This document shows positions 1 to 64,000 of a stretch of DNA of 64,000 bases, one piece after another. The DNA comes from Paludibacteraceae bacterium (lineage in GTDB: Bacteria > Bacteroidota > Bacteroidia > Bacteroidales > Paludibacteraceae). Both the position numbers and the translations under genes were made by a program. The first letter of the stretch is position 1. Each line of letters opens with the position of its first letter. The notes under the pieces were generated by a model. It saw only the letters and a program-made list of their open reading frames with translations, did not search any database and was not told the DNA's origin. The stretch spans positions 1-64,000 of the forward strand of contig JAKSKZ010000015.1 of NCBI GenBank assembly GCA_024401475.1, given 5' to 3'.

Positions 1-51
1 AGGCATAGCGGACTGGAGTTTTATGCTTTTTAATTTTTAGCGGACAGCAAT
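1..51. mobile_element. Right end of a non-autonomous IS derivative (MITE-like), cut by window start
   Basis: Bases 1-52 are identical to 52845-52896, the right end of a complete 250-bp element in this window. The stretch holds the right arm of that element's long internal hairpin (TAGCGGACTGGAGTTTT at 6-22) and the terminal inverted repeat ending AGCGGACAGCAAT at 51. Immediately beyond it the sequence continues as an IS4-like transposase gene, so this copy seems to have inserted in that gene. The left part lies outside the window. Confidence 0.75.
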
Positions 52-456
52 AATTATTTGCAGTTTACTGAACCATTTGGGGGTCTGGTGCTTTCGGCTG
101 TCCGATGAAAGTTCATCCTTGTAGGTCTGATACAGGTCTCTGTAGGTCTTTTCGAAGACTTGCTCGGATCTCCTGGCACTGGCATCTGATAATGTGCTGC
201 GCCTGGGCAGTGCGGTTATACCAATGTGTGCCAGCTTGTGGGCTTCGGGATACATGGAAGCTGATATCTCTCGTAGCGAATCCAACCTCTTGATCACGGC
301 ATAAAGCATGACAAGGAGGTGTTGCCATGCGTCAAAGCTCTTTACATACTTTTCTGAACCGATATTTTTGCCAAATTCAAGAACTTTTCGCTTGTCAAGC
401 AAATCTATTAACTGTCCATACATTGGCTGTCCGATAAAATGTGTACTTTTGCCCAT
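37..456 (-). pseudogene. IS4-like (DUF4372-type) transposase, N-terminal fragment
   Basis: This reads as the first ~135 residues of an IS4-family transposase with a DUF4372-like N-terminal domain (start MGKSTHFIGQPMYGQLIDLL, then a helical DNA-binding region). The DDE catalytic core is absent: after the residues KWFSKLQII the frame runs into the terminal repeat of another element (1-51) and stops. The ATG at 454-456 is preceded by about 100 bp that resemble the left end of the 250-bp element at 52.6 kb, so the two belong to one IS family. It is non-functional as transposase unless the missing part lies outside the window. Confidence 0.75.
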
Positions 457-563
457 CGTTAAAATGTTTTTGTGGTGAAAACAAATTAAACGAAAAGGCT
501 GAATCTCTGCAAGGAAGATTCAGCCTAATTTTTTCCGTTCAAAAGAGTTTAGCGGACACCAAT
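457..563. mobile_element. Outer (transposase-start side) end of the IS4-like element
   Basis: Going outward from the transposase ATG there is a perfect 10-bp inverted repeat (AGGCTGAATC / GATTCAGCCT, 496-526) followed by T-rich DNA, then the terminal repeat that reads ATTGGTGTCCGCTAAAC on the minus strand (547-563). The hairpin probably shields the transposase from outside transcription, as in other IS elements; this is inference. The 52.6 kb element has the same layout. Confidence 0.7.
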
Positions 564-610
564 ATAAATAAAACAACTATTTTTGCTTACTGAATTAAAT
601 GTTGAAATAT

Positions 611-951
611 ATGGCAAAGTCAACAATGGGTACAAAGTTGCCAAGAAAATTGGAGGATAAGATGCAGATTGTGGGGGAGCAAATTAAGCTCGCCTTCGTC
701 GTAATCTGAGCGTGGCTCAAGTCGCAGAACGTGCTACTTGTTCCCCGCTAACAGTAGCACGAATAGAGAAGGGGTCATCAACTGTTTCCATTGGCATTTA
801 TCTGCGGGTTCTCTACGCCCTTCAATTGGAAGATGACATCCTACTGCTTGCACAACAGGATGTGCTTGGAAGACAACTTCAGGATCTTGCCTTAACCAAT
901 CGCCAACGTGCTTCCCAAAAACCTACGCCGTTAGGCGTTACATGTTGGTAG
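611..951 (+). pseudogene. Frameshifted XRE/HipB-like HTH regulator
   Basis: From ATG 611 the frame reads MAKSTMGTKLPRKLEDKMQI..GEQIKLA and then breaks. The continuation in another frame (from about 690) reads LRRNLSVAQVAERATCSPLT followed by VARIEKGSSTVSIGIYLRVL, a classic XRE helix-turn-helix of the HipB-like type common in Bacteroidales. A 4-bp loss in a CGCC-type repeat at about 689-694 would explain the break. A Bacteroidetes -7 box (TATTTTTG, 578-585) lies upstream, next to the IS end. No hipA partner follows. The last codons overlap a dispersed 12-bp palindrome (926-937), so the C-terminus is also likely altered. Confidence 0.65.
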
Positions 952-1399
952 AAGGTTTTGAAAATAGGGCAACCAATAGGATTAATAAAAGATCCACTAA
1001 ACCAAGAAACCACAACACATTATTGTTGAACCAAATATATTCATGTTTATAAGGATGTGCATAAGGTAACGACTGATTATTGGTATCTTTTACTGACAAT
1101 AAGACGGAATAGTAACGGTGTGGTCTTTTGGTAACTCCCGTATTATGAGTAAAGAGAACATTTTTACCATTTAAACTTTTTAACTCATCTACGTATTGGT
1201 AATCAACTACATCATACTTCTTGGGGATTCCTCCCTGACCGATGATCTCTAATTTAATTGTATTATCTTCAAATACAACATTTGAAACACATCCTTTGTC
1301 AACAGGGAATTCCTGAATATTTCTTATGAAAACAAAAAATAGAAAGACAAAGGATATGATAAAAATTAAAATTATAGATATATACTCGAGAATTTTCAT
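938..1399 (-). CDS. Hypothetical membrane protein, two transmembrane segments
   Basis: A 153-aa protein I do not recognise. It has an N-terminal hydrophobic helix (about residues 5-27), a soluble central domain of about 90 residues with beta-rich spacing (KLEIIGQGGIPKKYDV) and a second membrane helix near the C-terminus (about 128-146), giving a periplasmic or external loop between two anchors. The gene is AT-rich and lies between mobile-element remnants, so it may be accessory. Its 3' end overlaps the 3' end of the broken HTH gene by 14 bp. Real coding is likely but not certain. Confidence 0.5.
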   Translation of the reverse strand: MKILEYISIILIFIISFVFLFFVFIRNIQEFPVDKGCVSNVVFEDNTIKLEIIGQGGIPKKYDVVDYQYVDELKSLNGKNVLFTHNTGVTKRPHRYYSVLLSVKDTNNQSLPYAHPYKHEYIWFNNNVLWFLGLVDLLLILLVALFSKPSTNM

Positions 1400-1470
1400 T
1401 TTTCTTTTTTTTAGTTTTAAAGTTCTATAATTCCTTATGTAATAAATAAAAAATAAGTTATAAAAAACTG

Positions 1471-2097
1471 TATGGCAACTTCAAGAGGCCAGGGAAAGTG
1501 TATAGCAAGGACAATCCCAAAGCCTATGACCATGATTTCCAGACCTTCGCCGAGTGCCAAATCGTTCCTCACGGAATATATGACATTTCCAGAAATGTTG
1601 GATACATCTCAATTGGGACAAGCCATGACACTTCGGAATTTGTCTGTGACAATATTGAACGAGTATGGAATGAGCATCTCATAAGTGAATATCCCAATGC
1701 TGAGACCTTGATTATATTGTGTGATGGAGGTGGTTCAAACTCAAGTTCGCATCATATCGTGAAACAGGATTTAATGAGCCTGTCCCTTAAGTTGAATTTA
1801 AAGATACTTGTAATGCATTACCCTCCTTATTGTTCCAAACATAATCCCATCGAGCACCGGTTGTTTTCACAAATCTCACGTAGCTGGAATGGTGAACCTC
1901 TGCTTTCTATTGACAACGCTGTTGAACGAGCAAAAAAGACGACCACTTCAAAGGGACTTTTTGTGCACGTGGCCGTTAATTCAGGGGTGTATCCAATCAA
2001 AAGAAAAGTAACGGATGATTATAAAACTCTTGTCAAACATCGAATTGTTTTTCATAAGACGTTGCCAAAATGGAATTATCTTATTAAAACGGGATAA
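1471..2097 (+). pseudogene. ISAzo13-family transposase, C-terminal half
   Basis: The recognisable protein begins around TAT 1471 (YGNFKRPGKVYSKDNPKAYD) with no plausible start or N-terminal half. It carries the DDE-type core of ISAzo13 transposases: DTSEF, the catalytic-region motif LCDGGGSNSS, and YPPYCSKHNPIEHRLFSQ with the final acidic residue, then a conserved C-terminal section ending in a WNYLIK motif. About half the usual length is missing, so this is a decayed copy. No clear terminal repeats were found on either side. Confidence 0.8.
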
Positions 2098-2144
2098 CAT
2101 TTGTGTAATGTTATTTTTTTCACGTTACTAAAATCCCACAACCA

Positions 2145-2191
2145 TAAAAAAAGAGGATATATCATAAATGTTACATTTTGATACATCCTCT
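2145..2191 (-). terminator. Intrinsic terminator of the carboxynorspermidine synthase gene
   Basis: On the minus strand a 14-bp stem (AAGAGGATGTATCA pairing with TGATATATCCTCTT, one G-T pair) encloses an AT-rich loop and is followed by a run of seven T. It begins about 20 bp after the stop codon at 2213. Confidence 0.8.
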
Positions 2192-2212
2192 TCCCTTTCA
2201 TATTTTATGATA

Positions 2213-3427
2213 TTATATGTTATCCAACTCCAAATCTTCGTTGAATACCTCGTGCCAAGGCAAACCGTGCTTGTTCAACTCTGCCATGAATGGATCTGGA
2301 TCGAAATCCTCTACGTTCCAAACTCCCGGGCGCTTCCATTGACCTGTGCAGAACATCATCGCACCGATCATTGCAGGCACTCCAGTAGTATAACTCACGC
2401 CTTGCATTCCTGTCTCCTTGAATGCCTCTTGGTGGCTACAGTTGTTATAAACATAGTATGTCAAAGGTTTGCCGTCCTTACCTGTTCCGCTGATACGACA
2501 ACCGATGCTTGTCTCGCCCTCGTAGTTCTCACCCAAATCTTGAGGATTAGGAAGAACTGCCTTCAAGAATTGAAGAGGAACAATCTTCACACCATTATAT
2601 TCAACCTCATCAATACGAGCCATACCGATATTTTGAATCACGCGAAGGTGAGTCAAATACTCTTGACCGAAAGTCATCCAGAAACGAGCACGCTTGATGG
2701 AAGGGAAATTCTTCACCAACGACTCCAACTCCTCATGATACATCAAATAAGAGTCTCTTGGACCGATATTTGGGTATGTAAGTGCCTTGTGAATCTCCAA
2801 CGCACCAGTCTCCACCCACTTACCATCTTGATAGAAACGACCCTTTTGAGTAATCTCACGGATGTTGATTTCAGGGTTGAAGTTTGTAGCAAATGCCTTG
2901 TGGTGGTTTCCTGCGTTACAGTCGACGATGTCAAGGTATTGCATTTCCTTGAAATGGTGCTTTGCAGCATAAGCAGTATAAACACCAGAGACACCTGGGT
3001 CAAATCCACAACCAAGGATGGCAGTCAGACCAGCCTTTTCGAACTTGTCCTTGTAAGCCCATTGCCAGCTATACTCGAAATGAGCCTCGTCTTTTGGCTC
3101 ATAGTTGGCTGTATCCAAATAATTGACACCACACTCGAGACAAGCGTCCATAATGTTCAAATCTTGGTAAGGAAGCGCTACATTGATGACCAATTCTGGC
3201 TTATGTTTCTTAAACAAAGCAACGATTTGATCAGTGTAGTCTGCATCCACCTTGTCAGTAGTGACCGAAACTCCATAACGTTCCTTCAACACAGCTGCTA
3301 CAGCATCACACTTCGCCTTAGTACGGCTTGCGATAACAATATCCGTAAAGACGTTAGTATTTTGTGCCACCTTGTGACACACTACGGTACCAACACCGCC
3401 CACTCCGATAATAAGAACTTTAGACAT
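2213..3427 (-). CDS. Carboxynorspermidine synthase (saccharopine dehydrogenase family)
   Basis: A 404-aa cytosolic NAD(P)-dependent enzyme of the saccharopine dehydrogenase family. It has an N-terminal Rossmann motif (VLIIGVGGVGTVV, residues 4-16), the family segment GCGFDPGVSGVY and the DCNAGNHH region typical of carboxynorspermidine (carboxyspermidine) dehydrogenases. In many gut Bacteroidales this enzyme condenses aspartate semialdehyde with a diamine to make carboxy(nor)spermidine, later decarboxylated to (nor)spermidine; the decarboxylase is not in this window. Length fits the family. The gene is single, with its own promoter (3507-3537) and terminator. Confidence 0.88.
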   Translation of the reverse strand: MSKVLIIGVGGVGTVVCHKVAQNTNVFTDIVIASRTKAKCDAVAAVLKERYGVSVTTDKVDADYTDQIVALFKKHKPELVINVALPYQDLNIMDACLECGVNYLDTANYEPKDEAHFEYSWQWAYKDKFEKAGLTAILGCGFDPGVSGVYTAYAAKHHFKEMQYLDIVDCNAGNHHKAFATNFNPEINIREITQKGRFYQDGKWVETGALEIHKALTYPNIGPRDSYLMYHEELESLVKNFPSIKRARFWMTFGQEYLTHLRVIQNIGMARIDEVEYNGVKIVPLQFLKAVLPNPQDLGENYEGETSIGCRISGTGKDGKPLTYYVYNNCSHQEAFKETGMQGVSYTTGVPAMIGAMMFCTGQWKRPGVWNVEDFDPDPFMAELNKHGLPWHEVFNEDLELDNI

Positions 3428-3506
3428 TCTTCTTGTTGTTTATGTTTATACACTCAATATACAATTCACCACAAACTTCTAAAAGAACCCGTGATAAATC
3501 CGAATA

Positions 3507-3537
3507 CAAATATAAACTTATTTTATAAAAATACAAA
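3507..3537 (-). promoter_or_regulatory. Bacteroidetes-type promoter for carboxynorspermidine synthase
   Basis: On the minus strand TTTG (3537-3534) is followed 19 bp later by TATATTTG (3514-3507), matching the Bacteroidetes -33 TTTG / -7 TAnnTTTG consensus. The start codon lies about 80 bp downstream. Confidence 0.7.
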
Positions 3538-3545
3538 CAATCCCA

Positions 3546-4907
3546 TCATTTTAACAAAGAAATCATCTCCTCAACGGAAACTAATTTCTGCTCGCCACTC
3601 TGCATATTCTTGAGCATCACCTTATTCTCAGCCATTTCAGTCTCACCGATAATAGCGACAAAAGGAATGCCCTTGCCGTCAGCATATCCCATCTGCTTCT
3701 TCATCTTAGCAGGCTCCGGGTAAACCTCGGCAGCCAAACCTGCGGATCTGACAGTCTTTAGGCAATTAAGCGCGTACTTCAACTCCTCTTGTCCAAAAGT
3801 AACGAAGATAACCTTCGTTGCTTGCAACATCTCGGCAGGATACAAATCCAATTGATTCAAGACATCATAGATACGGTCTGCACCAAACGAGATACCTACG
3901 CCCGAAACACCGTCCATACCGAAGACACCCGTCAAGTTGTCGTAACGACCTCCTCCTGTGATGCTACCGATTTGAACATCCTTAGCTTTCACCTCGAAGA
4001 TAGCTCCCGTATAATAATTCAAACCACGAGCCAACGTCAAATCCAACTCAACCTCCGTCTGAACGCCAACCAACTTCACATACTCCAAAATTGTGGCAAT
4101 CTCGTCCACGCCCTTCAAACCGATTTCTGAAGTGGCAAGCACCTCGCGAATGGTCTGCAACTTCTCCTCATTCGTACCTTGGAGCAAGATGATTGGTTGC
4201 AACTTGGCAATAGACTCTTCTGGAATACCCTTCGAAGCCAACTCGGCATTGACGTTCTCCAAACCGATTTTGTCCAACTTGTCGATGGCTACCGTAATAT
4301 CTACAATCTTATCTGCCTGACCAATCACTTCTGCAATACCTGTCAATATCTTACGATTGTTCAATTTCAAACAAACGTTGACCTTCAAACGACGATATAC
4401 TTCATCAACGATTTGAATCAATTCCACCTCGTTCATCAATGAGTCGCTGCCGACAACATCAACATCGCATTGATAGAATTCACGGTAACGCCCTTTCTGA
4501 GGCTTGTCTGCACGCCACACAGGTTGGATTTGGTAACGTTTAAAAGGGAAACTCAACTTATCACGGTTCATCACCACAAAACGAGCGAAAGGAACAGTCA
4601 AGTCATAACGCAATCCCTTCTCTGAAATTTTATTGGTCAATTTCAAAGAGTTGCGAGCCTCCAAATCGGCTTGCTCCGCGCCAGACAAGAAATCACCCGA
4701 ATTCAAAATTTTGAAAAGGAGTTTGTCTCCCTCGTCACCATACTTTCCCATCAACGTAGAAAGGTTTTCCATGGCAGGTGTCTCAATCTGCTGAAAACCA
4801 TACAAACGGAAAACTTCTTTAATAGTGTTGAATATATAATTACGACGCGCCATTTCAATTGGTGCGAAATCTCTTGTACCCTTAGGTATAGAAGGTTTTT
4901 GTGCCAT
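3546..4907 (-). CDS. hisS: Histidine--tRNA ligase
   Basis: A 453-aa class II aminoacyl-tRNA synthetase that charges tRNA-His. Visible are motif 1 in the N-terminus, motif 2 ([11 protein letters not shown], 100-110, then [14 protein letters not shown], 131-144), the histidine-specific motif [10 protein letters not shown], the GGRYDNL loop and a C-terminal anticodon-binding domain (from about 360). It is the last gene of a three-gene unit (lipid kinase, kdsA, hisS), 51 bp after kdsA. Length and motifs are normal, with no sign of damage. Confidence 0.97.
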
Positions 4908-4958
4908 CTTTTGAATTTTATTTTATAGCAATCACCACAATTAAGGATTGCTCTATTT

Positions 4959-5771
4959 TTACAAATTATTTACCACTTCACGAATACGGACCAACTTCTC
5001 CATCAATGGTTCCAACAGATCCAATCTAAGCATATTAGAGCCGTCAGACTTAGCGTTTGCCGGATCTGGATGCGTCTCCAAGAAAAGACCGTCCACACCA
5101 ACAGCCACACCTGCACGAGCCATGGTTTCAATCATTTGAGGATTTCCGCCCGAAACACCCGACATTTGATTGGGTTGTTGCAAAGAGTGAGTCACGTCCA
5201 AGATTACAGGGAAGCCCAACTGTTGCATTGTAGGGATGCCCCGGAAATCGACAATCAAGTCTTGGTATCCGAAGAACGTGCCTCGGTCGGTCAACATCAC
5301 TTGGCCATTACCACTATCCACCACCTTTTGTGCAGCAAACTTCATCGACTCAGGAGAAAGGAACTGTCCCTTCTTGATATTTACACACTTGCCTGTTTTT
5401 GCAGCAGCCACCAAAAGGTCTGTCTGCCTACACAAAAAGGCTGGAATCTGCAACACATCAACAAATTCAGCCGCCATAGCAGCCTCCTCCACCTCGTGAA
5501 TATCAGTCACAACCGGAACTTCAAATTCCGATTTAACCTTAGCCAAAATCTTCAAAGCCTTCTCGTCTCCAATACCCGTAAAAGAGTCTGCCTTAGATCT
5601 ATTCGCCTTGCGATAAGATCCTTTAAAAACGAACGGTATCTTCAACTTGTCAGAAACCTTCTTGATATGTTCTGCAATATTCATAGCCATATCCTCACCC
5701 TCAATCACACAAGGACCTGCGAAAATGAAGAAATTGCCAGAATCGGTATGTTTCAATAAATCAGATATCAT
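4959..5771 (-). CDS. kdsA: 3-deoxy-8-phosphooctulonate synthase
   Basis: A 270-aa TIM-barrel enzyme that condenses phosphoenolpyruvate with arabinose 5-phosphate to Kdo 8-phosphate for lipopolysaccharide inner core. Diagnostic segments are AGPCVIEG near the N-terminus, FKGSYRKANRSK, the FLCRQTDLL and NIKKGQFLSP stretches, and DVTHSLQQPNQMSG. It sits between a lipid kinase (21 bp upstream) and hisS. Its presence supports a Gram-negative envelope with Kdo-containing lipopolysaccharide. Confidence 0.97.
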   Translation of the reverse strand: MISDLLKHTDSGNFFIFAGPCVIEGEDMAMNIAEHIKKVSDKLKIPFVFKGSYRKANRSKADSFTGIGDEKALKILAKVKSEFEVPVVTDIHEVEEAAMAAEFVDVLQIPAFLCRQTDLLVAAAKTGKCVNIKKGQFLSPESMKFAAQKVVDSGNGQVMLTDRGTFFGYQDLIVDFRGIPTMQQLGFPVILDVTHSLQQPNQMSGVSGGNPQMIETMARAGVAVGVDGLFLETHPDPANAKSDGSNMLRLDLLEPLMEKLVRIREVVNNL

Positions 5772-5792
5772 ATATAATTTTATTTATTTTAT

Positions 5793-6749
5793 TCACTTTT
5801 TAGGAACAACCATCCGAAGGGCTTGGGGAATTATTTCAAGATGATACGGACTTCCCGCTCCCTCCATCAATATTCCATCCGCCTCAACCTTATTCTTATC
5901 GCTGCAAGTTATCCGCAACGAGGCTGTTTTGTAAAAACGAAGGCAGGAGTTTCCTTCCAATCTGTTTTTAAACAAGCGATACAATGACTTGACAAGCAAC
6001 GTCAGACTTGGGCGAACCACAACAAAAAGATCAAAGATGCCATCCGTCGGCACCGCTTCCGGTGTCTGCTTTATGCCACCACCTGTATAAGGGCCATTTG
6101 CAACAGACATCGTATAAACCTTGTCGTCCACCACGCAGCCTTGCCCCTCCATCTCCAAGCGAAGAGGCTTAGACGAATGCATCAAGGCTCCTGCAACGAC
6201 AGCTAACGAATAGACCCAAGAACGGCCTGGCAAAAAGCGGGAAATCTTTTCGGCATAATAGACCACCTGAGCATCAAATCCCAAACCAACGGAATTGATA
6301 AAGTACTTCACTTTTTCCTCGCCTTGCTGATGATAGGTCAAACGCCCGATATCAATCATCTGAGTATAACCTTCGACAACAAACGGAATACTTTTTTGAG
6401 ACTTCTTAGGTATTCCCCAATATCTGGCCCAATCGTTGCCCGTACCTCCTGGCAGAATTGCCAACGTGACATCCTTTGTATCGACAGATGAGGAAAAGAT
6501 TCCGTCAACCACCTCACTAATGGAGCCGTCACCGCCTGCCACAATCAAACGACGGACACCATCCTCTTCCAAAAGTTTTTTCACCAATCGGGTTGCATGG
6601 CCAGCATATTCAGTAAGGACAATATCAACATCCAATCCCGCAGATTTCAAACGTTCCTCAATGGATTTTCTTCGCAGAAAAAAACGCTTGCCACCCGCCT
6701 TGGGATTAGCTATCACCGTCCATTTCTCTATGCTTTTAACTTCCGTCAT
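5793..6749 (-). CDS. Diacylglycerol kinase-like lipid kinase (YegS/BmrU family)
   Basis: A 318-aa member of the diacylglycerol/sphingosine kinase fold. The nucleotide-binding motif GGDGS is at 72-76 and the companion PGGTGND at 100-106; the C-terminal half is a beta-sandwich with the metal-site segment TDGIFDL. Such proteins phosphorylate a membrane lipid, diacylglycerol or a related lipid; the substrate cannot be read from sequence. It is first in the unit with kdsA and hisS and is preceded by a good -7 box (TATTTTTG, 6787-6780). Confidence 0.88.
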   Translation of the reverse strand: MTEVKSIEKWTVIANPKAGGKRFFLRRKSIEERLKSAGLDVDIVLTEYAGHATRLVKKLLEEDGVRRLIVAGGDGSISEVVDGIFSSSVDTKDVTLAILPGGTGNDWARYWGIPKKSQKSIPFVVEGYTQMIDIGRLTYHQQGEEKVKYFINSVGLGFDAQVVYYAEKISRFLPGRSWVYSLAVVAGALMHSSKPLRLEMEGQGCVVDDKVYTMSVANGPYTGGGIKQTPEAVPTDGIFDLFVVVRPSLTLLVKSLYRLFKNRLEGNSCLRFYKTASLRITCSDKNKVEADGILMEGAGSPYHLEIIPQALRMVVPKK

Positions 6750-6779
6750 CTAATCAAACTAGAAACCTAATTCAAACAA

Positions 6780-6811
6780 CAAAAATACAATTTTTCCTTT
6801 ATACTAAAGGA
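6780..6811 (-). promoter_or_regulatory. Promoter of the lipid kinase-kdsA-hisS unit
   Basis: Minus-strand TATTTTTG (6787-6780) matches TAnnTTTG, about 31 bp before the ATG at 6749. The -33 region is only a weak match (TTTAG near 6810). Confidence 0.55.
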
Positions 6812-6830
6812 GGAATGAGGATAACATTTT

Positions 6831-6864
6831 AAACAAAAAAAAGAGACTCACCAAGAGCCTCTTT
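6831..6864 (-). terminator. Intrinsic terminator at the end of the capsule operon
   Basis: Minus-strand stem AAGAGGCTC / GAGTCTCTT (9 bp with one G-T pair) with a short loop, followed by eight T. It lies about 215 bp after the last capsule-operon stop codon (7081), with the 192-bp element in between. Confidence 0.75.
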
Positions 6865-6883
6865 CCCTATTTGAAATTTAAAT

Positions 6884-7075
6884 GGTGACCTCTATAAATT
6901 CACCGTATTAAAATTTTAGCAACAAGTGCCGCATTATAAACTTTTCGGCGCTTTATGTTTTTTTCCGGTAGGTGTTGCCGCTTGTCAGTCAGCCACAGTG
7001 CTCGCACCGTTCCTTCTTTCCGCACCGATCAATACAAATCCAAAAATTACTCGGGATCAATTTATAGAGATCACC
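6884..7075. mobile_element. 192-bp MITE-like element with 17-bp inverted ends
   Basis: The left end GGTGACCTCTATAAATT (6884-6900) is the inverted copy of the right end AATTTATAGAGATCACC (7059-7075), one mismatch. AAAT flanks both sides and could be a 4-bp target duplication. No transposase is encoded. Bases 6884 to about 6970 match a second, partial copy at 39486-39558 in inverse orientation. It fills most of the gap between the capsule operon and its terminator. Confidence 0.65.
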
Positions 7076-7080
7076 AAATG

Positions 7081-8181
7081 TTATTTTCCTTTCTTGAATC
7101 GACTAAAAACGCCAGGCAAATAAACGAATAAGAAATTGAGCAACACATCTTTGGGAGACACCATAAAAACTCTGCCATGGTGTTGTACATTTGTTCCAAA
7201 AGCATACATTTTTTTAAGCCAATAAGATTTAGGATTATGCTTCAATCGATCATTGTACTGTCCAAAATTTCCTAACTCAAAAACAACTTCCCCCAACTTA
7301 TCCACTTTCTTAGAATTTGCATGTTCAACAAAGAACAAACAATCCTTATCCGCGTCCAAATAATCCAAAGAGAATCTTGCAAATAACCTCCAATATTTCA
7401 TCAAATCTAAGTCAGAAAGCATTGACTCTAACATCTCCCGCTTCATCTCTTTGTGATATGTAGTTAGGAACAATACCCAGTCACAAATCTGCCTCAACCC
7501 TAAACCACTATTAATGAAATGGGAAGTCATGTGCAGAAGTAAAAATACCGCATTAATTTCCAATGGTAATTGGAGTGTTTCTACACCTCCCACGTTTACA
7601 GTTCTGAGTTGTTTTGTTGAGCTATTTGTCATTTCATCAAAACATTTTTTCTTAAATGGATTGATAGGCGTAGCCAATTTCCAATGAAGTTCTACTGAGA
7701 TGCCATTGAGTTCTGCCTCTATATGCTTGGGAGTATTTTCTCCAATGTTTTCAAACGGAGCTTTTTTTATAAATTCATTAACGCCTTGCTCTGTTTTACC
7801 TCCAAAATACAAATCTATGTCACCCTGCTGCCTACGTTTAGGGTTTGGATAAAGAGCCGAAACACTCAAACCTTTCATTAGAACAGGTTTTTCTTCCTGA
7901 AAGATTTCATAAATATATTTCAACGTCTTTATATGCTTTTCGTGGAGAGTCTCCATTTCCGCCACCACACCATACCACTTTAACAATGAAATTCTATTCG
8001 GCCGCTTTTCTGCAGGAAGAGAAAGCATCCCATCATAAATCAAACCTAATAAAGCTTGTTCTTTGGCCAATCTATGAATCTCTTTCCAATCTACATCTTC
8101 TTCAAAAAGATCCAAATGAATCTCTTTTTGCCACAAAGCAGCCTTGAGCAGCTCTAACAATTGTATTTGAGGTCTTTCCAT
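7081..8181 (-). CDS. Nucleotidyltransferase family protein (NTP_transf_5 type)
   Basis: A 366-aa protein of the nucleotidyltransferase-fold family often found in capsule and lantibiotic loci. The acidic motif QGDIDLY (119-125) follows a conserved LMKG segment, as in the family, and the C-terminal half carries HLHW-like and LRQICDWVLF segments. Its biochemical role in polysaccharide loci is not established. It is the last gene of the capsule operon, 31 bp after manA, and was probably recruited with it. Family assignment is fairly secure; function is unknown. Confidence 0.75.
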   Translation of the reverse strand: MERPQIQLLELLKAALWQKEIHLDLFEEDVDWKEIHRLAKEQALLGLIYDGMLSLPAEKRPNRISLLKWYGVVAEMETLHEKHIKTLKYIYEIFQEEKPVLMKGLSVSALYPNPKRRQQGDIDLYFGGKTEQGVNEFIKKAPFENIGENTPKHIEAELNGISVELHWKLATPINPFKKKCFDEMTNSSTKQLRTVNVGGVETLQLPLEINAVFLLLHMTSHFINSGLGLRQICDWVLFLTTYHKEMKREMLESMLSDLDLMKYWRLFARFSLDYLDADKDCLFFVEHANSKKVDKLGEVVFELGNFGQYNDRLKHNPKSYWLKKMYAFGTNVQHHGRVFMVSPKDVLLNFLFVYLPGVFSRFKKGK

Positions 8182-8212
8182 ATTTCTTCAGTTATCAAAA
8201 CTATATATACTA

Positions 8213-9256
8213 TTAATAGCGGGTTAAATGAAAAAACCTATTTAATCTTCCCACCACACTTCTGTCCATGTTATCAATAAAGGCATCCAATATTCGAACA
8301 CCACCATCTATTGGAATGATATCATAGTCTGCAACACAAGCCGGAATCAAGCAGCTATACCCTTCTTTCAAAAGAATCCTTTCTTCAGAAGAACGAAGTT
8401 TAATGTAACACTTACCTTCTATGCACATACTGATAATAAAGCTGTCATATTTCATCAAATTCCTATGAAACGGAGCTGCAATATCCAAGACTCTCACACT
8501 AAAGAATGGGGAATCGACCACCAAAGTGGCCTTATTGTCCACCTTAGGATAGATGGTGCGATACTCCTCCTCCACCCTGAAATCTAATGCTTGAGCCGCC
8601 AAATCCGTATGCAATTCACGTTTTTTGCCATTGGCATCCAAACGGTTATAATCGAATATTCTATATGTGACATCAGATGATTGTTGGACTTCAGCAATCA
8701 AGCAACCGCCACCAATAGCATGAATTCTACCCGATGGTATATAAAACACATCTCCCCGCTTCACTTCATAACGAGCTAAAACATCGGTAATCGTGCCATC
8801 CTCCACCCGCATTCTATATTCATCAGGCGTGATATGTTTTTTAAATCCAGAATAGAGATATGAGTTTGGTTTCGCATCAATAACATACCACATTTCAGTT
8901 TTTCCAAACTTTCCATGCTTCTGCTGAGCCATTTCATCATCGGGATGAACTTGAATGCTCAAATCTCGCTCGGCATCAATAAATTTGACCAACAACGGCA
9001 ATTTTTCTCCATAACGCTGACAAACAGAAGCACCTAATATCTTCTTGGGATTTTCTTCTATAACACTGCACAAATCCCTTCCCTCGTATAAGCCATTGCT
9101 TATCAAACTAACACTTGAAGGGACTGCGCTCACCTCCCACGATTCACCGACCGGTTCATCATCAGCCCCAACGCCCTTCCATGGTTTAAGACGATTGCCG
9201 CCCCAAACGACAGGATGAAAATTGGGTTGAAAAAGGAATGGATACAAATTTGCCAT
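8213..9256 (-). CDS. manA: Mannose-6-phosphate isomerase, class I
   Basis: A 347-aa zinc cupin enzyme that converts fructose 6-phosphate to mannose 6-phosphate. The metal-binding set is visible: QVHPDD (Q102, H104), KTEMWY (E121) and the IPSGRIHAIG segment with H179. The short single-cupin-pair form is usual in Bacteroidetes. In this operon it feeds mannose 6-phosphate toward GDP-mannose and, through gmd and fcl, GDP-L-fucose; the mutase and GDP-mannose pyrophosphorylase needed between them are not in the window. Confidence 0.92.
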   Translation of the reverse strand: MANLYPFLFQPNFHPVVWGGNRLKPWKGVGADDEPVGESWEVSAVPSSVSLISNGLYEGRDLCSVIEENPKKILGASVCQRYGEKLPLLVKFIDAERDLSIQVHPDDEMAQQKHGKFGKTEMWYVIDAKPNSYLYSGFKKHITPDEYRMRVEDGTITDVLARYEVKRGDVFYIPSGRIHAIGGGCLIAEVQQSSDVTYRIFDYNRLDANGKKRELHTDLAAQALDFRVEEEYRTIYPKVDNKATLVVDSPFFSVRVLDIAAPFHRNLMKYDSFIISMCIEGKCYIKLRSSEERILLKEGYSCLIPACVADYDIIPIDGGVRILDAFIDNMDRSVVGRLNRFFHLTRY

Positions 9257-9305
9257 AAAATATGTCTTAAGTCAAAAATCACAGTTTTCACTGAAAATTT
9301 ACCAA

Positions 9306-10328
9306 CTACAAAGAGCACAAAAAAGATTCAGTATCTTTTGCTATTATTTCCCAAGAATAATGCTCCCTAACATAAGTAGAAATTGAAGCATTATAATTAG
9401 ATGACAATGAAGATTCTATTCCTTTCAATGCATCCTCCTCAACCATAGATGTAAGAGTCAAATATTCTATTGGTATATAACTATTATCTGGGTAATCAGA
9501 AGAAATTATGATATTACATCCCGTTGCACCTGCCTCCAACAATGAATTATTCGCTGTATATCGAGTCAATGGCAAGAACAATACTGACGATTGACGATAC
9601 AGATCACGAAGTTCGTCATCTGATATATTTGTCAATTTTTCAATACGATCGTCTTCTACAATTACATTCCAATTCTTTTTTTGTGTTACCACTTTAATTT
9701 GAAGATTCGGATCCAATTCCAACAATCGGCAATAGACTTTATTGGCAAACGAATAATCCCTAAGCCAATTACCTACGGTTAACAACATATGCTTCTTTCC
9801 TATACTTTCTAATGGCATGTAAAAGTCAGTACAAATACCATGAGGTATAAATTTAACAACATTCACAACCTGACTAAAAAGATTTAGTTCCGACTCTCCC
9901 ACCAATATAACTGCATCAGAAGACTTTAATAAATTTCTATTTTTTTCCGACATTTGGAACCATTCATATGGTTGATGAAATGTACAAACAAACTTATTAC
10001 CACGACGAGACAAATTCTTTAAAAGAGGTAAAAATGTATTTTCACCATAAATGAAATGAAAAACGACATTCGACTGAGTCATTGCCATCCATAATATACG
10101 AAAAGCATACCAAGGGAAAACCGGAGAACCTATAACATGACTCCAAAAGAACCTGCAAAGCCTTTGCAATAAATTCAAGTCTTCTTTTGTTTTAATACAT
10201 TTTTCATGAAAATTTTGAACATCAATCACACAATCGTAATCTAGATATTCTTTTATCTGATGGTATCCTGCATGGCCACCCTTATGGTGTACAAAAGCAA
10301 ACCCTATATATACTAATTTCTTTTTCAT
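9306..10328 (-). CDS. Glycosyltransferase (GT4/GT-B-like)
   Basis: About 340 aa from MKKKLVYIGFAF. The ATG at 10328 overlaps the TGA of the upstream gene (TGATG), which is why I prefer it to an earlier in-frame start at 10355. The fold is GT-B-like: N-terminal segment with GGHAGYHQ, a central HGICTDFY turn and a C-terminal nucleotide-sugar region (LLEAGATGCNIIISS) in which a Glu after a Leu-rich stretch is typical of GT4. Donor and acceptor are unknown. It probably adds one sugar of the capsule repeat. Confidence 0.75.
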   Translation of the reverse strand: MKKKLVYIGFAFVHHKGGHAGYHQIKEYLDYDCVIDVQNFHEKCIKTKEDLNLLQRLCRFFWSHVIGSPVFPWYAFRILWMAMTQSNVVFHFIYGENTFLPLLKNLSRRGNKFVCTFHQPYEWFQMSEKNRNLLKSSDAVILVGESELNLFSQVVNVVKFIPHGICTDFYMPLESIGKKHMLLTVGNWLRDYSFANKVYCRLLELDPNLQIKVVTQKKNWNVIVEDDRIEKLTNISDDELRDLYRQSSVLFLPLTRYTANNSLLEAGATGCNIIISSDYPDNSYIPIEYLTLTSMVEEDALKGIESSLSSNYNASISTYVREHYSWEIIAKDTESFLCSL

Positions 10329-11446
10329 CAATTCAAAAATTCGGATAAAAAACAATAAGACACCTTTTTCATCTGTTCAATCTTTTGATCTACGACCTGC
10401 CAGTTTATATTAGAATTTAACAAATCAGGCAAAGAAACAACATCACCAACCATTCTATTCTGAAGATCAAACATATTTAACAATGAATCAAAACGATCAG
10501 CCCCCCTTGTTTTATTCACACAAACCACAAAAGGTTTATGAAACAAGATAGAAAATACAGTCCCATGAAATGAATCTGTTATAACATAATCAGCATTTCT
10601 AATTGCGGCTAACCAAAACTCAATAGAAGGTAATGGCTGATTCGTTTTTTGAATATCTGCAATCTGATATAACCCCAATCCATTTTTCTTCTGTATTTCA
10701 GATATAATATGATTCACTTGATTATTTTTATCTAACACATAACAGAAAAGATTTCCTTGGGTAACATTGGGTTCATTAACCAAAAATTTAATATATTCAT
10801 CCACATTCAAAAGCATTGTCGGATCAAGCACTTGAGTTAGATTTTTAGGACTCCATTTAAAATTTTGAAATACTTGAAAAGCCCCAAATTCACGAACAGA
10901 CACTGCATCAAAATTTTTAATAAGTTCACCACAAACATTCTGCTCATCTTCAGTGTACTCAGGTGTATCCGTTCCAAAAGAAGCTGCATACGCAACACGT
11001 TTGACATTCCATCCATTCGTAAAATCAAGATAAAAATCCTTTACCATTCCAGGTACATATATTGACCTCCAAACCTGATCACTACCAACAACAAAAGCAT
11101 CAAAACGTCCTTCACATTCTTCCTGCAAATCATTTGTAGTATATAAAAATTTTGTCTGAGGAGCTATATATTTAAATACAAACGGCAAAATATTAACACC
11201 TAAATCATGAAAATCATTCTCTACATTATAAAAACACGTATTCCACTTTCTATTCATTATCGTTTTATATAATGCTTTCACAAAAAATTTCAAACGAAAG
11301 CCGATGGAAATATGTCTCAAATTCTGCCGCCGCATAATTATCGTCGGCGTATGCCCCATTGAACGCAATACGTTCATCAATGCATACGCCTGCAAATAAC
11401 CGCCATAGTTATTGTTAAATGGCACTGTAAGAATTGCTATTCGCAT
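10328..11446 (-). CDS. Polysaccharide pyruvyl transferase family protein
   Basis: A 372-aa protein of the CsaB/WcaK-like pyruvyl transferase family. Diagnostic segments are the N-terminal NNYGGYLQAYAL, VVGSDQVWR near residue 120 and the C-terminal SFHGTVFSILFHKPFVV. Known members move pyruvate from phosphoenolpyruvate onto a sugar as a ketal, giving the polymer a negative charge; some relatives in capsule loci may act as glycosyltransferases. Its neighbours, a flippase and an FrhB-domain protein, are frequent companions in Bacteroidales capsule loci. Confidence 0.85.
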   Translation of the reverse strand: MRIAILTVPFNNNYGGYLQAYALMNVLRSMGHTPTIIMRRQNLRHISIGFRLKFFVKALYKTIMNRKWNTCFYNVENDFHDLGVNILPFVFKYIAPQTKFLYTTNDLQEECEGRFDAFVVGSDQVWRSIYVPGMVKDFYLDFTNGWNVKRVAYAASFGTDTPEYTEDEQNVCGELIKNFDAVSVREFGAFQVFQNFKWSPKNLTQVLDPTMLLNVDEYIKFLVNEPNVTQGNLFCYVLDKNNQVNHIISEIQKKNGLGLYQIADIQKTNQPLPSIEFWLAAIRNADYVITDSFHGTVFSILFHKPFVVCVNKTRGADRFDSLLNMFDLQNRMVGDVVSLPDLLNSNINWQVVDQKIEQMKKVSYCFLSEFLN

Positions 11447-11550
11447 AATCCTATATCCTTTAAAACTTTACTTGTGAAAATTTTAGCACCTTTAGCATTA
11501 AGAAACAATGCATTTCTATACCCATTAGATAGGATTGTCTTTTCAATCAT
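11437..11550 (-). CDS. Possible 37-aa small ORF bridging two capsule genes
   Basis: ATG at 11548-11550, directly after the flippase stop, opens 37 codons (MIEKTILSNGYRNALFLNAK ...) that run through the whole 105-bp gap and end at TAG 11437, overlapping the start of the pyruvyl transferase gene by 10 bp. Tight packing at both ends suggests translation or a remnant of a longer gene. I recognise no family. It could be chance in AT-rich DNA. Confidence 0.3.
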   Translation of the reverse strand: MIEKTILSNGYRNALFLNAKGAKIFTSKVLKDIGLCE

Positions 11551-11551
11551 T

Positions 11552-13069
11552 TTAACGCATAATTTTTTTAGCCACAAAATCGAGCAATGAAGCCCTCATT
11601 TGTTTGTCCATACCCAAATAAAGACTTGAAATTGCAATCGAGATTGTAGTTAAAACACAAGTAACAATAATTCTAAAAAAAGAAGGCTCCATAATTTTGT
11701 CATACAATAAAAATGGAACTATAGCAGAAACAACCGACACCAACAAACAACGAAGATGAACTGATGCAAAATATTTCAATGGAGAAAAAGACAGAAAATA
11801 ACGTAAAACGAAAACACTCACAAATTCAGATAAAAACATTGTTATATTACACGCCACAAAAGCATATTCTGGTTGAGCCCCCAATTTAAGGAATATATAT
11901 GCTAACGGAAATGCAAAACATAAAACTACACCTACAGTTATATTAGACCAAAAGACTTTCGCCATAGCATGAAAAATTGTCACTCGAGGTGTCTTAATTG
12001 TCTGTATCAAACATAAGACCAAAATAAGTATTAGAAAATTCACCGTATGATCAGGATATTGACCTAACCAAAACTTTAGAATCGTATTTGCTTCCAACAT
12101 CAAAGGGAAACAAATCAACCACATAAGATAATAAGAAAAACAACTACTTTGGACAACTAGTTTCCACATATTATCCAAATTTCCTTCTGCATACGATTTA
12201 ATAATCTGAGGCCTTACCGCAGTCATAAAATTATTACTAAACTGAGTCACAGCCCCCTGTACTTGATAAGCCACCGCCCTTGCGGCATTAACTACAGGAC
12301 CAAAAAATACATTTAGTAAAAGATTTATACCTTGTCCCTGTGCCATCACCGATATGCTTCCTATCATATCAGAACCTGCATATTTGAAAATCTCTTTATA
12401 CAATTGAACATCCTTACATACTTTTATATGACTTTCCGCATAATTACGAATACAATAAAAACGCATGAAAAGCATTTTTGATATTTGTAGAAAGAACAAA
12501 AGCAATGCATAATAAATAAGTTTATCAAAAGGTGAGGCAACAAGCATATATACAATTGTTAGTTTAAGAAAAACTTCAACGATACCAACATACGCATATA
12601 TTTTCATATTCTCCCTAGCTATAACATCTGCATCATAAGGAATCTGTGTTATTGAAACAAAAGAGGTCAATATGGATATCTGATATACATAAAAAGCAGC
12701 ATTCAACCTAACTTCTGGAATTATCATTTTTTTATAGAAAAACCATAAACCGACTGTTTCAGCTAAAACTACTATTATTAAAGCCAACAATACGTGAACT
12801 ACTAATGCTACATTAAACACCTTGCTCAATCTTTCATAATCATTCCTACCTAATTCAAATGTAATATATCTAGAAGTTGCCGTACTAAGACATCCATTGA
12901 GGAAGGAAAACATAGTAACTATACCACCTACTACATTATAAATACCAAAATCTTCTACCCCAAGAGTCGAAAGCACAACTCTTGACGTATATAAAGAAAC
13001 TCCCATAATCAGAAACATTCTGACATATAGGAACAATGTATTTTTTGCAATTCTTTTATTATCAGACAT
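11552..13069 (-). CDS. Polysaccharide flippase (Wzx-like, MOP superfamily)
   Basis: A 505-aa integral membrane protein with about 12-14 hydrophobic segments and the N-terminal pattern of polysaccharide exporters (RIAKNTLFLYVRMFLIMGVS, then DFGIYNVVGGIVTM). Wzx-type proteins flip undecaprenyl-linked repeat units across the inner membrane. Together with the Wzy-like gene at 25967-27280 it marks a Wzx/Wzy-dependent capsule or O-antigen system. Length and topology are normal. Confidence 0.9.
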   Translation of the reverse strand: MSDNKRIAKNTLFLYVRMFLIMGVSLYTSRVVLSTLGVEDFGIYNVVGGIVTMFSFLNGCLSTATSRYITFELGRNDYERLSKVFNVALVVHVLLALIIVVLAETVGLWFFYKKMIIPEVRLNAAFYVYQISILTSFVSITQIPYDADVIARENMKIYAYVGIVEVFLKLTIVYMLVASPFDKLIYYALLLFFLQISKMLFMRFYCIRNYAESHIKVCKDVQLYKEIFKYAGSDMIGSISVMAQGQGINLLLNVFFGPVVNAARAVAYQVQGAVTQFSNNFMTAVRPQIIKSYAEGNLDNMWKLVVQSSCFSYYLMWLICFPLMLEANTILKFWLGQYPDHTVNFLILILVLCLIQTIKTPRVTIFHAMAKVFWSNITVGVVLCFAFPLAYIFLKLGAQPEYAFVACNITMFLSEFVSVFVLRYFLSFSPLKYFASVHLRCLLVSVVSAIVPFLLYDKIMEPSFFRIIVTCVLTTISIAISSLYLGMDKQMRASLLDFVAKKIMR

Positions 13070-13090
13070 AAGTAACTACAAACTTATGAT

Positions 13091-14935
13091 TTAATACCAT
13101 TCTATGTTTTCCTTTATCACTTTCGCAGGACTACCAGCGACTAAAGAATGAGGTGGGACACTTTTGGTGACTACCGCATTGGCAGCTACAACAGAACCTG
13201 TACCTATCGTGACACCAGGCATAATAGAACAACCTGTACAAAGCCAACAACGATCCTCTATGACTATTGGTGCAGAGTTTACATATGTGTCATTAATAAT
13301 GACATGATCACCATTAAAATCTCGAATGGAAACATTTCTTCCGATACGAACTCCATTCCCGATTTTTATTTCTTTTGCACACATTATGGTAAGGTTCACA
13401 TTACAGGCACCCTGACCAATTGTAAGTTTGCCATTATTAATAATTTCAATACAAGCCCCATGCCTTAATGGATAAGTATGATTTCCATATCGTGTTATTG
13501 GTCCGTCATGAAAAACTAATTCCGTACCAGCCGTCATTTTAAGACAAGTTGGGGTATAAAAACCTTTTATCTCCGTACGACCAAAATCCACCGATGACTC
13601 CACTCTTATCTTTGCAGAAGGATGAATATCTAATGTCACATTAGGTTCAATTCTTATTTTCCCGCCTAATAATTCCGTGTTTTTTCTGTGATTAATTTGA
13701 TATGTTGCAATCACAGATGCAGGATGTTTAATAAAATCTACTATATTATCAAGAAAAGATTTGCACAAACGGAATACAGACTTAACCCTATCTTTTATTG
13801 TTACTTTCTGTAAGTTTGCTTTTCTCAACGGAAAATACTTTTGGGTAATATAATCAAAATCATGAGAGTCTAAATCTTCAAACAAAGCCTCTCTGTCAAC
13901 CTTTGCCGGACCTATTGGCTTTGTCAAGGCTGGATTACCTGCAAATATAGTTTCAAACGCAGTTTCTCGATAATCCAAACAATCTTTAACTAATTGAAAA
14001 TAATCATTTCCCTTTTTAGAGTTCAACAATATCATCGAAGTACCAACATTACTGTCAAGATTTTTGTCAATTTTCTCTATTCCCCAATAATCAGCTATGG
14101 TAATATCTGAAATTCTAGGAAACCCTTTAAACTGACAATTATAACACGAAGGCCGACAAAATACATTAGTGTGGTATCCTCGACGAAAATCATCCTCCAT
14201 AAATACGCCATAATAGGACTCTCCATTCTCAAAAGTAACTTTACGCGTAAGATTACGCCAACCTAGCTCCTTATTTTTAGCCTTGACATAAACCACCTTA
14301 CTTCCATACTTTTTCTCTAAAGAGTCCAAATAGGCTCTATAAACTTTCGGAGAATTCACTCCTCGACAAATAAAATCTACTATTATGAGATTCTCATAAT
14401 CCTTATTAAGAAAACTACGAAGAGCTGCCATTTGACAAGGAGTACCGCATGCTAAAACCTTCTCGCCTTTTGCAAGCAGTTGCTTTATCGTACGATATAA
14501 CCCTTCTGCATTGCTTTGAAGGTACTTACTGCTACGAAGTTTATCCATCTCTTCAGGATTATTCGTCACATAATTATGAACACCAGTAAATCCTTCATTG
14601 TAAACTGCACCAGAAACATACCCCCCAGATTCTAACATTACATCTGCCAATGCAGTATAAGCACCTCCTGAAGTTGAATTCCAACGAATCCTCATATTCT
14701 TATGAATAGCAGCAATTGTATGGATTGGCTTTTGATAATCATTTTTCTTTAATTGATCCACATGTAATTGAGGACATACCTTTTCACAAAGGCCACAATT
14801 CACGCACGTATCCATATTTACCTCAGGATACCAAAAACCTTCAATGTCTGTCTTGAATGTAATACTATTTTGAGGACAAATATCTCCACACGCATTACAT
14901 CCACAACATTTGCTTTTTTCTATAACAGAAATCAT
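13091..14935 (-). CDS. FrhB-domain ferredoxin-like protein fused to a hexapeptide acyltransferase
   Basis: A 614-aa fusion. Residues 1 to about 60 hold two 4Fe-4S ferredoxin motifs (CCGCNACGDICP, 10-21, and CVNCGLCEKVCP, 44-55). Residues of about 75-390 match the N- and C-terminal domains of the coenzyme F420 hydrogenase beta-subunit family (ACGTPCQMAALRS, FCRPSCYNCQFKG, DITIADYWG). From about 400 to the end is a left-handed beta-helix acyltransferase of the maltose/galactoside O-acetyltransferase type (IGNGVRIGRN, VVAANAVVTKSVPPH). FrhB-type proteins are common in capsule loci but their reaction is not known; the fusion suggests a redox step coupled to O-acetylation. A compact inverted-repeat structure lies 25 bp upstream of the ATG. 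Confidence 0.88.
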   Translation of the reverse strand: MISVIEKSKCCGCNACGDICPQNSITFKTDIEGFWYPEVNMDTCVNCGLCEKVCPQLHVDQLKKNDYQKPIHTIAAIHKNMRIRWNSTSGGAYTALADVMLESGGYVSGAVYNEGFTGVHNYVTNNPEEMDKLRSSKYLQSNAEGLYRTIKQLLAKGEKVLACGTPCQMAALRSFLNKDYENLIIVDFICRGVNSPKVYRAYLDSLEKKYGSKVVYVKAKNKELGWRNLTRKVTFENGESYYGVFMEDDFRRGYHTNVFCRPSCYNCQFKGFPRISDITIADYWGIEKIDKNLDSNVGTSMILLNSKKGNDYFQLVKDCLDYRETAFETIFAGNPALTKPIGPAKVDREALFEDLDSHDFDYITQKYFPLRKANLQKVTIKDRVKSVFRLCKSFLDNIVDFIKHPASVIATYQINHRKNTELLGGKIRIEPNVTLDIHPSAKIRVESSVDFGRTEIKGFYTPTCLKMTAGTELVFHDGPITRYGNHTYPLRHGACIEIINNGKLTIGQGACNVNLTIMCAKEIKIGNGVRIGRNVSIRDFNGDHVIINDTYVNSAPIVIEDRCWLCTGCSIMPGVTIGTGSVVAANAVVTKSVPPHSLVAGSPAKVIKENIEWY

Positions 14936-14959
14936 AAAAACAAATTCATTAGATTTGAA

Positions 14960-15006
14960 CTGGGTGAGAGTATTGAACTCTGCTAAATAGCCACCTGTGC
15001 ACCCAG
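14960..15006 (-). promoter_or_regulatory. Compact three-stem inverted-repeat structure between fcl and the FrhB fusion gene
   Basis: The 47 bases can form an outer stem CTGGGTG/CACCCAG (14960-14966 with 15000-15006), an inner stem AGAGT/ACTCT (14967-14971 with 14977-14981) and a short GCTA/TAGC stem (14982-14991), a three-way-junction layout. It has no T-run, so it is not a standard terminator. It lies inside the operon, in the leader of the FrhB fusion. Function unknown. Confidence 0.45.
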
Positions 15007-15016
15007 CTATAACAAA

Positions 15017-15958
15017 TTATCGTTCTGCCCTCATCGGATTTGTCAAGAAATCTTCATAAGAGATCTTGATGCCGTCTTCCAATTCAGTCTTATATTTCCA
15101 ACCAAGTTTTTCTGCCTTGCTCACATCCAACAATTTGCGAGGAGTACCATTAGGGCGTGTAACATCCCACTTGATTTCACCCTCATAGCCAACCACTTTG
15201 GCAACAAGTTCAGTGAGCGACTTTATGGTTAGCTCCTTCCCCGTACCGGCATTCACCGTTTCGTTACCGCTATAGTTGTTCATCAAGAATACACAAAGGT
15301 TGGCAAGATCGTCAACAAACAAGAACTCCCTCAACGGACTTCCATCTCCCCAGCAAGTAACTTCCTTTAAACCTGCCACTTTTGCTTCATGGAACCTACG
15401 AATAAGAGCAGGCAACACATGAGAATGCTCTGGATGATAATTATCATTAGGACCATACAAATTGGTCGGCATCACACTTATGTAATCCGTTCCATATTGC
15501 TTATTCAAGAACTCGCAATACTTCAACCCTGAAATTTTTGCAAGAGCATACGCCTCATTGGTTTTCTCCAATTCACTTGTCAACAAACAAGACTCCGGCA
15601 TTGGTTGTGGAGCCATACGAGGATAGATACAACTGCTTCCCAAGAATTCCAATTTTTTACAACCATTCTTCCATGCCGAATGAATGACATTCATCTCCAA
15701 TATCATATTGTCGTACATGAAGTCGGCCAATGCCGATTGATTGGCCACGATACCACCCACCTTAGCGGCCGCAAGGAATACATATTCAGGCTTCTCCTCC
15801 GCAAAGAAACGTTCGACAGCCTCCTGTCTCGTCAAATCCAACTCTTTATGCGTACGAGTTATTATATTATTATAGCCCTGCCTCTGCAACTCTCTAACGA
15901 TTGCACTGCCTACCATTCCACGATGGCCAGCCACATATATTTTTGAATTCTTTTCCAT
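15017..15958 (-). CDS. fcl: GDP-L-fucose synthase
   Basis: A 313-aa short-chain dehydrogenase/reductase that epimerises and reduces GDP-4-keto-6-deoxymannose to GDP-L-fucose. Visible are the NADP motif GHRGMVGSAI (12-21), the SCIYPRMAPQPMPES segment around the catalytic Cys/Ser and the Tyr-x3-Lys pair in EAYALAKISG. Its ATG overlaps the gmd stop codon (TAATG), so the two are translationally coupled and make GDP-fucose together. Confidence 0.96.
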   Translation of the reverse strand: MEKNSKIYVAGHRGMVGSAIVRELQRQGYNNIITRTHKELDLTRQEAVERFFAEEKPEYVFLAAAKVGGIVANQSALADFMYDNMILEMNVIHSAWKNGCKKLEFLGSSCIYPRMAPQPMPESCLLTSELEKTNEAYALAKISGLKYCEFLNKQYGTDYISVMPTNLYGPNDNYHPEHSHVLPALIRRFHEAKVAGLKEVTCWGDGSPLREFLFVDDLANLCVFLMNNYSGNETVNAGTGKELTIKSLTELVAKVVGYEGEIKWDVTRPNGTPRKLLDVSKAEKLGWKYKTELEDGIKISYEDFLTNPMRAER

Positions 15959-17049
15959 TATTTTACAATTCCCTTTTCAAGATATTCGGCCAAATTTGTC
16001 CTGACCTTTTCAGCAGCACCCTCAGCTGCAACTTTAGCAATATCATGTTCAACCATTATTTTCACCAACTCTTCAAAAGAAGTTTTAGATGGATTCCAAC
16101 CAAGTTTTGCCTTTGCCTTTGTCGGATCACCCCACAAATTAACAACATCAGTTGGCCTATAAAAGTCTTCGGAAACAGCCACAACAACTTTTCCTGTTTT
16201 CTCATCAATTCCTTTTTCATTTACGCCAGTACCCTCCCAACGCAATTCTATACCTGCATGATGGAATGCCAAGGTTGCAAATTCTCGAACCGTGTGTTGA
16301 ACACCTGTAGCAATCACAAAATCCTCAGGAGTTTCATGTTGAAGTATCAACCACATACACTCCACATAATCCTTAGCATATCCCCAATCACGAAGGCTAT
16401 CCAAATTTCCCAGATATAAACAATTCTGCTTCCCTTGTGCTATACGAGCTGCGGCCAACGTAATTTTTCTTGTAACAAAAGTTTCTCCGCGCCTCTCACT
16501 TTCATGATTAAACAAAATACCAGAGCAACAGAACATATTGTATGCTTCTCGATACTCTTTTACAATCCAAAAGCCATAAAGTTTAGCCACCGCATATGGA
16601 GAATATGGATGGAAAGGAGTGTTTTCATTTTGAGGAACCTCTTCTACCTTTCCATATAACTCAGACGTCGAAGCTTGATAAATACGACATGTTTTTTCTA
16701 AACCACACGCTCTCACAGCTTCCAAAACACGAAGAACACCTGTTGCATCAACATCCGCAGTAAATTCTGGAGAATCGAAAGATACCTGCACATGACTCTG
16801 TGCTGCCAAATTATAAATTTCCGTAGGACGCACCTGACCAACAACCTTTACAAGGGACATTGAATCCCCCATATCTGCATAATGCAGATGGAAATGAGGC
16901 TGCCCCTCTAAATGGGCTATGCGTTCTCTAAAATCAACTGAAGATCGACGGATTATACCATGCACATCATAACCTTTCGACAATAAAAATTCTGATAAGT
17001 AAGAACCATCTTGGCCCGTAACACCCGTAATTAGAGCTATTTTATTCAT
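15958..17049 (-). CDS. gmd: GDP-mannose 4,6-dehydratase
   Basis: An extended SDR enzyme that converts GDP-mannose to GDP-4-keto-6-deoxymannose. Motifs are [10 protein letters not shown] near the N-terminus, the active-site [11 protein letters not shown] and Tyr-x3-Lys in [11 protein letters not shown]; residues for GDP binding ([15 protein letters not shown]) are intact. I chose ATG 17049 (MNKIALITG, 363 aa) because family members start there. An upstream ATG at 17076 overlaps the previous stop (ATGAATAA) and a frame opens from 17094, so a slightly longer protein is possible. Confidence 0.95.
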
Positions 17050-17068
17050 TGCATTCGTTATTATTTCT

Positions 17069-18214
17069 TTATTCATTTGTTCTATTTTTTCCATTATCTT
17101 GCATTAACCATTTAAAATATTCCTCATGAAGATCAACCAAATGACTCCAAGAATATTCTGAACGTATCTTATCAAGATTTGCATTAACCATTTTTGATTT
17201 CTCCGGTATACACATATCCATCCTATTTAATAGATCCGTCACCTGTACATCTGAGTTGTAATAAAAAGCGTTATCACCTAATACAGCCTTATTAAATATA
17301 TTATCATGCGCCAACATAAAACAATTGGATGCCATTGCCTCCAACAAAGAAGGATTTGTACCTCCAACGCTATGACCATGAAAATATGCATAAGAAAAAT
17401 AGCGGACTGAATTTAACTTTTTAAAATCATATATTCCTCCTAAAAATCTAACCGCTTTTTCATTGCCATATTTTTTCAAAAGTTCCTTAGCAAAAGGTGT
17501 GTTAGTTTTTCCCACCAAAATTAATGGCCTCACACCATTTTCTTTGGACTTCAAATATCCCCTTATTGCCATTTCAATGTTATTTTCAGGCTCCATACGA
17601 GCTACAATCAAATAATAGTTATTGGCAAGCAAACCAAATTCCGACAATAAAGTTTCATCGTAATCATCATGAATGTCTGCCCCATAAGCCAAATAATGGG
17701 AAGATTTACCATACTTTTCTTTATAATAGTCGTGGATACCCATATTGTCAGCTATAAGATAGTGACTATGCTTTACTGCCATTTTTTCTTCCCAAAAAAT
17801 GAATTTTCTAACAAGAGCCCCAAACTTAGTTCTCTTGTATTCCAACCCATCCATATTTGTAGTAATAATGGGCGACTTAATGTTTTTCACATTAAACCAA
17901 ATATAAGCGGGAATTATGCTTGTATATCCAGCTTCATAAATAATATCAAACTTCTCTTTTTTTAAAGCATCTTTCAACGAAAAAAAATCATAAAAAAAAG
18001 AGCCAATACTACTACCCATCCATAATTCTGGTGAATATATATGTTTTAAATGGACACCCTTATATTCATTATCCTTGTAAGGATGAAATTTGGGGCTATA
18101 AACTGTAACATCGTGGCCCCGCTCAACCAACCCCACTGATATATATTCAGCAAATTGCTCAAATCCCCCATAATTATTAGGAATTCCTCTCGTTGATACA
18201 AATGCTATTTTCAT
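17069..18214 (-). CDS. Glycosyltransferase, DUF1972/GT4 type
   Basis: A 381-aa GT-B glycosyltransferase. The N-terminal DUF1972-type signature is clear ([19 protein letters not shown]), followed by a GT4 C-terminal domain with [16 protein letters not shown] and the donor-binding [21 protein letters not shown]1972 transferases often add a deoxyhexose such as rhamnose or fucose. With gmd and fcl directly downstream a fucosyl or other deoxyhexosyl transfer is plausible but not shown by the sequence. Confidence 0.85.
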
Positions 18215-18216
18215 AT

Positions 18217-19653
18217 TTAATTACCATTAAAGACAAATTCCAAATTAAGTTTTGGAAATACTAAATTCATTTTAGACTCAACTTGCCTACGAATTTTAAA
18301 ATCAGCCTCTGAATCCTTCTCTATAATCCTTATACTAGAATCATCTCCTGTTCTTTTCTTATACTCCGACACTACTTTTTTATCCGTTGCCATCAATTTC
18401 CGTTGCTTACCCGAAGCATTATTCAAATATTGATCCGAATAAATATAAACTGTATTGTTTTTTATTCCCTTCTCAAAAAAAGTAGAGAATTGTAAATTTC
18501 CGCCATACATAACATTATGTGAAATATCAATACTGCGAGCTTTTTGCTCATAACTTAATAAATGCACATTATTTTCCATATAATCTAATCCAAACTTATT
18601 ATTGCCACTCATAAAAAGAAAATTCCTCCGAAATTCGCATTTCTCGTAAGTTGCATTTGACGAAGCAGGATTCAAATATCGCTCAAATCCTTGCCTACAA
18701 TAAGCTATGACATTATCTCTAAAACATATATTCTTTACTTTCGAGCCAATAGTATTACTTCCCTGAATAGTTGTTCCCGTATCATACGTACGAGATATTT
18801 GGCATTTAGATACTAATACATTTTCAGAAGTCGCTTTTTCTGCCACCCAAATTTGAACGCCATTGCCCAATCTCAAAAAATAAGGAGCATAGTGCAACGT
18901 TCCGCCAATTAAATCTATTTGACAATTTTCCAATACAGAATTCTTACTTAGATTTACCCCGTGAATTCCATATCCCACAATAGACAAATCGTGTATTTTA
19001 CAATTAGTAACACCTCTTACAGCTGATTCAGCCATAGAGAAACACAAATGTCCCAATTTAGAGGGATTCTCAGGCCAATAGAAATAAAGCCACTTAAAAT
19101 CTTCAGTTCCATATTGCTTTTGAAGACAATCAGAAACGAAAAAATCCCCTTTCTTTTTAAGCTCTTTCTTATCCTTTACCATATTACCATATATCACATC
19201 CTTTTGATAATCATATATGATTCCAATATTGCCATAGGATATATCTGACAAACGCTGGCCATATCCATAAAAATTAGACTTGTCACGTACATTGAGCCTC
19301 CATATATTAGTCCCTACATACTCCCATTTGTTAACATCTTTCAAAATTTTGAAACCACATAGGAGTGGATTGTTACCAATGCCGTATGCACCAATCTCAC
19401 AATTATCAAAACCCACGATCGATTCAAAAAAAACATCACCTTTCTTTAGCATCAACCGAACATTTTTTTTGCTATTTCCTCCTAATGAAGATATAGTCTT
19501 TATCGGAGCATTGATTGTTCCTGGATTTTTATCATTACCTTGCGAGCTAGAAATATAAATTGTTCTTTTCACATGAGACAAATCCAAGAAACTATCAGCC
19601 CATAGTTCATTAAAAGAAAATATGGATAGTAAAAATAAAATAAATTTTTTCAT
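18217..19653 (-). CDS. Exported right-handed parallel beta-helix protein
   Basis: A 478-aa protein with a typical signal peptide (MKKFILFLLSIFSFNELWAD). The mature start has the YISSSQGNDKNPGTINAPIK motif found in front of many beta-helix enzymes and binding proteins. The middle (about 200-400) shows repeated short strands with Asn/Gly turns such as ISHNVMYGGNLQFS and ENCQIDL, consistent with pectate-lyase-like coils. It overlaps the upstream phosphoesterase by 4 bp (ATGA). An exported beta-helix inside a capsule biosynthesis operon suggests a polymer-trimming, modifying or binding role; the activity is unknown. Confidence 0.75.
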   Translation of the reverse strand: MKKFILFLLSIFSFNELWADSFLDLSHVKRTIYISSSQGNDKNPGTINAPIKTISSLGGNSKKNVRLMLKKGDVFFESIVGFDNCEIGAYGIGNNPLLCGFKILKDVNKWEYVGTNIWRLNVRDKSNFYGYGQRLSDISYGNIGIIYDYQKDVIYGNMVKDKKELKKKGDFFVSDCLQKQYGTEDFKWLYFYWPENPSKLGHLCFSMAESAVRGVTNCKIHDLSIVGYGIHGVNLSKNSVLENCQIDLIGGTLHYAPYFLRLGNGVQIWVAEKATSENVLVSKCQISRTYDTGTTIQGSNTIGSKVKNICFRDNVIAYCRQGFERYLNPASSNATYEKCEFRRNFLFMSGNNKFGLDYMENNVHLLSYEQKARSIDISHNVMYGGNLQFSTFFEKGIKNNTVYIYSDQYLNNASGKQRKLMATDKKVVSEYKKRTGDDSSIRIIEKDSEADFKIRRQVESKMNLVFPKLNLEFVFNGN

Positions 19654-20984
19654 TTCTCCACTTTTATATAATAAAAGACTAAGTCGCCTGATGTAGTATA
19701 ATAATAAGCTATTGAATTACCTATTTGTTTTGAATTTAGTAATCCATCTTTTGTTAATTCTACATTAGCCTCAGATACAGACCAACCACTCGCCGAATAC
19801 TTTTCAGATCCAGCGCTATAACACCCATAAAAATTTCCACATTCAGATGATTCAAATAATCTAACCGACGAATTGACCTTCATCACAATCGGAGTTAGAT
19901 TAAAAATACGATTGACACCGACACCCACTCTATTAAAAATAATTTGATTCAGACTTCTATTCAACATCACACAATCTACCACATGCTCTGTAACACTTTC
20001 TCTTGACCTCTTTTTCATAGGAGGAACAATTAACGCTTTCTGATAGTCGGAATAAAAAGCATCACTAGCCGATGTTATATGCCAAATTCCATTACTACAT
20101 GTCTGTAAATCTTGATGAGTGTGACCTGACAAACACATCAATATTCTAACTCCTTCATTTAATTGGGAAAAATCGCAAGCAATTCCATTTGAACTCCATT
20201 TGGATTTAGACTGGACCGCTTCCACAACAGATTTAACAACCGCTAAATCTACACAATTAGGATTCGTAGCAGAAACTATTCCTATATGCGAAAGCATAAT
20301 AATCGAATAGGATTTAGGAGTTGAAAGAATAGCCTCATTCACCAACCAAGATAGCTGCTTCGTACTAACTTGATTTAACAATCCCCAAGCTTTATCTTCA
20401 TAAGCCTGAGAATCATTTGTGTCCCAAACCACATAACGTATTTTATGCTCATCATCATCAAAATAATAATAACATCCCGTTTCTTCTTGTGTGTTTCGAA
20501 TTATAGATGAATTACATTGCTCAAAAATCAGCTTAGCCGTTTTCTTTTGAGAATATGTAAAACCATTTGTTTTAGAATTCTTTATTGTAAAATCGTGATT
20601 TCCCCTAAGACAATAAAGCTTTCCATAAGTTCTTATCGTATCAAAATCCACTATCTGAGTTTTCCATTGATCCTCAATACTCTTTCCATACGCAGTGATA
20701 GCATCTCCTCCCCAAACAACATTTTCAAAAGAGGTGTTTTTTAGCAAAGACTTTATAACATATGAAGTTTCACCCTCATTTTCAAAAACATGAGTATCCG
20801 TAAAAAAAAGGAACAATTTGTCAGCACCTGAATTTTGTATTTTCCCTTCTACATTAGACAAATAGGAATGATAAATTTCGTCTAACGACCTCTCTTCACC
20901 TTCACAATTAAAAAGAGCCATTACATAAAATAAGAGAAATGTAATCTTTGATTTCATATATCCAACTATTGACATTTTTTTCAT
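19650..20984 (-). CDS. Exported metallophosphoesterase (calcineurin-like)
   Basis: All five motifs of the calcineurin-like phosphoesterase fold are present: FTDTH, GGDAI, GNHDF, a lone His in MLSHIG and GHTHQD. The N-terminus has a hydrophobic export segment (ITFLLFYVMALFNC) that may end in a lipoprotein Cys. The start is uncertain: ATG 20984 or 20957 fit a signal peptide; the frame is open to 21017. It overlaps the beta-helix gene by 4 bp. The C-terminal ~90 residues form an extra domain without a recognised family. A role in removing phospho-substituents from the exported polymer is inference. Confidence 0.78.
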   Translation of the reverse strand: MKKMSIVGYMKSKITFLLFYVMALFNCEGEERSLDEIYHSYLSNVEGKIQNSGADKLFLFFTDTHVFENEGETSYVIKSLLKNTSFENVVWGGDAITAYGKSIEDQWKTQIVDFDTIRTYGKLYCLRGNHDFTIKNSKTNGFTYSQKKTAKLIFEQCNSSIIRNTQEETGCYYYFDDDEHKIRYVVWDTNDSQAYEDKAWGLLNQVSTKQLSWLVNEAILSTPKSYSIIMLSHIGIVSATNPNCVDLAVVKSVVEAVQSKSKWSSNGIACDFSQLNEGVRILMCLSGHTHQDLQTCSNGIWHITSASDAFYSDYQKALIVPPMKKRSRESVTEHVVDCVMLNRSLNQIIFNRVGVGVNRIFNLTPIVMKVNSSVRLFESSECGNFYGCYSAGSEKYSASGWSVSEANVELTKDGLLNSKQIGNSIAYYYTTSGDLVFYYIKVEK

Positions 20985-21020
20985 AATAAAAATTGCCTTT
21001 ATTGAAAAAGACATCAAGAA

Positions 21021-21974
21021 CTAATTATTCATAAAATACTGATAATAAGTACCTTCCTTTTTCATATCCTCATCCGAACGCTTGTATGCCAACTTATGAA
21101 ATGGGCACATTTGAATTATTGCATCCCATTTTGTTTGATCAAACTTTTCAAACATCATTAACAATAAAACGTGCGGCAAAGAATTGGGAACTTGAACAAT
21201 CTTACCCCAATCCTCTTTATAAAAATCTTGCACAATTCCTATTAGATAATGCAACAAGAAATAATCAATCAATACATTCTCTTTCTTCCAATATTCCCAT
21301 AACAAATGCCGAACAGCTAACAATATTTTATTATTAGCTTTAGATGTCATAAACCAAGAACTAATATTAATAGTCGAACCATCGGCTCCTGGTTTTAAAT
21401 TTTGGAAAACGAACAAATCTGAATCCATCATATAAGATGGAATATTTCCACTAGAGCAAAAAACCGTCGAATCAATCCACGTTCCTCCGTGATTACACAA
21501 AAGTTCGATACGAAGAAGATCTGAAAAATGAGTGTGGGTTATTATTCCTTTTTTATACTTTTCTAATATCCAAGAAGGCATATTTGTATATTTGTCCAAA
21601 TTATCAGATGTTATAAGGACAATTTCTCTATCCGCTAAATTATCTAATAAAGAACGATAGCAACGCTGTACTAATGCCGGAGCATTTTCTATTCCTTGCA
21701 GCCAACAGACCCAAATTTTTTTAGACTTTTGAATATCAGATTTAAAGTCATTATTCAAAGATTTGTCAAAAGCCTTTAAATCATGAATAAACTTTTTATA
21801 CAACTTAGACTTAATTTTTATCTGAGCTCCTAGCCTTATTAATTCCAAAGATTTCTGTGATTTCCCTGTTAGGAACAATTGACAGATTGAATAACAAAGA
21901 ACACCTGATTTCCAATAATCCTTTACCAATTGGAAACCTCCCTGCTTTTTAAATTTGTCTAAAAATTCAGACAT
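21021..21974 (-). CDS. Capsular polysaccharide synthesis glycosyltransferase (Caps_synth/GT32-like)
   Basis: A 317-aa protein with the capsular polysaccharide synthesis signature: KKIWVCWLQGIENAPALV, then FSDLLRIELLCNHGGTWID, the stretch that in GT32-like enzymes carries the metal and donor site. The C-terminus has short basic segments. It likely transfers a hexose in the cytoplasm. Its start overlaps the licD-family gene by 8 bp. Confidence 0.82.
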   Translation of the reverse strand: MSEFLDKFKKQGGFQLVKDYWKSGVLCYSICQLFLTGKSQKSLELIRLGAQIKIKSKLYKKFIHDLKAFDKSLNNDFKSDIQKSKKIWVCWLQGIENAPALVQRCYRSLLDNLADREIVLITSDNLDKYTNMPSWILEKYKKGIITHTHFSDLLRIELLCNHGGTWIDSTVFCSSGNIPSYMMDSDLFVFQNLKPGADGSTINISSWFMTSKANNKILLAVRHLLWEYWKKENVLIDYFLLHYLIGIVQDFYKEDWGKIVQVPNSLPHVLLLMMFEKFDQTKWDAIIQMCPFHKLAYKRSDEDMKKEGTYYQYFMNN

Positions 21975-22806
21975 ACTCTACTCCCCTTAATTTTAGAATT
22001 TCGATGTCATGACCAACCCTTTTATCTTCTGGAGGCATTTTCATATAATCTCCATATATATGAGTTAGAAGCTGATCATACTCCTGCGGACAACGAACTT
22101 TAACAGTCTCAAAATCCAACATTGCTCCATCACCCCACCATTCACGAGGAACGACCTCTTTCTCTCTATATTTTCCTAACATACTGCCAACGAACGCACT
22201 CTCATCATAATCATATTTTCGCAAAGATTGTTCCATACGTTTTAATGTTCTATCTACATTAACAAACCCACCCAACGGAATATAATGAAGCGCCTTAATA
22301 ACCGCCTTTTCATACCATGGACGACCAACTTTGTGCGTATCTACTTGAGTTCTTAAATTAGCGACTTGTATCCAATAACGATAAAGCATTATTCGTTTGA
22401 CATGAAACCAGCGATGAATTTTGTTGTTTGGCAAACCATCTTCGGGGAAAATATCTATCCATATTTTACAAGAACGAGGTTCTTCGTTTAATCTAACAAT
22501 AATATCAGAAGTTTCATCAACAAACTGTGCAAAATTAAACTGCCATGATGCATCTGTATCGTGATTCGTCAATGAATAACCTTTGGGATATTCATTTTGC
22601 AATGATATGAACTTATCATAATCTTTTCGAGGCATAGACAAATCGATATCATCATCCCATGGGATAAATCCTTTATGGCGAAGCACTCCAATCAATGCAC
22701 CTCCTGCCATAAAATATCTCAACCCTCTTTCATCACAAAAATCCATGAAATCTTGGAGAATTTGTAATTGCACAAGTTGTACCTTTCTTATATTTGATTC
22801 CATCAT
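21967..22806 (-). CDS. LicD family phosphotransferase
   Basis: A 279-aa LicD-family protein. The hallmark metal-binding run PWDDDIDLSMPRKDYDKF lies at about residues 50-67 after the GALIGVLRHKGF segment. LicD proteins transfer phosphocholine or phospho-alditols from a CDP-activated donor to a glycan; the fukutin/FKRP family of animals, which adds ribitol phosphate, shares the fold. The nearby TarI/IspD-like cytidylyltransferase could make the CDP donor. It overlaps the epimerase gene by 4 bp (ATGA). Exact substrate unknown. Confidence 0.88.
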   Translation of the reverse strand: MMESNIRKVQLVQLQILQDFMDFCDERGLRYFMAGGALIGVLRHKGFIPWDDDIDLSMPRKDYDKFISLQNEYPKGYSLTNHDTDASWQFNFAQFVDETSDIIVRLNEEPRSCKIWIDIFPEDGLPNNKIHRWFHVKRIMLYRYWIQVANLRTQVDTHKVGRPWYEKAVIKALHYIPLGGFVNVDRTLKRMEQSLRKYDYDESAFVGSMLGKYREKEVVPREWWGDGAMLDFETVKVRCPQEYDQLLTHIYGDYMKMPPEDKRVGHDIEILKLRGVEYV

Positions 22807-23819
22807 TTCATGCTATTTATCAGTTTTTCAAACATCAATTTTAAATTATAAACCGGCTTCCACCCTAAATCCATCAACTTTTTCGAGGACAATCTCAATT
22901 GTGTTACAGGGGCGTAGCCCAACTCTGGATGAAGTTCTACTCTAACATCTATTTTATCATTGAAATTTTCTTTCAAAAATTCAGCCAGATCCTTGATACT
23001 GATATATGTATCTTCATTTGCAACATTATACACCTCGCCACTTTTTCCTTTAAGAAGTATATACAAAATTGCAGATACGGTATCAATTGTATAACAATAA
23101 GGTTTTGAAGATTCTCCAGTCGTATGTAAAACAATATCCGTTCCATTTATGACACTTCTTGCGAATTGAGCATAAACTCTATTATCATCACAAGACACCC
23201 CTGCTCCAAAAGTTTGGGTCAATCTAGCCACCTTTACAGGAACACCACACTCTATAGAAAAAGCGGTACACAAAAACTCCGCAGCACGTTTCCCCATTGG
23301 ATATGAACTTCTCGCATCCTGTAAATCAACATAACCTTGAACATTCTCGGTAATAACATCATCATTTAATATTTGACCGTAAGACTCCAAAGATGAAACA
23401 TAAACAAAACTTTTTATATTGCATTTTTCTGCTAACCTCAACAATGAATAAGTCGATTGATACATCATATCAAATGTATCTACTGGATGCTCTGTCATAT
23501 ACTTTCCCGATGTTGGACATGCACAATGAACAATATAATCAAAGGAAATCTCTACGCTATCAGTCCATTCTCTCCAATCTGACACTTCAACAACTTCAAG
23601 AGATTCAAAAACTTCAGCAAACACTGAATATGCTTTTTTTTTGCTACGAACTGGTATAACTATTCGGATTTGCTGATTCAAAGCAAGCAAACATTTAACT
23701 AATATAGAACCTATTAATCCAGTAGCACCAGTGACACAAATTTGTTTTCCTTTTAATTCTGAGGTGCAAGGAAATCTTTTTGCGAAATCTTGAACGTCTG
23801 CCTCTACAAAACTATTCAT
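22803..23819 (-). CDS. NAD-dependent epimerase/dehydratase (extended SDR)
   Basis: About 338 aa from MNSFVEADVQDF (an earlier in-frame ATG at 23828 is possible). It has the Rossmann motif TGATGLIGSILVK and a Tyr-x3-Lys pair in SSYPMGKRAAE, as in UDP-glucose 4-epimerase-like enzymes. In the cluster it sits between the LicD gene and the acetyltransferase/cytidylyltransferase pair, so it may modify the same precursor. Substrate cannot be told from sequence. Confidence 0.82.
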   Translation of the reverse strand: MNSFVEADVQDFAKRFPCTSELKGKQICVTGATGLIGSILVKCLLALNQQIRIVIPVRSKKKAYSVFAEVFESLEVVEVSDWREWTDSVEISFDYIVHCACPTSGKYMTEHPVDTFDMMYQSTYSLLRLAEKCNIKSFVYVSSLESYGQILNDDVITENVQGYVDLQDARSSYPMGKRAAEFLCTAFSIECGVPVKVARLTQTFGAGVSCDDNRVYAQFARSVINGTDIVLHTTGESSKPYCYTIDTVSAILYILLKGKSGEVYNVANEDTYISIKDLAEFLKENFNDKIDVRVELHPELGYAPVTQLRLSSKKLMDLGWKPVYNLKLMFEKLINSMK

Positions 23820-24411
23820 AACTAACAAAATTAAAATTTCTCAACCATTCTGAATCAAAACACTTTGAACTATCATTTGAAATCACCCGTGCAGGTGCAC
23901 CTACTACAACTGCATTGTCTGGAACATCATTTACAACTACCGCATTTGCTCCTACTACAACATTGTTACCTATATGAATTCCCCCAAGTATCTTTGCTCC
24001 TGCAAATACAACTACATTATCACCTAATGTAGGCACGCCTGATTTTTTCCCATTATACACTCTCCCCAACGTCACTCCTTGATGAATAGATGCATTTTTA
24101 CCGATAATAACAGATTGTGCAATTACAATACAATTATAATGAAAAAAACGTAATCCACCACCAACAATTGTACATGCTGGCAACTGAATTCCAGTCTTAT
24201 GCTCAATATGTTTTTGAAGCAACCTAAATATCGCAAAAAAAAGTTTATAAAAAATTCCCTTACGCTCTTTAAAATAGCTACACAATCTGAACAAAAAAGT
24301 GACTTGCAGAGACTCTTCCCAAAATAAATCCTTTACAAATCCACGACCTTTATATAATTCAAAACGGCGATAATCTTCTTTTATCAACCGCACCAATTCT
24401 TTTCTATTCAT
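23812..24411 (-). CDS. Serine acetyltransferase-like hexapeptide acyltransferase
   Basis: A 199-aa protein with an N-terminal helical part and a C-terminal left-handed beta-helix resembling serine O-acetyltransferase (GVTLGRVYNGKKSGVPTLGD, GANAVVVNDVPDNAVVVGAP). In a capsule operon such a gene usually O-acetylates a sugar or a precursor rather than serine; that is inference. Its start follows the cytidylyltransferase stop directly (TAATG). Confidence 0.78.
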   Translation of the reverse strand: MNRKELVRLIKEDYRRFELYKGRGFVKDLFWEESLQVTFLFRLCSYFKERKGIFYKLFFAIFRLLQKHIEHKTGIQLPACTIVGGGLRFFHYNCIVIAQSVIIGKNASIHQGVTLGRVYNGKKSGVPTLGDNVVVFAGAKILGGIHIGNNVVVGANAVVVNDVPDNAVVVGAPARVISNDSSKCFDSEWLRNFNFVSYE

Positions 24412-25145
24412 TAATTAAAACCAAATATCTGTTGGTTCTCGTGAACCTCAACCATAGCTCTAAACACAAAATAATCCGTAGGAGTTGTTATTTTTATATT
24501 CTCCATAGGACCATCTATCATACCCAACTCCATACCATAATAACTCATTAGCGAACAAGAATCTATAAAATCTAAATTTTCCGACTCTCTATTTTTTCGG
24601 TGAGCTTCAATAATATCTTTCAAATAAAAACTTTGAGGAGCTCTTGCTAATTTGCAATCAGAACGTTTAGGTATTTGTAAACCACCACTTTGTTGGGCAA
24701 CTATAACAGTTTCAATTGCTGGCACACAAGTTATACAACTTCCACATTCCTTAACTTTATCAATATTCTGAGTGATAGTTTCTTCCGTAATCAATGGTCT
24801 AACCCCATCATGTATCAAAACTATTGAATCTTGCATTACTCCTTGTTCTTTGGTATAACACTCTGCCGCACATAACCCATTATAAATAGAATCTTGCCCA
24901 CTTTTCCCGCCGGAAACAATCTCGACAACCTTATTAATCTCAAATTTACGAATCATCTTCTTTAAATAAGGTATCCAAGATTCCAAACAAACACAAACTA
25001 TGGCATCAATTTGAGGATGATTGTCAAATAGTTCTAAAGTGTAAATTAATATTGGTTTACCATTTAAATCCAAAAATTGTTTTGGCCTTGATTTTGTATT
25101 CATTCGGCTCCCAACACCTCCAGCAAAAACAACTGCAATATTCAT
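24411..25145 (-). CDS. TarI/IspD-like cytidylyltransferase
   Basis: A 244-aa nucleotidyltransferase with the CTP-binding signature AGGVGSRMNTKSRPKQF at the N-terminus, GGKSGQDSIYNG in the middle and the VLIHDGVRPLITEETI segment. This family includes IspD (methylerythritol phosphate pathway) and TarI/ISPD (ribitol 5-phosphate). Position in a capsule operon beside LicD favours a TarI/ISPD-like role in making a CDP-activated alditol or similar donor. A dedicated housekeeping IspD is not excluded. Confidence 0.78.
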   Translation of the reverse strand: MNIAVVFAGGVGSRMNTKSRPKQFLDLNGKPILIYTLELFDNHPQIDAIVCVCLESWIPYLKKMIRKFEINKVVEIVSGGKSGQDSIYNGLCAAECYTKEQGVMQDSIVLIHDGVRPLITEETITQNIDKVKECGSCITCVPAIETVIVAQQSGGLQIPKRSDCKLARAPQSFYLKDIIEAHRKNRESENLDFIDSCSLMSYYGMELGMIDGPMENIKITTPTDYFVFRAMVEVHENQQIFGFN

Positions 25146-25206
25146 ATAATAGCTTTTTTACGTTTCAAAAACTCTATTGTTCCTCATACCATACAAAAGT
25201 AGAGAA

Positions 25207-25980
25207 TCACAAACTACACCTTCTGAAATATCTATAAATTATAGAACATATCTGCCATACCGTAACCTTGATATTTTTCAACATCGGGAACTTTATGATT
25301 GACTTATGTTTCTTAAACACGCGAAGACGTTCACTACTAATTTTTAATACATTAGACATTTTTTGAGAAGCACCATCCATCGCAAAATACGCCACAAAAG
25401 AATCAACCACATCAACACCAAGATCCAAACTTCGAATTTTAAAATTCAAGTCCATATCGGCCATTATTTTAAATGACTCATCAAAACCTCCACAACTTTC
25501 TATCGCAGATCGCCGAGTAAGTTTCCCTTGATGGCAACCATAATATTCCACTGAATAGTTTTCCTTAATAGAACCATCTAATTTTATACAATAACAATGC
25601 CCACTCACTATCGCAACATTGGGATGTTCAGTTTCCATTAATTTAGAAAAACCTTCATCAGTCAAATAATCATCACTACCTAAATAATGAATCCACTCTC
25701 CTTTTGCCATCTTCCAACCTTTATTAAAAGCATCATATATTCCGTTATCCTTTTCAGACACGCAACGGAAACGACTGTCTTTTTCACAAAACTCTTTTAC
25801 GATGGCAACTGTACCATCCTTTGACAAACCATCCACAACAATGCACTCCCAATCCTGATATTGTTGATTTAACACACTATCCAATGCTACCCGTATTGTT
25901 TTTTCTGAATTATATGTAGCTATTATCACAGAAACACGAGGAGTTTTATCTTCTTGCAACATTTCGTCACTGATTATCAT
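25207..25980 (-). CDS. Glycosyltransferase family 2
   Basis: A 257-aa GT-A transferase. The GT2 start is clear (SVIIATYNSEKTIRVALDSV), with the acidic motifs VVDGLSKDGT and the DxD-like segment YLGSDDYL, as well as NGIYDAFNKGWKMA, a segment typical of capsule GT2 enzymes. It overlaps the wzy-like gene by 14 bp. Donor and acceptor unknown. Confidence 0.88.
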   Translation of the reverse strand: MIISDEMLQEDKTPRVSVIIATYNSEKTIRVALDSVLNQQYQDWECIVVDGLSKDGTVAIVKEFCEKDSRFRCVSEKDNGIYDAFNKGWKMAKGEWIHYLGSDDYLTDEGFSKLMETEHPNVAIVSGHCYCIKLDGSIKENYSVEYYGCHQGKLTRRSAIESCGGFDESFKIMADMDLNFKIRSLDLGVDVVDSFVAYFAMDGASQKMSNVLKISSERLRVFKKHKSIIKFPMLKNIKVTVWQICSIIYRYFRRCSL

Positions 25981-27280
25981 TAAACAATTTTTTTTTCAAA
26001 GGAAGCAGCTTAGATGCGTATTTAGAAAAGAACAAAAATTTCACTTGCCTATCGCTCATACGCAACAATCTATCATTCGAACAAACTGCAACACCTATCC
26101 ATATCAAAAAGAATTTTAGACTTAAAGATGGCCAACCAAACGGATAAAGCTCAAGTATGCTCAAAAGCATATAGATTGACCACATTCGCACTAAGTCATT
26201 CCGTGCTCTAAAAAATGCCTTAATCGCCGGAATAAAAATCAATAATATATGAGTTAATGCAAATAAATAGCCGCCCCTTAATACTAAATAATAAAAACCA
26301 GTCTCGGTATAATAACGAAATCCGTGCGCATCAGCTACAATATCATATTGGATTCTATACCGTCCCAATAAACCTCGACCAAACACTTTATCCAACAAAG
26401 TCAACTGTGACAAAAGTTCATCATCTATAACAGACCTTGTATCCTCCAAACCTCGCTCTTGAATGTAATCAAAAAAAGATAAGAAATTAGACAATACATT
26501 ATTCGAAGTAAATAATAAGACAATAAAAAGAAAGCCACATAACGATAAAAATTCCGTCTTCCTTCTTTTAAAATACGCCCATAATGACAAGAACAACATA
26601 AGACCACAAATCAAAACGGCGCCTCTTCGAGCTGCTATAACCAGAGCCAGTATGCAAGACAAAACACATATTACATTCAATATATATACCTTTTTAGATA
26701 TATAATTACACAAAAATAAGACAAACATAGTTGCCGTATAAATACTAGTAACAAACGAGGCTGGACTAATCCAATTATCCCCCTTCTCAAACTGGGCAGC
26801 GAAAGCGGCACTAACAATAGCATTGAAGGAAAGAACTAACGTAGGCAAAAAAACAAGCATCAAAACAACATTTATATTCAATAAATACTTAAATCGAATA
26901 TGTTGTATTGGAACAAGCATAAAAAAGGGAGTTAAATAACCTAACACAAATGTAGGATTAAAAATATGGTCATACAAGAATTTCACGGGGGAGGCCCAAT
27001 AAGAATATGGTGCTAAATATCCCCTCACAACCATAACCAATAACAATAACCAATAAAACAAAAACAAAATGCCATAAAATGAATTCACTTTAGGAAATTG
27101 TAACTTCATTTTATATAAACCGTATATTATAAAAGCTAAAGCCAAAGGTATAAATACACGAAAGATAATCATCCCCATATTAACATCTGCTGAACTAGCT
27201 AAGCCATATATAGCTAAACCTAATAGCAGACTGTCAAAAGGAGTAAAATCCTTTATAACGGCTTTAATTTTTCCTATCAT
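25967..27280 (-). CDS. O-antigen/capsule polymerase-like membrane protein (Wzy-like)
   Basis: A 437-aa protein with about 10-12 transmembrane segments and one larger periplasmic loop (about 290-350, containing GRGLLGRYRIQYD). This topology with low sequence conservation is typical of Wzy polymerases and O-antigen ligases. Only one such gene is present beside one Wzx flippase, so polymerase is the most likely role. It overlaps its upstream neighbour by 17 bp. Confidence 0.72.
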   Translation of the reverse strand: MIGKIKAVIKDFTPFDSLLLGLAIYGLASSADVNMGMIIFRVFIPLALAFIIYGLYKMKLQFPKVNSFYGILFLFYWLLLLVMVVRGYLAPYSYWASPVKFLYDHIFNPTFVLGYLTPFFMLVPIQHIRFKYLLNINVVLMLVFLPTLVLSFNAIVSAAFAAQFEKGDNWISPASFVTSIYTATMFVLFLCNYISKKVYILNVICVLSCILALVIAARRGAVLICGLMLFLSLWAYFKRRKTEFLSLCGFLFIVLLFTSNNVLSNFLSFFDYIQERGLEDTRSVIDDELLSQLTLLDKVFGRGLLGRYRIQYDIVADAHGFRYYTETGFYYLVLRGGYLFALTHILLIFIPAIKAFFRARNDLVRMWSIYMLLSILELYPFGWPSLSLKFFLIWIGVAVCSNDRLLRMSDRQVKFLFFSKYASKLLPLKKKLFNDNQ

Positions 27281-27926
27281 CTAATCGACAAACTATTTTA
27301 CAAGGATTACCTGCTGCAATACAATCCGAAGGGATATCTTTCGTCACAACACTACCTGCTGATATTATCGCTCGATCACCTATTTTCACGCCTTTCAATA
27401 TAATACTTCTAGCTCCTATAAACACCGAATCCCCTATTTCTATAGGAGCCTTTTTGGAATTAAAAAAATCCGTTCTTCTATCCAATCGTTTTTTCCAATC
27501 TACACAATGAAAATCTGTGTCCAACAACAAACATCCCGCCCCTATATTTACATTTGAGCCAATACATATCTGCCTCCAACATTGTATAACAGTATTCGAA
27601 ATACCTGAATTTTGACCAATAGTTAAGGTCGCTCCATTGGCAACAAATATTTTTGAAAAAGAGCCATTATCAATCACATGCCTTGGTGTAGAATTACAAA
27701 TGAAACCATTGCCAATTTTCACGACTGCATTTTTTTGGAAATTAAGAAAAACTTTCCCATTAAATTGCAAAGAAGAAAAATCATCACACTCCACCCTCCT
27801 TGTTTTCATATATGACAAAGAATATAATTCCCAATACCACCGTTTAATTCGACAACAAACTTCTAATAAGCACCTATGAAAAAATACAAATGGCACAAGG
27901 AATATAAGAGACATCCTATTTTTCAT
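27264..27926 (-). CDS. Hexapeptide-repeat acyltransferase
   Basis: A 220-aa left-handed beta-helix protein. It has a hydrophobic N-terminal part and then repeated hexapeptide turns (IGQNSGISNTVIQCW, IGSNVNIGAGC), the loop with D-F-H (LDTDFHCVDW) that holds the catalytic His in the maltose O-acetyltransferase family, and a terminal SVVTKDIPSDCIAAGNP. Likely an O-acetyltransferase for a capsule sugar. Confidence 0.82.
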   Translation of the reverse strand: MKNRMSLIFLVPFVFFHRCLLEVCCRIKRWYWELYSLSYMKTRRVECDDFSSLQFNGKVFLNFQKNAVVKIGNGFICNSTPRHVIDNGSFSKIFVANGATLTIGQNSGISNTVIQCWRQICIGSNVNIGAGCLLLDTDFHCVDWKKRLDRRTDFFNSKKAPIEIGDSVFIGARSIILKGVKIGDRAIISAGSVVTKDIPSDCIAAGNPCKIVCRLDDRKN

Positions 27927-29145
27927 TATATAGCTCTTTATAAATATCCAATGTTCGACTTATAATCTCAAATCTATCGTGACGCTTTAAGGCAGCAGCC
28001 CTTCCAGCCTCTCCTATGCTTCTATTTAAATGCTTGTTTTCATGTAATTCTTTAATCAAATAGGCTATTTGATATGGATCATTCGCAGGCACCAAATAGC
28101 CAGTTTTACCATCCTCCACTAAAGACGAAACGCCTCCCGCATTTACTGCAATTACAGGACATCCTAAAATTTGGGCTTCACATAGACTATTAGGACTATT
28201 GTCAATATATGATGGATGAACAAATACTGTTGCATTCAACTCTTCCTTCTGCAACCTTTGTTCATCTGCAATTCCACAAAAACATACACCCAAATTTGTA
28301 CTTTTTTTAGAAAACATCTCTATCACATTCAAATCAACATTTCCAAAACATTTCCATATGAATTGAAGTTTATATTCAACCTTCAACAACTCAGCAGCCT
28401 TCAACAATACATCTACCCCTTTATACAAAGGTGAAGATATTGTAGTAACTATCATTAGTTGTTCTGGGATAGATCTCGTCGAACATTCATAAAATGAATC
28501 TCTAAGAATTTCGTCACAATGAAAATATCGACAATTAGGATTATATAATTTTACAATTCGTTCATCCCAGACAGTTCGACCTGTATAGTTTTCCATCGAT
28601 CTTAAAATCCGAGCCTCATACTCAATTCTTTTTTGCCACCTCCTCTTTTCTAACATTCGAATAAAGATATTTCTAAGCGAACCTACTTTAAAAATGTAAG
28701 TACTCCAAGAGACACTAGGAGGCAGATATGCGTTAAAGTATGGATTTAAAATCCCTTGTATATGCAATATAACCGGTATATCTACTTTGTTAGTTATCTG
28801 TCCAAAAAATGACTCAGAACCAAAAACATGAATAATATCAGGTTGGAAATCTTTGACGACCTTCAGACATTCTTCTACATATCGATCATACAAAAGTGTA
28901 GGATTCAAAAATTTAGACCTTATTTTACTAAAAAAAGAGACTTTCTTTAACGAAATAGGATAATAAACAACATTTTCTCCTTCTACCTTAAACTCTTCAT
29001 TCTGCAACTGGAAAGCTATGGCTAATTCTATATTAGATTGCCCTTTTAAGGACTTTTCAAAAGAAGAAATCCAACCGCCCCCATTATATCCTCCTTTTTG
29101 TTTTTTATAATTAGATGGAGTATTTGTAAACAAAAGGATTTTCAT
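27916..29145 (-). CDS. Glycosyltransferase family 4
   Basis: A 409-aa GT-B enzyme. N-terminal KILLFTNTPSNYKKQKGGYN, a central VTTISSPLYKGVDVLLKAAE and the C-terminal donor-site segment SPNSLCEAQILGCPVIAVNA with the GT4 Glu. It is the second gene of the operon after upxY, 84 bp downstream of it. Likely adds a sugar of the repeat unit. Confidence 0.87.
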   Translation of the reverse strand: MKILLFTNTPSNYKKQKGGYNGGGWISSFEKSLKGQSNIELAIAFQLQNEEFKVEGENVVYYPISLKKVSFFSKIRSKFLNPTLLYDRYVEECLKVVKDFQPDIIHVFGSESFFGQITNKVDIPVILHIQGILNPYFNAYLPPSVSWSTYIFKVGSLRNIFIRMLEKRRWQKRIEYEARILRSMENYTGRTVWDERIVKLYNPNCRYFHCDEILRDSFYECSTRSIPEQLMIVTTISSPLYKGVDVLLKAAELLKVEYKLQFIWKCFGNVDLNVIEMFSKKSTNLGVCFCGIADEQRLQKEELNATVFVHPSYIDNSPNSLCEAQILGCPVIAVNAGGVSSLVEDGKTGYLVPANDPYQIAYLIKELHENKHLNRSIGEAGRAAALKRHDRFEIISRTLDIYKELYNEK

Positions 29146-29229
29146 ATAAATCTAAATTATATTCTCTATCAAATCAAGATTAAAAATTATTTGGCTATCA
29201 TTCGTTAAACCAAATGCAAATTGTAACCC

Positions 29230-29748
29230 TCACACTAACTTTTCTACATCGTCTGGCGACAAAGTAACAGAGCAAGCTAATAATGTATCTAATTTAATTA
29301 GAAATTTTGAATGACTAACAGAGACATCTATCAATTCTCCAATTATGCCTTTCAACTGTCCCGACTTAATAATGACGCGATCCCCTTTGGCAAACACGTC
29401 AGATTCCACATTATAAACACCATTTGTTGCATTTATGAAACGTTGAAAATTTTCCATTTGATAATCAGGAATTACCATCAACATGTTTTTATCCGCCATA
29501 TTACGCAAATAAGAAACTTGTATGCCATGAAGATTATGAAGGTCGAATGCTATACTTTTTTGCGTTCTGATGAAAATTGTATTTGGTATCAAAACAACAT
29601 CTACCTTTTTTTTTCGGTCATGCCAATTTCTCAATTCTGTTCGAATTGGCACATAAGATTCTATCCCCAAATTTGTCAATTTTAGATATATCGCTCTTTC
29701 TTGTTTAGCTCTCGTTTTTGCGACATACCAACATTTTGCCTCTGTCAT
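29230..29748 (-). CDS. UpxY-family transcription antiterminator (NusG-like)
   Basis: A 172-aa NusG paralogue. It has the N-terminal NGN-like domain (WYVAKTRAKQERAIYLKLTN; PNTIFIRT) and a C-terminal KOW domain (GDRVIIKSGQLKGIIGELID). UpxY proteins in Bacteroides bind RNA polymerase early in their own capsule operon and prevent premature termination of these very long transcripts. It is the first gene of the operon, as usual. No UpxZ-type inhibitor gene follows it here. Confidence 0.88.
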   Translation of the reverse strand: MTEAKCWYVAKTRAKQERAIYLKLTNLGIESYVPIRTELRNWHDRKKKVDVVLIPNTIFIRTQKSIAFDLHNLHGIQVSYLRNMADKNMLMVIPDYQMENFQRFINATNGVYNVESDVFAKGDRVIIKSGQLKGIIGELIDVSVSHSKFLIKLDTLLACSVTLSPDDVEKLV

Positions 29749-29876
29749 CTACTTCCAATTATAACAACGCTTCGCGGTTGATAGTAACACTCCGTACCAC
29801 CAAACCGCAACCCTATACTATGGTTAATTTATAGTAAAAATCGTACAAAGATAATTTATGACAAACGATTTTGCAA
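29749..29876 (-). promoter_or_regulatory. Capsule operon promoter and upxY leader
   Basis: Minus-strand -7 box TATCTTTG (29853-29846) with a TTGC-like -33 element 19 bp upstream (near 29874). The ~90-nt leader before upxY can form a hairpin with arms GCGGTT/AACCGC (29774-29779 with 29803-29808). I looked for paired inverted repeats that would make the promoter invertible and found none, so it appears fixed. Confidence 0.65.
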
Positions 29877-30048
29877 CTTTATATCAAAGATTGGGATGCC
29901 TTTATCTTTAATATATTCCCAAAAGTTCAATGACAAAACACATAACATATTATTCGTGCCCCGCACCTACTATCAAATTATAACTTTAAAAGAGGTTATT
30001 TAAATAAATTTCTCTTCTAAACAGACTCTTTTTTTCAAAAAAGATTTA

Positions 30049-30056
30049 TACCTTTG
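30049..30056 (+). promoter_or_regulatory. ilvD operon promoter (-7 box)
   Basis: TACCTTTG matches TAnnTTTG exactly. The -33 region is a poor match. Transcription would start near 30062, about 24 nt before the leader-peptide ATG. Confidence 0.65.
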
Positions 30057-30085
30057 CAAAACAGAAAAATGGCAACATATAAAAT

Positions 30086-30145
30086 ATGAATACGACATCT
30101 CTACATACCGTCCTTCTGCTCGTGGTGGTCGTGAGCGACTGCTAA
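30086..30145 (+). CDS. ilv leader peptide (19 aa, Leu/Val-rich)
   Basis: ATG 30086 to TAA 30143-30145 encodes MNTTSLHTVLLLVVVVSDC. Eight of 19 codons are consecutive Val or Leu (GTC CTT CTG CTC GTG GTG GTC GTG), exactly what a branched-chain amino-acid attenuator leader needs. The stop codon abuts the antiterminator segment GGGAAAGG (30146-30153). The stalled or terminating ribosome would therefore decide which RNA hairpin forms upstream of ilvD. Confidence 0.82.
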   Translation: MNTTSLHTVLLLVVVVSDC

Positions 30146-30215
30146 GGGAAAGGATATGTATGCGTGTTCGCTATAAATCACAAGCCTTTCCCAATTTGGG
30201 GAAGGCTTTTGTTTT
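30146..30215 (+). terminator. ilv attenuator: antiterminator and intrinsic terminator
   Basis: Terminator: an 11-bp stem (AAGCCTTTCCC, 30182-30192, with GGGGAAGGCTT, 30198-30208), 5-nt loop, then a U-rich tail (TTTTGTTTTG). Antiterminator: GGGAAAGG (30146-30153) is the exact complement of CCTTTCCC (30185-30192), the left arm of the terminator, so the two structures exclude each other. With enough Leu/Val the ribosome reaches the stop codon, covers 30146-30153 and lets the terminator fold; on stalling at the Val/Leu codons the antiterminator forms. Confidence 0.85.
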
Positions 30216-30266
30216 GCCAACGAACGAATAGAAACAAAAAAAAATAAATATAAAACATACAAAATT

Positions 30267-32099
30267 ATGAAAATACAACTTCGCAGTGCATTCAGCACAG
30301 AGGGTCGCAGAATGGCCGGAGCAAGAGCTCTTTGGGTGGCAAATGGTATGAAGCGCGAGCAGATGGGTAAGCCTATCATCGCTATCGCCAACAGTTTTAC
30401 TCAGTTCGTGCCAGGACATACACATCTACACGAGATCGGACAGAAAGTTAAGGCAGAGATTGAAAAACTTGGTTGCTTCGCAGCCGAGTTCAACACAATC
30501 GCTATCGACGACGGTATCGCTATGGGCCACGACGGTATGCTTTACTCTCTTCCAAGCCGTGATTTGATCGCTGACTCTGTGGAGTATATGGTGAACGCTC
30601 ACAAGGCTGACGCATTGGTTTGTATTTCAAACTGTGACAAGATCACTCCAGGTATGTTGATCGCAGCTATGCGTCTTAACATCCCTACTATCTTCGTTTC
30701 AGGTGGTGCAATGGAGGCTGGTAAACTTGAGGGCAGCCACGACCTTGACCTTATCGACGCCATGATTCAGAGTGCTGACGAGTCAGTGTCTGACGAGCAG
30801 GTAGCTAAGATCGAGAACGCTGCTTGTCCAGGATGCGGATGCTGCTCAGGTATCTTCACTGCAAACTCAATGAACTGTTTGAACGAGGTGCTTGGTTTCG
30901 CTTTGCCAGGAAACGGTACTATCGTAGCCACTCACAAGAATCGTGAGCAGCTATTCATGGATGCAGCCAAGATGATCGTTGACAATGCATACAAATATTA
31001 TAGAGACGGAGATGAGAGCGTACTTCCAAGAAGCATCGCCACTCGTCAGGCTTTCTTGAATGCCATGACTCTTGATATCGCAATGGGCGGTTCTACAAAT
31101 ACAGTGCTTCACCTTCTTGCTATCGCTCAGGAGGGAGGCGTAGACTTCAAGATGGACGATATTGACTCACTTTCAAAGGTTACTCCATGTTTGTGTAAGG
31201 TTGCTCCTAACACACAGAAGTACCATATCCAGGATTTGAACCGTGCAGGTGGTATCCTTTCTATCATGAACGAGCTTGACAAGGCAGGTTTGGTTGATAG
31301 AAGCGTTAAGCGTGTCGACGGAATGACTATCGGCGAGGCTATCGACAAGTATGCGATCACAAGCCCTAATCGTTGTGAGAAGGCAGAGAAGATCTACAAG
31401 AGTACAGCAGCCAACAAGTTCTCTATCAAGATGGGTTCACAGGAGACATACTGGGATTCATTCGACACTGACCGTGCTAACGGTTGTATCCGTGACCTTG
31501 AGCACGCATACTCAAAGGACGGTGGTATGGCTATCTTGAAGGGAAATATCGCGCTTGACGGATGTGTAGTTAAGACTGCCGGCGTCGACGAGAGCATCTG
31601 GAAATTCGCTGGTCCAGCTAAGGTATTCAACTCACAGGATGACGCTTGCAAGGGTATTTTGAACGGTAGCGTCGTATCAGGTGACGTTGTTGTCATCACA
31701 CACGAGGGACCTAAGGGTGGTCCTGGTATGCAGGAGATGCTATACCCTACTTCATATATCAAGTCACGTCACCTTGGTAAGGAGTGTGCGTTGATCACAG
31801 ACGGACGTTTCTCAGGTGGTACATCTGGTTTGTCAATCGGACACATCTCTCCAGAGGCTGCAAGCGGTGGTAACATCGGTCTTGTACGCGACGGAGACAT
31901 CATCGAGATCGATATCCCAGCACGCAAGATTTCAGTTCGCTTGTCTGATGCAGAGTTGGCAGAGCGTCGCAAGGCAGAAGAGGCAAAGGGTAAGGACGCA
32001 TGGAAGCCAAAGCGCGACCGCGTCGTTTCTAAGGCTTTGAGAGCTTACGCATCAATGGTTGCGTCTGCTGATAAGGGTGGTGTTCGTATCGTAGAATAA
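30267..32099 (+). CDS. ilvD: Dihydroxy-acid dehydratase
   Basis: A 610-aa Fe-S enzyme that dehydrates dihydroxy acids to the keto acids of valine and isoleucine. Cluster-binding and active-site segments are [10 protein letters not shown] and [19 protein letters not shown], and the C-terminal [18 protein letters not shown] is intact. First gene of the ilv unit, 50 bp after the attenuator terminator, so its expression is probably set by branched-chain amino-acid supply. Codon use is strongly biased (CGT, GGT, GAC), suggesting high expression. Confidence 0.97.
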
Positions 32100-32173
32100 A
32101 CAAGCATTCTAAACATTTTAAACTAAGTAAATAATAGGGTAATCATACTTAAAATTACCGCAAAAAGTCAGTT

Positions 32174-33865
32174 ATGAGTAATCAGATGAAAGGTGCATAC
32201 ATTCTTATGGAGAGTCTCTTGAAAGAGAATGTTGACACTATTTTTGGCTATCCTGGAGGCAGCATCATGCCTACGTTCGATGCTCTGTACGACTATATGG
32301 ACAAATTCAACTATGTCCTAACTCGTCACGAGCAAGGTGCATCACACGCAGCACAAGGATATGCACGAGTCAGCGGAAAGACTGGAGTTTGCTTAGTGAC
32401 TTCAGGACCAGGTGCGACCAACACCATCACAGGCATTGCAGACGCAATGATGGACTCCACTCCACTTGTTGTGATTGCAGGTCAGGCAGGAGCCGCATTC
32501 CTCGGTACAGACGCTTTCCAAGAGGTTGACTTAATTGGATGTACACTTCCAATCACAAAATGGTCTTACCAGATCCGTTCTGCAGCAGACATAGCCCCAG
32601 CGATAGCAAAGGCTTTCCATATTGCCAACACAGGTAGGAAAGGGCCTGTTGTGCTCGACTTCACAAAGAACGCACAGGTGGAGATGGCTGAATTCAACTA
32701 TCACAAATGCAATTTCACCCGTGGATATATTCCTTTCACTGCCATCAACCCATCGCAAATTGAGACAGCAGCCGAAATCATCAACAAGGCTGAGAAACCG
32801 CTTGCGTTGGTTGGACAAGGTGTTATCCTTGCCAATGCAGAATCTGAGTTGAAGGCATTCTTGGAGAAGGCAGACATACCTGCAGGCAGCACGCTTCTTG
32901 GTTTGTCAGCGCTTCCTTCCGGCCACCGACTAAACAAAGGTATGCTTGGAATGCACGGCAACGTCGGACCCAATATCAAGACTAACGAAGCAGACGTGAT
33001 CATCGCCATCGGTATGCGTTTCGACGACCGTGTGACAGGTGATTTGAAGACATACGCAAAGCAGGCTAAGATCGTCCACTTGGACATCGACACTGCTGAA
33101 ATGGACAAGAACGTTAAAACTACTGCAAAGGTTCTTGGCGACGTGAAGGCTTCCCTTCCTGAACTCACGCTTAAGCTTAAGGAGGCAAAACACACCCAGT
33201 GGATTGAGAGTTTCAACGAGCACGAGGCGAAGGAAGACGAGAAAGTCATCCGTCCTGAGGTTTATCCAACAGCAGGTCCATTGAAGATGGGTGAGGTTGT
33301 CCGCAAGATTTCAGAAGCAACAAACAACGAGGCCGTACTGGTAACAGACGTAGGTCAGAACCAGATCATGGCGGCTCGCTACTTCAAGTATACAAAGTCA
33401 CGCAGCGTCGTAACAAGTGGTGGACTTGGAACAATGGGATTCGGTATCCCAGCCGCAATCGGAGCCAAGATTGGAGCACCAAAGCGTACAGTATGTATGT
33501 TTGCTGGCGACGGTGGATTCCAGATGACCATCCAGGAGTTGGGAACAATCATGGAGAAGCAGATCGGCGTCAAGATGATCATTCTCAACAACAACTACCT
33601 TGGAATGGTACGTCAGTGGCAGGAGTTGTTCTTCAAGGAGAGATACTCATCTACACCGATGATGAATCCAAAGTTCAATGCTATCGCAGACGCTTACGGA
33701 ATCAAGAACAAGGAAGTCAGCACACGTGAGGAGCTTGACTCAGCAATCAAAGAGATGTTTGCCGACGACAAACCATACCTATTGGTCGCAAACTGCGAAG
33801 AGAAGGGAATGGTTTATCCAATGGTTCCAGCCGGTGAAACTGTCACAAACATTCTTTTAGGATAA
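32174..33865 (+). CDS. ilvB: Acetolactate synthase large (catalytic) subunit
   Basis: A 563-aa thiamine-diphosphate enzyme making acetolactate and acetohydroxybutyrate. It has the catalytic Glu segment LTRHEQGASHAAQGYARV, the GYPGGSIMPTFDALYD start, the FAD-binding middle domain and the cofactor motif AGDGGFQMTIQELG to NNNYLGMVRQWQ. It follows ilvD by 74 bp and precedes the regulatory subunit. Confidence 0.96.
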   Translation: MSNQMKGAYILMESLLKENVDTIFGYPGGSIMPTFDALYDYMDKFNYVLTRHEQGASHAAQGYARVSGKTGVCLVTSGPGATNTITGIADAMMDSTPLVVIAGQAGAAFLGTDAFQEVDLIGCTLPITKWSYQIRSAADIAPAIAKAFHIANTGRKGPVVLDFTKNAQVEMAEFNYHKCNFTRGYIPFTAINPSQIETAAEIINKAEKPLALVGQGVILANAESELKAFLEKADIPAGSTLLGLSALPSGHRLNKGMLGMHGNVGPNIKTNEADVIIAIGMRFDDRVTGDLKTYAKQAKIVHLDIDTAEMDKNVKTTAKVLGDVKASLPELTLKLKEAKHTQWIESFNEHEAKEDEKVIRPEVYPTAGPLKMGEVVRKISEATNNEAVLVTDVGQNQIMAARYFKYTKSRSVVTSGGLGTMGFGIPAAIGAKIGAPKRTVCMFAGDGGFQMTIQELGTIMEKQIGVKMIILNNNYLGMVRQWQELFFKERYSSTPMMNPKFNAIADAYGIKNKEVSTREELDSAIKEMFADDKPYLLVANCEEKGMVYPMVPAGETVTNILLG

Positions 33866-33983
33866 ATACCATTGAGAGGAGAAGCACCACTTCTCTATAC
33901 TTAGAATATTAGTCTATAGAAGAGTAAGAATTAGGAGTTTTTCATCTCTTAATTCTTAACTCTTAACTCTTAATTAATATTAT
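33866..33983 (+). repeat. ilvB-ilvN spacer with TTAATTC/TTAACTC heptamer repeats
   Basis: The spacer ends in a run of degenerate heptamers (TTAATTC, TTAACTC) at about 33947-33976. The same heptamer family occurs at many other intergenic sites in this window. Confidence 0.6.
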
Positions 33984-34628
33984 ATGGCAGATAATTTTAA
34001 GGCAACGCAATGCGGTAAGGATTGTCAGAAATGTAATCCTGCAGAATGCAATGATGGAAAGAAGCTGTTCACAGTAACAGTATTCTCTGAAAATCAGGTT
34101 GGCTTGCTAAACCAGATTTCCATCATCTTCACACGCCGTCGTCTAAACATAGAGAGCTTGAGCGTATCACAATCGGCTCTACCAGGAATCCATAAGTTCA
34201 CAATCACAACCATCACAGATGAGGACACCATCGAGAAGGTAGTGAAGCAAATCGACAAACGCATCGATATCATCAAGAGTTTCTATAATGATGATTCCGA
34301 CCTTGTTTATCAAGAAATCGCAATGTACAAGGTGGCCACACAAGATTTCATCAACCTTGCAGGCACAGAAGAGTTGATTAGAAAGTACAACATCCGTATT
34401 CTTGAGATCAACGAGACATGTGTTATCTTCGAGAAAACAGGTCATACAGACGAGACTCAAGGCTTGTTCAACGAATTGAGCCAGAAGCTACAGGTGCTTC
34501 AGTTCATCCGTTCAGGACGTGTTGCTATCACCAAGTCGAAGCTTGAGCGTTTGAGCGACATGCTGGCAAAATTGAATGAGCAAAAGCCTAAAGGCTACGA
34601 TGAAAGCGAAGAGTATTTCGGTCTATAA
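33984..34628 (+). CDS. ilvN: Acetolactate synthase small (regulatory) subunit, with Cys-rich N-terminal extension
   Basis: A 214-aa ACT-domain regulator that binds valine-type effectors and activates the large subunit. The ACT domain starts at KLFTVTVFSENQVGLLNQIS and the second domain ends in SGRVAITKSKLERLSD. Unusually, about 25 residues precede it, with a compact cysteine motif C-x3-C-x2-C-x4-C (CGKDCQKCNPAEC). The extension is in frame with a good start and no alternative closer ATG, so it is probably translated. Confidence 0.93.
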   Translation: MADNFKATQCGKDCQKCNPAECNDGKKLFTVTVFSENQVGLLNQISIIFTRRRLNIESLSVSQSALPGIHKFTITTITDEDTIEKVVKQIDKRIDIIKSFYNDDSDLVYQEIAMYKVATQDFINLAGTEELIRKYNIRILEINETCVIFEKTGHTDETQGLFNELSQKLQVLQFIRSGRVAITKSKLERLSDMLAKLNEQKPKGYDESEEYFGL

Positions 34629-34644
34629 ATAAGGAATCATTGAA

Positions 34645-35415
34645 ATGGAGAATAGCAAGTTAATTGGAGAATACCCTTTCAAAGTGTTGCCTTTCGAGGT
34701 GGACTTCAGGCAAAAACTAACACTTCCCCACCTCACCAACTACATTCTCAATAGTGCAGGCTATCACGCAGACAGTTTGGGTTTTGGCATAAAAGATGTT
34801 AAAGAGAGCAATAAATCTTGGGTAATCACCCGACTTGCTATTGAAATCAACCGATACCCCAAAAACGACGAGAAGATACGAGTTCGGACTTGGGTGGACA
34901 AAGTGATAAGAACATTCTCCCTTCGTAACTTCGCCTTTCTTTCTCAAGACGGAACGGAGGTGTTGGGATATGCCAATTCCGTATGGGCAATGATTGATAT
35001 AGACAATCGCCGTCCGACCGATTTGACGCAAATCATTCCATCCGAAATATTCTGCGACGAACCATGCCCGATTGCAAAAGTTGGGAAATTCCCCGCTGCC
35101 GACGTGGATGAATTCGACTCATTCTCAGTAAAATACAGCGACGTAGACTTCAACCAACACTTGAACAGCAGTAAATATATCGAGCACATTATTGACTCAT
35201 TCACCCTTTTCAAGTTCAGCAAGCGCGACATCAAACGATTCGAAATCGAATACATCAACGAATCTCTTTTTGGAGAAAGAATTGCCATCCATAAAAAAGA
35301 GGTGGAAGCTGGCAAATTCGTAATCGAACTTAAAAACCAAGCTGGAACGACAATATGCAAGAGCAAAGTGCTTTTTAGTGACCAAACGCTCAACGAAGAG
35401 TACATCATCAAATAA
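34645..35415 (+). CDS. Acyl-ACP thioesterase (FatA-like)
   Basis: A 256-aa double hot-dog protein of the acyl-[acyl-carrier-protein] thioesterase family, common in Bacteroidetes. Visible are ITRLAIEINRYPK and RVRTWVDKVIRTFSLRNF in the first domain and the catalytic-region segment YSDVDFNQHLNSSKYIEHI in the second. It frees fatty acids from ACP. It starts 17 bp after ilvN, so it is co-transcribed with the ilv genes. Confidence 0.87.
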   Translation: MENSKLIGEYPFKVLPFEVDFRQKLTLPHLTNYILNSAGYHADSLGFGIKDVKESNKSWVITRLAIEINRYPKNDEKIRVRTWVDKVIRTFSLRNFAFLSQDGTEVLGYANSVWAMIDIDNRRPTDLTQIIPSEIFCDEPCPIAKVGKFPAADVDEFDSFSVKYSDVDFNQHLNSSKYIEHIIDSFTLFKFSKRDIKRFEIEYINESLFGERIAIHKKEVEAGKFVIELKNQAGTTICKSKVLFSDQTLNEEYIIK

Positions 35416-35461
35416 TGTTCAAGGCGAAAAAACAGTTTTTTCCCACATTCTTCTTTCATTA

Positions 35462-35494
35462 TTGGTGTTCTAACAGAAAAAAGCATTAAATTTG
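35462..35494 (+). promoter_or_regulatory. ilvC promoter
   Basis: TAAATTTG (35487-35494) matches TAnnTTTG, with TTGG about 21 bp upstream (35462-35465). It gives a leader of about 150 nt before the ilvC ATG. Confidence 0.62.
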
Positions 35495-35654
35495 CAGAGT
35501 TTTCCATGTTTTATCTCCAATTTGTAAGGAAGAAGGGGATTTGAGACAAAAAACTAAAGCAAAAAGCATCTATTGCCGACAACTCAAAAGCAGTCGTACG
35601 ATAGATTTCACAAAGAAATTTTTTATAAATTCTAATTTAATAAATAGAAAAGAA

Positions 35655-36698
35655 ATGGCAGAAATGAATTTTGGCGGCGTAATCGAGAACGTTGTTACCC
35701 GCGAAGAATTTCCATTGGAGAAAGCCCGCGAAGTTTTGAAGAACGAAACTATCGCAGTTATCGGATATGGTGTACAAGGTCCTGGTCAATCAATGAACTT
35801 GCGTGACAACGGATTCAACGTAATCGTTGGTCAACGTCCAGGTAAGACATACGACAAGGCAGTAGCTGACGGATGGGTTCCAGGTGAGACTTTGTTCGGA
35901 ATCGAAGAGGCTTGTCAAAAGGCAACTATCATCCAAGTTCTTCTTTCTGACGCAGCTCAAATCGAGTGCTGGCCAATGATCAAGAAGTACTTGACTCCTG
36001 GTAAGACTTTGTATTTCTCTCACGGTTTTGCTATTACTTGGAATGACCGTACAGGCATCGTTCCTCCAAAGGATGTTGATGTTATCTTGATCGCTCCTAA
36101 GGGATCTGGTACATCTCTTCGCCGTATGTTCGTTCAAGGCCGTGGTTTGAACTCTTCATACGCTATCTATCAAGACGCTTCTGGCCACGCTTGGGAGAAG
36201 GTTATCGCTCTTGGTATCGGTGTAGGTTCAGGTTACTTGTTCGAGACTACTTTCACTAAGGAGGCTACTTCAGACTTGACTGGTGAGCGTGGTTCTTTGA
36301 TGGGTGCTATCCAAGGTTTGCTTTTGGCTCAATACGAGGTTCTTCGTGAGAATGGCCACTCTCCATCAGAGGCATTCAACGAGACTGTTGAGGAGTTGAC
36401 TCAATCTTTGATGCCGCTCTTCGCTGAGAACGGTATGGATTGGATGTACGCTAACTGCTCTACTACTGCTCAACGTGGTGCTTTGGACTGGATGACTCCT
36501 TTCCACGACGCTATCAAGCCAGTTATGCAAAAGCTTTACAACTCAGTTATCACTGGTAACGAGGCTCAAATCTCTATCGATTCTAACTCTAAGAAGGACT
36601 ACCGTGCTGGATTGGAGAAAGAGTTGGCTGCTCTTCGCGAGAGCGAGATGTGGCGTGCTGGTGCTGTAGTTCGTAAACTTCGTCCAGAGAACAACTAA
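35655..36698 (+). CDS. ilvC: Ketol-acid reductoisomerase (NADP+)
   Basis: A 347-aa enzyme from ATG 35655 (MAEMNFGGVIENVVTREEF); the frame is open further upstream but that stretch is leader-like. It isomerises and reduces acetolactate to dihydroxyisovalerate. The NADP-binding GYGVQGPGQSMNLRDNG and the metal-binding KEATSDLTGERG with following SPSEAFNETVEELTQ are present. Codon bias is strong. It has its own promoter and ends in a hairpin terminator that is duplicated 1.15 kb downstream. Confidence 0.96.
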   Translation: MAEMNFGGVIENVVTREEFPLEKAREVLKNETIAVIGYGVQGPGQSMNLRDNGFNVIVGQRPGKTYDKAVADGWVPGETLFGIEEACQKATIIQVLLSDAAQIECWPMIKKYLTPGKTLYFSHGFAITWNDRTGIVPPKDVDVILIAPKGSGTSLRRMFVQGRGLNSSYAIYQDASGHAWEKVIALGIGVGSGYLFETTFTKEATSDLTGERGSLMGAIQGLLLAQYEVLRENGHSPSEAFNETVEELTQSLMPLFAENGMDWMYANCSTTAQRGALDWMTPFHDAIKPVMQKLYNSVITGNEAQISIDSNSKKDYRAGLEKELAALRESEMWRAGAVVRKLRPENN

Positions 36699-36721
36699 TC
36701 ATTGTTGCTTATATAAAGAGG

Positions 36722-36747
36722 AAGGCGGTCCAAATGGATCGCCTTTT
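36722..36747 (+). terminator. ilvC terminator, first copy of a 26-bp direct repeat
   Basis: Stem AAGGCG / CGCCTTTT with loop around GTCCAAATGGAT; a further ATCC/GGAT pairing is possible. The identical 26 bp occur again at 37874-37899 after the DUF1016 gene. Confidence 0.75.
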
Positions 36748-36807
36748 GATTTTATTAATAATAAATTTACTAATTGTTTGTTGAAACATACTGTTAAATA
36801 AAAGATT

Positions 36808-37866
36808 ATGAGTGAAAAAAGAAAATCTGTTGTATGTGATTTATGCGGGGAAGAACTATTGCTGAAAGATGCAAGAAAAATCATTATTGAGTCTCGAAAT
36901 AACGCCGTAAGAAGTGTCGATTTCTGCCGAGTACAAATGTATTGGAATCTTGGCAAACGAATCTTCGAAGAAGAGCAAATGGGCAAAGATCGTGCCGATT
37001 ATGGCACATATTTGATAAAGAACCTTGCTGACAAACTAGAACCGGAATTCGGTAGTGGTTTTTCTGTCAGGCAATTGGAACTTTGCCGTCAGTTTTTTAG
37101 AACTTATCCAATTGCGAACACATTGTATTCGCAATTAAATTGGTCTCAATATAAGCTCCTTATAGCCATCAAAGATGAACACAAACGAGAATACTACCAA
37201 TTGGAATCCGTGAACAATGGATGGACTAAAAGAGAGTTAGAGCGACAAATCAACTCACAATTGTATGAGCGACTTTTGTTAAGCAACGACAAAGAGGAAG
37301 TGCTTGCAATTGCTAGAAAGGAAAAGATTCCACAAAGTGCCGAAGAAATCATCAAAGATCCAATGGTATTAGAGTTTCTTGGTTTAGAGAAAAAAGCAGA
37401 ATACTACGAAAACGATTTGGAGAATGCATTGATTGACCATTTACAGCAATTTTTACTTGAGTTAGGGAACGGATTTTCTTTTGTAGCTCGTCAGAAAAGA
37501 TTTCTTATAGAGGATGATGAATATTTCGCAGACCTTGTATTTTACAATCGATTGTTGCGTTGTTTTGTTGTGATTGAAATGAAGACCGAAAAGGCGACGC
37601 ACCAGGATTTAGGGCAATTGCAGATGTATGTGAACTATTTCGATAGAGAGGAGAAACTCCCAGAAGAGAATCCAACAATAGGAATTCTTTTATGCACAGC
37701 AAAAAACGACAATATGGTGAAGATGTCCCTTCCTATAGATAACAAAACCATATTAGCCAACCAATACGAGCTATATTTACCGAAAGAAAAATTGCAAGAT
37801 GAAGTGTCAAAATTGGCGAAGGCAGTTCTGCTATATGAGGAAAAGAAAAAAAACAGTCATGAATAA
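36808..37866 (+). CDS. DUF1016 (YhcG-like) PDDEXK nuclease family protein
   Basis: A 352-aa protein. The DUF1016 N-terminal domain is clear (RVQMYWNLGKRIFEEEQ, FSVRQLELCRQFFRTYP, LNWSQYKLL) and the C-terminal PDDEXK nuclease domain carries EYFADLVFYNRLLRCFVVIE followed by MKTEK, the D and E-x-K positions. The first ~30 residues include CDLCGEELL, a possible half zinc motif that is not part of the usual family. Function is not established. It has no clear promoter of its own and is enclosed by the two 26-bp terminator copies, suggesting insertion here. Confidence 0.85.
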   Translation: MSEKRKSVVCDLCGEELLLKDARKIIIESRNNAVRSVDFCRVQMYWNLGKRIFEEEQMGKDRADYGTYLIKNLADKLEPEFGSGFSVRQLELCRQFFRTYPIANTLYSQLNWSQYKLLIAIKDEHKREYYQLESVNNGWTKRELERQINSQLYERLLLSNDKEEVLAIARKEKIPQSAEEIIKDPMVLEFLGLEKKAEYYENDLENALIDHLQQFLLELGNGFSFVARQKRFLIEDDEYFADLVFYNRLLRCFVVIEMKTEKATHQDLGQLQMYVNYFDREEKLPEENPTIGILLCTAKNDNMVKMSLPIDNKTILANQYELYLPKEKLQDEVSKLAKAVLLYEEKKKNSHE

Positions 37867-37873
37867 TGATCTA

Positions 37874-37899
37874 AAGGCGGTCCAAATGGATCGCCTTTT
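37874..37899 (+). terminator. Second copy of the 26-bp terminator repeat
   Basis: Identical to 36722-36747. It starts 8 bp after the DUF1016 stop codon and could terminate both that gene and, in reverse, the VOC-family gene. Confidence 0.75.
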
Positions 37900-37919
37900 C
37901 TTTTATAGTCAAAACCATT

Positions 37920-38392
37920 TCAACGTCTGCCAATATAATGCTCGTACCACTGCCGTACAAGCTCAATCGGATGCTGAGTGCTTTTAGCGGTTTCCTCAAC
38001 CGAACACCCTTTAGCAAATTCCCGACAAGCAACGCTTTCCATACTCTCCGCAACTTCCAACAAATGGCCATCTGGATCATAAATATGAACACCACGCTGC
38101 AACCAAGGATATGTTCTCACTTCATGCAACATCTCCACTTCTGGATGATTTTTTTTTAAAAAGCATCTAAATCCTCGGTTTCAAAATAGAGCTCCATATT
38201 GTTCGTCTTGAATTGCATACTATCCTTAGGGAAACCTGCAATTGGGTCAAAATTCAATTGTAACGTCAAGCCACAACTCAATGTCTTACACCAACCTAAA
38301 TCACAAACCACATCTTGTCCAAAGAACTCCTTATAAAAACTAAGCGAACGATCCATATCACAGACCGCTATCAATGTTGTACTGAATTTCAC
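37920..38392 (-). pseudogene. VOC (glyoxalase-like) family protein, frameshifted
   Basis: Residues 1-78 (MKFSTTLIAVCDMDRSLSFY ... EDLDAF) match the first half of a VOC-superfamily fold; the second half continues in another frame (NHPEVEMLHEVRTYP, HIYDPDGHLLEVAESME) and adds a C-terminal helix pair (ETAKSTQHPIELVRQWYEHY). The break lies in a T9A5 homopolymer at about 38151-38164; adding one base restores the frame. Either a disrupted gene, a phase-variable run or a sequencing error. Substrate unknown. Confidence 0.78.
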
Positions 38393-38409
38393 ACCGCTAA
38401 TTTTACATC

Positions 38410-39423
38410 TTATTCTCCTCTTCCCCTATGAAAAGTCAGAACCGTTATTTCTCCATCACACCCTATACGAATAGGCAAAGTAGAGCCCAAACCCACATTG
38501 ATATATAGAGAGCGCACCCCACTCTCATCCTTTTTCGTATATAAGCCTGCTGTTTCGTCAAACACCCATGAGGCAGGCGACCAACCAAACAAACGAATCT
38601 GAGCTGAATGCGTATGCCCACTCAATTGTAACGGTATATCCGTTTGTGGCAGCACCTCTGCATCCCAATGTGTTGGATCATGGCTAAGCAAAAAACGGAA
38701 TCCTTCAGTGCCATCCATAGCCTTGGGCAAATCTCCCAAAGAAACCGTTTGATAGCCCTGCTTTTTACAGGAATGATTATCAACACCGACGACAGCTATT
38801 CGCTCATCACCTCGCTGCAAAAAGATATGTTCGTTACGCAAGAGTTTCCATCCCAAATCGGACTCCTGAAAATGAACCAATCGTCGAACCTCCGCCATTC
38901 TCTCCTCCGGTGTCTTGTATTTCCGTGAATAGATGACGAAATCATGATTTCCCAACACGGAAACCACACCATCCTTTGCCTTCAACCGTCGAAGATCATC
39001 CGCAAACGGTAAAGCCTCATCGACGCCCAATGAGATTAAATCGCCTGTAAAACATATCAAATCTGGAGACTGAGCATTCACCGAATCTACAATGGAACGT
39101 ACTATTTCTGGCTTGTCATTAAACGTAGACAGGTGTAAATCTGATATATGAACGACTTTATATCCTTCAAACGATTCTGGCATGGAAGGATGAGCATAGT
39201 CGACATTTCGCACTGAAAATTGCACTCTGCCAATCCAAAAACCATACGCCATCACACTCCATGACAACAATACCAATATCAGCGCAGCCCAGCCAAAAGG
39301 AGCATACGCAAGACTAAAATGCACTATTTTTCCTATCGCCCAACCAACGAGCCATATAACATGAGTTAGTAATGCCACAACTAAAGCAATCAGCACTACC
39401 GAAACCAACATAAAACCAACCAT
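38410..39423 (-). CDS. Membrane-anchored metallophosphoesterase (YaeI-like)
   Basis: About 337 aa from ATG 39423 (MVGFMLVSVVLIALVV), preferred over an earlier in-frame ATG at 39483 because the extra residues look non-coding and overlap a repeat. Two N-terminal membrane segments precede the calcineurin-like domain with HISDLHLS, FTGDLI, LGNHDF, LLSHDPTHW and LSGHTHSAQ. Such enzymes can cleave UDP-diacylglucosamine or similar phosphodiesters; the substrate here is unknown. It lies downstream of menB-menC but after a terminator. Confidence 0.82.
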   Translation of the reverse strand: MVGFMLVSVVLIALVVALLTHVIWLVGWAIGKIVHFSLAYAPFGWAALILVLLSWSVMAYGFWIGRVQFSVRNVDYAHPSMPESFEGYKVVHISDLHLSTFNDKPEIVRSIVDSVNAQSPDLICFTGDLISLGVDEALPFADDLRRLKAKDGVVSVLGNHDFVIYSRKYKTPEERMAEVRRLVHFQESDLGWKLLRNEHIFLQRGDERIAVVGVDNHSCKKQGYQTVSLGDLPKAMDGTEGFRFLLSHDPTHWDAEVLPQTDIPLQLSGHTHSAQIRLFGWSPASWVFDETAGLYTKKDESGVRSLYINVGLGSTLPIRIGCDGEITVLTFHRGRGE

Positions 39424-39485
39424 AACAAATGAATTATTGCGTAAATATAGAAATTTATATAGGTAGAACGACATACAAAACAATC

Positions 39486-39558
39486 AAAAAGCACCGAAAA
39501 GTTATAAAGAATCACTTATTACTAAAAATTTGAAAACGGTGAATTTATAGAGCTCACC
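39486..39558 (-). repeat. Partial copy of the 6.9 kb MITE-like element
   Basis: Read on the minus strand, it begins with GGTGAGCTCTATAAATTCAC and continues with close similarity to 6884-6970 (shared AAATTTTTAGTAATAAGTG-like and CTTTTCGGTGCTTT-like parts). The other end of the element is absent. It sits in the leader of the metallophosphoesterase gene. Confidence 0.6.
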
Positions 39559-39569
39559 TAAATCACGAA

Positions 39570-39608
39570 AAAAAATGCAGACTATCCCAATTGGAGAGCC
39601 TGCATTTT
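39570..39608 (-). terminator. menB-menC terminator
   Basis: Minus-strand stem AAAATGCAG / CTGCATTTT with an inner imperfect pairing, followed by a run of T. It starts about 20 bp after the menC stop codon. Confidence 0.75.
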
Positions 39609-39627
39609 ATTCTTTTTAAAGAACCTT

Positions 39628-40671
39628 TCAGTCAAAAGTGATTTTACGATTCACGTCATACGAAAGTCTATCTCCATTCAAGCAAAGGAACGAAGGCAAA
39701 TTATTAAGATACAATTGGCCAGTCCCTAAACCCTGAGGCATTGCCACGCCTTTCCTATATGTCCATTGAGCAATAGCATTGAGACCGATGTTCGACTCCA
39801 AGGCGGAAGTAATCCACCAACCTATGTTTTGTTCGTTGGCAAGAGAAATCCACTCGTCCGTGCCACAGAACGCACCATGAAGACTCGGTTTCAAAACAAT
39901 GAATTGAGGCTTGATTTCTTGCAACAAGCGTATCTTATCCTCTTTCTCAAAAACACCAATCAACTCCTCATCCAAAGCGATAGGCAATGGCGTATTCTTA
40001 CACAAATCAGCCATTTCGCTCCAATTTCCAGCCTTGATAGGTTGCTCAATAGAATGCAAATCCAATTTAGAGAGCACATCCAATTTTTTCAATGCATCCT
40101 CTGTGCTAAATGCGCCATTAGCATCCACTCTCAATTCTATGTCGGAACGCGAAAATTCGGAACGGATGGCACGAAGCATCTCCACCTCCTGGTCGAAATC
40201 GTGGGCTCCGACCTTCAGTTTTATGCAAGAGAAGCCTGCTTCAATCTTCGAACGCACTTGGGCAATCATCTGTTCCTTAGGCCCCACCCAAATCAACCCA
40301 TTAATCTTGATGTCACCCTTGCCTTGGGTGAAGTCGGAAGGGAACGGACGCATAAGGCACCCATTCTCCAAATCAGCAAAGGCCGTCTCCAAGCCAAAAA
40401 CGATGGACGGATAACGCTTGAATTTATCTTTGTAAGTATCCTTATAATCGTTGATGTTCCAGCACAAATCGGCCAGAACCTTCTCGTATTCAGGCACATC
40501 ATCCGCACTCAAACCTTTAAACAGAGCCGCCTCGCCCAATGCACATTTGTCTGGTTTGTCAGCATCCATCAAACGGATTATATACGTCAGTTTTTGCGTC
40601 AAGACTCCTCTGGATGTCCAACTTGGCGTCTTAAAATCCAACGTAAAAGGGGTAAATGAACAATGTAACAT
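39628..40671 (-). CDS. menC: o-Succinylbenzoate synthase
   Basis: A 347-aa enolase-superfamily enzyme of menaquinone synthesis. The KxK pair (CIKLKVGAHDF), metal ligands in RVDANGAF, IEQPI and ALDEEL, and the final VLKPS Lys are present. I start it at ATG 40671; a TTG at 40677 is the only earlier option. menB ends at 40674, so the genes are adjacent and co-transcribed. Confidence 0.9.
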   Translation of the reverse strand: MLHCSFTPFTLDFKTPSWTSRGVLTQKLTYIIRLMDADKPDKCALGEAALFKGLSADDVPEYEKVLADLCWNINDYKDTYKDKFKRYPSIVFGLETAFADLENGCLMRPFPSDFTQGKGDIKINGLIWVGPKEQMIAQVRSKIEAGFSCIKLKVGAHDFDQEVEMLRAIRSEFSRSDIELRVDANGAFSTEDALKKLDVLSKLDLHSIEQPIKAGNWSEMADLCKNTPLPIALDEELIGVFEKEDKIRLLQEIKPQFIVLKPSLHGAFCGTDEWISLANEQNIGWWITSALESNIGLNAIAQWTYRKGVAMPQGLGTGQLYLNNLPSFLCLNGDRLSYDVNRKITFD

Positions 40672-40673
40672 AA

Positions 40674-41495
40674 TCAAGGGAATTTAGGGAATTGCTTAAA
40701 GTTTGGCTTGCGCTTCTCCAAGAAGGCGTTCTTTCCCTCTTGTGCCTCGTCCATCATATAGAACATGAGCGTTGCATCTCCTGCAAACTCCATCAGACCA
40801 TGCTGGCCGTCCAACTCGGCATTCAAACCTCGCTTAATCATACGGATGGCCATCGGGCTGCGTTGCATGATGGTTTCGCACCACTCCACTGTCTCATCTT
40901 CCAATTGGTCGAAAGGAACAACCTTGTTGACCATGCCCATCTCTTCGGCCTCCTTGGCAGAATATTGACGGCAAAGGAACCAAATCTCGCGAGCCTTTTT
41001 CTGGCCCACACAGCGAGCCAAATAAGAAGAACCGAACCCAGCATCGAAACTGCCCACCTTAGGGCCTGATTGACCAAAAATAGCGTTTTCCGATGCGATT
41101 GTCAAGTCACACACCAAATGGAGGACATGTCCGCCACCGATAGCATAACCGTTCACCATCGCAATAACAGGTTTGGGCAAAGAACGAATTGCTTTGTGAA
41201 GATCCAAGACATTCAAACGAGGGACACCACCATCGTCGATGTAACCGCCACGACTCTTTACACGTTGGTCACCACCCGCACAGAAAGCCTTGTCACCAGC
41301 TCCCGTCAAAACCACCACGCCGATTTCTGGCGTTTCGCGGCAAATATTCATTGCATCCAACATTTCACGATTGGTTTGCGGGCGGAAAGCGTTTCGCACC
41401 TCTTCCCTATTGATTGTAATCTTGGCAATACCTTCATAGTATTCAAACTTGATGTCTTGGTACTCCTTGATTGTTGACCATTCTCTTTTTGACAT
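40674..41495 (-). CDS. menB: 1,4-dihydroxy-2-naphthoyl-CoA synthase
   Basis: A 273-aa crotonase-fold enzyme that closes the naphthoquinone ring. Diagnostic parts are [13 protein letters not shown], the oxyanion-hole segment [31 protein letters not shown] and [18 protein letters not shown]. First gene of the menB-menC pair; in many Bacteroidales it lies directly after menD, which here is 11.7 kb away. Confidence 0.95.
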
Positions 41496-41502
41496 AATTT
41501 TT

Positions 41503-41537
41503 AATTAAGAATTAAGAGGTAAGAATTAAGAGTTGGG
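41503..41537. repeat. Heptamer repeat run upstream of menB
   Basis: A run of AATTAAG / AATTAAGAG units (minus-strand TTAATTC-type heptamers) just upstream of the menB ATG. It is in inverse orientation to the run next to menD at 53110-53158. Confidence 0.6.
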
Positions 41538-41632
41538 GCGACCCTACTTACTTCATGTTCCTACTACCCCAAGTCCCAAAGGGCTAAACAAAAGAGGTAA
41601 GCAATACGCCACCTCGACAAAACAAAATTAGT

Positions 41633-41640
41633 AAAAACCT
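41633..41640 (-). promoter_or_regulatory. Possible menB promoter (-7 box)
   Basis: Minus-strand TAATTTTG matches TAnnTTTG, 138 bp before the menB ATG. The -33 region is weak. It would allow menB-menC expression apart from menD. Confidence 0.45.
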
Positions 41641-41661
41641 TCCAACGCACCCATAAAACAA

Positions 41662-41697
41662 GACATAAAAAAGGGATGACCGAAGCCATCCCTTCCG
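41662..41697 (-). terminator. Terminator of the T9SS-domain protein gene
   Basis: Minus-strand stem AAGGGATGGC ... TCATCCCTT with a GCTTCGGT loop, followed by six T. Confidence 0.82.
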
Positions 41698-41716
41698 AAA
41701 TATATCGTCAATTAGA

Positions 41717-43165
41717 TTATTTCTTGATGATTGCAGCAGCAACACCGTTTGCAGAAGCAACGCGAACTACATAAACACCCTCAGCAAGACCTGAGATATT
41801 TACGCTGTTACCGTTAGCAGAAGCAACGATAGCACCGTTCAATGCGATAACCTCTACGTTAGTTGCGTTCTCAGCAGCAACTACAACGTCACCGTCAACA
41901 TAAACCTCAGCAGCAGGAGCAGCAGAGAAGTCAGCAACGTCGTTACCAGCAGCCTTACCATAGAATGGAGCCAAGTCGATAGCAGCTTGAGAAATCAACA
42001 CTTGGTTAACCAAAAGTGCAATAGCGCAATCGTCTGATTGGAACTTCAAAGTGAACTTAGTTGCACCAGCAGGAACTGCTACGTCACCGATAGCCCACTC
42101 CCATTGTGACTTTCTTACGTATGTAGGGAATACAGCAACCTCATCACCATTGTCGAAGATAGCCTTAACTGTCAATGGTCTCTCAGCTGGAGTCTCAGCC
42201 AAACCATCCCAAACCTCTTGGTTATCAGATGTAACATCAGACTTAACCATTGCGTGAACAGCCAAATTTGTTGCACCAGCAGGAATTGCGATATCGTCGA
42301 TAGAGAACCAAGCCATTGCTTGTGAGCATTTAACTGCGTGAGCGGCCTCAGTTGCAGGAACCTGAGAATCATCCCAAGGCTTATTCCAGATACGAGTTGA
42401 GTTGATAGTCTTCTTTCCTACAGAGAATGTAGCACCACTCTTCCACTTGAAATCACCAGAAAGTTTACCAACATCCGACCAAACGTTAGACATTCTTGGA
42501 GAGAAGTCCTCTGCGAAGAATGGGAACTCACCTGCAGCGTGGAATGACAACTCCTCGATGTATGCTGGTTCATCAGCGATGTCAGCAGTACCTGCCTCAC
42601 GAGCGTAACCCATTACGAAGCTGTTAGCCTCTTTCAAGAAAGAAGGAGCAATCATATACAACTCCTTGCTAACCCAGTCACCACCGTTCTCGATTGACTC
42701 ATACGCAGCTTGAACGTTGAACATATAGTCCATGTAGTTCAATGACATTGAGTCAGCAACAGCTGAAAGTCCGAAGAAGAAAGCTGGCTTTGTTCCATCG
42801 TTTGCAGAACAGTTAACCAATGCCTTGTAAGTATTGTGACCCTCTGTTGAATCTGCTGCGAATGGGATACGATACTTCAAAGTCATCACCCAAGTCTTAG
42901 ACAAATCAAGTGGAGCTGCAGACAAATCGAAACGAACGTCCTTGTAATTTGCACCGTGGCGGTACTCAGCTACGTTCTTACCATCGAATGTTTGGCCACA
43001 TACCAATGTATCGTAAGCCTCAGTCTCAACTGGAGCATATGGGCGTTGAACGATACCGTCAGCCAACTTACCATCCTTGATCACATAATAACGTGCCTCC
43101 TCTGCTGATGCAGAAAGAGCAGCACCCAAAGAAAGTACTGAAAAAGCGAGTAAACTTTTTTTCAT
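41717..43165 (-). CDS. Secreted protein with T9SS type A sorting domain, function unknown
   Basis: A 482-aa protein. A signal peptide (MKKSLLAFSVLSLGAALSAS, cleaved near AEE) starts it. The middle is beta-rich, with two jelly-roll-like halves (about 40-230 and 240-410) containing ATNLAVHAMVKSDV and ATKFTLKFQSDD, resembling carbohydrate-binding modules but not assignable by eye. The last ~65 residues fit a T9SS type A sorting domain (NVEVIALNGAIVASA, INISGLAEGVYVVRV-like, ending IIKK). It is probably surface-attached or released. Strong codon bias suggests high expression. Confidence 0.78.
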   Translation of the reverse strand: MKKSLLAFSVLSLGAALSASAEEARYYVIKDGKLADGIVQRPYAPVETEAYDTLVCGQTFDGKNVAEYRHGANYKDVRFDLSAAPLDLSKTWVMTLKYRIPFAADSTEGHNTYKALVNCSANDGTKPAFFFGLSAVADSMSLNYMDYMFNVQAAYESIENGGDWVSKELYMIAPSFLKEANSFVMGYAREAGTADIADEPAYIEELSFHAAGEFPFFAEDFSPRMSNVWSDVGKLSGDFKWKSGATFSVGKKTINSTRIWNKPWDDSQVPATEAAHAVKCSQAMAWFSIDDIAIPAGATNLAVHAMVKSDVTSDNQEVWDGLAETPAERPLTVKAIFDNGDEVAVFPTYVRKSQWEWAIGDVAVPAGATKFTLKFQSDDCAIALLVNQVLISQAAIDLAPFYGKAAGNDVADFSAAPAAEVYVDGDVVVAAENATNVEVIALNGAIVASANGNSVNISGLAEGVYVVRVASANGVAAAIIKK

Positions 43166-43564
43166 CTTTTACACTAATTTAAGTTTATACTAATTTTAAT
43201 TGATTCCTCTTGTTTACAAAAATCGTGCTAATTAACGACTTTTTTCGCACATACGGAAAATGTTCGACATCTTTTTTTTGTCTTTCACCTTAAAATTAAC
43301 CAAAGACTAACAATAATTAAGAATTATGAATTAAGAATTATGAATTATCGCCTGAAGATAACGTCAATGATGCACCGCGCAGGAACAATCCCTTGTGGTA
43401 GCCCTTGGCGATTTTTTGCCCGAACCTCACCAACGAAAAATCCCTCTTTTTTTTGAAAAGCCAAATCAATCTTTTAATTTTGCAAAGATTAGGCATTAAC
43501 CAATAGCCTATACCATATTTATTATAAGATCTGGATGATTCATCCATAAATATTTTATTGGATA
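43166..43564 (+). other. Intergenic region with metY promoter
   Basis: Divergent 399-bp gap. It holds an AT-rich 5' region of the T9SS gene, a heptamer run (about 43317-43345), a segment of unknown nature (43346-43440) and the metY promoter. I saw no SAM riboswitch core in the short metY leader. Confidence 0.55.
43452..43482 (+). promoter_or_regulatory. metY promoter
   Basis: TTTG (43452-43455), 19-bp spacer, TAATTTTG (43475-43482): an exact match in both boxes and in spacing to the Bacteroidetes consensus. Leader of about 75 nt. Confidence 0.75.
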
Positions 43565-44854
43565 ATGGAGAATAACAAAAAACAAAATCTCGAAACAATT
43601 TGCGTCCAAGCAGGTTGGGCACCAAAAAACGGAGAGCCTCGCGTTCTTCCTATTTACCAAAGCACAACATTCAAATATGATAATACCGAGCAAATGGCCG
43701 ACTTGTTCGACCTAAAGGCTTCTGGTTATTTCTATACACGTTTACAAAATCCAACTAACGATGCTGTTGCAGCAAAAATCACAGCATTGGAAGGTGGTGT
43801 GGCTGGTATGCTTACATCTTCTGGTCAAGCTGCCTCTTTCTACGCAATTTTCAACATTTGTGAGGCAGGCGACCACTTCGTCTCTTCTTCTACTATCTAT
43901 GGTGGAACATTCAACTTGTTCGCTGTAACCATGAAGAAGTTCGGCATCGACTGCACATTCGTAGATCCAGATGCCAGCGAAGAAGAAATTGCAAAGGCTT
44001 TCCGTCCTAACACAAAGGCTTTGTTCGGAGAGACAATTGCCAACCCTGTGTTGAGCGTATTGGACATCGAGAAGTTCGCCCGCATCGCTCACTCTCACGG
44101 TGTGCCTCTAATCGTAGATAACACTTTCCCTACCCCAATCAACTGCCGTCCTTTTGAATTCGGCGCTGACATCGTAACTCACGCCACTACTAAATATATG
44201 GACGGACACGCCTCTAACGTAGGTGGTTGCATCGTCGATAGCGGCAACTTCGATTGGGAAGCTCACAAGGACAAATTCCCTGGTTTGACTGAACCAGATC
44301 CATCTTACCACGGATTGGCCTATACAAAGGCATTCGGCAAAAACGCATACATTACCAAAGCTACTGTTCAATTGATGCGCGACCTTGGTTCCATCCAAGC
44401 TCCTCAAAACGCATTCTTGTTGAACCTCGGTTTGGAGAGTCTCCATCTTCGCGTTCCTCGTCACTGCGAAAACGCTCAAAAAGTGGCAGAATATCTCGAA
44501 AAGAACGACAAAGTAGCATGGGTTAACTATAGCGGTCTAAAATCAAGTAAGTACCACGCTTTGGCACAAAAGCAATTCACCAACGGTCAATCTTGTGGCG
44601 TTGTCACATTCGGATTGAAAGGCGATAGAGAGCGTGCCATCCGTTTCATGGACAACTTGAAGTTGGCTTGCATCGTCACTCACGTAGCCGACGCCCGCAC
44701 TTGTGTGCTCCACCCAGCAAGTCATACTCACCGCCAATTGTCTGACGAACAATTGATCGAAGCCGGTGTTCGTCCAGACTTGATCCGTTTCTCAGTCGGC
44801 ATCGAAAATGTCAACGACATCATCGCCGACATCGAGCAAGCATTGGAGAAATAA
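43565..44854 (+). CDS. metY: O-acetylhomoserine aminocarboxypropyltransferase (sulfhydrylase)
   Basis: A 429-aa PLP enzyme of the Cys/Met metabolism family that joins O-acetylhomoserine with sulfide to form homocysteine. Seen are YQSTTFKYDN, TSSGQAASFYAIFNI, the DNTFPTPINCRPFEFGADIV stretch and the PLP lysine segment HATTKYMDGHASNVGG. Length fits MetY rather than the ~380-aa MetB/MetC. Own promoter and terminator, so monocistronic. Confidence 0.93.
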   Translation: MENNKKQNLETICVQAGWAPKNGEPRVLPIYQSTTFKYDNTEQMADLFDLKASGYFYTRLQNPTNDAVAAKITALEGGVAGMLTSSGQAASFYAIFNICEAGDHFVSSSTIYGGTFNLFAVTMKKFGIDCTFVDPDASEEEIAKAFRPNTKALFGETIANPVLSVLDIEKFARIAHSHGVPLIVDNTFPTPINCRPFEFGADIVTHATTKYMDGHASNVGGCIVDSGNFDWEAHKDKFPGLTEPDPSYHGLAYTKAFGKNAYITKATVQLMRDLGSIQAPQNAFLLNLGLESLHLRVPRHCENAQKVAEYLEKNDKVAWVNYSGLKSSKYHALAQKQFTNGQSCGVVTFGLKGDRERAIRFMDNLKLACIVTHVADARTCVLHPASHTHRQLSDEQLIEAGVRPDLIRFSVGIENVNDIIADIEQALEK

Positions 44855-44870
44855 TTCCATAACATTTCAA

Positions 44871-44917
44871 GGTGGTAAGTCGATCCGACAACAAAGGGCA
44901 ACTTACCACTTTTTTTA
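44871..44917 (+). terminator. metY terminator
   Basis: Perfect stem GGTGGTAAGT... pairing AGTGGTAAGT-type (GTGGTAAGT / ACTTACCAC) across a 20-nt loop, then seven T. Confidence 0.8.
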
Positions 44918-44992
44918 TGTTTCCGTTGCGTTTGGAGAGGTGAATACCAACGGGCCCCAATTCATAATTCATAATTCTTAATTCAATTCTTC

Positions 44993-45907
44993 GTGTCGAA
45001 ATTCAGTTTTAAGTATTTGAAAAATTTTGTCGTCCGTTTGTTTACAGACGAAGAGTTCAAAAAGAAAGTGGGAGATGTCATTTTCAATCCTGACTCTCCT
45101 ATCGGAAAATTGTTTGACATTTGCTTGATGGGATTCATCATTCTCAGCGTAATCATCGTCATAGCAGAGAGTCTGATTCCCGTTAGATTTACGCCCTACC
45201 TTCACGTTTTAGAGTGGGTGTTCACCATTTTCTTTAGTTTAGAATATGCGTTAAGACTCTATTGTGCCGAAAATAGGCACAAATACGCATTTAGTTTTTT
45301 TGGCGTTATAGACTTGCTGGCCATCCTTCCAACCTATCTGAGCTTCTTCATACAAGGAGCGCACGGCTTGATGGTCATCCGAATATTCCGTATCATCAGA
45401 GTCTTTCGTGTATTCAAACTATTTAGCTTTTTATCCGAAGGGAATATGCTGCTGCAATCCCTAAAAGAGAGCAGCAAGAAAATTATCGTATTCTTCTTAT
45501 TCGTACTTCTTCTTGCCATTTCGATAGGTACGATTATGTATCTAATTGAAAACGGAGAACCAGACTCAAGTTTCACCAGCATACCGAAAGGAATCTATTG
45601 GGCTGTCGTGACGATGACAACCGTAGGCTACGGAGACGTGACGCCGGTCACCGCCTTGGGTCAATTTTTGTCAACCGTCGTAATGCTGTTAGGCTACACC
45701 ATTTTGGCCGTACCAACAGGTATCGTTTCGGCGTCCATGATCAACCAAAACCAAAAAGACCCCGGTCAGGTTTGTCCTCATTGCCACAAAGTGGGTCACG
45801 ACGTCAACGCAATATTCTGCAAACATTGCGGACAGCAATTGGACAAGAAGGAGACTGCAAGAATCGACGACGACAAACGAACGCAAGAAGGGGAAATCAT
45901 TGAGTAG
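44993..45907 (+). CDS. Voltage-gated-type potassium channel with C-terminal zinc ribbon
   Basis: A 304-aa ion transporter family protein, GTG start. It has six membrane segments with an Arg-rich S4 sensor (VIRIFRIIRVFRVFKLF), a pore helix and selectivity filter TMTTVGYGDVTP, and an S6 helix. After the channel (about residue 255 on) is a zinc-ribbon motif, CPHCHKVGHDVNAIFCKHC, then a charged tail. The ribbon suggests a cytosolic regulatory or interaction module. No promoter was recognised close by. Confidence 0.88.
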   Translation: MSKFSFKYLKNFVVRLFTDEEFKKKVGDVIFNPDSPIGKLFDICLMGFIILSVIIVIAESLIPVRFTPYLHVLEWVFTIFFSLEYALRLYCAENRHKYAFSFFGVIDLLAILPTYLSFFIQGAHGLMVIRIFRIIRVFRVFKLFSFLSEGNMLLQSLKESSKKIIVFFLFVLLLAISIGTIMYLIENGEPDSSFTSIPKGIYWAVVTMTTVGYGDVTPVTALGQFLSTVVMLLGYTILAVPTGIVSASMINQNQKDPGQVCPHCHKVGHDVNAIFCKHCGQQLDKKETARIDDDKRTQEGEIIE

Positions 45908-45993
45908 AGACGGTGTGCACACCGTCTCTACACCAATCGCCCCCCAAGAGGCAACGCCCCGGTACGTAAAAGCATAATCCGAACAGGGCTATG
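45905..45993. repeat. Dispersed intergenic repeat, copy 1 (inverted to 49463-49552)
   Basis: Starts with a perfect hairpin (GAGACGGTGTG / CACACCGTCTC) that can end the channel transcript, then ACCAATCGCCCC, CGCCCCGGTACG and AGGGCTATG segments. The reverse complement of 49463-49552 follows the same order with scattered changes. Confidence 0.65.
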
Positions 45994-46044
45994 TCAAATT
46001 AAGAATTATCGTCTGGCAAAAACGGCGATGAATCGCACATCATT

Positions 46045-46791
46045 ATGGAAAAAAGCAGAATGTTACCCATAAAGAGCGCCTACAATTTCCGAGATTTAGG
46101 CGGATACATTGGTGCAGGAGGGAAAAGCGTCCGTTGGAGGACAATTCTTCGCTCCAGTGATTTTCACGAGCTTTCAGAAGAAGACGCATCCTACTTGGCG
46201 TCCATTCCGCTATGCACCATTGTGGATTTCAGGTCGAAGGACGAGGTGAAATTATTGCCCGACCATCCCATCAAGAGCGTGAAGAACGCCTACAACCTCG
46301 ACATTGACGCAGGCAATTTAGTACCAGGGCTAACAAAACTCATCGAGGACCGCACCTTGGCCGACGAAGCAAAAATGGAACAAGCCATGGAGATGATGCG
46401 CGGAATGTACCGCCGTTTGGTGAAGAATCACACAGACGCCTACGGGAAACTTTTCGAACTCTTGCAATCAGGCAATGACGCCCCTCTCCTCTTCCACTGT
46501 ACGGCGGGGAAAGACCGCACCGGCATGGCCGCAGCCTTGATCCTAACCTCGTTAGGCGTGGATCGGGATACCATCTACAAAGATTACCTCATGACCAACG
46601 AGGCCTTGCAAGGCAAATACGACCACCTCAACCACTTAGGCATTATCGTAACGCTCTTCAAGACCGTCTATCGGGAGTTCTTGGAGTCCGCCTTTGCGCT
46701 AATGGAAGAGGAATGTGGAAGCACGGAAGCCTTCTTGCAACAAAAATTAAATGTTGACTTGCAACGGATGCAATCGCTCTATTTAATATAA
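46045..46791 (+). CDS. Tyrosine-protein phosphatase (dual-specificity fold)
   Basis: A 248-aa protein. The active-site P-loop HCTAGKDRTGMAAALIL (C-x5-R) is intact, and the N-terminal NFRDLGGYIGAGGKSVRWRTI is the typical start of the bacterial Y_phosphatase3 family. Such enzymes dephosphorylate phosphotyrosine or phosphoinositides. It lies alone between the channel and the GH5 gene with no clear promoter. Confidence 0.9.
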   Translation: MEKSRMLPIKSAYNFRDLGGYIGAGGKSVRWRTILRSSDFHELSEEDASYLASIPLCTIVDFRSKDEVKLLPDHPIKSVKNAYNLDIDAGNLVPGLTKLIEDRTLADEAKMEQAMEMMRGMYRRLVKNHTDAYGKLFELLQSGNDAPLLFHCTAGKDRTGMAAALILTSLGVDRDTIYKDYLMTNEALQGKYDHLNHLGIIVTLFKTVYREFLESAFALMEEECGSTEAFLQQKLNVDLQRMQSLYLI

Positions 46792-46952
46792 ACCAAAGGA
46801 AATCAATCACTTATTTAAACAAATCAATTTCTTAACAAATCCTAACCAATTTAAAAAAAAACGATTTACGTTCTTTTTTAAGGATTTCGTTGCTGAAAAA
46901 GAAAAAAAAATGTAGTTTTGTCGTGCTTATACCCAAAATGTAGCCGGATGCT
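46792..46952 (+). promoter_or_regulatory. GH5 gene promoter region
   Basis: AT-rich DNA with TAGTTTTG (46913-46920) matching TAnnTTTG and TTG (46890-46892) 20 bp upstream. Transcription would start near 46926, giving an unusually long leader of about 170 nt before the GH5 ATG. Confidence 0.65.
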
Positions 46953-47063
46953 ATGGTATGGATGAATAAAGTGAAAGGTGAACATGATGAGGGAGGAAGC
47001 AGGGTTGTCTATGTATTCGATATCAGCTTTGGAGTAAGCGCTATTCAAAAAAGAAACTTTTAA
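46953..47063 (+). CDS. Possible 36-aa upstream ORF in the GH5 leader
   Basis: ATG 46953 opens 36 codons (MVWMNKVKGEHDEGGSRVVY ...) ending at TAA 47061, 33 bp before the GH5 start. It lies wholly within the predicted leader. No family recognised. It may be a leader peptide or a chance frame. Confidence 0.3.
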   Translation: MVWMNKVKGEHDEGGSRVVYVFDISFGVSAIQKRNF

Positions 47064-47095
47064 TAACTATTTTAATAACTCAAAATTTGGAAAAA

Positions 47096-49075
47096 ATGAA
47101 GAAATTTTTCTCAATTTTAGCTACAGCTGCTTTGGCTACGTCAATGACAGCTACAGCTGGAGCAAACGACAACTATATTGAAAAATATGGTCGTTTGAAA
47201 TTGGTCGGAAAGCAACTTTCCAGCGAGAGCGGTGAAGCCGTTATGTTGAGAGGTTGGTCTTCTTTCGGTTGGATGTCTAACTGGGGAGACTGTCACAGCA
47301 AGGGCCACTTGGAGCAAATGAAGGCTTGGGGTGCAAACATCTATCGTGGTGCTATGTACGTTGAAGAGGGTGGTTACAACAACAACAAGTCTGGTTACAT
47401 TCAACAAACTAAGACTTTCATCGACCAAACTGCAGAGTTGGGTATGTACTACCTTTGCGACTGGCACGTGTTGACTCCAGGTAACCCTAACGATTGGGCT
47501 TACAACGATGCTCAAACTTACTTCAACGAGATTTCTGGCTACGTTAAGCAAAAAGGTTACAAGCACGTACTTTACGAGATCTGTAACGAGCCTAACGGTT
47601 GTTCTTGGAATGACATCAAGACATACGCTGACAAGGTGTTGCCTACAATCCAACAAAACGACCCAGGTGCTTGCGTTGTCGTAGGTACTCCTCAATGGGA
47701 CCAAAACATCAACGAGGCACAAGCTGACCCTATCACTAAGTACAGCGGTTTGAACTTGCTTTATTCATTCCACTACTACTCATGTTCTCACCAACAATTC
47801 CTTTCTCGTTTGGAGAACGCTGCAAGAGTAATCCCTTGCTTCATCTCTGAGTGGGGTGTTGCGGACTTCTCTGGTGGTGAAGGAACTCGTGATGTTGCTC
47901 AATCTTGCTACACAAGTGCAGATCAATTGATAAACATTGCCAACGGTTCATCTGGCCAAAAAATCAGCTGGTGCGCATGGTCATTCGGTGAGAAGAACGA
48001 GCAAGCTTCTTCTTTGATATCTTGTGGTTCTATGGAGCTTTCTCCTACAGGTAAGAAGATCGTTGAGTTGTTGGGTGGTGACCCTGAGGTTAAGCCAGTT
48101 GTTTCAGCTTGTTACGAGAACACTTGCCAAGAGGTTCCTGGTATCGTTGACCTTGGTAAGTACGATACTAACCCAGAATCTAAGAACGAAGACATGGGCT
48201 TCGGTAAGGTTCCTGGTACAAACACTTACGTAGGTAATGGTGAAGGTGTTGTATACCACGAGGAGAACACTGTAGAAGACGAGGTAAACGATCGTTCAAA
48301 GTGTAACGGTGCATACAAGTGGGCTGGTGACGACTTCGCATTCCGTCAAGATGAGTGTGTTGACGCATCTGGTTGCTACGGTCTTACAAACACTGAGGGA
48401 TGGCACAACTTGGGTTACATCGAACCAGGTGAGTGGATCATCATCACTTTGGATGTTAAAGAGCCTGGTTACTATGCATTGAAAGCTCTTTGTAACCCTA
48501 CAACACACCAATACTTCGGTGTAGGTTCAGTTTCTTACAACTGCAACTTGTTGGTTGACATGACTAACGACGAGGAGCTTGATGGTATCGCATTTTCAAC
48601 AACTATGGAAAGTCAAGGTAATGACAACTGGAAGTATTGGGCTTGGCACGATCCTGTAAGCAACCTTGACGACGAGGATGACGCAAGCAACTATGCTGTA
48701 TTGTTCAAGGAGGCAGGTAAGCACCAAGTTAAGATCTCTTTCATGACAGGTATCGATGTTAAAGCTGCTGGTGACCTAGGTCCACTAGAATTCACTAAGG
48801 TTAAGGCTTACAATGGTCCTGGTTATAAGAAGGGATCTACAAATGTTGTTGACAACGCTATTTCTAGCAGCCTTGTTTACCCTAACCCAAGCAACGGTTC
48901 ATTCGCAGTTGCTGAGGCTGGTGAGTTGACTATCACTAACATGGTTGGTGAGGTTGTTTACTCTGCTAATGTTGCTGCTGGCGTTGAAATCAACACTGGT
49001 TTGGCAGCTGGTAACTACATTGCAACAGTTAAGACTGCTGACGCAGTTAAGGTTGCTAAGATTGTTATCAAGTAA
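47096..49075 (+). CDS. GH5 cellulase/endoglucanase with accessory module and T9SS sorting domain
   Basis: About 659 aa from ATG 47096. Signal peptide MKKFFSILATAALATSMTAT; GH5 catalytic domain (about 25-320) with the acid/base Glu in LYEICNEPNG and the nucleophile Glu in CFISEWGVADF; a beta-sandwich module (about 390-590, resembling carbohydrate-binding modules); and a C-terminal T9SS type A sorting domain (about 595-659: SSLVYPNPSNGSFAVAEAGE, ending KVAKIVIK). It hydrolyses beta-1,4-glucans outside the cell or on its surface. Codon bias is very strong, implying high expression. Own promoter and terminator. Confidence 0.92.
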   Translation: MKKFFSILATAALATSMTATAGANDNYIEKYGRLKLVGKQLSSESGEAVMLRGWSSFGWMSNWGDCHSKGHLEQMKAWGANIYRGAMYVEEGGYNNNKSGYIQQTKTFIDQTAELGMYYLCDWHVLTPGNPNDWAYNDAQTYFNEISGYVKQKGYKHVLYEICNEPNGCSWNDIKTYADKVLPTIQQNDPGACVVVGTPQWDQNINEAQADPITKYSGLNLLYSFHYYSCSHQQFLSRLENAARVIPCFISEWGVADFSGGEGTRDVAQSCYTSADQLINIANGSSGQKISWCAWSFGEKNEQASSLISCGSMELSPTGKKIVELLGGDPEVKPVVSACYENTCQEVPGIVDLGKYDTNPESKNEDMGFGKVPGTNTYVGNGEGVVYHEENTVEDEVNDRSKCNGAYKWAGDDFAFRQDECVDASGCYGLTNTEGWHNLGYIEPGEWIIITLDVKEPGYYALKALCNPTTHQYFGVGSVSYNCNLLVDMTNDEELDGIAFSTTMESQGNDNWKYWAWHDPVSNLDDEDDASNYAVLFKEAGKHQVKISFMTGIDVKAAGDLGPLEFTKVKAYNGPGYKKGSTNVVDNAISSSLVYPNPSNGSFAVAEAGELTITNMVGEVVYSANVAAGVEINTGLAAGNYIATVKTADAVKVAKIVIK

Positions 49076-49100
49076 TCTAAAACAGATTTGATATAATCTT

Positions 49101-49136
49101 TGAGGGGAGGACGAAAGTTCTCCCCTCTTTTTTTTG
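49101..49136 (+). terminator. GH5 gene terminator
   Basis: Stem GAGGGGAG / CTCCCCTC with a GACGAAAGTT loop and eight following T. Confidence 0.85.
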
Positions 49137-49462
49137 CCTTGCCCCACGGACATGGATGGGCCTTGCCCTCACGGACATTGAATGAAGCCTTGCCTTTACG
49201 GACATTGAATGGAACCTTGCCCTCACGGACAAGGCTATGGAGTGTCGCGCTTTCAGCACTGGGACGTGATGCGGCTCGAGAGAATTTCATAATTCTTAAT
49301 TCACATAATGGAGCCTTGCCTTTACAGACAAGGCTAGTGGGTGCCGCGCTTGCAGCGCTCGGAAGAAAGACGATGTATGATGCCTCTGCCCTATCGGACT
49401 ATGCTGTCGAATAGGAGACATTGCCAATGGGCGGTGCACGAAAAAATTCTTAATTCTTAATT
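49137..49462. repeat. Dispersed repeat block A (CCTTGCC..GGACA family)
   Basis: Four short head-to-tail units with CCTTGCCCTCACGGACA-like cores (49137-49260), then a longer unit at 49311-49445 (CCTTGCCTTTACAGACAAGG, CGCGCTTGCAGCGCTCGG, CATTGCCAATGGGCGGTGC) and heptamers. The longer unit recurs, same order and orientation, at 52971-53158. No gene. Confidence 0.65.
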
Positions 49463-49598
49463 ACCATAGCCCTACCGGACTATGCTATTATGTATCGGGG
49501 CGGTGCCCCTGAAGGGCGATTGGTAGAGAGACGGTACGCACACCGTTTCTACTGAGAAAAAATTCTTAATTCTTAACTCTTAATTCTTAATTCATTAC
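49463..49598. repeat. Inverted copy of the 45.9 kb repeat, then heptamers
   Basis: 49463-49552 is the reverse-complement relative of 45905-45993, ending in the GACGGTACGCACACCGT hairpin. A run of TTAATTC/TTAACTC heptamers follows (49560-49592), right up to the prfC promoter. Confidence 0.65.
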
Positions 49599-49606
49599 TA
49601 CCTTTG
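49599..49606 (+). promoter_or_regulatory. prfC promoter (-7 box)
   Basis: TACCTTTG, 30 bp before the prfC start. The -33 position falls inside the heptamer repeat run. Confidence 0.6.
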
Positions 49607-49635
49607 CATATTATAATAAATTCGAGACAAATTTG

Positions 49636-51216
49636 ATGGGACTAATTGAAGAAATAAAAAGAAGACGTACATTTGCTATCATCAGTCACCCCGACGCAGG
49701 TAAGACAACTTTGACCGAAAAATTGTTGCTTTTCGGAGGTGCCATTCACATTGCAGGTGCTGTAAAATCAAACAAGATAAAGAAAACCGCGACTTCCGAC
49801 TGGATGGAAATCGAGAAACAACGTGGTATCTCCGTTGCAACCTCCGTCATGGCTTTTGACTACAACGGCTACAAAATCAACATTCTCGACACACCAGGAC
49901 ACCAAGACTTCCAAGAGGACACATTCCGCACGCTCACCGCTGTCGATAGCGTTATCATCGTGGTTGACTGTGCAAAGGGAGTCGAGGCTCAAACCCGCAA
50001 GTTGATGAACGTGTGCCGTATGAGAAATACGCCCGTCATTGTCTTCGTAAACAAAATGGACCGTAATGGTAACAACCCGTTCGACCTTATGGACGAATTG
50101 GAAAAAGAGCTCAACATTCACGTGCGTCCACTCTCCTGGCCTATCAACCAAGGAGATAAATTCAAAGGTGTATACAACATCTACGAACGTAAACTCAACC
50201 TATATACTCCGAACAAACAAATCATCACAGAGAACATTGAGTTCAAAGACATCAATAGTCCTGAGTTGGAGAAGCACATTGGCGAGGAAGATGCTCAACA
50301 ATTGCGCGACGATTTGGAATTAATAGACGGCGTCTATCCGGATTTGAACATTGACGACTATTTGGCTGGCCAAATCGCCCCTGTATTCTTCGGTAGTGCA
50401 TTGAACAATTTCGGCGTGAAAGAGTTGTTGGACTGCTTCTGCGAAATCGCGCCAAGCCCGCAACCAACACAAACCGTTGAACGAGAGGTGAAACCAGAAG
50501 AGGAAAACTTCTCAGGCTTCGTCTTCAAGATTCACGCCAACATGGATCCCAACCACAGAAGCTGTATCGCCTTCGTAAAAATCTGTTCGGGAAAATTCGA
50601 GCGAAACGTAAACTACAAGCATGTTCGCCACAACAAGCTGCTCAAATTCTCAAGCCCTACTTGCTTCATGGCTCAAAAGAAAGAGACCGTGGACGAGGCT
50701 TGGCCAGGCGACATCGTCGGATTGCCTGACTCTGGAGGCACATTCAAAATCGGAGATACGCTAACATCTGGCGAAAACATTCACTTCAAGGGACTACCAA
50801 GTTTCTCTCCTGAAATGTTCAAATACATCGAAAACGACGACCCGATGAAGGCAAAACAACTCAACAAGGGCATAGAACAATTGATGGACGAAGGTGTGGC
50901 TCAATTATTCACCAACCAATTCAACGGAAGAAAAATCGTCGGAACGGTTGGTCAACTTCAATTCGAAGTCATCCAATACCGTTTGCTCCACGAATACAAC
51001 GCTCAATGTCGCTGGGAACCTATCAACCTTTATAAAGCGTGCTGGGTAGAGAGCGATGACAAAGAAGAGTTGGAGAACTTCAAAAAGAGAAAATATCAAT
51101 ATATGGCAACCGACAAAGAGGGTCGAGACGTCTTCTTGGCAGATTCCGGCTATATTCTACAAATGGCTCAATCTGATTTTCCTAAGATCCGTTTCCACTT
51201 CTCTTCTGAATTCTAA
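49636..51216 (+). CDS. prfC: Peptide chain release factor 3
   Basis: A 526-aa translational GTPase from ATG 49636 (an in-frame TTG lies one codon earlier). It recycles class I release factors. G-domain motifs are [21 protein letters not shown] and NKMD; domain II and the RF3 C-terminal domain ([32 protein letters not shown]) are complete. First gene of a unit with the thioesterase and trmD (spacings 6 bp each). Confidence 0.96.
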
Positions 51217-51222
51217 TAGATT

Positions 51223-51597
51223 ATGGAAGTAGGTCAATCTTATACACAAACCATCACCGTTCGCGAACAAGACTCTGCTGTTGCTCTTGGTTCGGGCGGT
51301 TTGAACGTATTCGGAACACCTGCCATGATTGCATACATGGAAGGCACTGCTTTGACAATGGTAAAGAATGATTTGCCAGAAGGCAGCGATACAGTAGGTA
51401 TTGAAATCAACGTGAAACACTGCAAGGCTTCGGCCATCGGTTCAAAAATCACCTTCACTGCAACCATCACAGAGATCGATGGTCGCAGAATTGCCTACGC
51501 TATAGAGGCAAAAGATGAGAAAGGCGACCTTATTGGATCAGCCGACCATCAACGCTTCGTGGTTGACAAGGAACGTTTCATGAGCAAATTGAAATAA
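51223..51597 (+). CDS. FlK-family hot-dog thioesterase
   Basis: A 124-aa single hot-dog protein of the fluoroacetyl-CoA thioesterase-like family. Conserved Thr/Glu/His positions are visible in VFGTPAMIAYMEGTAL (T, E) and INVKHCKAS (H), followed by GSKITFTATITEIDG. Most relatives hydrolyse small acyl-CoAs of unknown identity. It is 6 bp after prfC and 6 bp before trmD, so co-transcribed. Confidence 0.87.
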   Translation: MEVGQSYTQTITVREQDSAVALGSGGLNVFGTPAMIAYMEGTALTMVKNDLPEGSDTVGIEINVKHCKASAIGSKITFTATITEIDGRRIAYAIEAKDEKGDLIGSADHQRFVVDKERFMSKLK

Positions 51598-51603
51598 CAC
51601 GTT

Positions 51604-52278
51604 ATGAGAATCGACATATTATCCGCCGTACCCGAATTGTTAGACAGCCCTTTAAACCACTCCATTCTAAAAAGGGCTCAAGCGAAAGGATTGGCTGAAA
51701 TCGTTGTCCACAACATCCGCGATTATACGCTTGACAAACATAAGAAAATTGATGATTACGCCTTCGGTTTTAGTTCCGGAATGGTTATGCAAATCGAACC
51801 GATAGACCGACTAATCACTCATTTGAAAGAGCAACGCGAATATGACGAGGTCATCTACACCTCTCCTGACGGGGAGATGTTTAACCAAAAAATGGCCAAT
51901 AGCATGTCGCTTCTCAACAACGTCATCGTTCTCTGCGGACACTACAAGGGCATCGACCATCGCATCCGTGAACATTTGATCACACGCGAAGTTTCTGTTG
52001 GCGATTTCGTATTGACGGGAGGAGAATTGGCCGCTTGCATCATGACCGACGCCATAGTCCGACTGATTCCTGGCGCAATGACCGACGAACAATCAGCCCT
52101 TTCAGACTGTTTCCAAGACGACCTCTTGGCTCCGCCTGTCTATTCCCGTCCTGCAGAATATAAGGGTTGGAAAGTCCCTGAGATTCTACTATCGGGCAAC
52201 GAACGAAAAATCAAAGATTGGGAATACGAGCAAGCCCTTGAACGTACTAAGTTGCTAAGGCCCGATTTGTTGAAATAA
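51604..52278 (+). CDS. trmD: tRNA (guanosine(37)-N1)-methyltransferase
   Basis: A 224-aa SPOUT methyltransferase that makes m1G37 in tRNAs. The trefoil-knot segments [12 protein letters not shown] and [20 protein letters not shown] are intact, as is [20 protein letters not shown] in the C-terminal part. Last gene of the prfC unit. Confidence 0.96.
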
Positions 52279-52645
52279 CAAAATCAATGAGAAAATAAAT
52301 TTGATAGGGTGTAAACCATATCCTAAACATTTTACGTAGGATAGGGTTTACACCCTATCCTATGGAATGTCGTCCTTTCAGGACTATGAATGATTGGAAG
52401 TGCGAAGTGTTTGATTTCTCAACTCTTAATTCTTAACATTGGTGTCCGCTAAACCTTTTGAACTGACATAAAAAAAAGGTTGTGCTCTATTATGTGACCG
52501 ATAACACACAAGGTTAATCCCCTAACGGGGAATCGGCTTGTTCAACGCATTGTGATTCTACCGACATTAAACGCCTAACGGCGTAATGTAACCGACCTTC
52601 CTTTTGGGATTATATATTAATGAAAATCAAACAAATATCTAAATC
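52279..52645. repeat. Intergenic repeat region downstream of trmD
   Basis: Holds a perfect 15-bp inverted repeat (GATAGGGTGTAAACC, 52303-52317, with 52345-52359) with nested AGGATA/TATCCT pairing; heptamers at 52419-52437; a lone IS end (GGTGTCCGCTAAACC, 52441-52455); and 12-bp palindromes CCCCTAACGGGG (52519-52530) and CGCCTAACGGCG (52572-52583). The second palindrome is identical to 926-937. No gene seen. Confidence 0.6.
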
Positions 52646-52895
52646 ATTGCTGTCCGGTAAAAGTTTTTAGTTAGAAATATTTAGGCTGAATTCGGAATCC
52701 GAATTCAGCCTTTTTCGTTTACTTTGTTTTCACTACAAAAATCCCATAAACGATGAGCAATAGTACACATTTCAACGGACTTTACCATCTCTTTTCGATT
52801 GAGGGGGTTGTTTTTCAAAACTCCAGTCCGCTACGCGTATTTATAGGCATAGCGGACTGGAGTTTTATGCTTTTTAATTTTTAGCGGACAGCAAT
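52646..52895. mobile_element. 250-bp non-autonomous IS4-like element (MITE)
   Basis: Terminal inverted repeats ATTGCTGTCCGGTAAAA (left) and the complement of TTTTAGCGGACAGCAAT (right), one mismatch. Inside are a left hairpin (AGGCTGAATTCGGA / TCCGAATTCAGCCT), the first eight codons of an IS4-like transposase (ATG 52753, MSNSTHFNG), then a perfect 17-bp inverted repeat (52817-52833 with 52850-52866). The frame ends after 43 codons. It is an internal deletion derivative of the IS represented at 52-563. No convincing target duplication. Confidence 0.75.
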
Positions 52896-53158
52896 ACTTT
52901 TATATAGACCTCCTTGCCTTCACTGACAAGGCTATGGGGTGTCGCGCTTGCAGTGCTCGAAAAGAGGACGATGGTAACATTAATGGTGCCTTGCCTTTAC
53001 AGACAAGGCTATTGAGTGTCGCACTTGCAGTGCTCGGAAGTAGGGCGATGGATACGACACAACACTATCGACGACGTTATTAGGTAGCGGACGTTGCCAA
53101 TGAATGGTACCTTAATTCTTAATTCTTAACTCTTAATTCTTAATTCTTAATTTTCAAT
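52896..53158. repeat. Dispersed repeat block B and heptamer run
   Basis: Two units with CCTTGCC(T)TTCAC(T/A)GACAAGG and GTGTCGC(G/A)CTTGCAGTGCTC cores (52906-52965 and 52980-53050), a TTGCCAATGAATGGTAC segment and a long heptamer run (53110-53150) that touches the menD stop codon. It parallels block A at 49311-49462. Confidence 0.65.
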
Positions 53159-54799
53159 TCATACGCGGGAAATCACCAATTCCAAAACCATAGCAGACTT
53201 CTGCTCGGCGAAGAAGATTGGCAATATTTCAGCGAGCGATTTCCTACTATCTGCACGCATATACCCCACTCCATAGGCGGCCGCCAGTTTGGCTATATCG
53301 ACATGATGTGGAGTTTCAAAATAATCTTGCATTTCTGGCAATGTCGGTGGTCCAGCCAAACGACGGAAAATACCACCACCACCATTATTTACCACCACAA
53401 TTTTCAATTTAGAAGTAAGAAAATCATTCCATAAAGCATTGCTATCATACAAGAAGCTGATGTCGCCACTCAATAAGATGGTCGTTCCATCATTGGCGGC
53501 AGAGAACCCCACGGCTGTCGACGTAGCCCCATCAATTCCACTCGTTCCCCTATTAGCAAAGAAACGAACCTGCTGATGCCAAGGGAACCGTTGACCCAAA
53601 CGGACACTCAATCCATTGCTAAGATGCACAAAGACCTTTTCTGGCAAAGCATTCATCATCATTTCAAAGGCCACATTTTCATTCCACTTGGAAGAAGCCA
53701 TCGCTTGCTTTTGATTTGTCAAAGCCTCCTCCATTCTGCATTTCACCTTTTCGGCATAATCCGAAGAGGCAAGAGAATGCTCATATAATTGTTGGAAAAA
53801 GACAAAAGGCTCTACGTCAATTCGATCCGTCAAACAACGGAACGTGTCGATATTCCACTCCTCCACGCCAACATGCCAATGAGCGACGGGCTGATGCTTG
53901 CGGAAAAATAGTTTAGCCGACTTAGAGACAATAGCCCCGCCTATCGTGATCAACAAATCTGGAACAAACTCTAAAACTTCGTTTTCACCAATCGCAGAGA
54001 AGAACAACTCAGGCTGATTGACCGTTTCAGCAGAACAAACGTTTGAAATAGGTTCTGCCACGACAGCCGCGATTCCCACTTTGGAGAATTGAGCCAACAA
54101 GGCACGCAGCGGTTCCTCGTCGTGCATAAAACCCGCCAATATCAAAACACGCTTGGCCTGATTGAATTGCAGCGCATAATGCTCCACGACAGAAGCATCC
54201 AAACGCAAAGGTGCAGAGACGGCCGCAGAACGGATTACACGTTCCATGCCGCAATCGGCATCACACAAGCCATAAAGCGGCTCAGAAAGCGGCACATTGA
54301 TATGAACGGGAGCCTTCCTTCCGCTCATGGCCGTCACCATCGCTTCATTAATCATTCGATTAGCATACCAACGAGCATCGCCCTCTTCTGTCATTGGCAA
54401 CTGATAAGTTCGCTTGACAAAATTAGCCAAGGCCCCCTCTTGACGAATGGTCTGACTATCGTTCTGGTCAATCCACTCTTTAGGTCGATCGGCAGAAACA
54501 ACGATTAACGGAACGGACTGATAATAGGCCTCGGCAACGGCAGGAGACAAATCAAGCAAGGCTGTGCCCGAAGTGCAAACCACCACTACAGGTCGAGAAG
54601 TAGCCAACGCCACGCCTAAGGCAAAAAAGCCGGCACTACGCTCGTCCACCACTACTCTACACTTCAGTCCGGGCATTCTGTTAAAAGCCACCGACAATGG
54701 AGCATTACGAGAACCTGGCGATAAAACGACATCGGTCACTCCGTGCGCCGCACAAAGTTCCGCCAACATCCGAACAATTCCTTTATCCGTTGTTTCCAT
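53159..54799 (-). CDS. menD: SEPHCHC synthase
   Basis: A 546-aa thiamine-diphosphate enzyme that adds succinic semialdehyde to isochorismate. It has the SPGSRNAPLSVAF start, VVVCTSGTALLDLSPAVAEA, and the cofactor motif SGDISFLYDSNALW to VVNNGGGGIFRRL. It follows menF by 9 bp. Its 3' end meets repeats; the expected next gene, menB, is not adjacent. Confidence 0.94.
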   Translation of the reverse strand: METTDKGIVRMLAELCAAHGVTDVVLSPGSRNAPLSVAFNRMPGLKCRVVVDERSAGFFALGVALATSRPVVVVCTSGTALLDLSPAVAEAYYQSVPLIVVSADRPKEWIDQNDSQTIRQEGALANFVKRTYQLPMTEEGDARWYANRMINEAMVTAMSGRKAPVHINVPLSEPLYGLCDADCGMERVIRSAAVSAPLRLDASVVEHYALQFNQAKRVLILAGFMHDEEPLRALLAQFSKVGIAAVVAEPISNVCSAETVNQPELFFSAIGENEVLEFVPDLLITIGGAIVSKSAKLFFRKHQPVAHWHVGVEEWNIDTFRCLTDRIDVEPFVFFQQLYEHSLASSDYAEKVKCRMEEALTNQKQAMASSKWNENVAFEMMMNALPEKVFVHLSNGLSVRLGQRFPWHQQVRFFANRGTSGIDGATSTAVGFSAANDGTTILLSGDISFLYDSNALWNDFLTSKLKIVVVNNGGGGIFRRLAGPPTLPEMQDYFETPHHVDIAKLAAAYGVGYMRADSRKSLAEILPIFFAEQKSAMVLELVISRV

Positions 54800-54808
54800 A
54801 TATATTTC

Positions 54809-55894
54809 TTATTTTAGGCCTACAAAATAGCCCATCGTCTTTGATTTCAAAAGTGTTTCGTTCCACTCGTCCTCGGGTTCGGAATCCTTCATAATTCCAC
54901 CACCGACAAACAATTCGGCAACATCCGCATACAAGCGCATAGATCTAAGATTAACATAAAAGTCGAAATCACCGTCCGCCACAGGGCCTAAAAAGCCCGA
55001 ATAGAAACTCCTATCAATGCTCTCCGTCGCCTTTATAAGTTGCATAGCAGAGTCCTTGGGATAGCCACAAACAGCTGGCGTAGGATGCAACGCAGCCAAC
55101 AACGGTATAGCAGCACCTTCTTCGGACAATAGCGCCGAAAAAATCGTCTTCAAGTGACATACATTCCCTGCAGAGACTGAAATCGGCCCATTCTTCTGCA
55201 TATTCCGCACATTAAACGCTTGCAGAACATCCTCCACATAACGAACCACCATCGCCTGTTCTTCGGAATTCTTGGCCGACCATGTGGACAACGAACTGGA
55301 CATTGTTCCTGCCAAAGCAACCGTCTCTATCCTATCGTCATTCTTTCGCAAAAGCAACTCTGGCGTGGCTCCCATCCATAAACCTTGGTTAGGCAAATAG
55401 ACACAATAGACAAAAGCATTGCTACACTCCTCCAGTATATTTCGATAGGCAGCCGCCCAATCAAAATCCTTTACCAAGGAGGCCACTATATTTCGGGAGA
55501 AGACCACCTTCCCCGCCTTGCCATTCCGAATGGTTTCTATCAAACGATTCACACGCTCCAGATAGTCCGCCTTTTGCATCATAGACGGAGAAGCATAGTT
55601 ATGCAAAGATTGATTAGGAAGGGAGGATAAGTATGTCGTTAAATCTTCGGAGATTTTCTCTCCTTCCATTCTAAAATCTTCCTTTATGAAATAGGCCGAA
55701 GCACCATCACCAAACAAGAACGGTGCAACAAAAAATCCTTTTTGATTGAGTTTCAACGACTTAAAACCAACAACCACCTCCACATCTGACGCACGCTGCA
55801 CTCCAACGACAAACTTACTTGACGAAGGAAAGCGGTAAGAAAAAAACGGAACGTTCTTTTCATGACAAATATGTAGAAGGTCCGTCCAATTCAT
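54809..55894 (-). CDS. menF: Isochorismate synthase
   Basis: A 361-aa chorismate-binding enzyme. The C-terminal domain carries GKAGKVVFSRNIV, the MGATPELLL segment, ALHPTPAVCGYPKDSAM and YSGFLGPVADGDFDFYVNLR with catalytic and metal-binding acids. It begins the menaquinone branch from chorismate. It overlaps menA by 4 bp. Confidence 0.92.
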   Translation of the reverse strand: MNWTDLLHICHEKNVPFFSYRFPSSSKFVVGVQRASDVEVVVGFKSLKLNQKGFFVAPFLFGDGASAYFIKEDFRMEGEKISEDLTTYLSSLPNQSLHNYASPSMMQKADYLERVNRLIETIRNGKAGKVVFSRNIVASLVKDFDWAAAYRNILEECSNAFVYCVYLPNQGLWMGATPELLLRKNDDRIETVALAGTMSSSLSTWSAKNSEEQAMVVRYVEDVLQAFNVRNMQKNGPISVSAGNVCHLKTIFSALLSEEGAAIPLLAALHPTPAVCGYPKDSAMQLIKATESIDRSFYSGFLGPVADGDFDFYVNLRSMRLYADVAELFVGGGIMKDSEPEDEWNETLLKSKTMGYFVGLK

Positions 55895-56805
55895 AACACA
55901 AAAAGATCAACTGAAACCAACACCGCAAAGACCAACATATTTCTGGAAGTCTCGCCTATCAACGAATTCAACGCAAAACCTTCTCGTATGGCTGACAATT
56001 TTCGCCAAGTAGCTATATGCAATAAGGAGTAAACCAAAATAGACGAACCTAAAAGTGACAGATTATAGGAGAATGGACGATTGGACTCAACAAACAAAAT
56101 GCCGAAAGCTAACAAAGCAGCCATCAAGCCAGAAATAAGATATAGATAACGGCCGAAAGCCTCGCCGAAAAGCACAACCACCGTTCGCTTACCTGACTTC
56201 TTATCTGTATCTCTATCTCTATAATTATTGAGAATCAAAAGAGTATTCACCACGACGCCTGTCATCAAGCCAATAACAGTAACTAAAAGAGACCAATCAA
56301 GCCATTGCACATAGCACGTGAAGCCCACAGCCACGATTCCGAAGAAGATGACAACGGCAAGATCGCCCAGTCCGTTATAAGCCAAAGGGAAAGGGCCGGA
56401 CGTATAGAAGTAAGCGAAAACTGCACAAAAGGCACCTACCCAAATCATCTCCCAGCCTGCATAGAGAATCAAGGAAGAACCCACCAAACAAGCCAAAGCC
56501 ACCACAAAGAAAATGCCTTTCTTCATGGCCGAAGGTGTAATCCAACCTTGCGCTGTGGCACGTTGCGGACCAAGACGGTCTTCGCCATCACTACCTTTCA
56601 AAAAATCATACAAGTCATTGATGAGATTCGCTGCCACCTGCATCATCATTGCAAAGAAAAGACAAGCCAACGCAGGCACCAATTGAAAAGATTCATAGTG
56701 AAACGCCAACGCAGAGCCAACAGCCACAGGAGCCACAGCCGCCGCTAATGTTTTAGGGCGAGATGCCAACGCCCATGCTTTCAACGAATTAACCTTTACT
56801 TCCAT
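55891..56805 (-). CDS. menA: 1,4-dihydroxy-2-naphthoate polyprenyltransferase
   Basis: A 304-aa UbiA-family membrane enzyme with about eight to nine transmembrane helices. Both Asp-rich motifs are visible: NLINDLYDFLKG and NNYRDRDTDKKSGKRT. It joins the naphthoate ring to a polyprenyl chain. Order here is symporter, menA, menF, menD. Confidence 0.94.
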   Translation of the reverse strand: MEVKVNSLKAWALASRPKTLAAAVAPVAVGSALAFHYESFQLVPALACLFFAMMMQVAANLINDLYDFLKGSDGEDRLGPQRATAQGWITPSAMKKGIFFVVALACLVGSSLILYAGWEMIWVGAFCAVFAYFYTSGPFPLAYNGLGDLAVVIFFGIVAVGFTCYVQWLDWSLLVTVIGLMTGVVVNTLLILNNYRDRDTDKKSGKRTVVVLFGEAFGRYLYLISGLMAALLAFGILFVESNRPFSYNLSLLGSSILVYSLLHIATWRKLSAIREGFALNSLIGETSRNMLVFAVLVSVDLFVL

Positions 56806-56857
56806 TATCTTTCAAATCTTATACAAAAATAAGAAATTAACTCTTAATTCTTAATCC

Positions 56858-58279
56858 TTAACTCTTAATTCTTATCGCCATCATTCCGCCAAACATCAAC
56901 CCTCCATTCAAAAGCAACATTTCGTAGCCCATCTTATAGCCACAACTATTCACAAGCCAAGCATCAATCGCATAGGTCAACAAAGGCGCGGCGAGAGCTA
57001 TGTAGGGCAAAATCTTGAGACGGACATTCCAACGAGTGAATAGGCCGAACGCAAATAGTCCTAACAACGGCCCATACAAATAAGAGACTAATGTGTAGAT
57101 CAAATTGATAGCACTGCTCTCTTTGAACGAATAGAACAATAACGAGCAAAGAACCAACATAACTGAAAAACCGACATGAATAAACAATCGAGCACGACCA
57201 ACCCATTTGCCATCCTTGCCTTCCCATCCCGCCACATCAACCATGGCTGAAGTCGTAAGCGAGGTCAATGCCGAATCCGCACTTGAGAAGGCGGAGGCAA
57301 CCATGCCAATCAAAAAGCACCCCATCACCAATGGCCCTGCACAACGAGCAAAGGCCGGAAGCAACTCATCGCCAGAGACAGGGACAACCATGCCTTCCTG
57401 AGAGAAAAAGGCCAAGACCAAAACGCCCAATGCCAAAAAGAGCATATTCACAGGGACAAAAGCCGCCCCATAGACCAACATATTCTTTCTTGAAGAGTGT
57501 AAATCTTTGCAAGAGAGATTCTTCTGCATTAAATCTTGATCAAGTCCTGTCATCACGATTACCACAAACACACCGCTCAAAAACTGCTTGAAAAAGTTGC
57601 GTGGAGAGACCCAATCATTCCAAACGAACATTCGTGAGTAGTCACTCTCATAGACCAATCGAGTTGCCGAACAGACATCCAAATTGAGAGACGAGACTAC
57701 ATTGGCCAACAACAAAACCAACGCCAACAACAAGAAGAAGGTCTGCACAAAATCCGTCCATACAATCGTTTTTATGCCGCCTCGATAGGAATAAAACCAT
57801 ATCACACAAACAACAACAATCAACGAAAGCGTGAAAGAGAGTCCATACTCATCCAACAAAAGACGTTGCAAAACCAAAACTGCAACATACAATTTGGCCG
57901 CAGAGCCAAACAATTTGGAAATCATAAAGAACATTGCACCCGTACGTCTTGCCGAAAGTCCGTAACGGTGTTCCAAATAACCATAGATACTGGTGAGGTT
58001 CATCTTGTAATAGAGCGGCAACAACAAATAGGCCACCACCAAATAACCGAAAAAGAAACCAATGCACATCTGTATGTAGGAAAATCCCGTAGATTCCACC
58101 CACCCCGGCACTGAGACAAAAGAAACACCCGAAATGGAAGCTCCCACCATGCCAAACGCTACCACATACCAAGGAGATCGCTTAGAACCCGAATAGAAAT
58201 CTGCCGATGTCAGATTGCGCCCCGTCCAATAGGAGACGGCAAACAGAAGCAAGACATAAAACAACAATAAAAAAATCAT
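56858..58279 (-). CDS. Sodium:solute symporter family protein
   Basis: A 473-aa SSS-family transporter with about 12-13 transmembrane segments. Typical parts are the N-terminal YFSGSKRSPWYVVAFGMVGA-like segment (here FYSGSKRSPWYVVAFG), ASISGVSFVSVPGWV, and SAFSSADSALTSLTTS, which forms part of the Na+ site. The solute is unknown. Its end is 52 bp before menA. Confidence 0.88.
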   Translation of the reverse strand: MIFLLLFYVLLLFAVSYWTGRNLTSADFYSGSKRSPWYVVAFGMVGASISGVSFVSVPGWVESTGFSYIQMCIGFFFGYLVVAYLLLPLYYKMNLTSIYGYLEHRYGLSARRTGAMFFMISKLFGSAAKLYVAVLVLQRLLLDEYGLSFTLSLIVVVCVIWFYSYRGGIKTIVWTDFVQTFFLLLALVLLLANVVSSLNLDVCSATRLVYESDYSRMFVWNDWVSPRNFFKQFLSGVFVVIVMTGLDQDLMQKNLSCKDLHSSRKNMLVYGAAFVPVNMLFLALGVLVLAFFSQEGMVVPVSGDELLPAFARCAGPLVMGCFLIGMVASAFSSADSALTSLTTSAMVDVAGWEGKDGKWVGRARLFIHVGFSVMLVLCSLLFYSFKESSAINLIYTLVSYLYGPLLGLFAFGLFTRWNVRLKILPYIALAAPLLTYAIDAWLVNSCGYKMGYEMLLLNGGLMFGGMMAIRIKS

Positions 58280-58631
58280 ATCCTTTCTCTAAATAAAAAT
58301 AGGGAATTACATTCAATTTACCCCCCAATATAATTGTCAGTTTTAAACATTAATTGTCATTAATCGTCCATCAATTTATTCATTAATTTCAAACCAATGT
58401 TTTAACCAAGCATTATAAAACATTCTGTCAATCATTAAATTAACGATTAATTAATGGTAATTAATGTTTAATAAATCAGCAATCAACTTTCCGAAAATTG
58501 TAGTATATAGCTCGTAATTTCCATTAATTTCAATTTGGGTCAAACGCTATATAATTACCTAAAAATATATGGGAACCTCCAATGAAGATTCCCATATACA
58601 CTATAACTAAAATTTCGAGTCAATATTAAAA
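58280..58631. other. AT-rich gap with repeated ATTAAT motifs and the yidC terminator
   Basis: From about 58347 to 58535 the motif ATTAAT (and its complement) recurs many times. I saw no DnaA-box-like TTATCCACA and no TAnnTTTG for the symporter gene. 58566-58598 is a hairpin (TATATGGGAA / TTCCCATATA) followed on the minus strand by T, the yidC terminator. Confidence 0.55.
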
Positions 58632-60479
58632 TCATTTTTTCATATTGCCCTGACTCTCTCTCATTTTGTGTTGCTCTTCCATAGCTTTTTGGAAATTCTC
58701 CATCCAGCTGCTCTTTTTAGGATTTTCCATGTTTGACTGAATCTTTAGCAATAGAGCTTCATCATCAATAGAACGACGAATCATAATAGTTTGAATCACC
58801 GTAATCAACATAGATACGAAATAATAGTAACAAAGACCTGAGGCATAATCATTAAACATAAAGAAGAACCACACAGGCATGAGATACATCATGTATTTCA
58901 TCATCGGCATTTGCTGATAAGCACCAGACGTATCTGTCATCGACATGTTGAATTTCGTATAAAGCAAGTTCGTCACCGTCATCAACAAACAGAACAAACT
59001 AAGGTGATCGCCAATTCCTGGGATAGAGAATGGGAAGGTTACAATCGCATCATACGAAGACAAATCCTCGGCCCACAAGAAACTCTGCTGTCTCAACTCA
59101 ATTGCAGATGGGAAGAAACAATACAAAGCGATCAAAATCGGCATGGACAATAACATTGGAAGACAACCGCCCAAAGGATTCACACCCGAACGATTGTACA
59201 AAGCCATCGTCTCTTGTCCCCTCTTTTGCGGATCATCTTCATATTGTTTGTTTATCTTATCAATCTCAGGCTTCAATGCCTTCATCATTGCAGATGACAA
59301 ATAAGACTTATAGGTCAATGGGAACAATATAGACTTCACCACAATTGTCAACAATAGGATGACAATACCCATACTTCCAATAAACGAGCCGAAGAAGTTG
59401 AACAAAGGAATGGTGAGGATTTGGTTAATCCATCGGAAAATACCCCAACCTAGTGGCACTATGCGCTTCAACTGCAACTTGTCATCACCTGACAAATCTT
59501 TGTCATACGACTTCAACAACTTATACCAGTTTGGTCCGATGAAGTATCTAAACGAAGCCGATTGATCAAATGGCACTTGAACATTCGCCATGTAATTCTT
59601 CATATAAACGGTAGAGTCGCTCAACTTTTCAGACTGTAACATTGATTGTCCCATCAATTTGTCTGAAATCAAAACAGCAGAAAAGAATTGACCCTTGAAC
59701 GCCACCCATTTCAAATTATTAACAGATATTTGCTCCGTACGGCTCTCGCTCAAATAATCCACATCGTCAGCATCCTTGTAGTACATTTGCGTATAGCGGT
59801 CTTCGAAAACCCTACCCTTCTCCAATTGTCTTCTTTGGTTCTTCCAAACAAGAGGAATGTTGGCAACTGGTTTGAAAACAGAAGAGCAGTTGTTGGCAAC
59901 CACGTCAAAGTCCACCATATAACTATCATCAGATAGTGTATAGACGAAATCCAAACTTGCAGAAGCCTCGCCAACCAAAGAGAAAACAACCGAATTATCG
60001 GTCTGGCTCTTCACCTTAAAATACAAATCTGACGAGTTAAGGTTGAAACCATTCGCCATCGGGAATGTCATGTTGAAAGACATCTCGCCATCTCTAAAGA
60101 ACTCCAACGGATTGCCATCGTACGTTTTATACTTCAACAAAGTAGCAGACTTCATACATGCTCCTTTGTTAGAGAATACCAACTTCACCACCGAGTTGGA
60201 CAATTCTACCGTTTGCTCCGAACCATTAGCCGCCGACGCAAAAACGCCCAACGCTGCAGACTTTGCCGCCATTGCAGCAGAATCCATAATTGCTTTCTCC
60301 TCTGGAGAGATTAAATTAGCCGCCTCCGCAGCCTTCTTCTCCGCTTGCTCAACCCTTGCAATTGAATCATTATATGCCTGCTGAGCCCGCATGAATTTCT
60401 CGTTTTCGTTCATGCTTAGATACATCCATCCAAACAACAAAACAAAAATCAAAATCCAACCAATCTTACTTCTATCCAT
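58632..60479 (-). CDS. yidC: Membrane protein insertase YidC
   Basis: A 615-aa inner-membrane insertase. N-terminal anchor, a large periplasmic beta-domain (about 60-350), then the conserved core from VKSILFPLTYKSYLSSAMMK with GCLPMLLSMPILIALYCFF and about five membrane helices, ending in a basic tail. Length fits the Gram-negative form. It follows pyrG, with its own promoter between. Confidence 0.97.
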   Translation of the reverse strand: MDRSKIGWILIFVLLFGWMYLSMNENEKFMRAQQAYNDSIARVEQAEKKAAEAANLISPEEKAIMDSAAMAAKSAALGVFASAANGSEQTVELSNSVVKLVFSNKGACMKSATLLKYKTYDGNPLEFFRDGEMSFNMTFPMANGFNLNSSDLYFKVKSQTDNSVVFSLVGEASASLDFVYTLSDDSYMVDFDVVANNCSSVFKPVANIPLVWKNQRRQLEKGRVFEDRYTQMYYKDADDVDYLSESRTEQISVNNLKWVAFKGQFFSAVLISDKLMGQSMLQSEKLSDSTVYMKNYMANVQVPFDQSASFRYFIGPNWYKLLKSYDKDLSGDDKLQLKRIVPLGWGIFRWINQILTIPLFNFFGSFIGSMGIVILLLTIVVKSILFPLTYKSYLSSAMMKALKPEIDKINKQYEDDPQKRGQETMALYNRSGVNPLGGCLPMLLSMPILIALYCFFPSAIELRQQSFLWAEDLSSYDAIVTFPFSIPGIGDHLSLFCLLMTVTNLLYTKFNMSMTDTSGAYQQMPMMKYMMYLMPVWFFFMFNDYASGLCYYYFVSMLITVIQTIMIRRSIDDEALLLKIQSNMENPKKSSWMENFQKAMEEQHKMRESQGNMKK

Positions 60480-60585
60480 CTAATTTATATGTGTATTATT
60501 TAATTTATACCAAATAATCCGTCAGGTTTACAATTATAACTCGCTGACTTCCACAAAAGAGACATCAATCTCCTTTCAGAAAATG

Positions 60586-60593
60586 CAAAGATA
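60586..60593 (-). promoter_or_regulatory. yidC promoter (-7 box)
   Basis: Minus-strand TATCTTTG, with TTTG about 23 bp upstream (60620-60617). Leader of about 100 nt. Confidence 0.6.
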
Positions 60594-60661
60594 GCAAAAA
60601 CTAATGTGCGATTTATCAAAAAATGAGAATAATCATCGAACGTTTATTCAAAATCTATGGT

Positions 60662-62272
60662 TCAATTATCGTCTCGACTTTCCAACGCAGCCTTCACAAA
60701 GCCCATAAACAATGGATGAGGAGTCAAAACCGTACTATTGAATTCCGGATGGAACTGTGTGCCGACATACCATCTCAAATGAGGCAACTCAACAATCTCC
60801 ACCAAGCCCGACTGAGGATTAATGCCTGTGAAAGACATTCCTGCCTTTTCAAACATCTCTTTATATTTGTTGTTGAATTCGTAGCGATGACGATGTCGTT
60901 CCCTCACAACGTCCGTACCATACATTCTTTGGGCCAACGAACCCGCTTTTAACTGACAATCGTAGGCTCCAAGACGCATTGTCCCTTCTGTTTCCAAGTT
61001 GGATTTTTCGTCCACCATCAAATCAAAAATAGGATGCTCAGTATCGGGATTCATCTCTTTCGACTCGGCGTCAAAAAAGCCCACCACATTACGAGCGAAC
61101 TCAACCACGGCACACTGCATGCCCAAACCGATGCCCAAAAACGGTATGTTTTTCAAACGAGCATATTTTGCGGCTACCACCTTACCCTCTTCGCCTCGCT
61201 GACCGAACCCAGGAGCCAATAAAATAGCATCCAAGCCTTGCAATTTCCGGGCCACATTCTCCTCGTTCATCTGGTCGGCCTGAAACAAAGACAACTCCAA
61301 ACGGCAATCATTGCAAGTCGCCGCATGAACAAGAGCCTCTCCTATTGATTTATAAGCGTCTGGCGACTCCACATATTTTCCCACCAAACCTATGCGAACC
61401 ACATTAGAGGCACGCTTCAACTTATTCGTGAATTTACGCCAATCATCCAAATCTGGTTCATGGAACGAACTAAATCCAAACTTCTTCAGCACCACCAAAT
61501 CCAAGCCCTCCTCGTGCAACTTTAAAGGAGCATCATATACGGACGGCAAATCTATCGCCTCGATTACCGAAGATTCATTCACATTACAAAAAAGAGCGAC
61601 CTTTCGTTTCAACTCCTTGCCCAACTTATGCTCTGTTCTTAGCACCAAAACGTCGGGCTGCACACCTGCTTCGAGCAAAGTCTTTACCGAATGTTGAGTA
61701 GGCTTGGTTTTCAACTCTTTAGAGGCAGCCAGATATGGCACATAAGTGAGATGGATGCACAAGCAGTCGTCCGGCATGTTCCACCTGAGCTGTCGCACGC
61801 TCTCGATAAACGGATGGGATTCAATATCGCCCACCGTTCCGCCTATCTCGGTAATGACAAAGTCGCAATCACCGTTGGCCATCTGCTTGATGCAACGCTT
61901 TATTTCATCAGTGATATGAGGGACCACCTGAACTGTCTTCCCCAAGAAATCACCCCTTCTCTCCTTTTGAATGACCGACTGATAAATACGACCCGTCGTG
62001 ACATTACAATTTCTATTTGTCCGAATGCCTAAAAAACGTTCATAATGCCCCAAATCCATGTCGGCCTCATAACCATCCTCCGTGACAAAACACTCCCCCT
62101 GTTCATAAGGATTAAGCATTCCCGAGTTAACATTGATATACGGGTCTAACTTCTGGAGAGCCACCTTGAAACCTCTCGCTTGCAGCAACTTACCAAGAGC
62201 CGATGCTGTTATTCCCTTCCCTAAAGAGGAAGAGACTCCACCCGTGACAAATATGAATTTTGTTCTACTCAT
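60662..62272 (-). CDS. pyrG: CTP synthase with Gly in place of the glutaminase nucleophile Cys
   Basis: A 536-aa enzyme from ATG 62272 (MSRTKFIFVTGG; an in-frame TTG is three codons earlier). The amidoligase domain (1 to about 265) has GGVSSSLGKG, MDLGHYERF and TEIGGTVGDIES. The glutaminase domain keeps the His/Glu pair (GTQFHPEFNS), but the nucleophile motif, GICLGMQ in the family, reads GIGLGMQ (FLGIGLGMQCAVVEF). The codon at 61127-61129 is GGT on the coding strand, so Gly382 replaces Cys. As read, the protein could use only free ammonia. Sequencing error is possible. Confidence 0.93.
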   Translation of the reverse strand: MSRTKFIFVTGGVSSSLGKGITASALGKLLQARGFKVALQKLDPYINVNSGMLNPYEQGECFVTEDGYEADMDLGHYERFLGIRTNRNCNVTTGRIYQSVIQKERRGDFLGKTVQVVPHITDEIKRCIKQMANGDCDFVITEIGGTVGDIESHPFIESVRQLRWNMPDDCLCIHLTYVPYLAASKELKTKPTQHSVKTLLEAGVQPDVLVLRTEHKLGKELKRKVALFCNVNESSVIEAIDLPSVYDAPLKLHEEGLDLVVLKKFGFSSFHEPDLDDWRKFTNKLKRASNVVRIGLVGKYVESPDAYKSIGEALVHAATCNDCRLELSLFQADQMNEENVARKLQGLDAILLAPGFGQRGEEGKVVAAKYARLKNIPFLGIGLGMQCAVVEFARNVVGFFDAESKEMNPDTEHPIFDLMVDEKSNLETEGTMRLGAYDCQLKAGSLAQRMYGTDVVRERHRHRYEFNNKYKEMFEKAGMSFTGINPQSGLVEIVELPHLRWYVGTQFHPEFNSTVLTPHPLFMGFVKAALESRDDN

Positions 62273-62310
62273 AGATTCCAATTTTCAATCGATCATGAAA
62301 TTTTCAAACA

Positions 62311-62318
62311 CAAAAATA
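62311..62318 (-). promoter_or_regulatory. pyrG promoter (-7 box)
   Basis: Minus-strand TATTTTTG, about 40 bp before the ATG at 62272. Matches TAnnTTTG; -33 is not clear. Confidence 0.55.
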
Positions 62319-62448
62319 TAAAAATTATTTACTTTTAGATAAGTGAGCATTGGCATTTACAAATCCAAATTGGTCTTGAGAATTCCTAATTTATAATAAA
62401 CCGTTACAATTCTTCGCTCTTAAATTTCATAGACACCAAAAAAAATGG

Positions 62449-62456
62449 TATTTTTG
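62449..62456 (+). promoter_or_regulatory. DUF1599 gene promoter (-7 box)
   Basis: TATTTTTG, 24 bp before the GTG start at 62480, so the leader is very short. Confidence 0.55.
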
Positions 62457-62479
62457 CACTATAATATAAAGAGGGAAAG

Positions 62480-63037
62480 GTGAATACAGAACAAGAATTC
62501 GACAAGGCTATAGAAGCTTGTCGCGACATATACACAAAAAAATTGCACGACTACGGAGCAGCTTGGCGCATTATGAGACCAAGTTCCATCACGGACCAAA
62601 TCTTCATCAAGGCCAACCGTGTTCGTAGTATCGAGATAAAGAAAGAGACAAGAATCAACGAAGGTATTCGTTCGGAACTCATTGGAATCGTCAACTACAG
62701 CATCATCGGCCTCATCCAACTGGATTACGGCCACGCCGACGAGGCTGACATGGATGTCGAGACTGCCACCAAACTGTACGACAAATACATGCAGAAGGCG
62801 AAAGATTTGATGATTGCCAAAAACCACGACTACGACGAAGCATGGCGCAGCATGCGTAGCAGTTCCTACACCGACCTCATTTTGATGAAGTTGTATAGAA
62901 CAAAACAAATCGAGGACAACAACAATCAAACCCTTATTTCTGAAGGCATTGACGCCAATTACATGGATATGCTCAACTATGCCATGTTTGGAATCATCAA
63001 AATGGACGAGGCCCTTATTCAAAACAAAAACAATTAA
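62480..63037 (+). CDS. DUF1599 domain protein
   Basis: A 185-aa protein with a GTG start after GGGAAAG. It is made of two similar halves: KKLHDYGAAWRIMRPSSITD with QIFIKANRVRSIE, and KNHDYDEAWRSMRSSSYTDL with ILMKLYRTKQIE. The internal duplication is the hallmark of DUF1599 in Bacteroidetes; the function is not known. It is 11 bp before the DoxX-like gene and likely co-transcribed with it. Confidence 0.88.
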   Translation: MNTEQEFDKAIEACRDIYTKKLHDYGAAWRIMRPSSITDQIFIKANRVRSIEIKKETRINEGIRSELIGIVNYSIIGLIQLDYGHADEADMDVETATKLYDKYMQKAKDLMIAKNHDYDEAWRSMRSSSYTDLILMKLYRTKQIEDNNNQTLISEGIDANYMDMLNYAMFGIIKMDEALIQNKNN

Positions 63038-63048
63038 TACAACAATTT

Positions 63049-64000
63049 ATGTTAGACATTCTTAAAAGTGAAAAATTCAGAAGAAACGCGGTCATAATTG
63101 CTCGCATTTTATTGGGTTGCGTTTTCATTTTCTCAGGTTTTGCAAAAGCTGTTGACCCCCTTGGTGGAACCTATAAAATAGAGGATTACCTCACCTCTTT
63201 CGGCATGGATTTCTTCGTTCCTATTGCTTTTGTAGGATCCATTGCACTGTCCACGCTTGAATTCCTATTGGGTATCTGTCTCATCGTAGGTGCCAACATG
63301 AAATCGACTTCCATATTGACGCTTCTTTTCATGGGCGTGATGACTCCGCTCACTCTTTACATCGCCATCTTCAACCCAGTCACCGACTGCGGATGCTTTG
63401 GTGATGCCCTAAAAATAAGCAACTGGGCTACATTCTGGAAAAACATCGTCTTTTCCGCTCTTGCTTTAATCGTATTCTTCTGGAGGAAATATAGTCCAAG
63501 CCTATTCTCTCAAAAGACAGACTGGACCATCGCCATCTACTCAGGCATCTTCGCCATTGCAGTTTCTCTTTACTGCTGGATTCACTTGCCAATTCTCGAC
63601 TTCCGCCCTTATAAGAACGGAACAAACATCATCGAGTCTATGGAAGTGCCAGAGGATGCTCCTAAAGATGTTTACGAGACAACTCTCATCTACGAGAAGG
63701 ACGGTGTCCAAAAGAAATTCACCTTGGAGAATTATCCAAAAGATGATTCGACATGGCATCATATCGAGACCATCAGCGAAATCGTAGAGAAAGGTTACGA
63801 ACCCCCTATCCACGACTTGACAATGGATCATCCTGACGACGGAGACATCATCGAAGACGTATTGAACGAACCGGGCTACACGTTCTGGTTAGTCTCTTCT
63901 CGTGTTGAAAAGGCTTACACTTATAATCGTAAGGCCATCAATGCCGTTTACGATTATGCAAAAGAGCACGGATATGGATTCTATGGCATGACGGCAACTG
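63049..64000 (+). CDS. DoxX/MauE-like membrane protein (BT_3928 type), partial
   Basis: ATG 63049; the frame is open to the window end (317 codons). The N-terminal part has four to five membrane helices with ARILLGCVFIFSGFAKAVDP and the MauE-type pair TDCGCFGDALKIS, suggesting a thiol-redox role. A soluble domain follows (from about residue 190; PEDAPKDVYETTLIYEKDGV, FWLVSSRVEKAY) that may be thioredoxin-like. The 3' end is outside the window. Confidence 0.85.
   Translation, partial: MLDILKSEKFRRNAVIIARILLGCVFIFSGFAKAVDPLGGTYKIEDYLTSFGMDFFVPIAFVGSIALSTLEFLLGICLIVGANMKSTSILTLLFMGVMTPLTLYIAIFNPVTDCGCFGDALKISNWATFWKNIVFSALALIVFFWRKYSPSLFSQKTDWTIAIYSGIFAIAVSLYCWIHLPILDFRPYKNGTNIIESMEVPEDAPKDVYETTLIYEKDGVQKKFTLENYPKDDSTWHHIETISEIVEKGYEPPIHDLTMDHPDDGDIIEDVLNEPGYTFWLVSSRVEKAYTYNRKAINAVYDYAKEHGYGFYGMTAT

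Follow-up and report, generated by a model that had tools for sequence, protein, structure and literature searches.

A predicted ribosome-mediated attenuator of the classical type upstream of ilvD in Bacteroidales

Our analysis describes a ribosome-controlled RNA on/off switch of the classical trp/ilv type, which lies ahead of branched-chain amino acid (BCAA) genes in a gut-type bacterium of the family Paludibacteraceae. The window, by which we mean the whole 64,000-nucleotide stretch of DNA that was analysed, carries at positions 30049-30215 an element that we regard with high confidence as a ribosome-mediated attenuator; it would sense charged tRNA-Val and tRNA-Leu and control ilvD, ilvB, ilvN and a thioesterase gene, and probably part of the transcription of ilvC. 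The anatomy of this element, its conservation, the compensatory changes in its stems and a switch of its fold in silico were all observed here. The mechanism is of a known kind, and leader-peptide attenuation has already been reported in the phylum.

Anatomy of the leader region

The attenuator begins with TATACCTTTG, a Bacteroidota-type promoter with its -7 element TAnnTTTG (TACCTTTG) at 30049-30056 of the forward strand, on which all features of the unit lie. Of 101 related leaders, 93 have this motif within the 70 nt that precede their ATG, against 7.0 expected from shuffles. The putative leader ORF (30086-30145) runs from an ATG at 30086 to a TAA at 30143-30145 and has 19 codons before the stop (MNTTSLHTVLLLVVVVSDC); BCAA-rich leaders occupy the equivalent place in relatives. 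Its codons 9-16 (30110-30133, VLLLVVVV) form a run of eight consecutive codons, all for the valine and leucine whose biosynthetic genes follow. The promoter, the 19-residue leader and the eight Val/Leu codons had all been proposed in an earlier, sequence-only reading of this DNA, and each is found where it was placed. A further ORF of six codons, MATYKI (30069-30089), overlaps the leader start as ATGA; it is probably a chance occurrence, because it is absent in the same-genus genome G003 (L002).

Four RNA segments follow one another in and behind this ORF. Segment 1 (TACATACCGTCCTTCTGCTC, 30102-30121) lies inside the leader codons and has segment 2 as its partner in the predicted fold. Segment 2 (GGGAAAGG, 30146-30153) adjoins the stop codon on its 3' side and is the exact reverse complement of segment 3 (CCTTTCCC, 30185-30192), with a duplex energy of -15.0 kcal/mol; the 8-nt complement claimed from the letters alone is thus confirmed. 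Segment 3 is the left arm common to the antiterminator (2:3) and the terminator (3:4), and sequence, duplex energies and column pairing agree on a mutually exclusive antiterminator just 3' of the stop codon. The intrinsic terminator with its U-rich tail (30182-30215) stands between the leader ORF and ilvD, as indicated by a terminator scan and by covariation in relatives; its stem spans 30182-30208 and is followed by TTTTGTTTT. The terminator and tail are as first described, with a stem of 12 pairs by the scan, not the 11 bp originally given.

When the transcript is folded as far as the terminator, it gives a strong 1:2 hairpin, the pause or protector stem (30084-30174), in which 30084-30131 pairs with 30136-30174 at -31.2 kcal/mol. 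Within it the partners of GGGAAAGG are GTCCTT and CTC, both from the Val/Leu codons, and the hairpin is closed by TACAT/ATGTA plus flanks. Its competition with the 2:3 pairing is seen in the fold, in pairing permutations among relatives and in folding with a masked ribosome. The sequence-only reading had found no separate 1:2 pause hairpin and had called the design minimal; this part of it is overturned by the hairpin found here, and the region is therefore a complete classical four-segment attenuator. The fold z-score of 30049-30215 is -5.0, and 0 of 200 shuffles fold equally well.

BCAA genes with T-boxes are known from Firmicutes, and an RNA that itself binds uncharged tRNA or a metabolite, with the short ORF merely incidental, has to be weighed for this region also. 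Riboswitches for ppGpp precede ilv genes in some other bacteria (PMC10272879). The search of Rfam at the window returned no match up to E 10 except chance-level ones and no T-box up to that value, and in five relatives it gave no match at the gathering threshold; the T-box and riboswitch readings were rejected on these results. What is conserved, moreover, is a run of BCAA codons fixed between the segments, with the primary sequence free to change and no aptamer core, and we consider a riboswitch or T-box extremely improbable.

Conservation and covariation in relatives

With only the leader region as query, a DNA search did not reach beyond the genus, its remaining matches being promoter-like and AT-rich, and relatives were therefore gathered through IlvD; upstream regions were collected from 90 genomes of the family, 29 of the order, 29 elsewhere in the phylum and 80 named loci. 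A fixed rule was applied to these: an ATG-initiated ORF of 10-35 codons, at least 6 of 8 I/L/V, and a terminator 15-70 nt past the stop. By this rule a leader with its terminator precedes ilvD in 56/90 same-family genomes, in 23/29 genomes sampled across the order Bacteroidales, in 24/79 named loci and in 4/29 loci outside Bacteroidales; it was satisfied by 0/1135 dinucleotide shuffles and by 1/592 unrelated genomic stretches. The 34 of 90 family loci that lack a leader under the rule count against the attenuator reading. Taken together, the upstream sequences indicate that the ilvD attenuator is common to the order Bacteroidales. Examples are found in Bacteroides graminisolvens (L121) and Phocaeicola faecalis (L124, with 5 of 8 I/L/V), and within the genus in G002 (MNKTSQHNDLLLSVVVSDC, L032) and G003 (L002). 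The same-genus genome G001, which is 100% complete, has no ilvD match at E <= 1e-30, and leuA and hisG are present in it.

Relatives keep the BCAA run and exchange Val, Leu and Ile for one another within it. A leader that is a small hydrophobic protein with its own function, and hairpins that only end its transcript, would accord with the hydrophobic character and conserved composition of the peptide, and a trans-acting leader peptide, peTrpL, offers a precedent (PMC7298713). Against this, conservation outside the BCAA run is weak, peptide length ranges from about 13 to 31 residues, and the covariation of the 2:3 arms would be left unexplained, so that we give such a function hardly any credence.

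That covariation is extensive. The arms GGGAAAGG/CCTTTCCC of the window are replaced by the compensated pairs AAGAATGG/CCATTCT in L223, L225 and L227, AATCGG/CCGATT in L228 and L229, GGAGGGC/GCCCTCC in L214, GTGGAAAGG/CCTTTCCAC in L202 and GAAGAAAGG/CCTTTCTTC in L161 and L218. The mean energy of a leader's own 2:3 duplex is -13.5 kcal/mol, compared with -11.1 kcal/mol for mismatched partners, and 0/20000 permutations were as good, although this row-permutation control removes relatedness incompletely. RNAalifold returned no structure from the MAFFT alignments, either of the whole leader or of the 2:3 region, owing to gaps, and the diverged set aligns poorly along the whole leader; pairing was accordingly scored in named columns and through duplex energies. 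In a MAFFT alignment that took no account of pairing, the paired share of the 2:3 columns is 86% and drops to 45-65% if they are shifted by 1-3 columns; for the 3:4 stem it is 98%, and double changes occur at 10/10 of its pairs among 70 relatives. These counts argue that both pairings are maintained by compensatory changes. The 1:2 hairpin is also present in the representatives that were folded, and a leader's own 1:2 pairing is stronger than all 5000 permutations; when the comparison is with synonymous recoding, just 32% of leaders reach significance individually (p<=0.05). The bases of the coding run also serve the RNA stems, and some of the codon conservation is therefore due to RNA pairing. 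The sequence-only reading had staked its case on a conserved Leu/Val run and compensatory changes in relatives, and it withstands this comparison, as I/L/V runs are kept and the 2:3 and 3:4 arms change together.

The same data bear on the view that the stem is a constitutive or partial terminator behind a chance ORF. Its A-rich and T-rich flanks could serve the other strand, on which the upstream gene lies; yet the set of promoter, ORF, segment 2 and terminator is found as a whole across the order, no shuffle satisfied the rule for leader and terminator, and the covariation of segment 2 with segment 3 would be superfluous in a plain terminator. We judge a plain terminator very unlikely.

In five leaders (L122, L125, L131, L206 and L210) the ORF extends across the stretch where segment 2 usually lies and stops only beyond it, and a finishing ribosome would then not cover segment 2 in the usual way; such leaders (for example L122, L125, L131 and L206) fit the simple model less well, and we propose that all five are variants or have a shifted stop. 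Possible ilvD leaders of another type were noted outside Bacteroidales in L233, L243 and L249, and more weakly in L245 and L250, mostly in family f127; an example from the phylum sample reads MLGIVVVSPVVKPQVSLSVL, then TGAACC...GCCG.

Predicted switching and comparison with known attenuators

The behaviour of the switch was modelled by ribosome-mask folding, in which the transcript ends before segment 4, the ribosome footprint is masked and the probability of the antiterminator (2:3) is computed. In the window this probability is 0.02 without a ribosome, rises to 0.98-1.00 when one of codons 9-14 is in the A site, falls to 0.16 and 0.05 at codons 15 and 16, and is 0.00 with the ribosome at the stop codon. 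On this modelling the effective sensors in the window would be Val9, Leu10-12 and Val13-14, and the claim that a Val or Leu stall frees the antiterminator is reproduced in its logic (P about 1.0 at codons 9-14). Across 95 distinct leaders the mean probability of 2:3 pairing is 0.40 without a ribosome, 0.82 with a ribosome stalled in the I/L/V run and 0.13 at the stop; in L121 and L229 the 2:3 pairing is predicted instead of 1:2 without a ribosome, which counts against the simple model. The predicted behaviour in silico is that of a classical attenuator.

Our data suggest a model in which, when no translation takes place, the 1:2 hairpin would form, segment 3 would be left for segment 4 and transcription would end at about 30215. 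With valine and leucine ample, the ribosome would reach the stop codon and cover segment 2, and the terminator (3:4) would form. When either amino acid is scarce, the ribosome would stall on codons 9-14 and block segment 1; pairing of segments 2 and 3 would then precede the synthesis of segment 4, and RNA polymerase would enter ilvD. Stalling, termination and the response to amino acids in the cell are what we infer from the anatomy and the folding.

That ilv and leu genes can be under ribosome-mediated attenuation is textbook knowledge from enteric bacteria. The enterobacterial ilv/leu, trp and his attenuators share with the window, in their general anatomy, a leader ORF with cognate codons, the 1:2, 2:3 and 3:4 pairings and a terminator upstream of the cognate genes. 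In contrast to them, the window has the Bacteroidota promoter TAnnTTTG, an ilvD-first operon that includes an acyl-ACP thioesterase gene, and a leader without an Ile codon, though Ile is common in its relatives. In Corynebacterium a uORF-based ilvB motif has been described and was suggested to occur in other phyla (PMC10272879). The ilvB-II/ilvBNC attenuator and the ilvB-OMG motif resemble the window in having a BCAA-rich uORF, a terminator and an antiterminator upstream of acetohydroxyacid synthase genes (PMC10272879, PMC11857589); they precede ilvB, whereas the element of the window precedes ilvD, their consensus model is a different one, and the window matches no Rfam family. Closer in phylogeny, leader-peptide attenuators have been reported in general terms for amino-acid operons of Flavobacterium psychrophilum (PMC9723704), and long 5'UTRs of Bacteroides thetaiotaomicron are said to contain sORFs "reminiscent of leader peptides" (PMC7366714). 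As far as the available portions of these two sources go, phylum and proposed mechanism are shared with the window, no ilvD leader is named, and the conserved Flavobacterium elements include pheA and hisG. An order-wide ilvD attenuator of Bacteroidales is undescribed in the literature searched, and one comparative study of attenuation may cover it. This study of attenuation in bacteria, by Lopatovskaya and colleagues in 2010, may list Bacteroidetes cases.

The downstream operon and its likely partial replacement

Pfam places the genes for the sensed amino acids directly behind the leader: ilvD, for dihydroxy-acid dehydratase (30267-32099; PF00920, PF24877), ilvB and ilvN, for the large and small subunits of acetohydroxyacid synthase (32174-33865, TPP_enzyme N/M/C; 33984-34628, PF10369, PF22629), and ilvC, for ketol-acid reductoisomerase (35655-36698; PF07991, PF01450). 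Between ilvN and ilvC lies a gene for an acyl-ACP thioesterase (34645-35415; PF01643, PF20791; nearest solved structure 2ess), as it does within the ilv operon of many relatives; the order ilvB-ilvN-thioesterase-ilvC occurs in 18 named loci, 11 of which belong to the 26 named loci with a leader. A link of this thioesterase to branched-chain fatty acids is possible. The sequence-only reading had made the thioesterase gene the last of the unit, under the control of the attenuator; it is probably cotranscribed, but an end at this point is unclear, as ilvC follows and the next strong terminator-like hairpin, which would end the unit, lies at 36720-36747. The box TAAATTTG (35487-35494) is likely a second promoter, for ilvC, and occurs in the matching intergenic gap of G002 also, which suggests that ilvC may have its own promoter besides.

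The genes behind the attenuator have a different affinity from their surroundings. Between about 30251 and about 34570 the window shares 90-96% DNA identity with G148, of genus g19, compared with 70-73% for G002 of its own genus, and in the ilvD tree it falls inside g19, adjoining G148. The leader follows its own genus (81% identity to G002, 89% to G003), as does ilvC (91% identity to G002), and the g19 loci carry no leader ahead of ilvD. The C-terminal tail of IlvN, LNEQKPKGYDESEEYFGL, is like that of G002 and unlike that of the G148 protein, which ends IEAHKMMYE; IlvN looks chimeric at its C-terminus. The simplest reading of these sequences would be that ilvD-ilvB-ilvN was replaced in place, likely by recombination, and that the resident attenuator was left in charge. 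In G003, too, the leader is combined with a g19-like ilvD start (98.5% over 133 nt), and this speaks against a simple assembly error. We lean, with some reserve, towards the view that an uncatalogued, ancestral, order-wide ilvD attenuator of Bacteroidales has been kept here, that the ilvD-ilvB-ilvN genes behind it were swapped for copies from an attenuator-less genus by recombination at the gap between terminator and ATG and inside ilvN, and that foreign genes have thus come under Val/Leu control.

Similar leaders stand before other biosynthetic genes. Upstream of hisG in the same genome (L301, G000:C10) there is a His leader, MITFIHHIHHHYQR, followed by a terminator, and similar ones were seen in L289, L290, L300, L302, L304 and L305. 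BCAA-rich leaders with terminators lie upstream of leuA in relatives (L263, L264, L265, L268, L272 and L274; for example MNKNYLHILLLGIIILLQNK), and no BCAA-rich leader was found upstream of leuA in the genome of the window (L275). These His and leu leaders suggest that attenuation is a general strategy in this genome or its relatives. On the minus strand of the window, at 29230-29748, a gene for a NusG-N-like protein (MTEAKCWYVAKTRAKQERAIYLKL...), which by eye resembles UpxY-type antiterminators, heads a divergent gene cluster that, also by eye, looks sugar- or capsule-related.

Bacteroidales dominate the gut and start translation mostly without Shine-Dalgarno sequences, and the extent of attenuation in this order is little documented. 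The roughly 100 ilvD leaders constitute a ready covariance family and could serve in gut bacteria as a simple reporter of the nutrient response. They also provide a test of the spacing between ribosome and RNA polymerase in Bacteroidota, because classical attenuation needs the two to be coupled.
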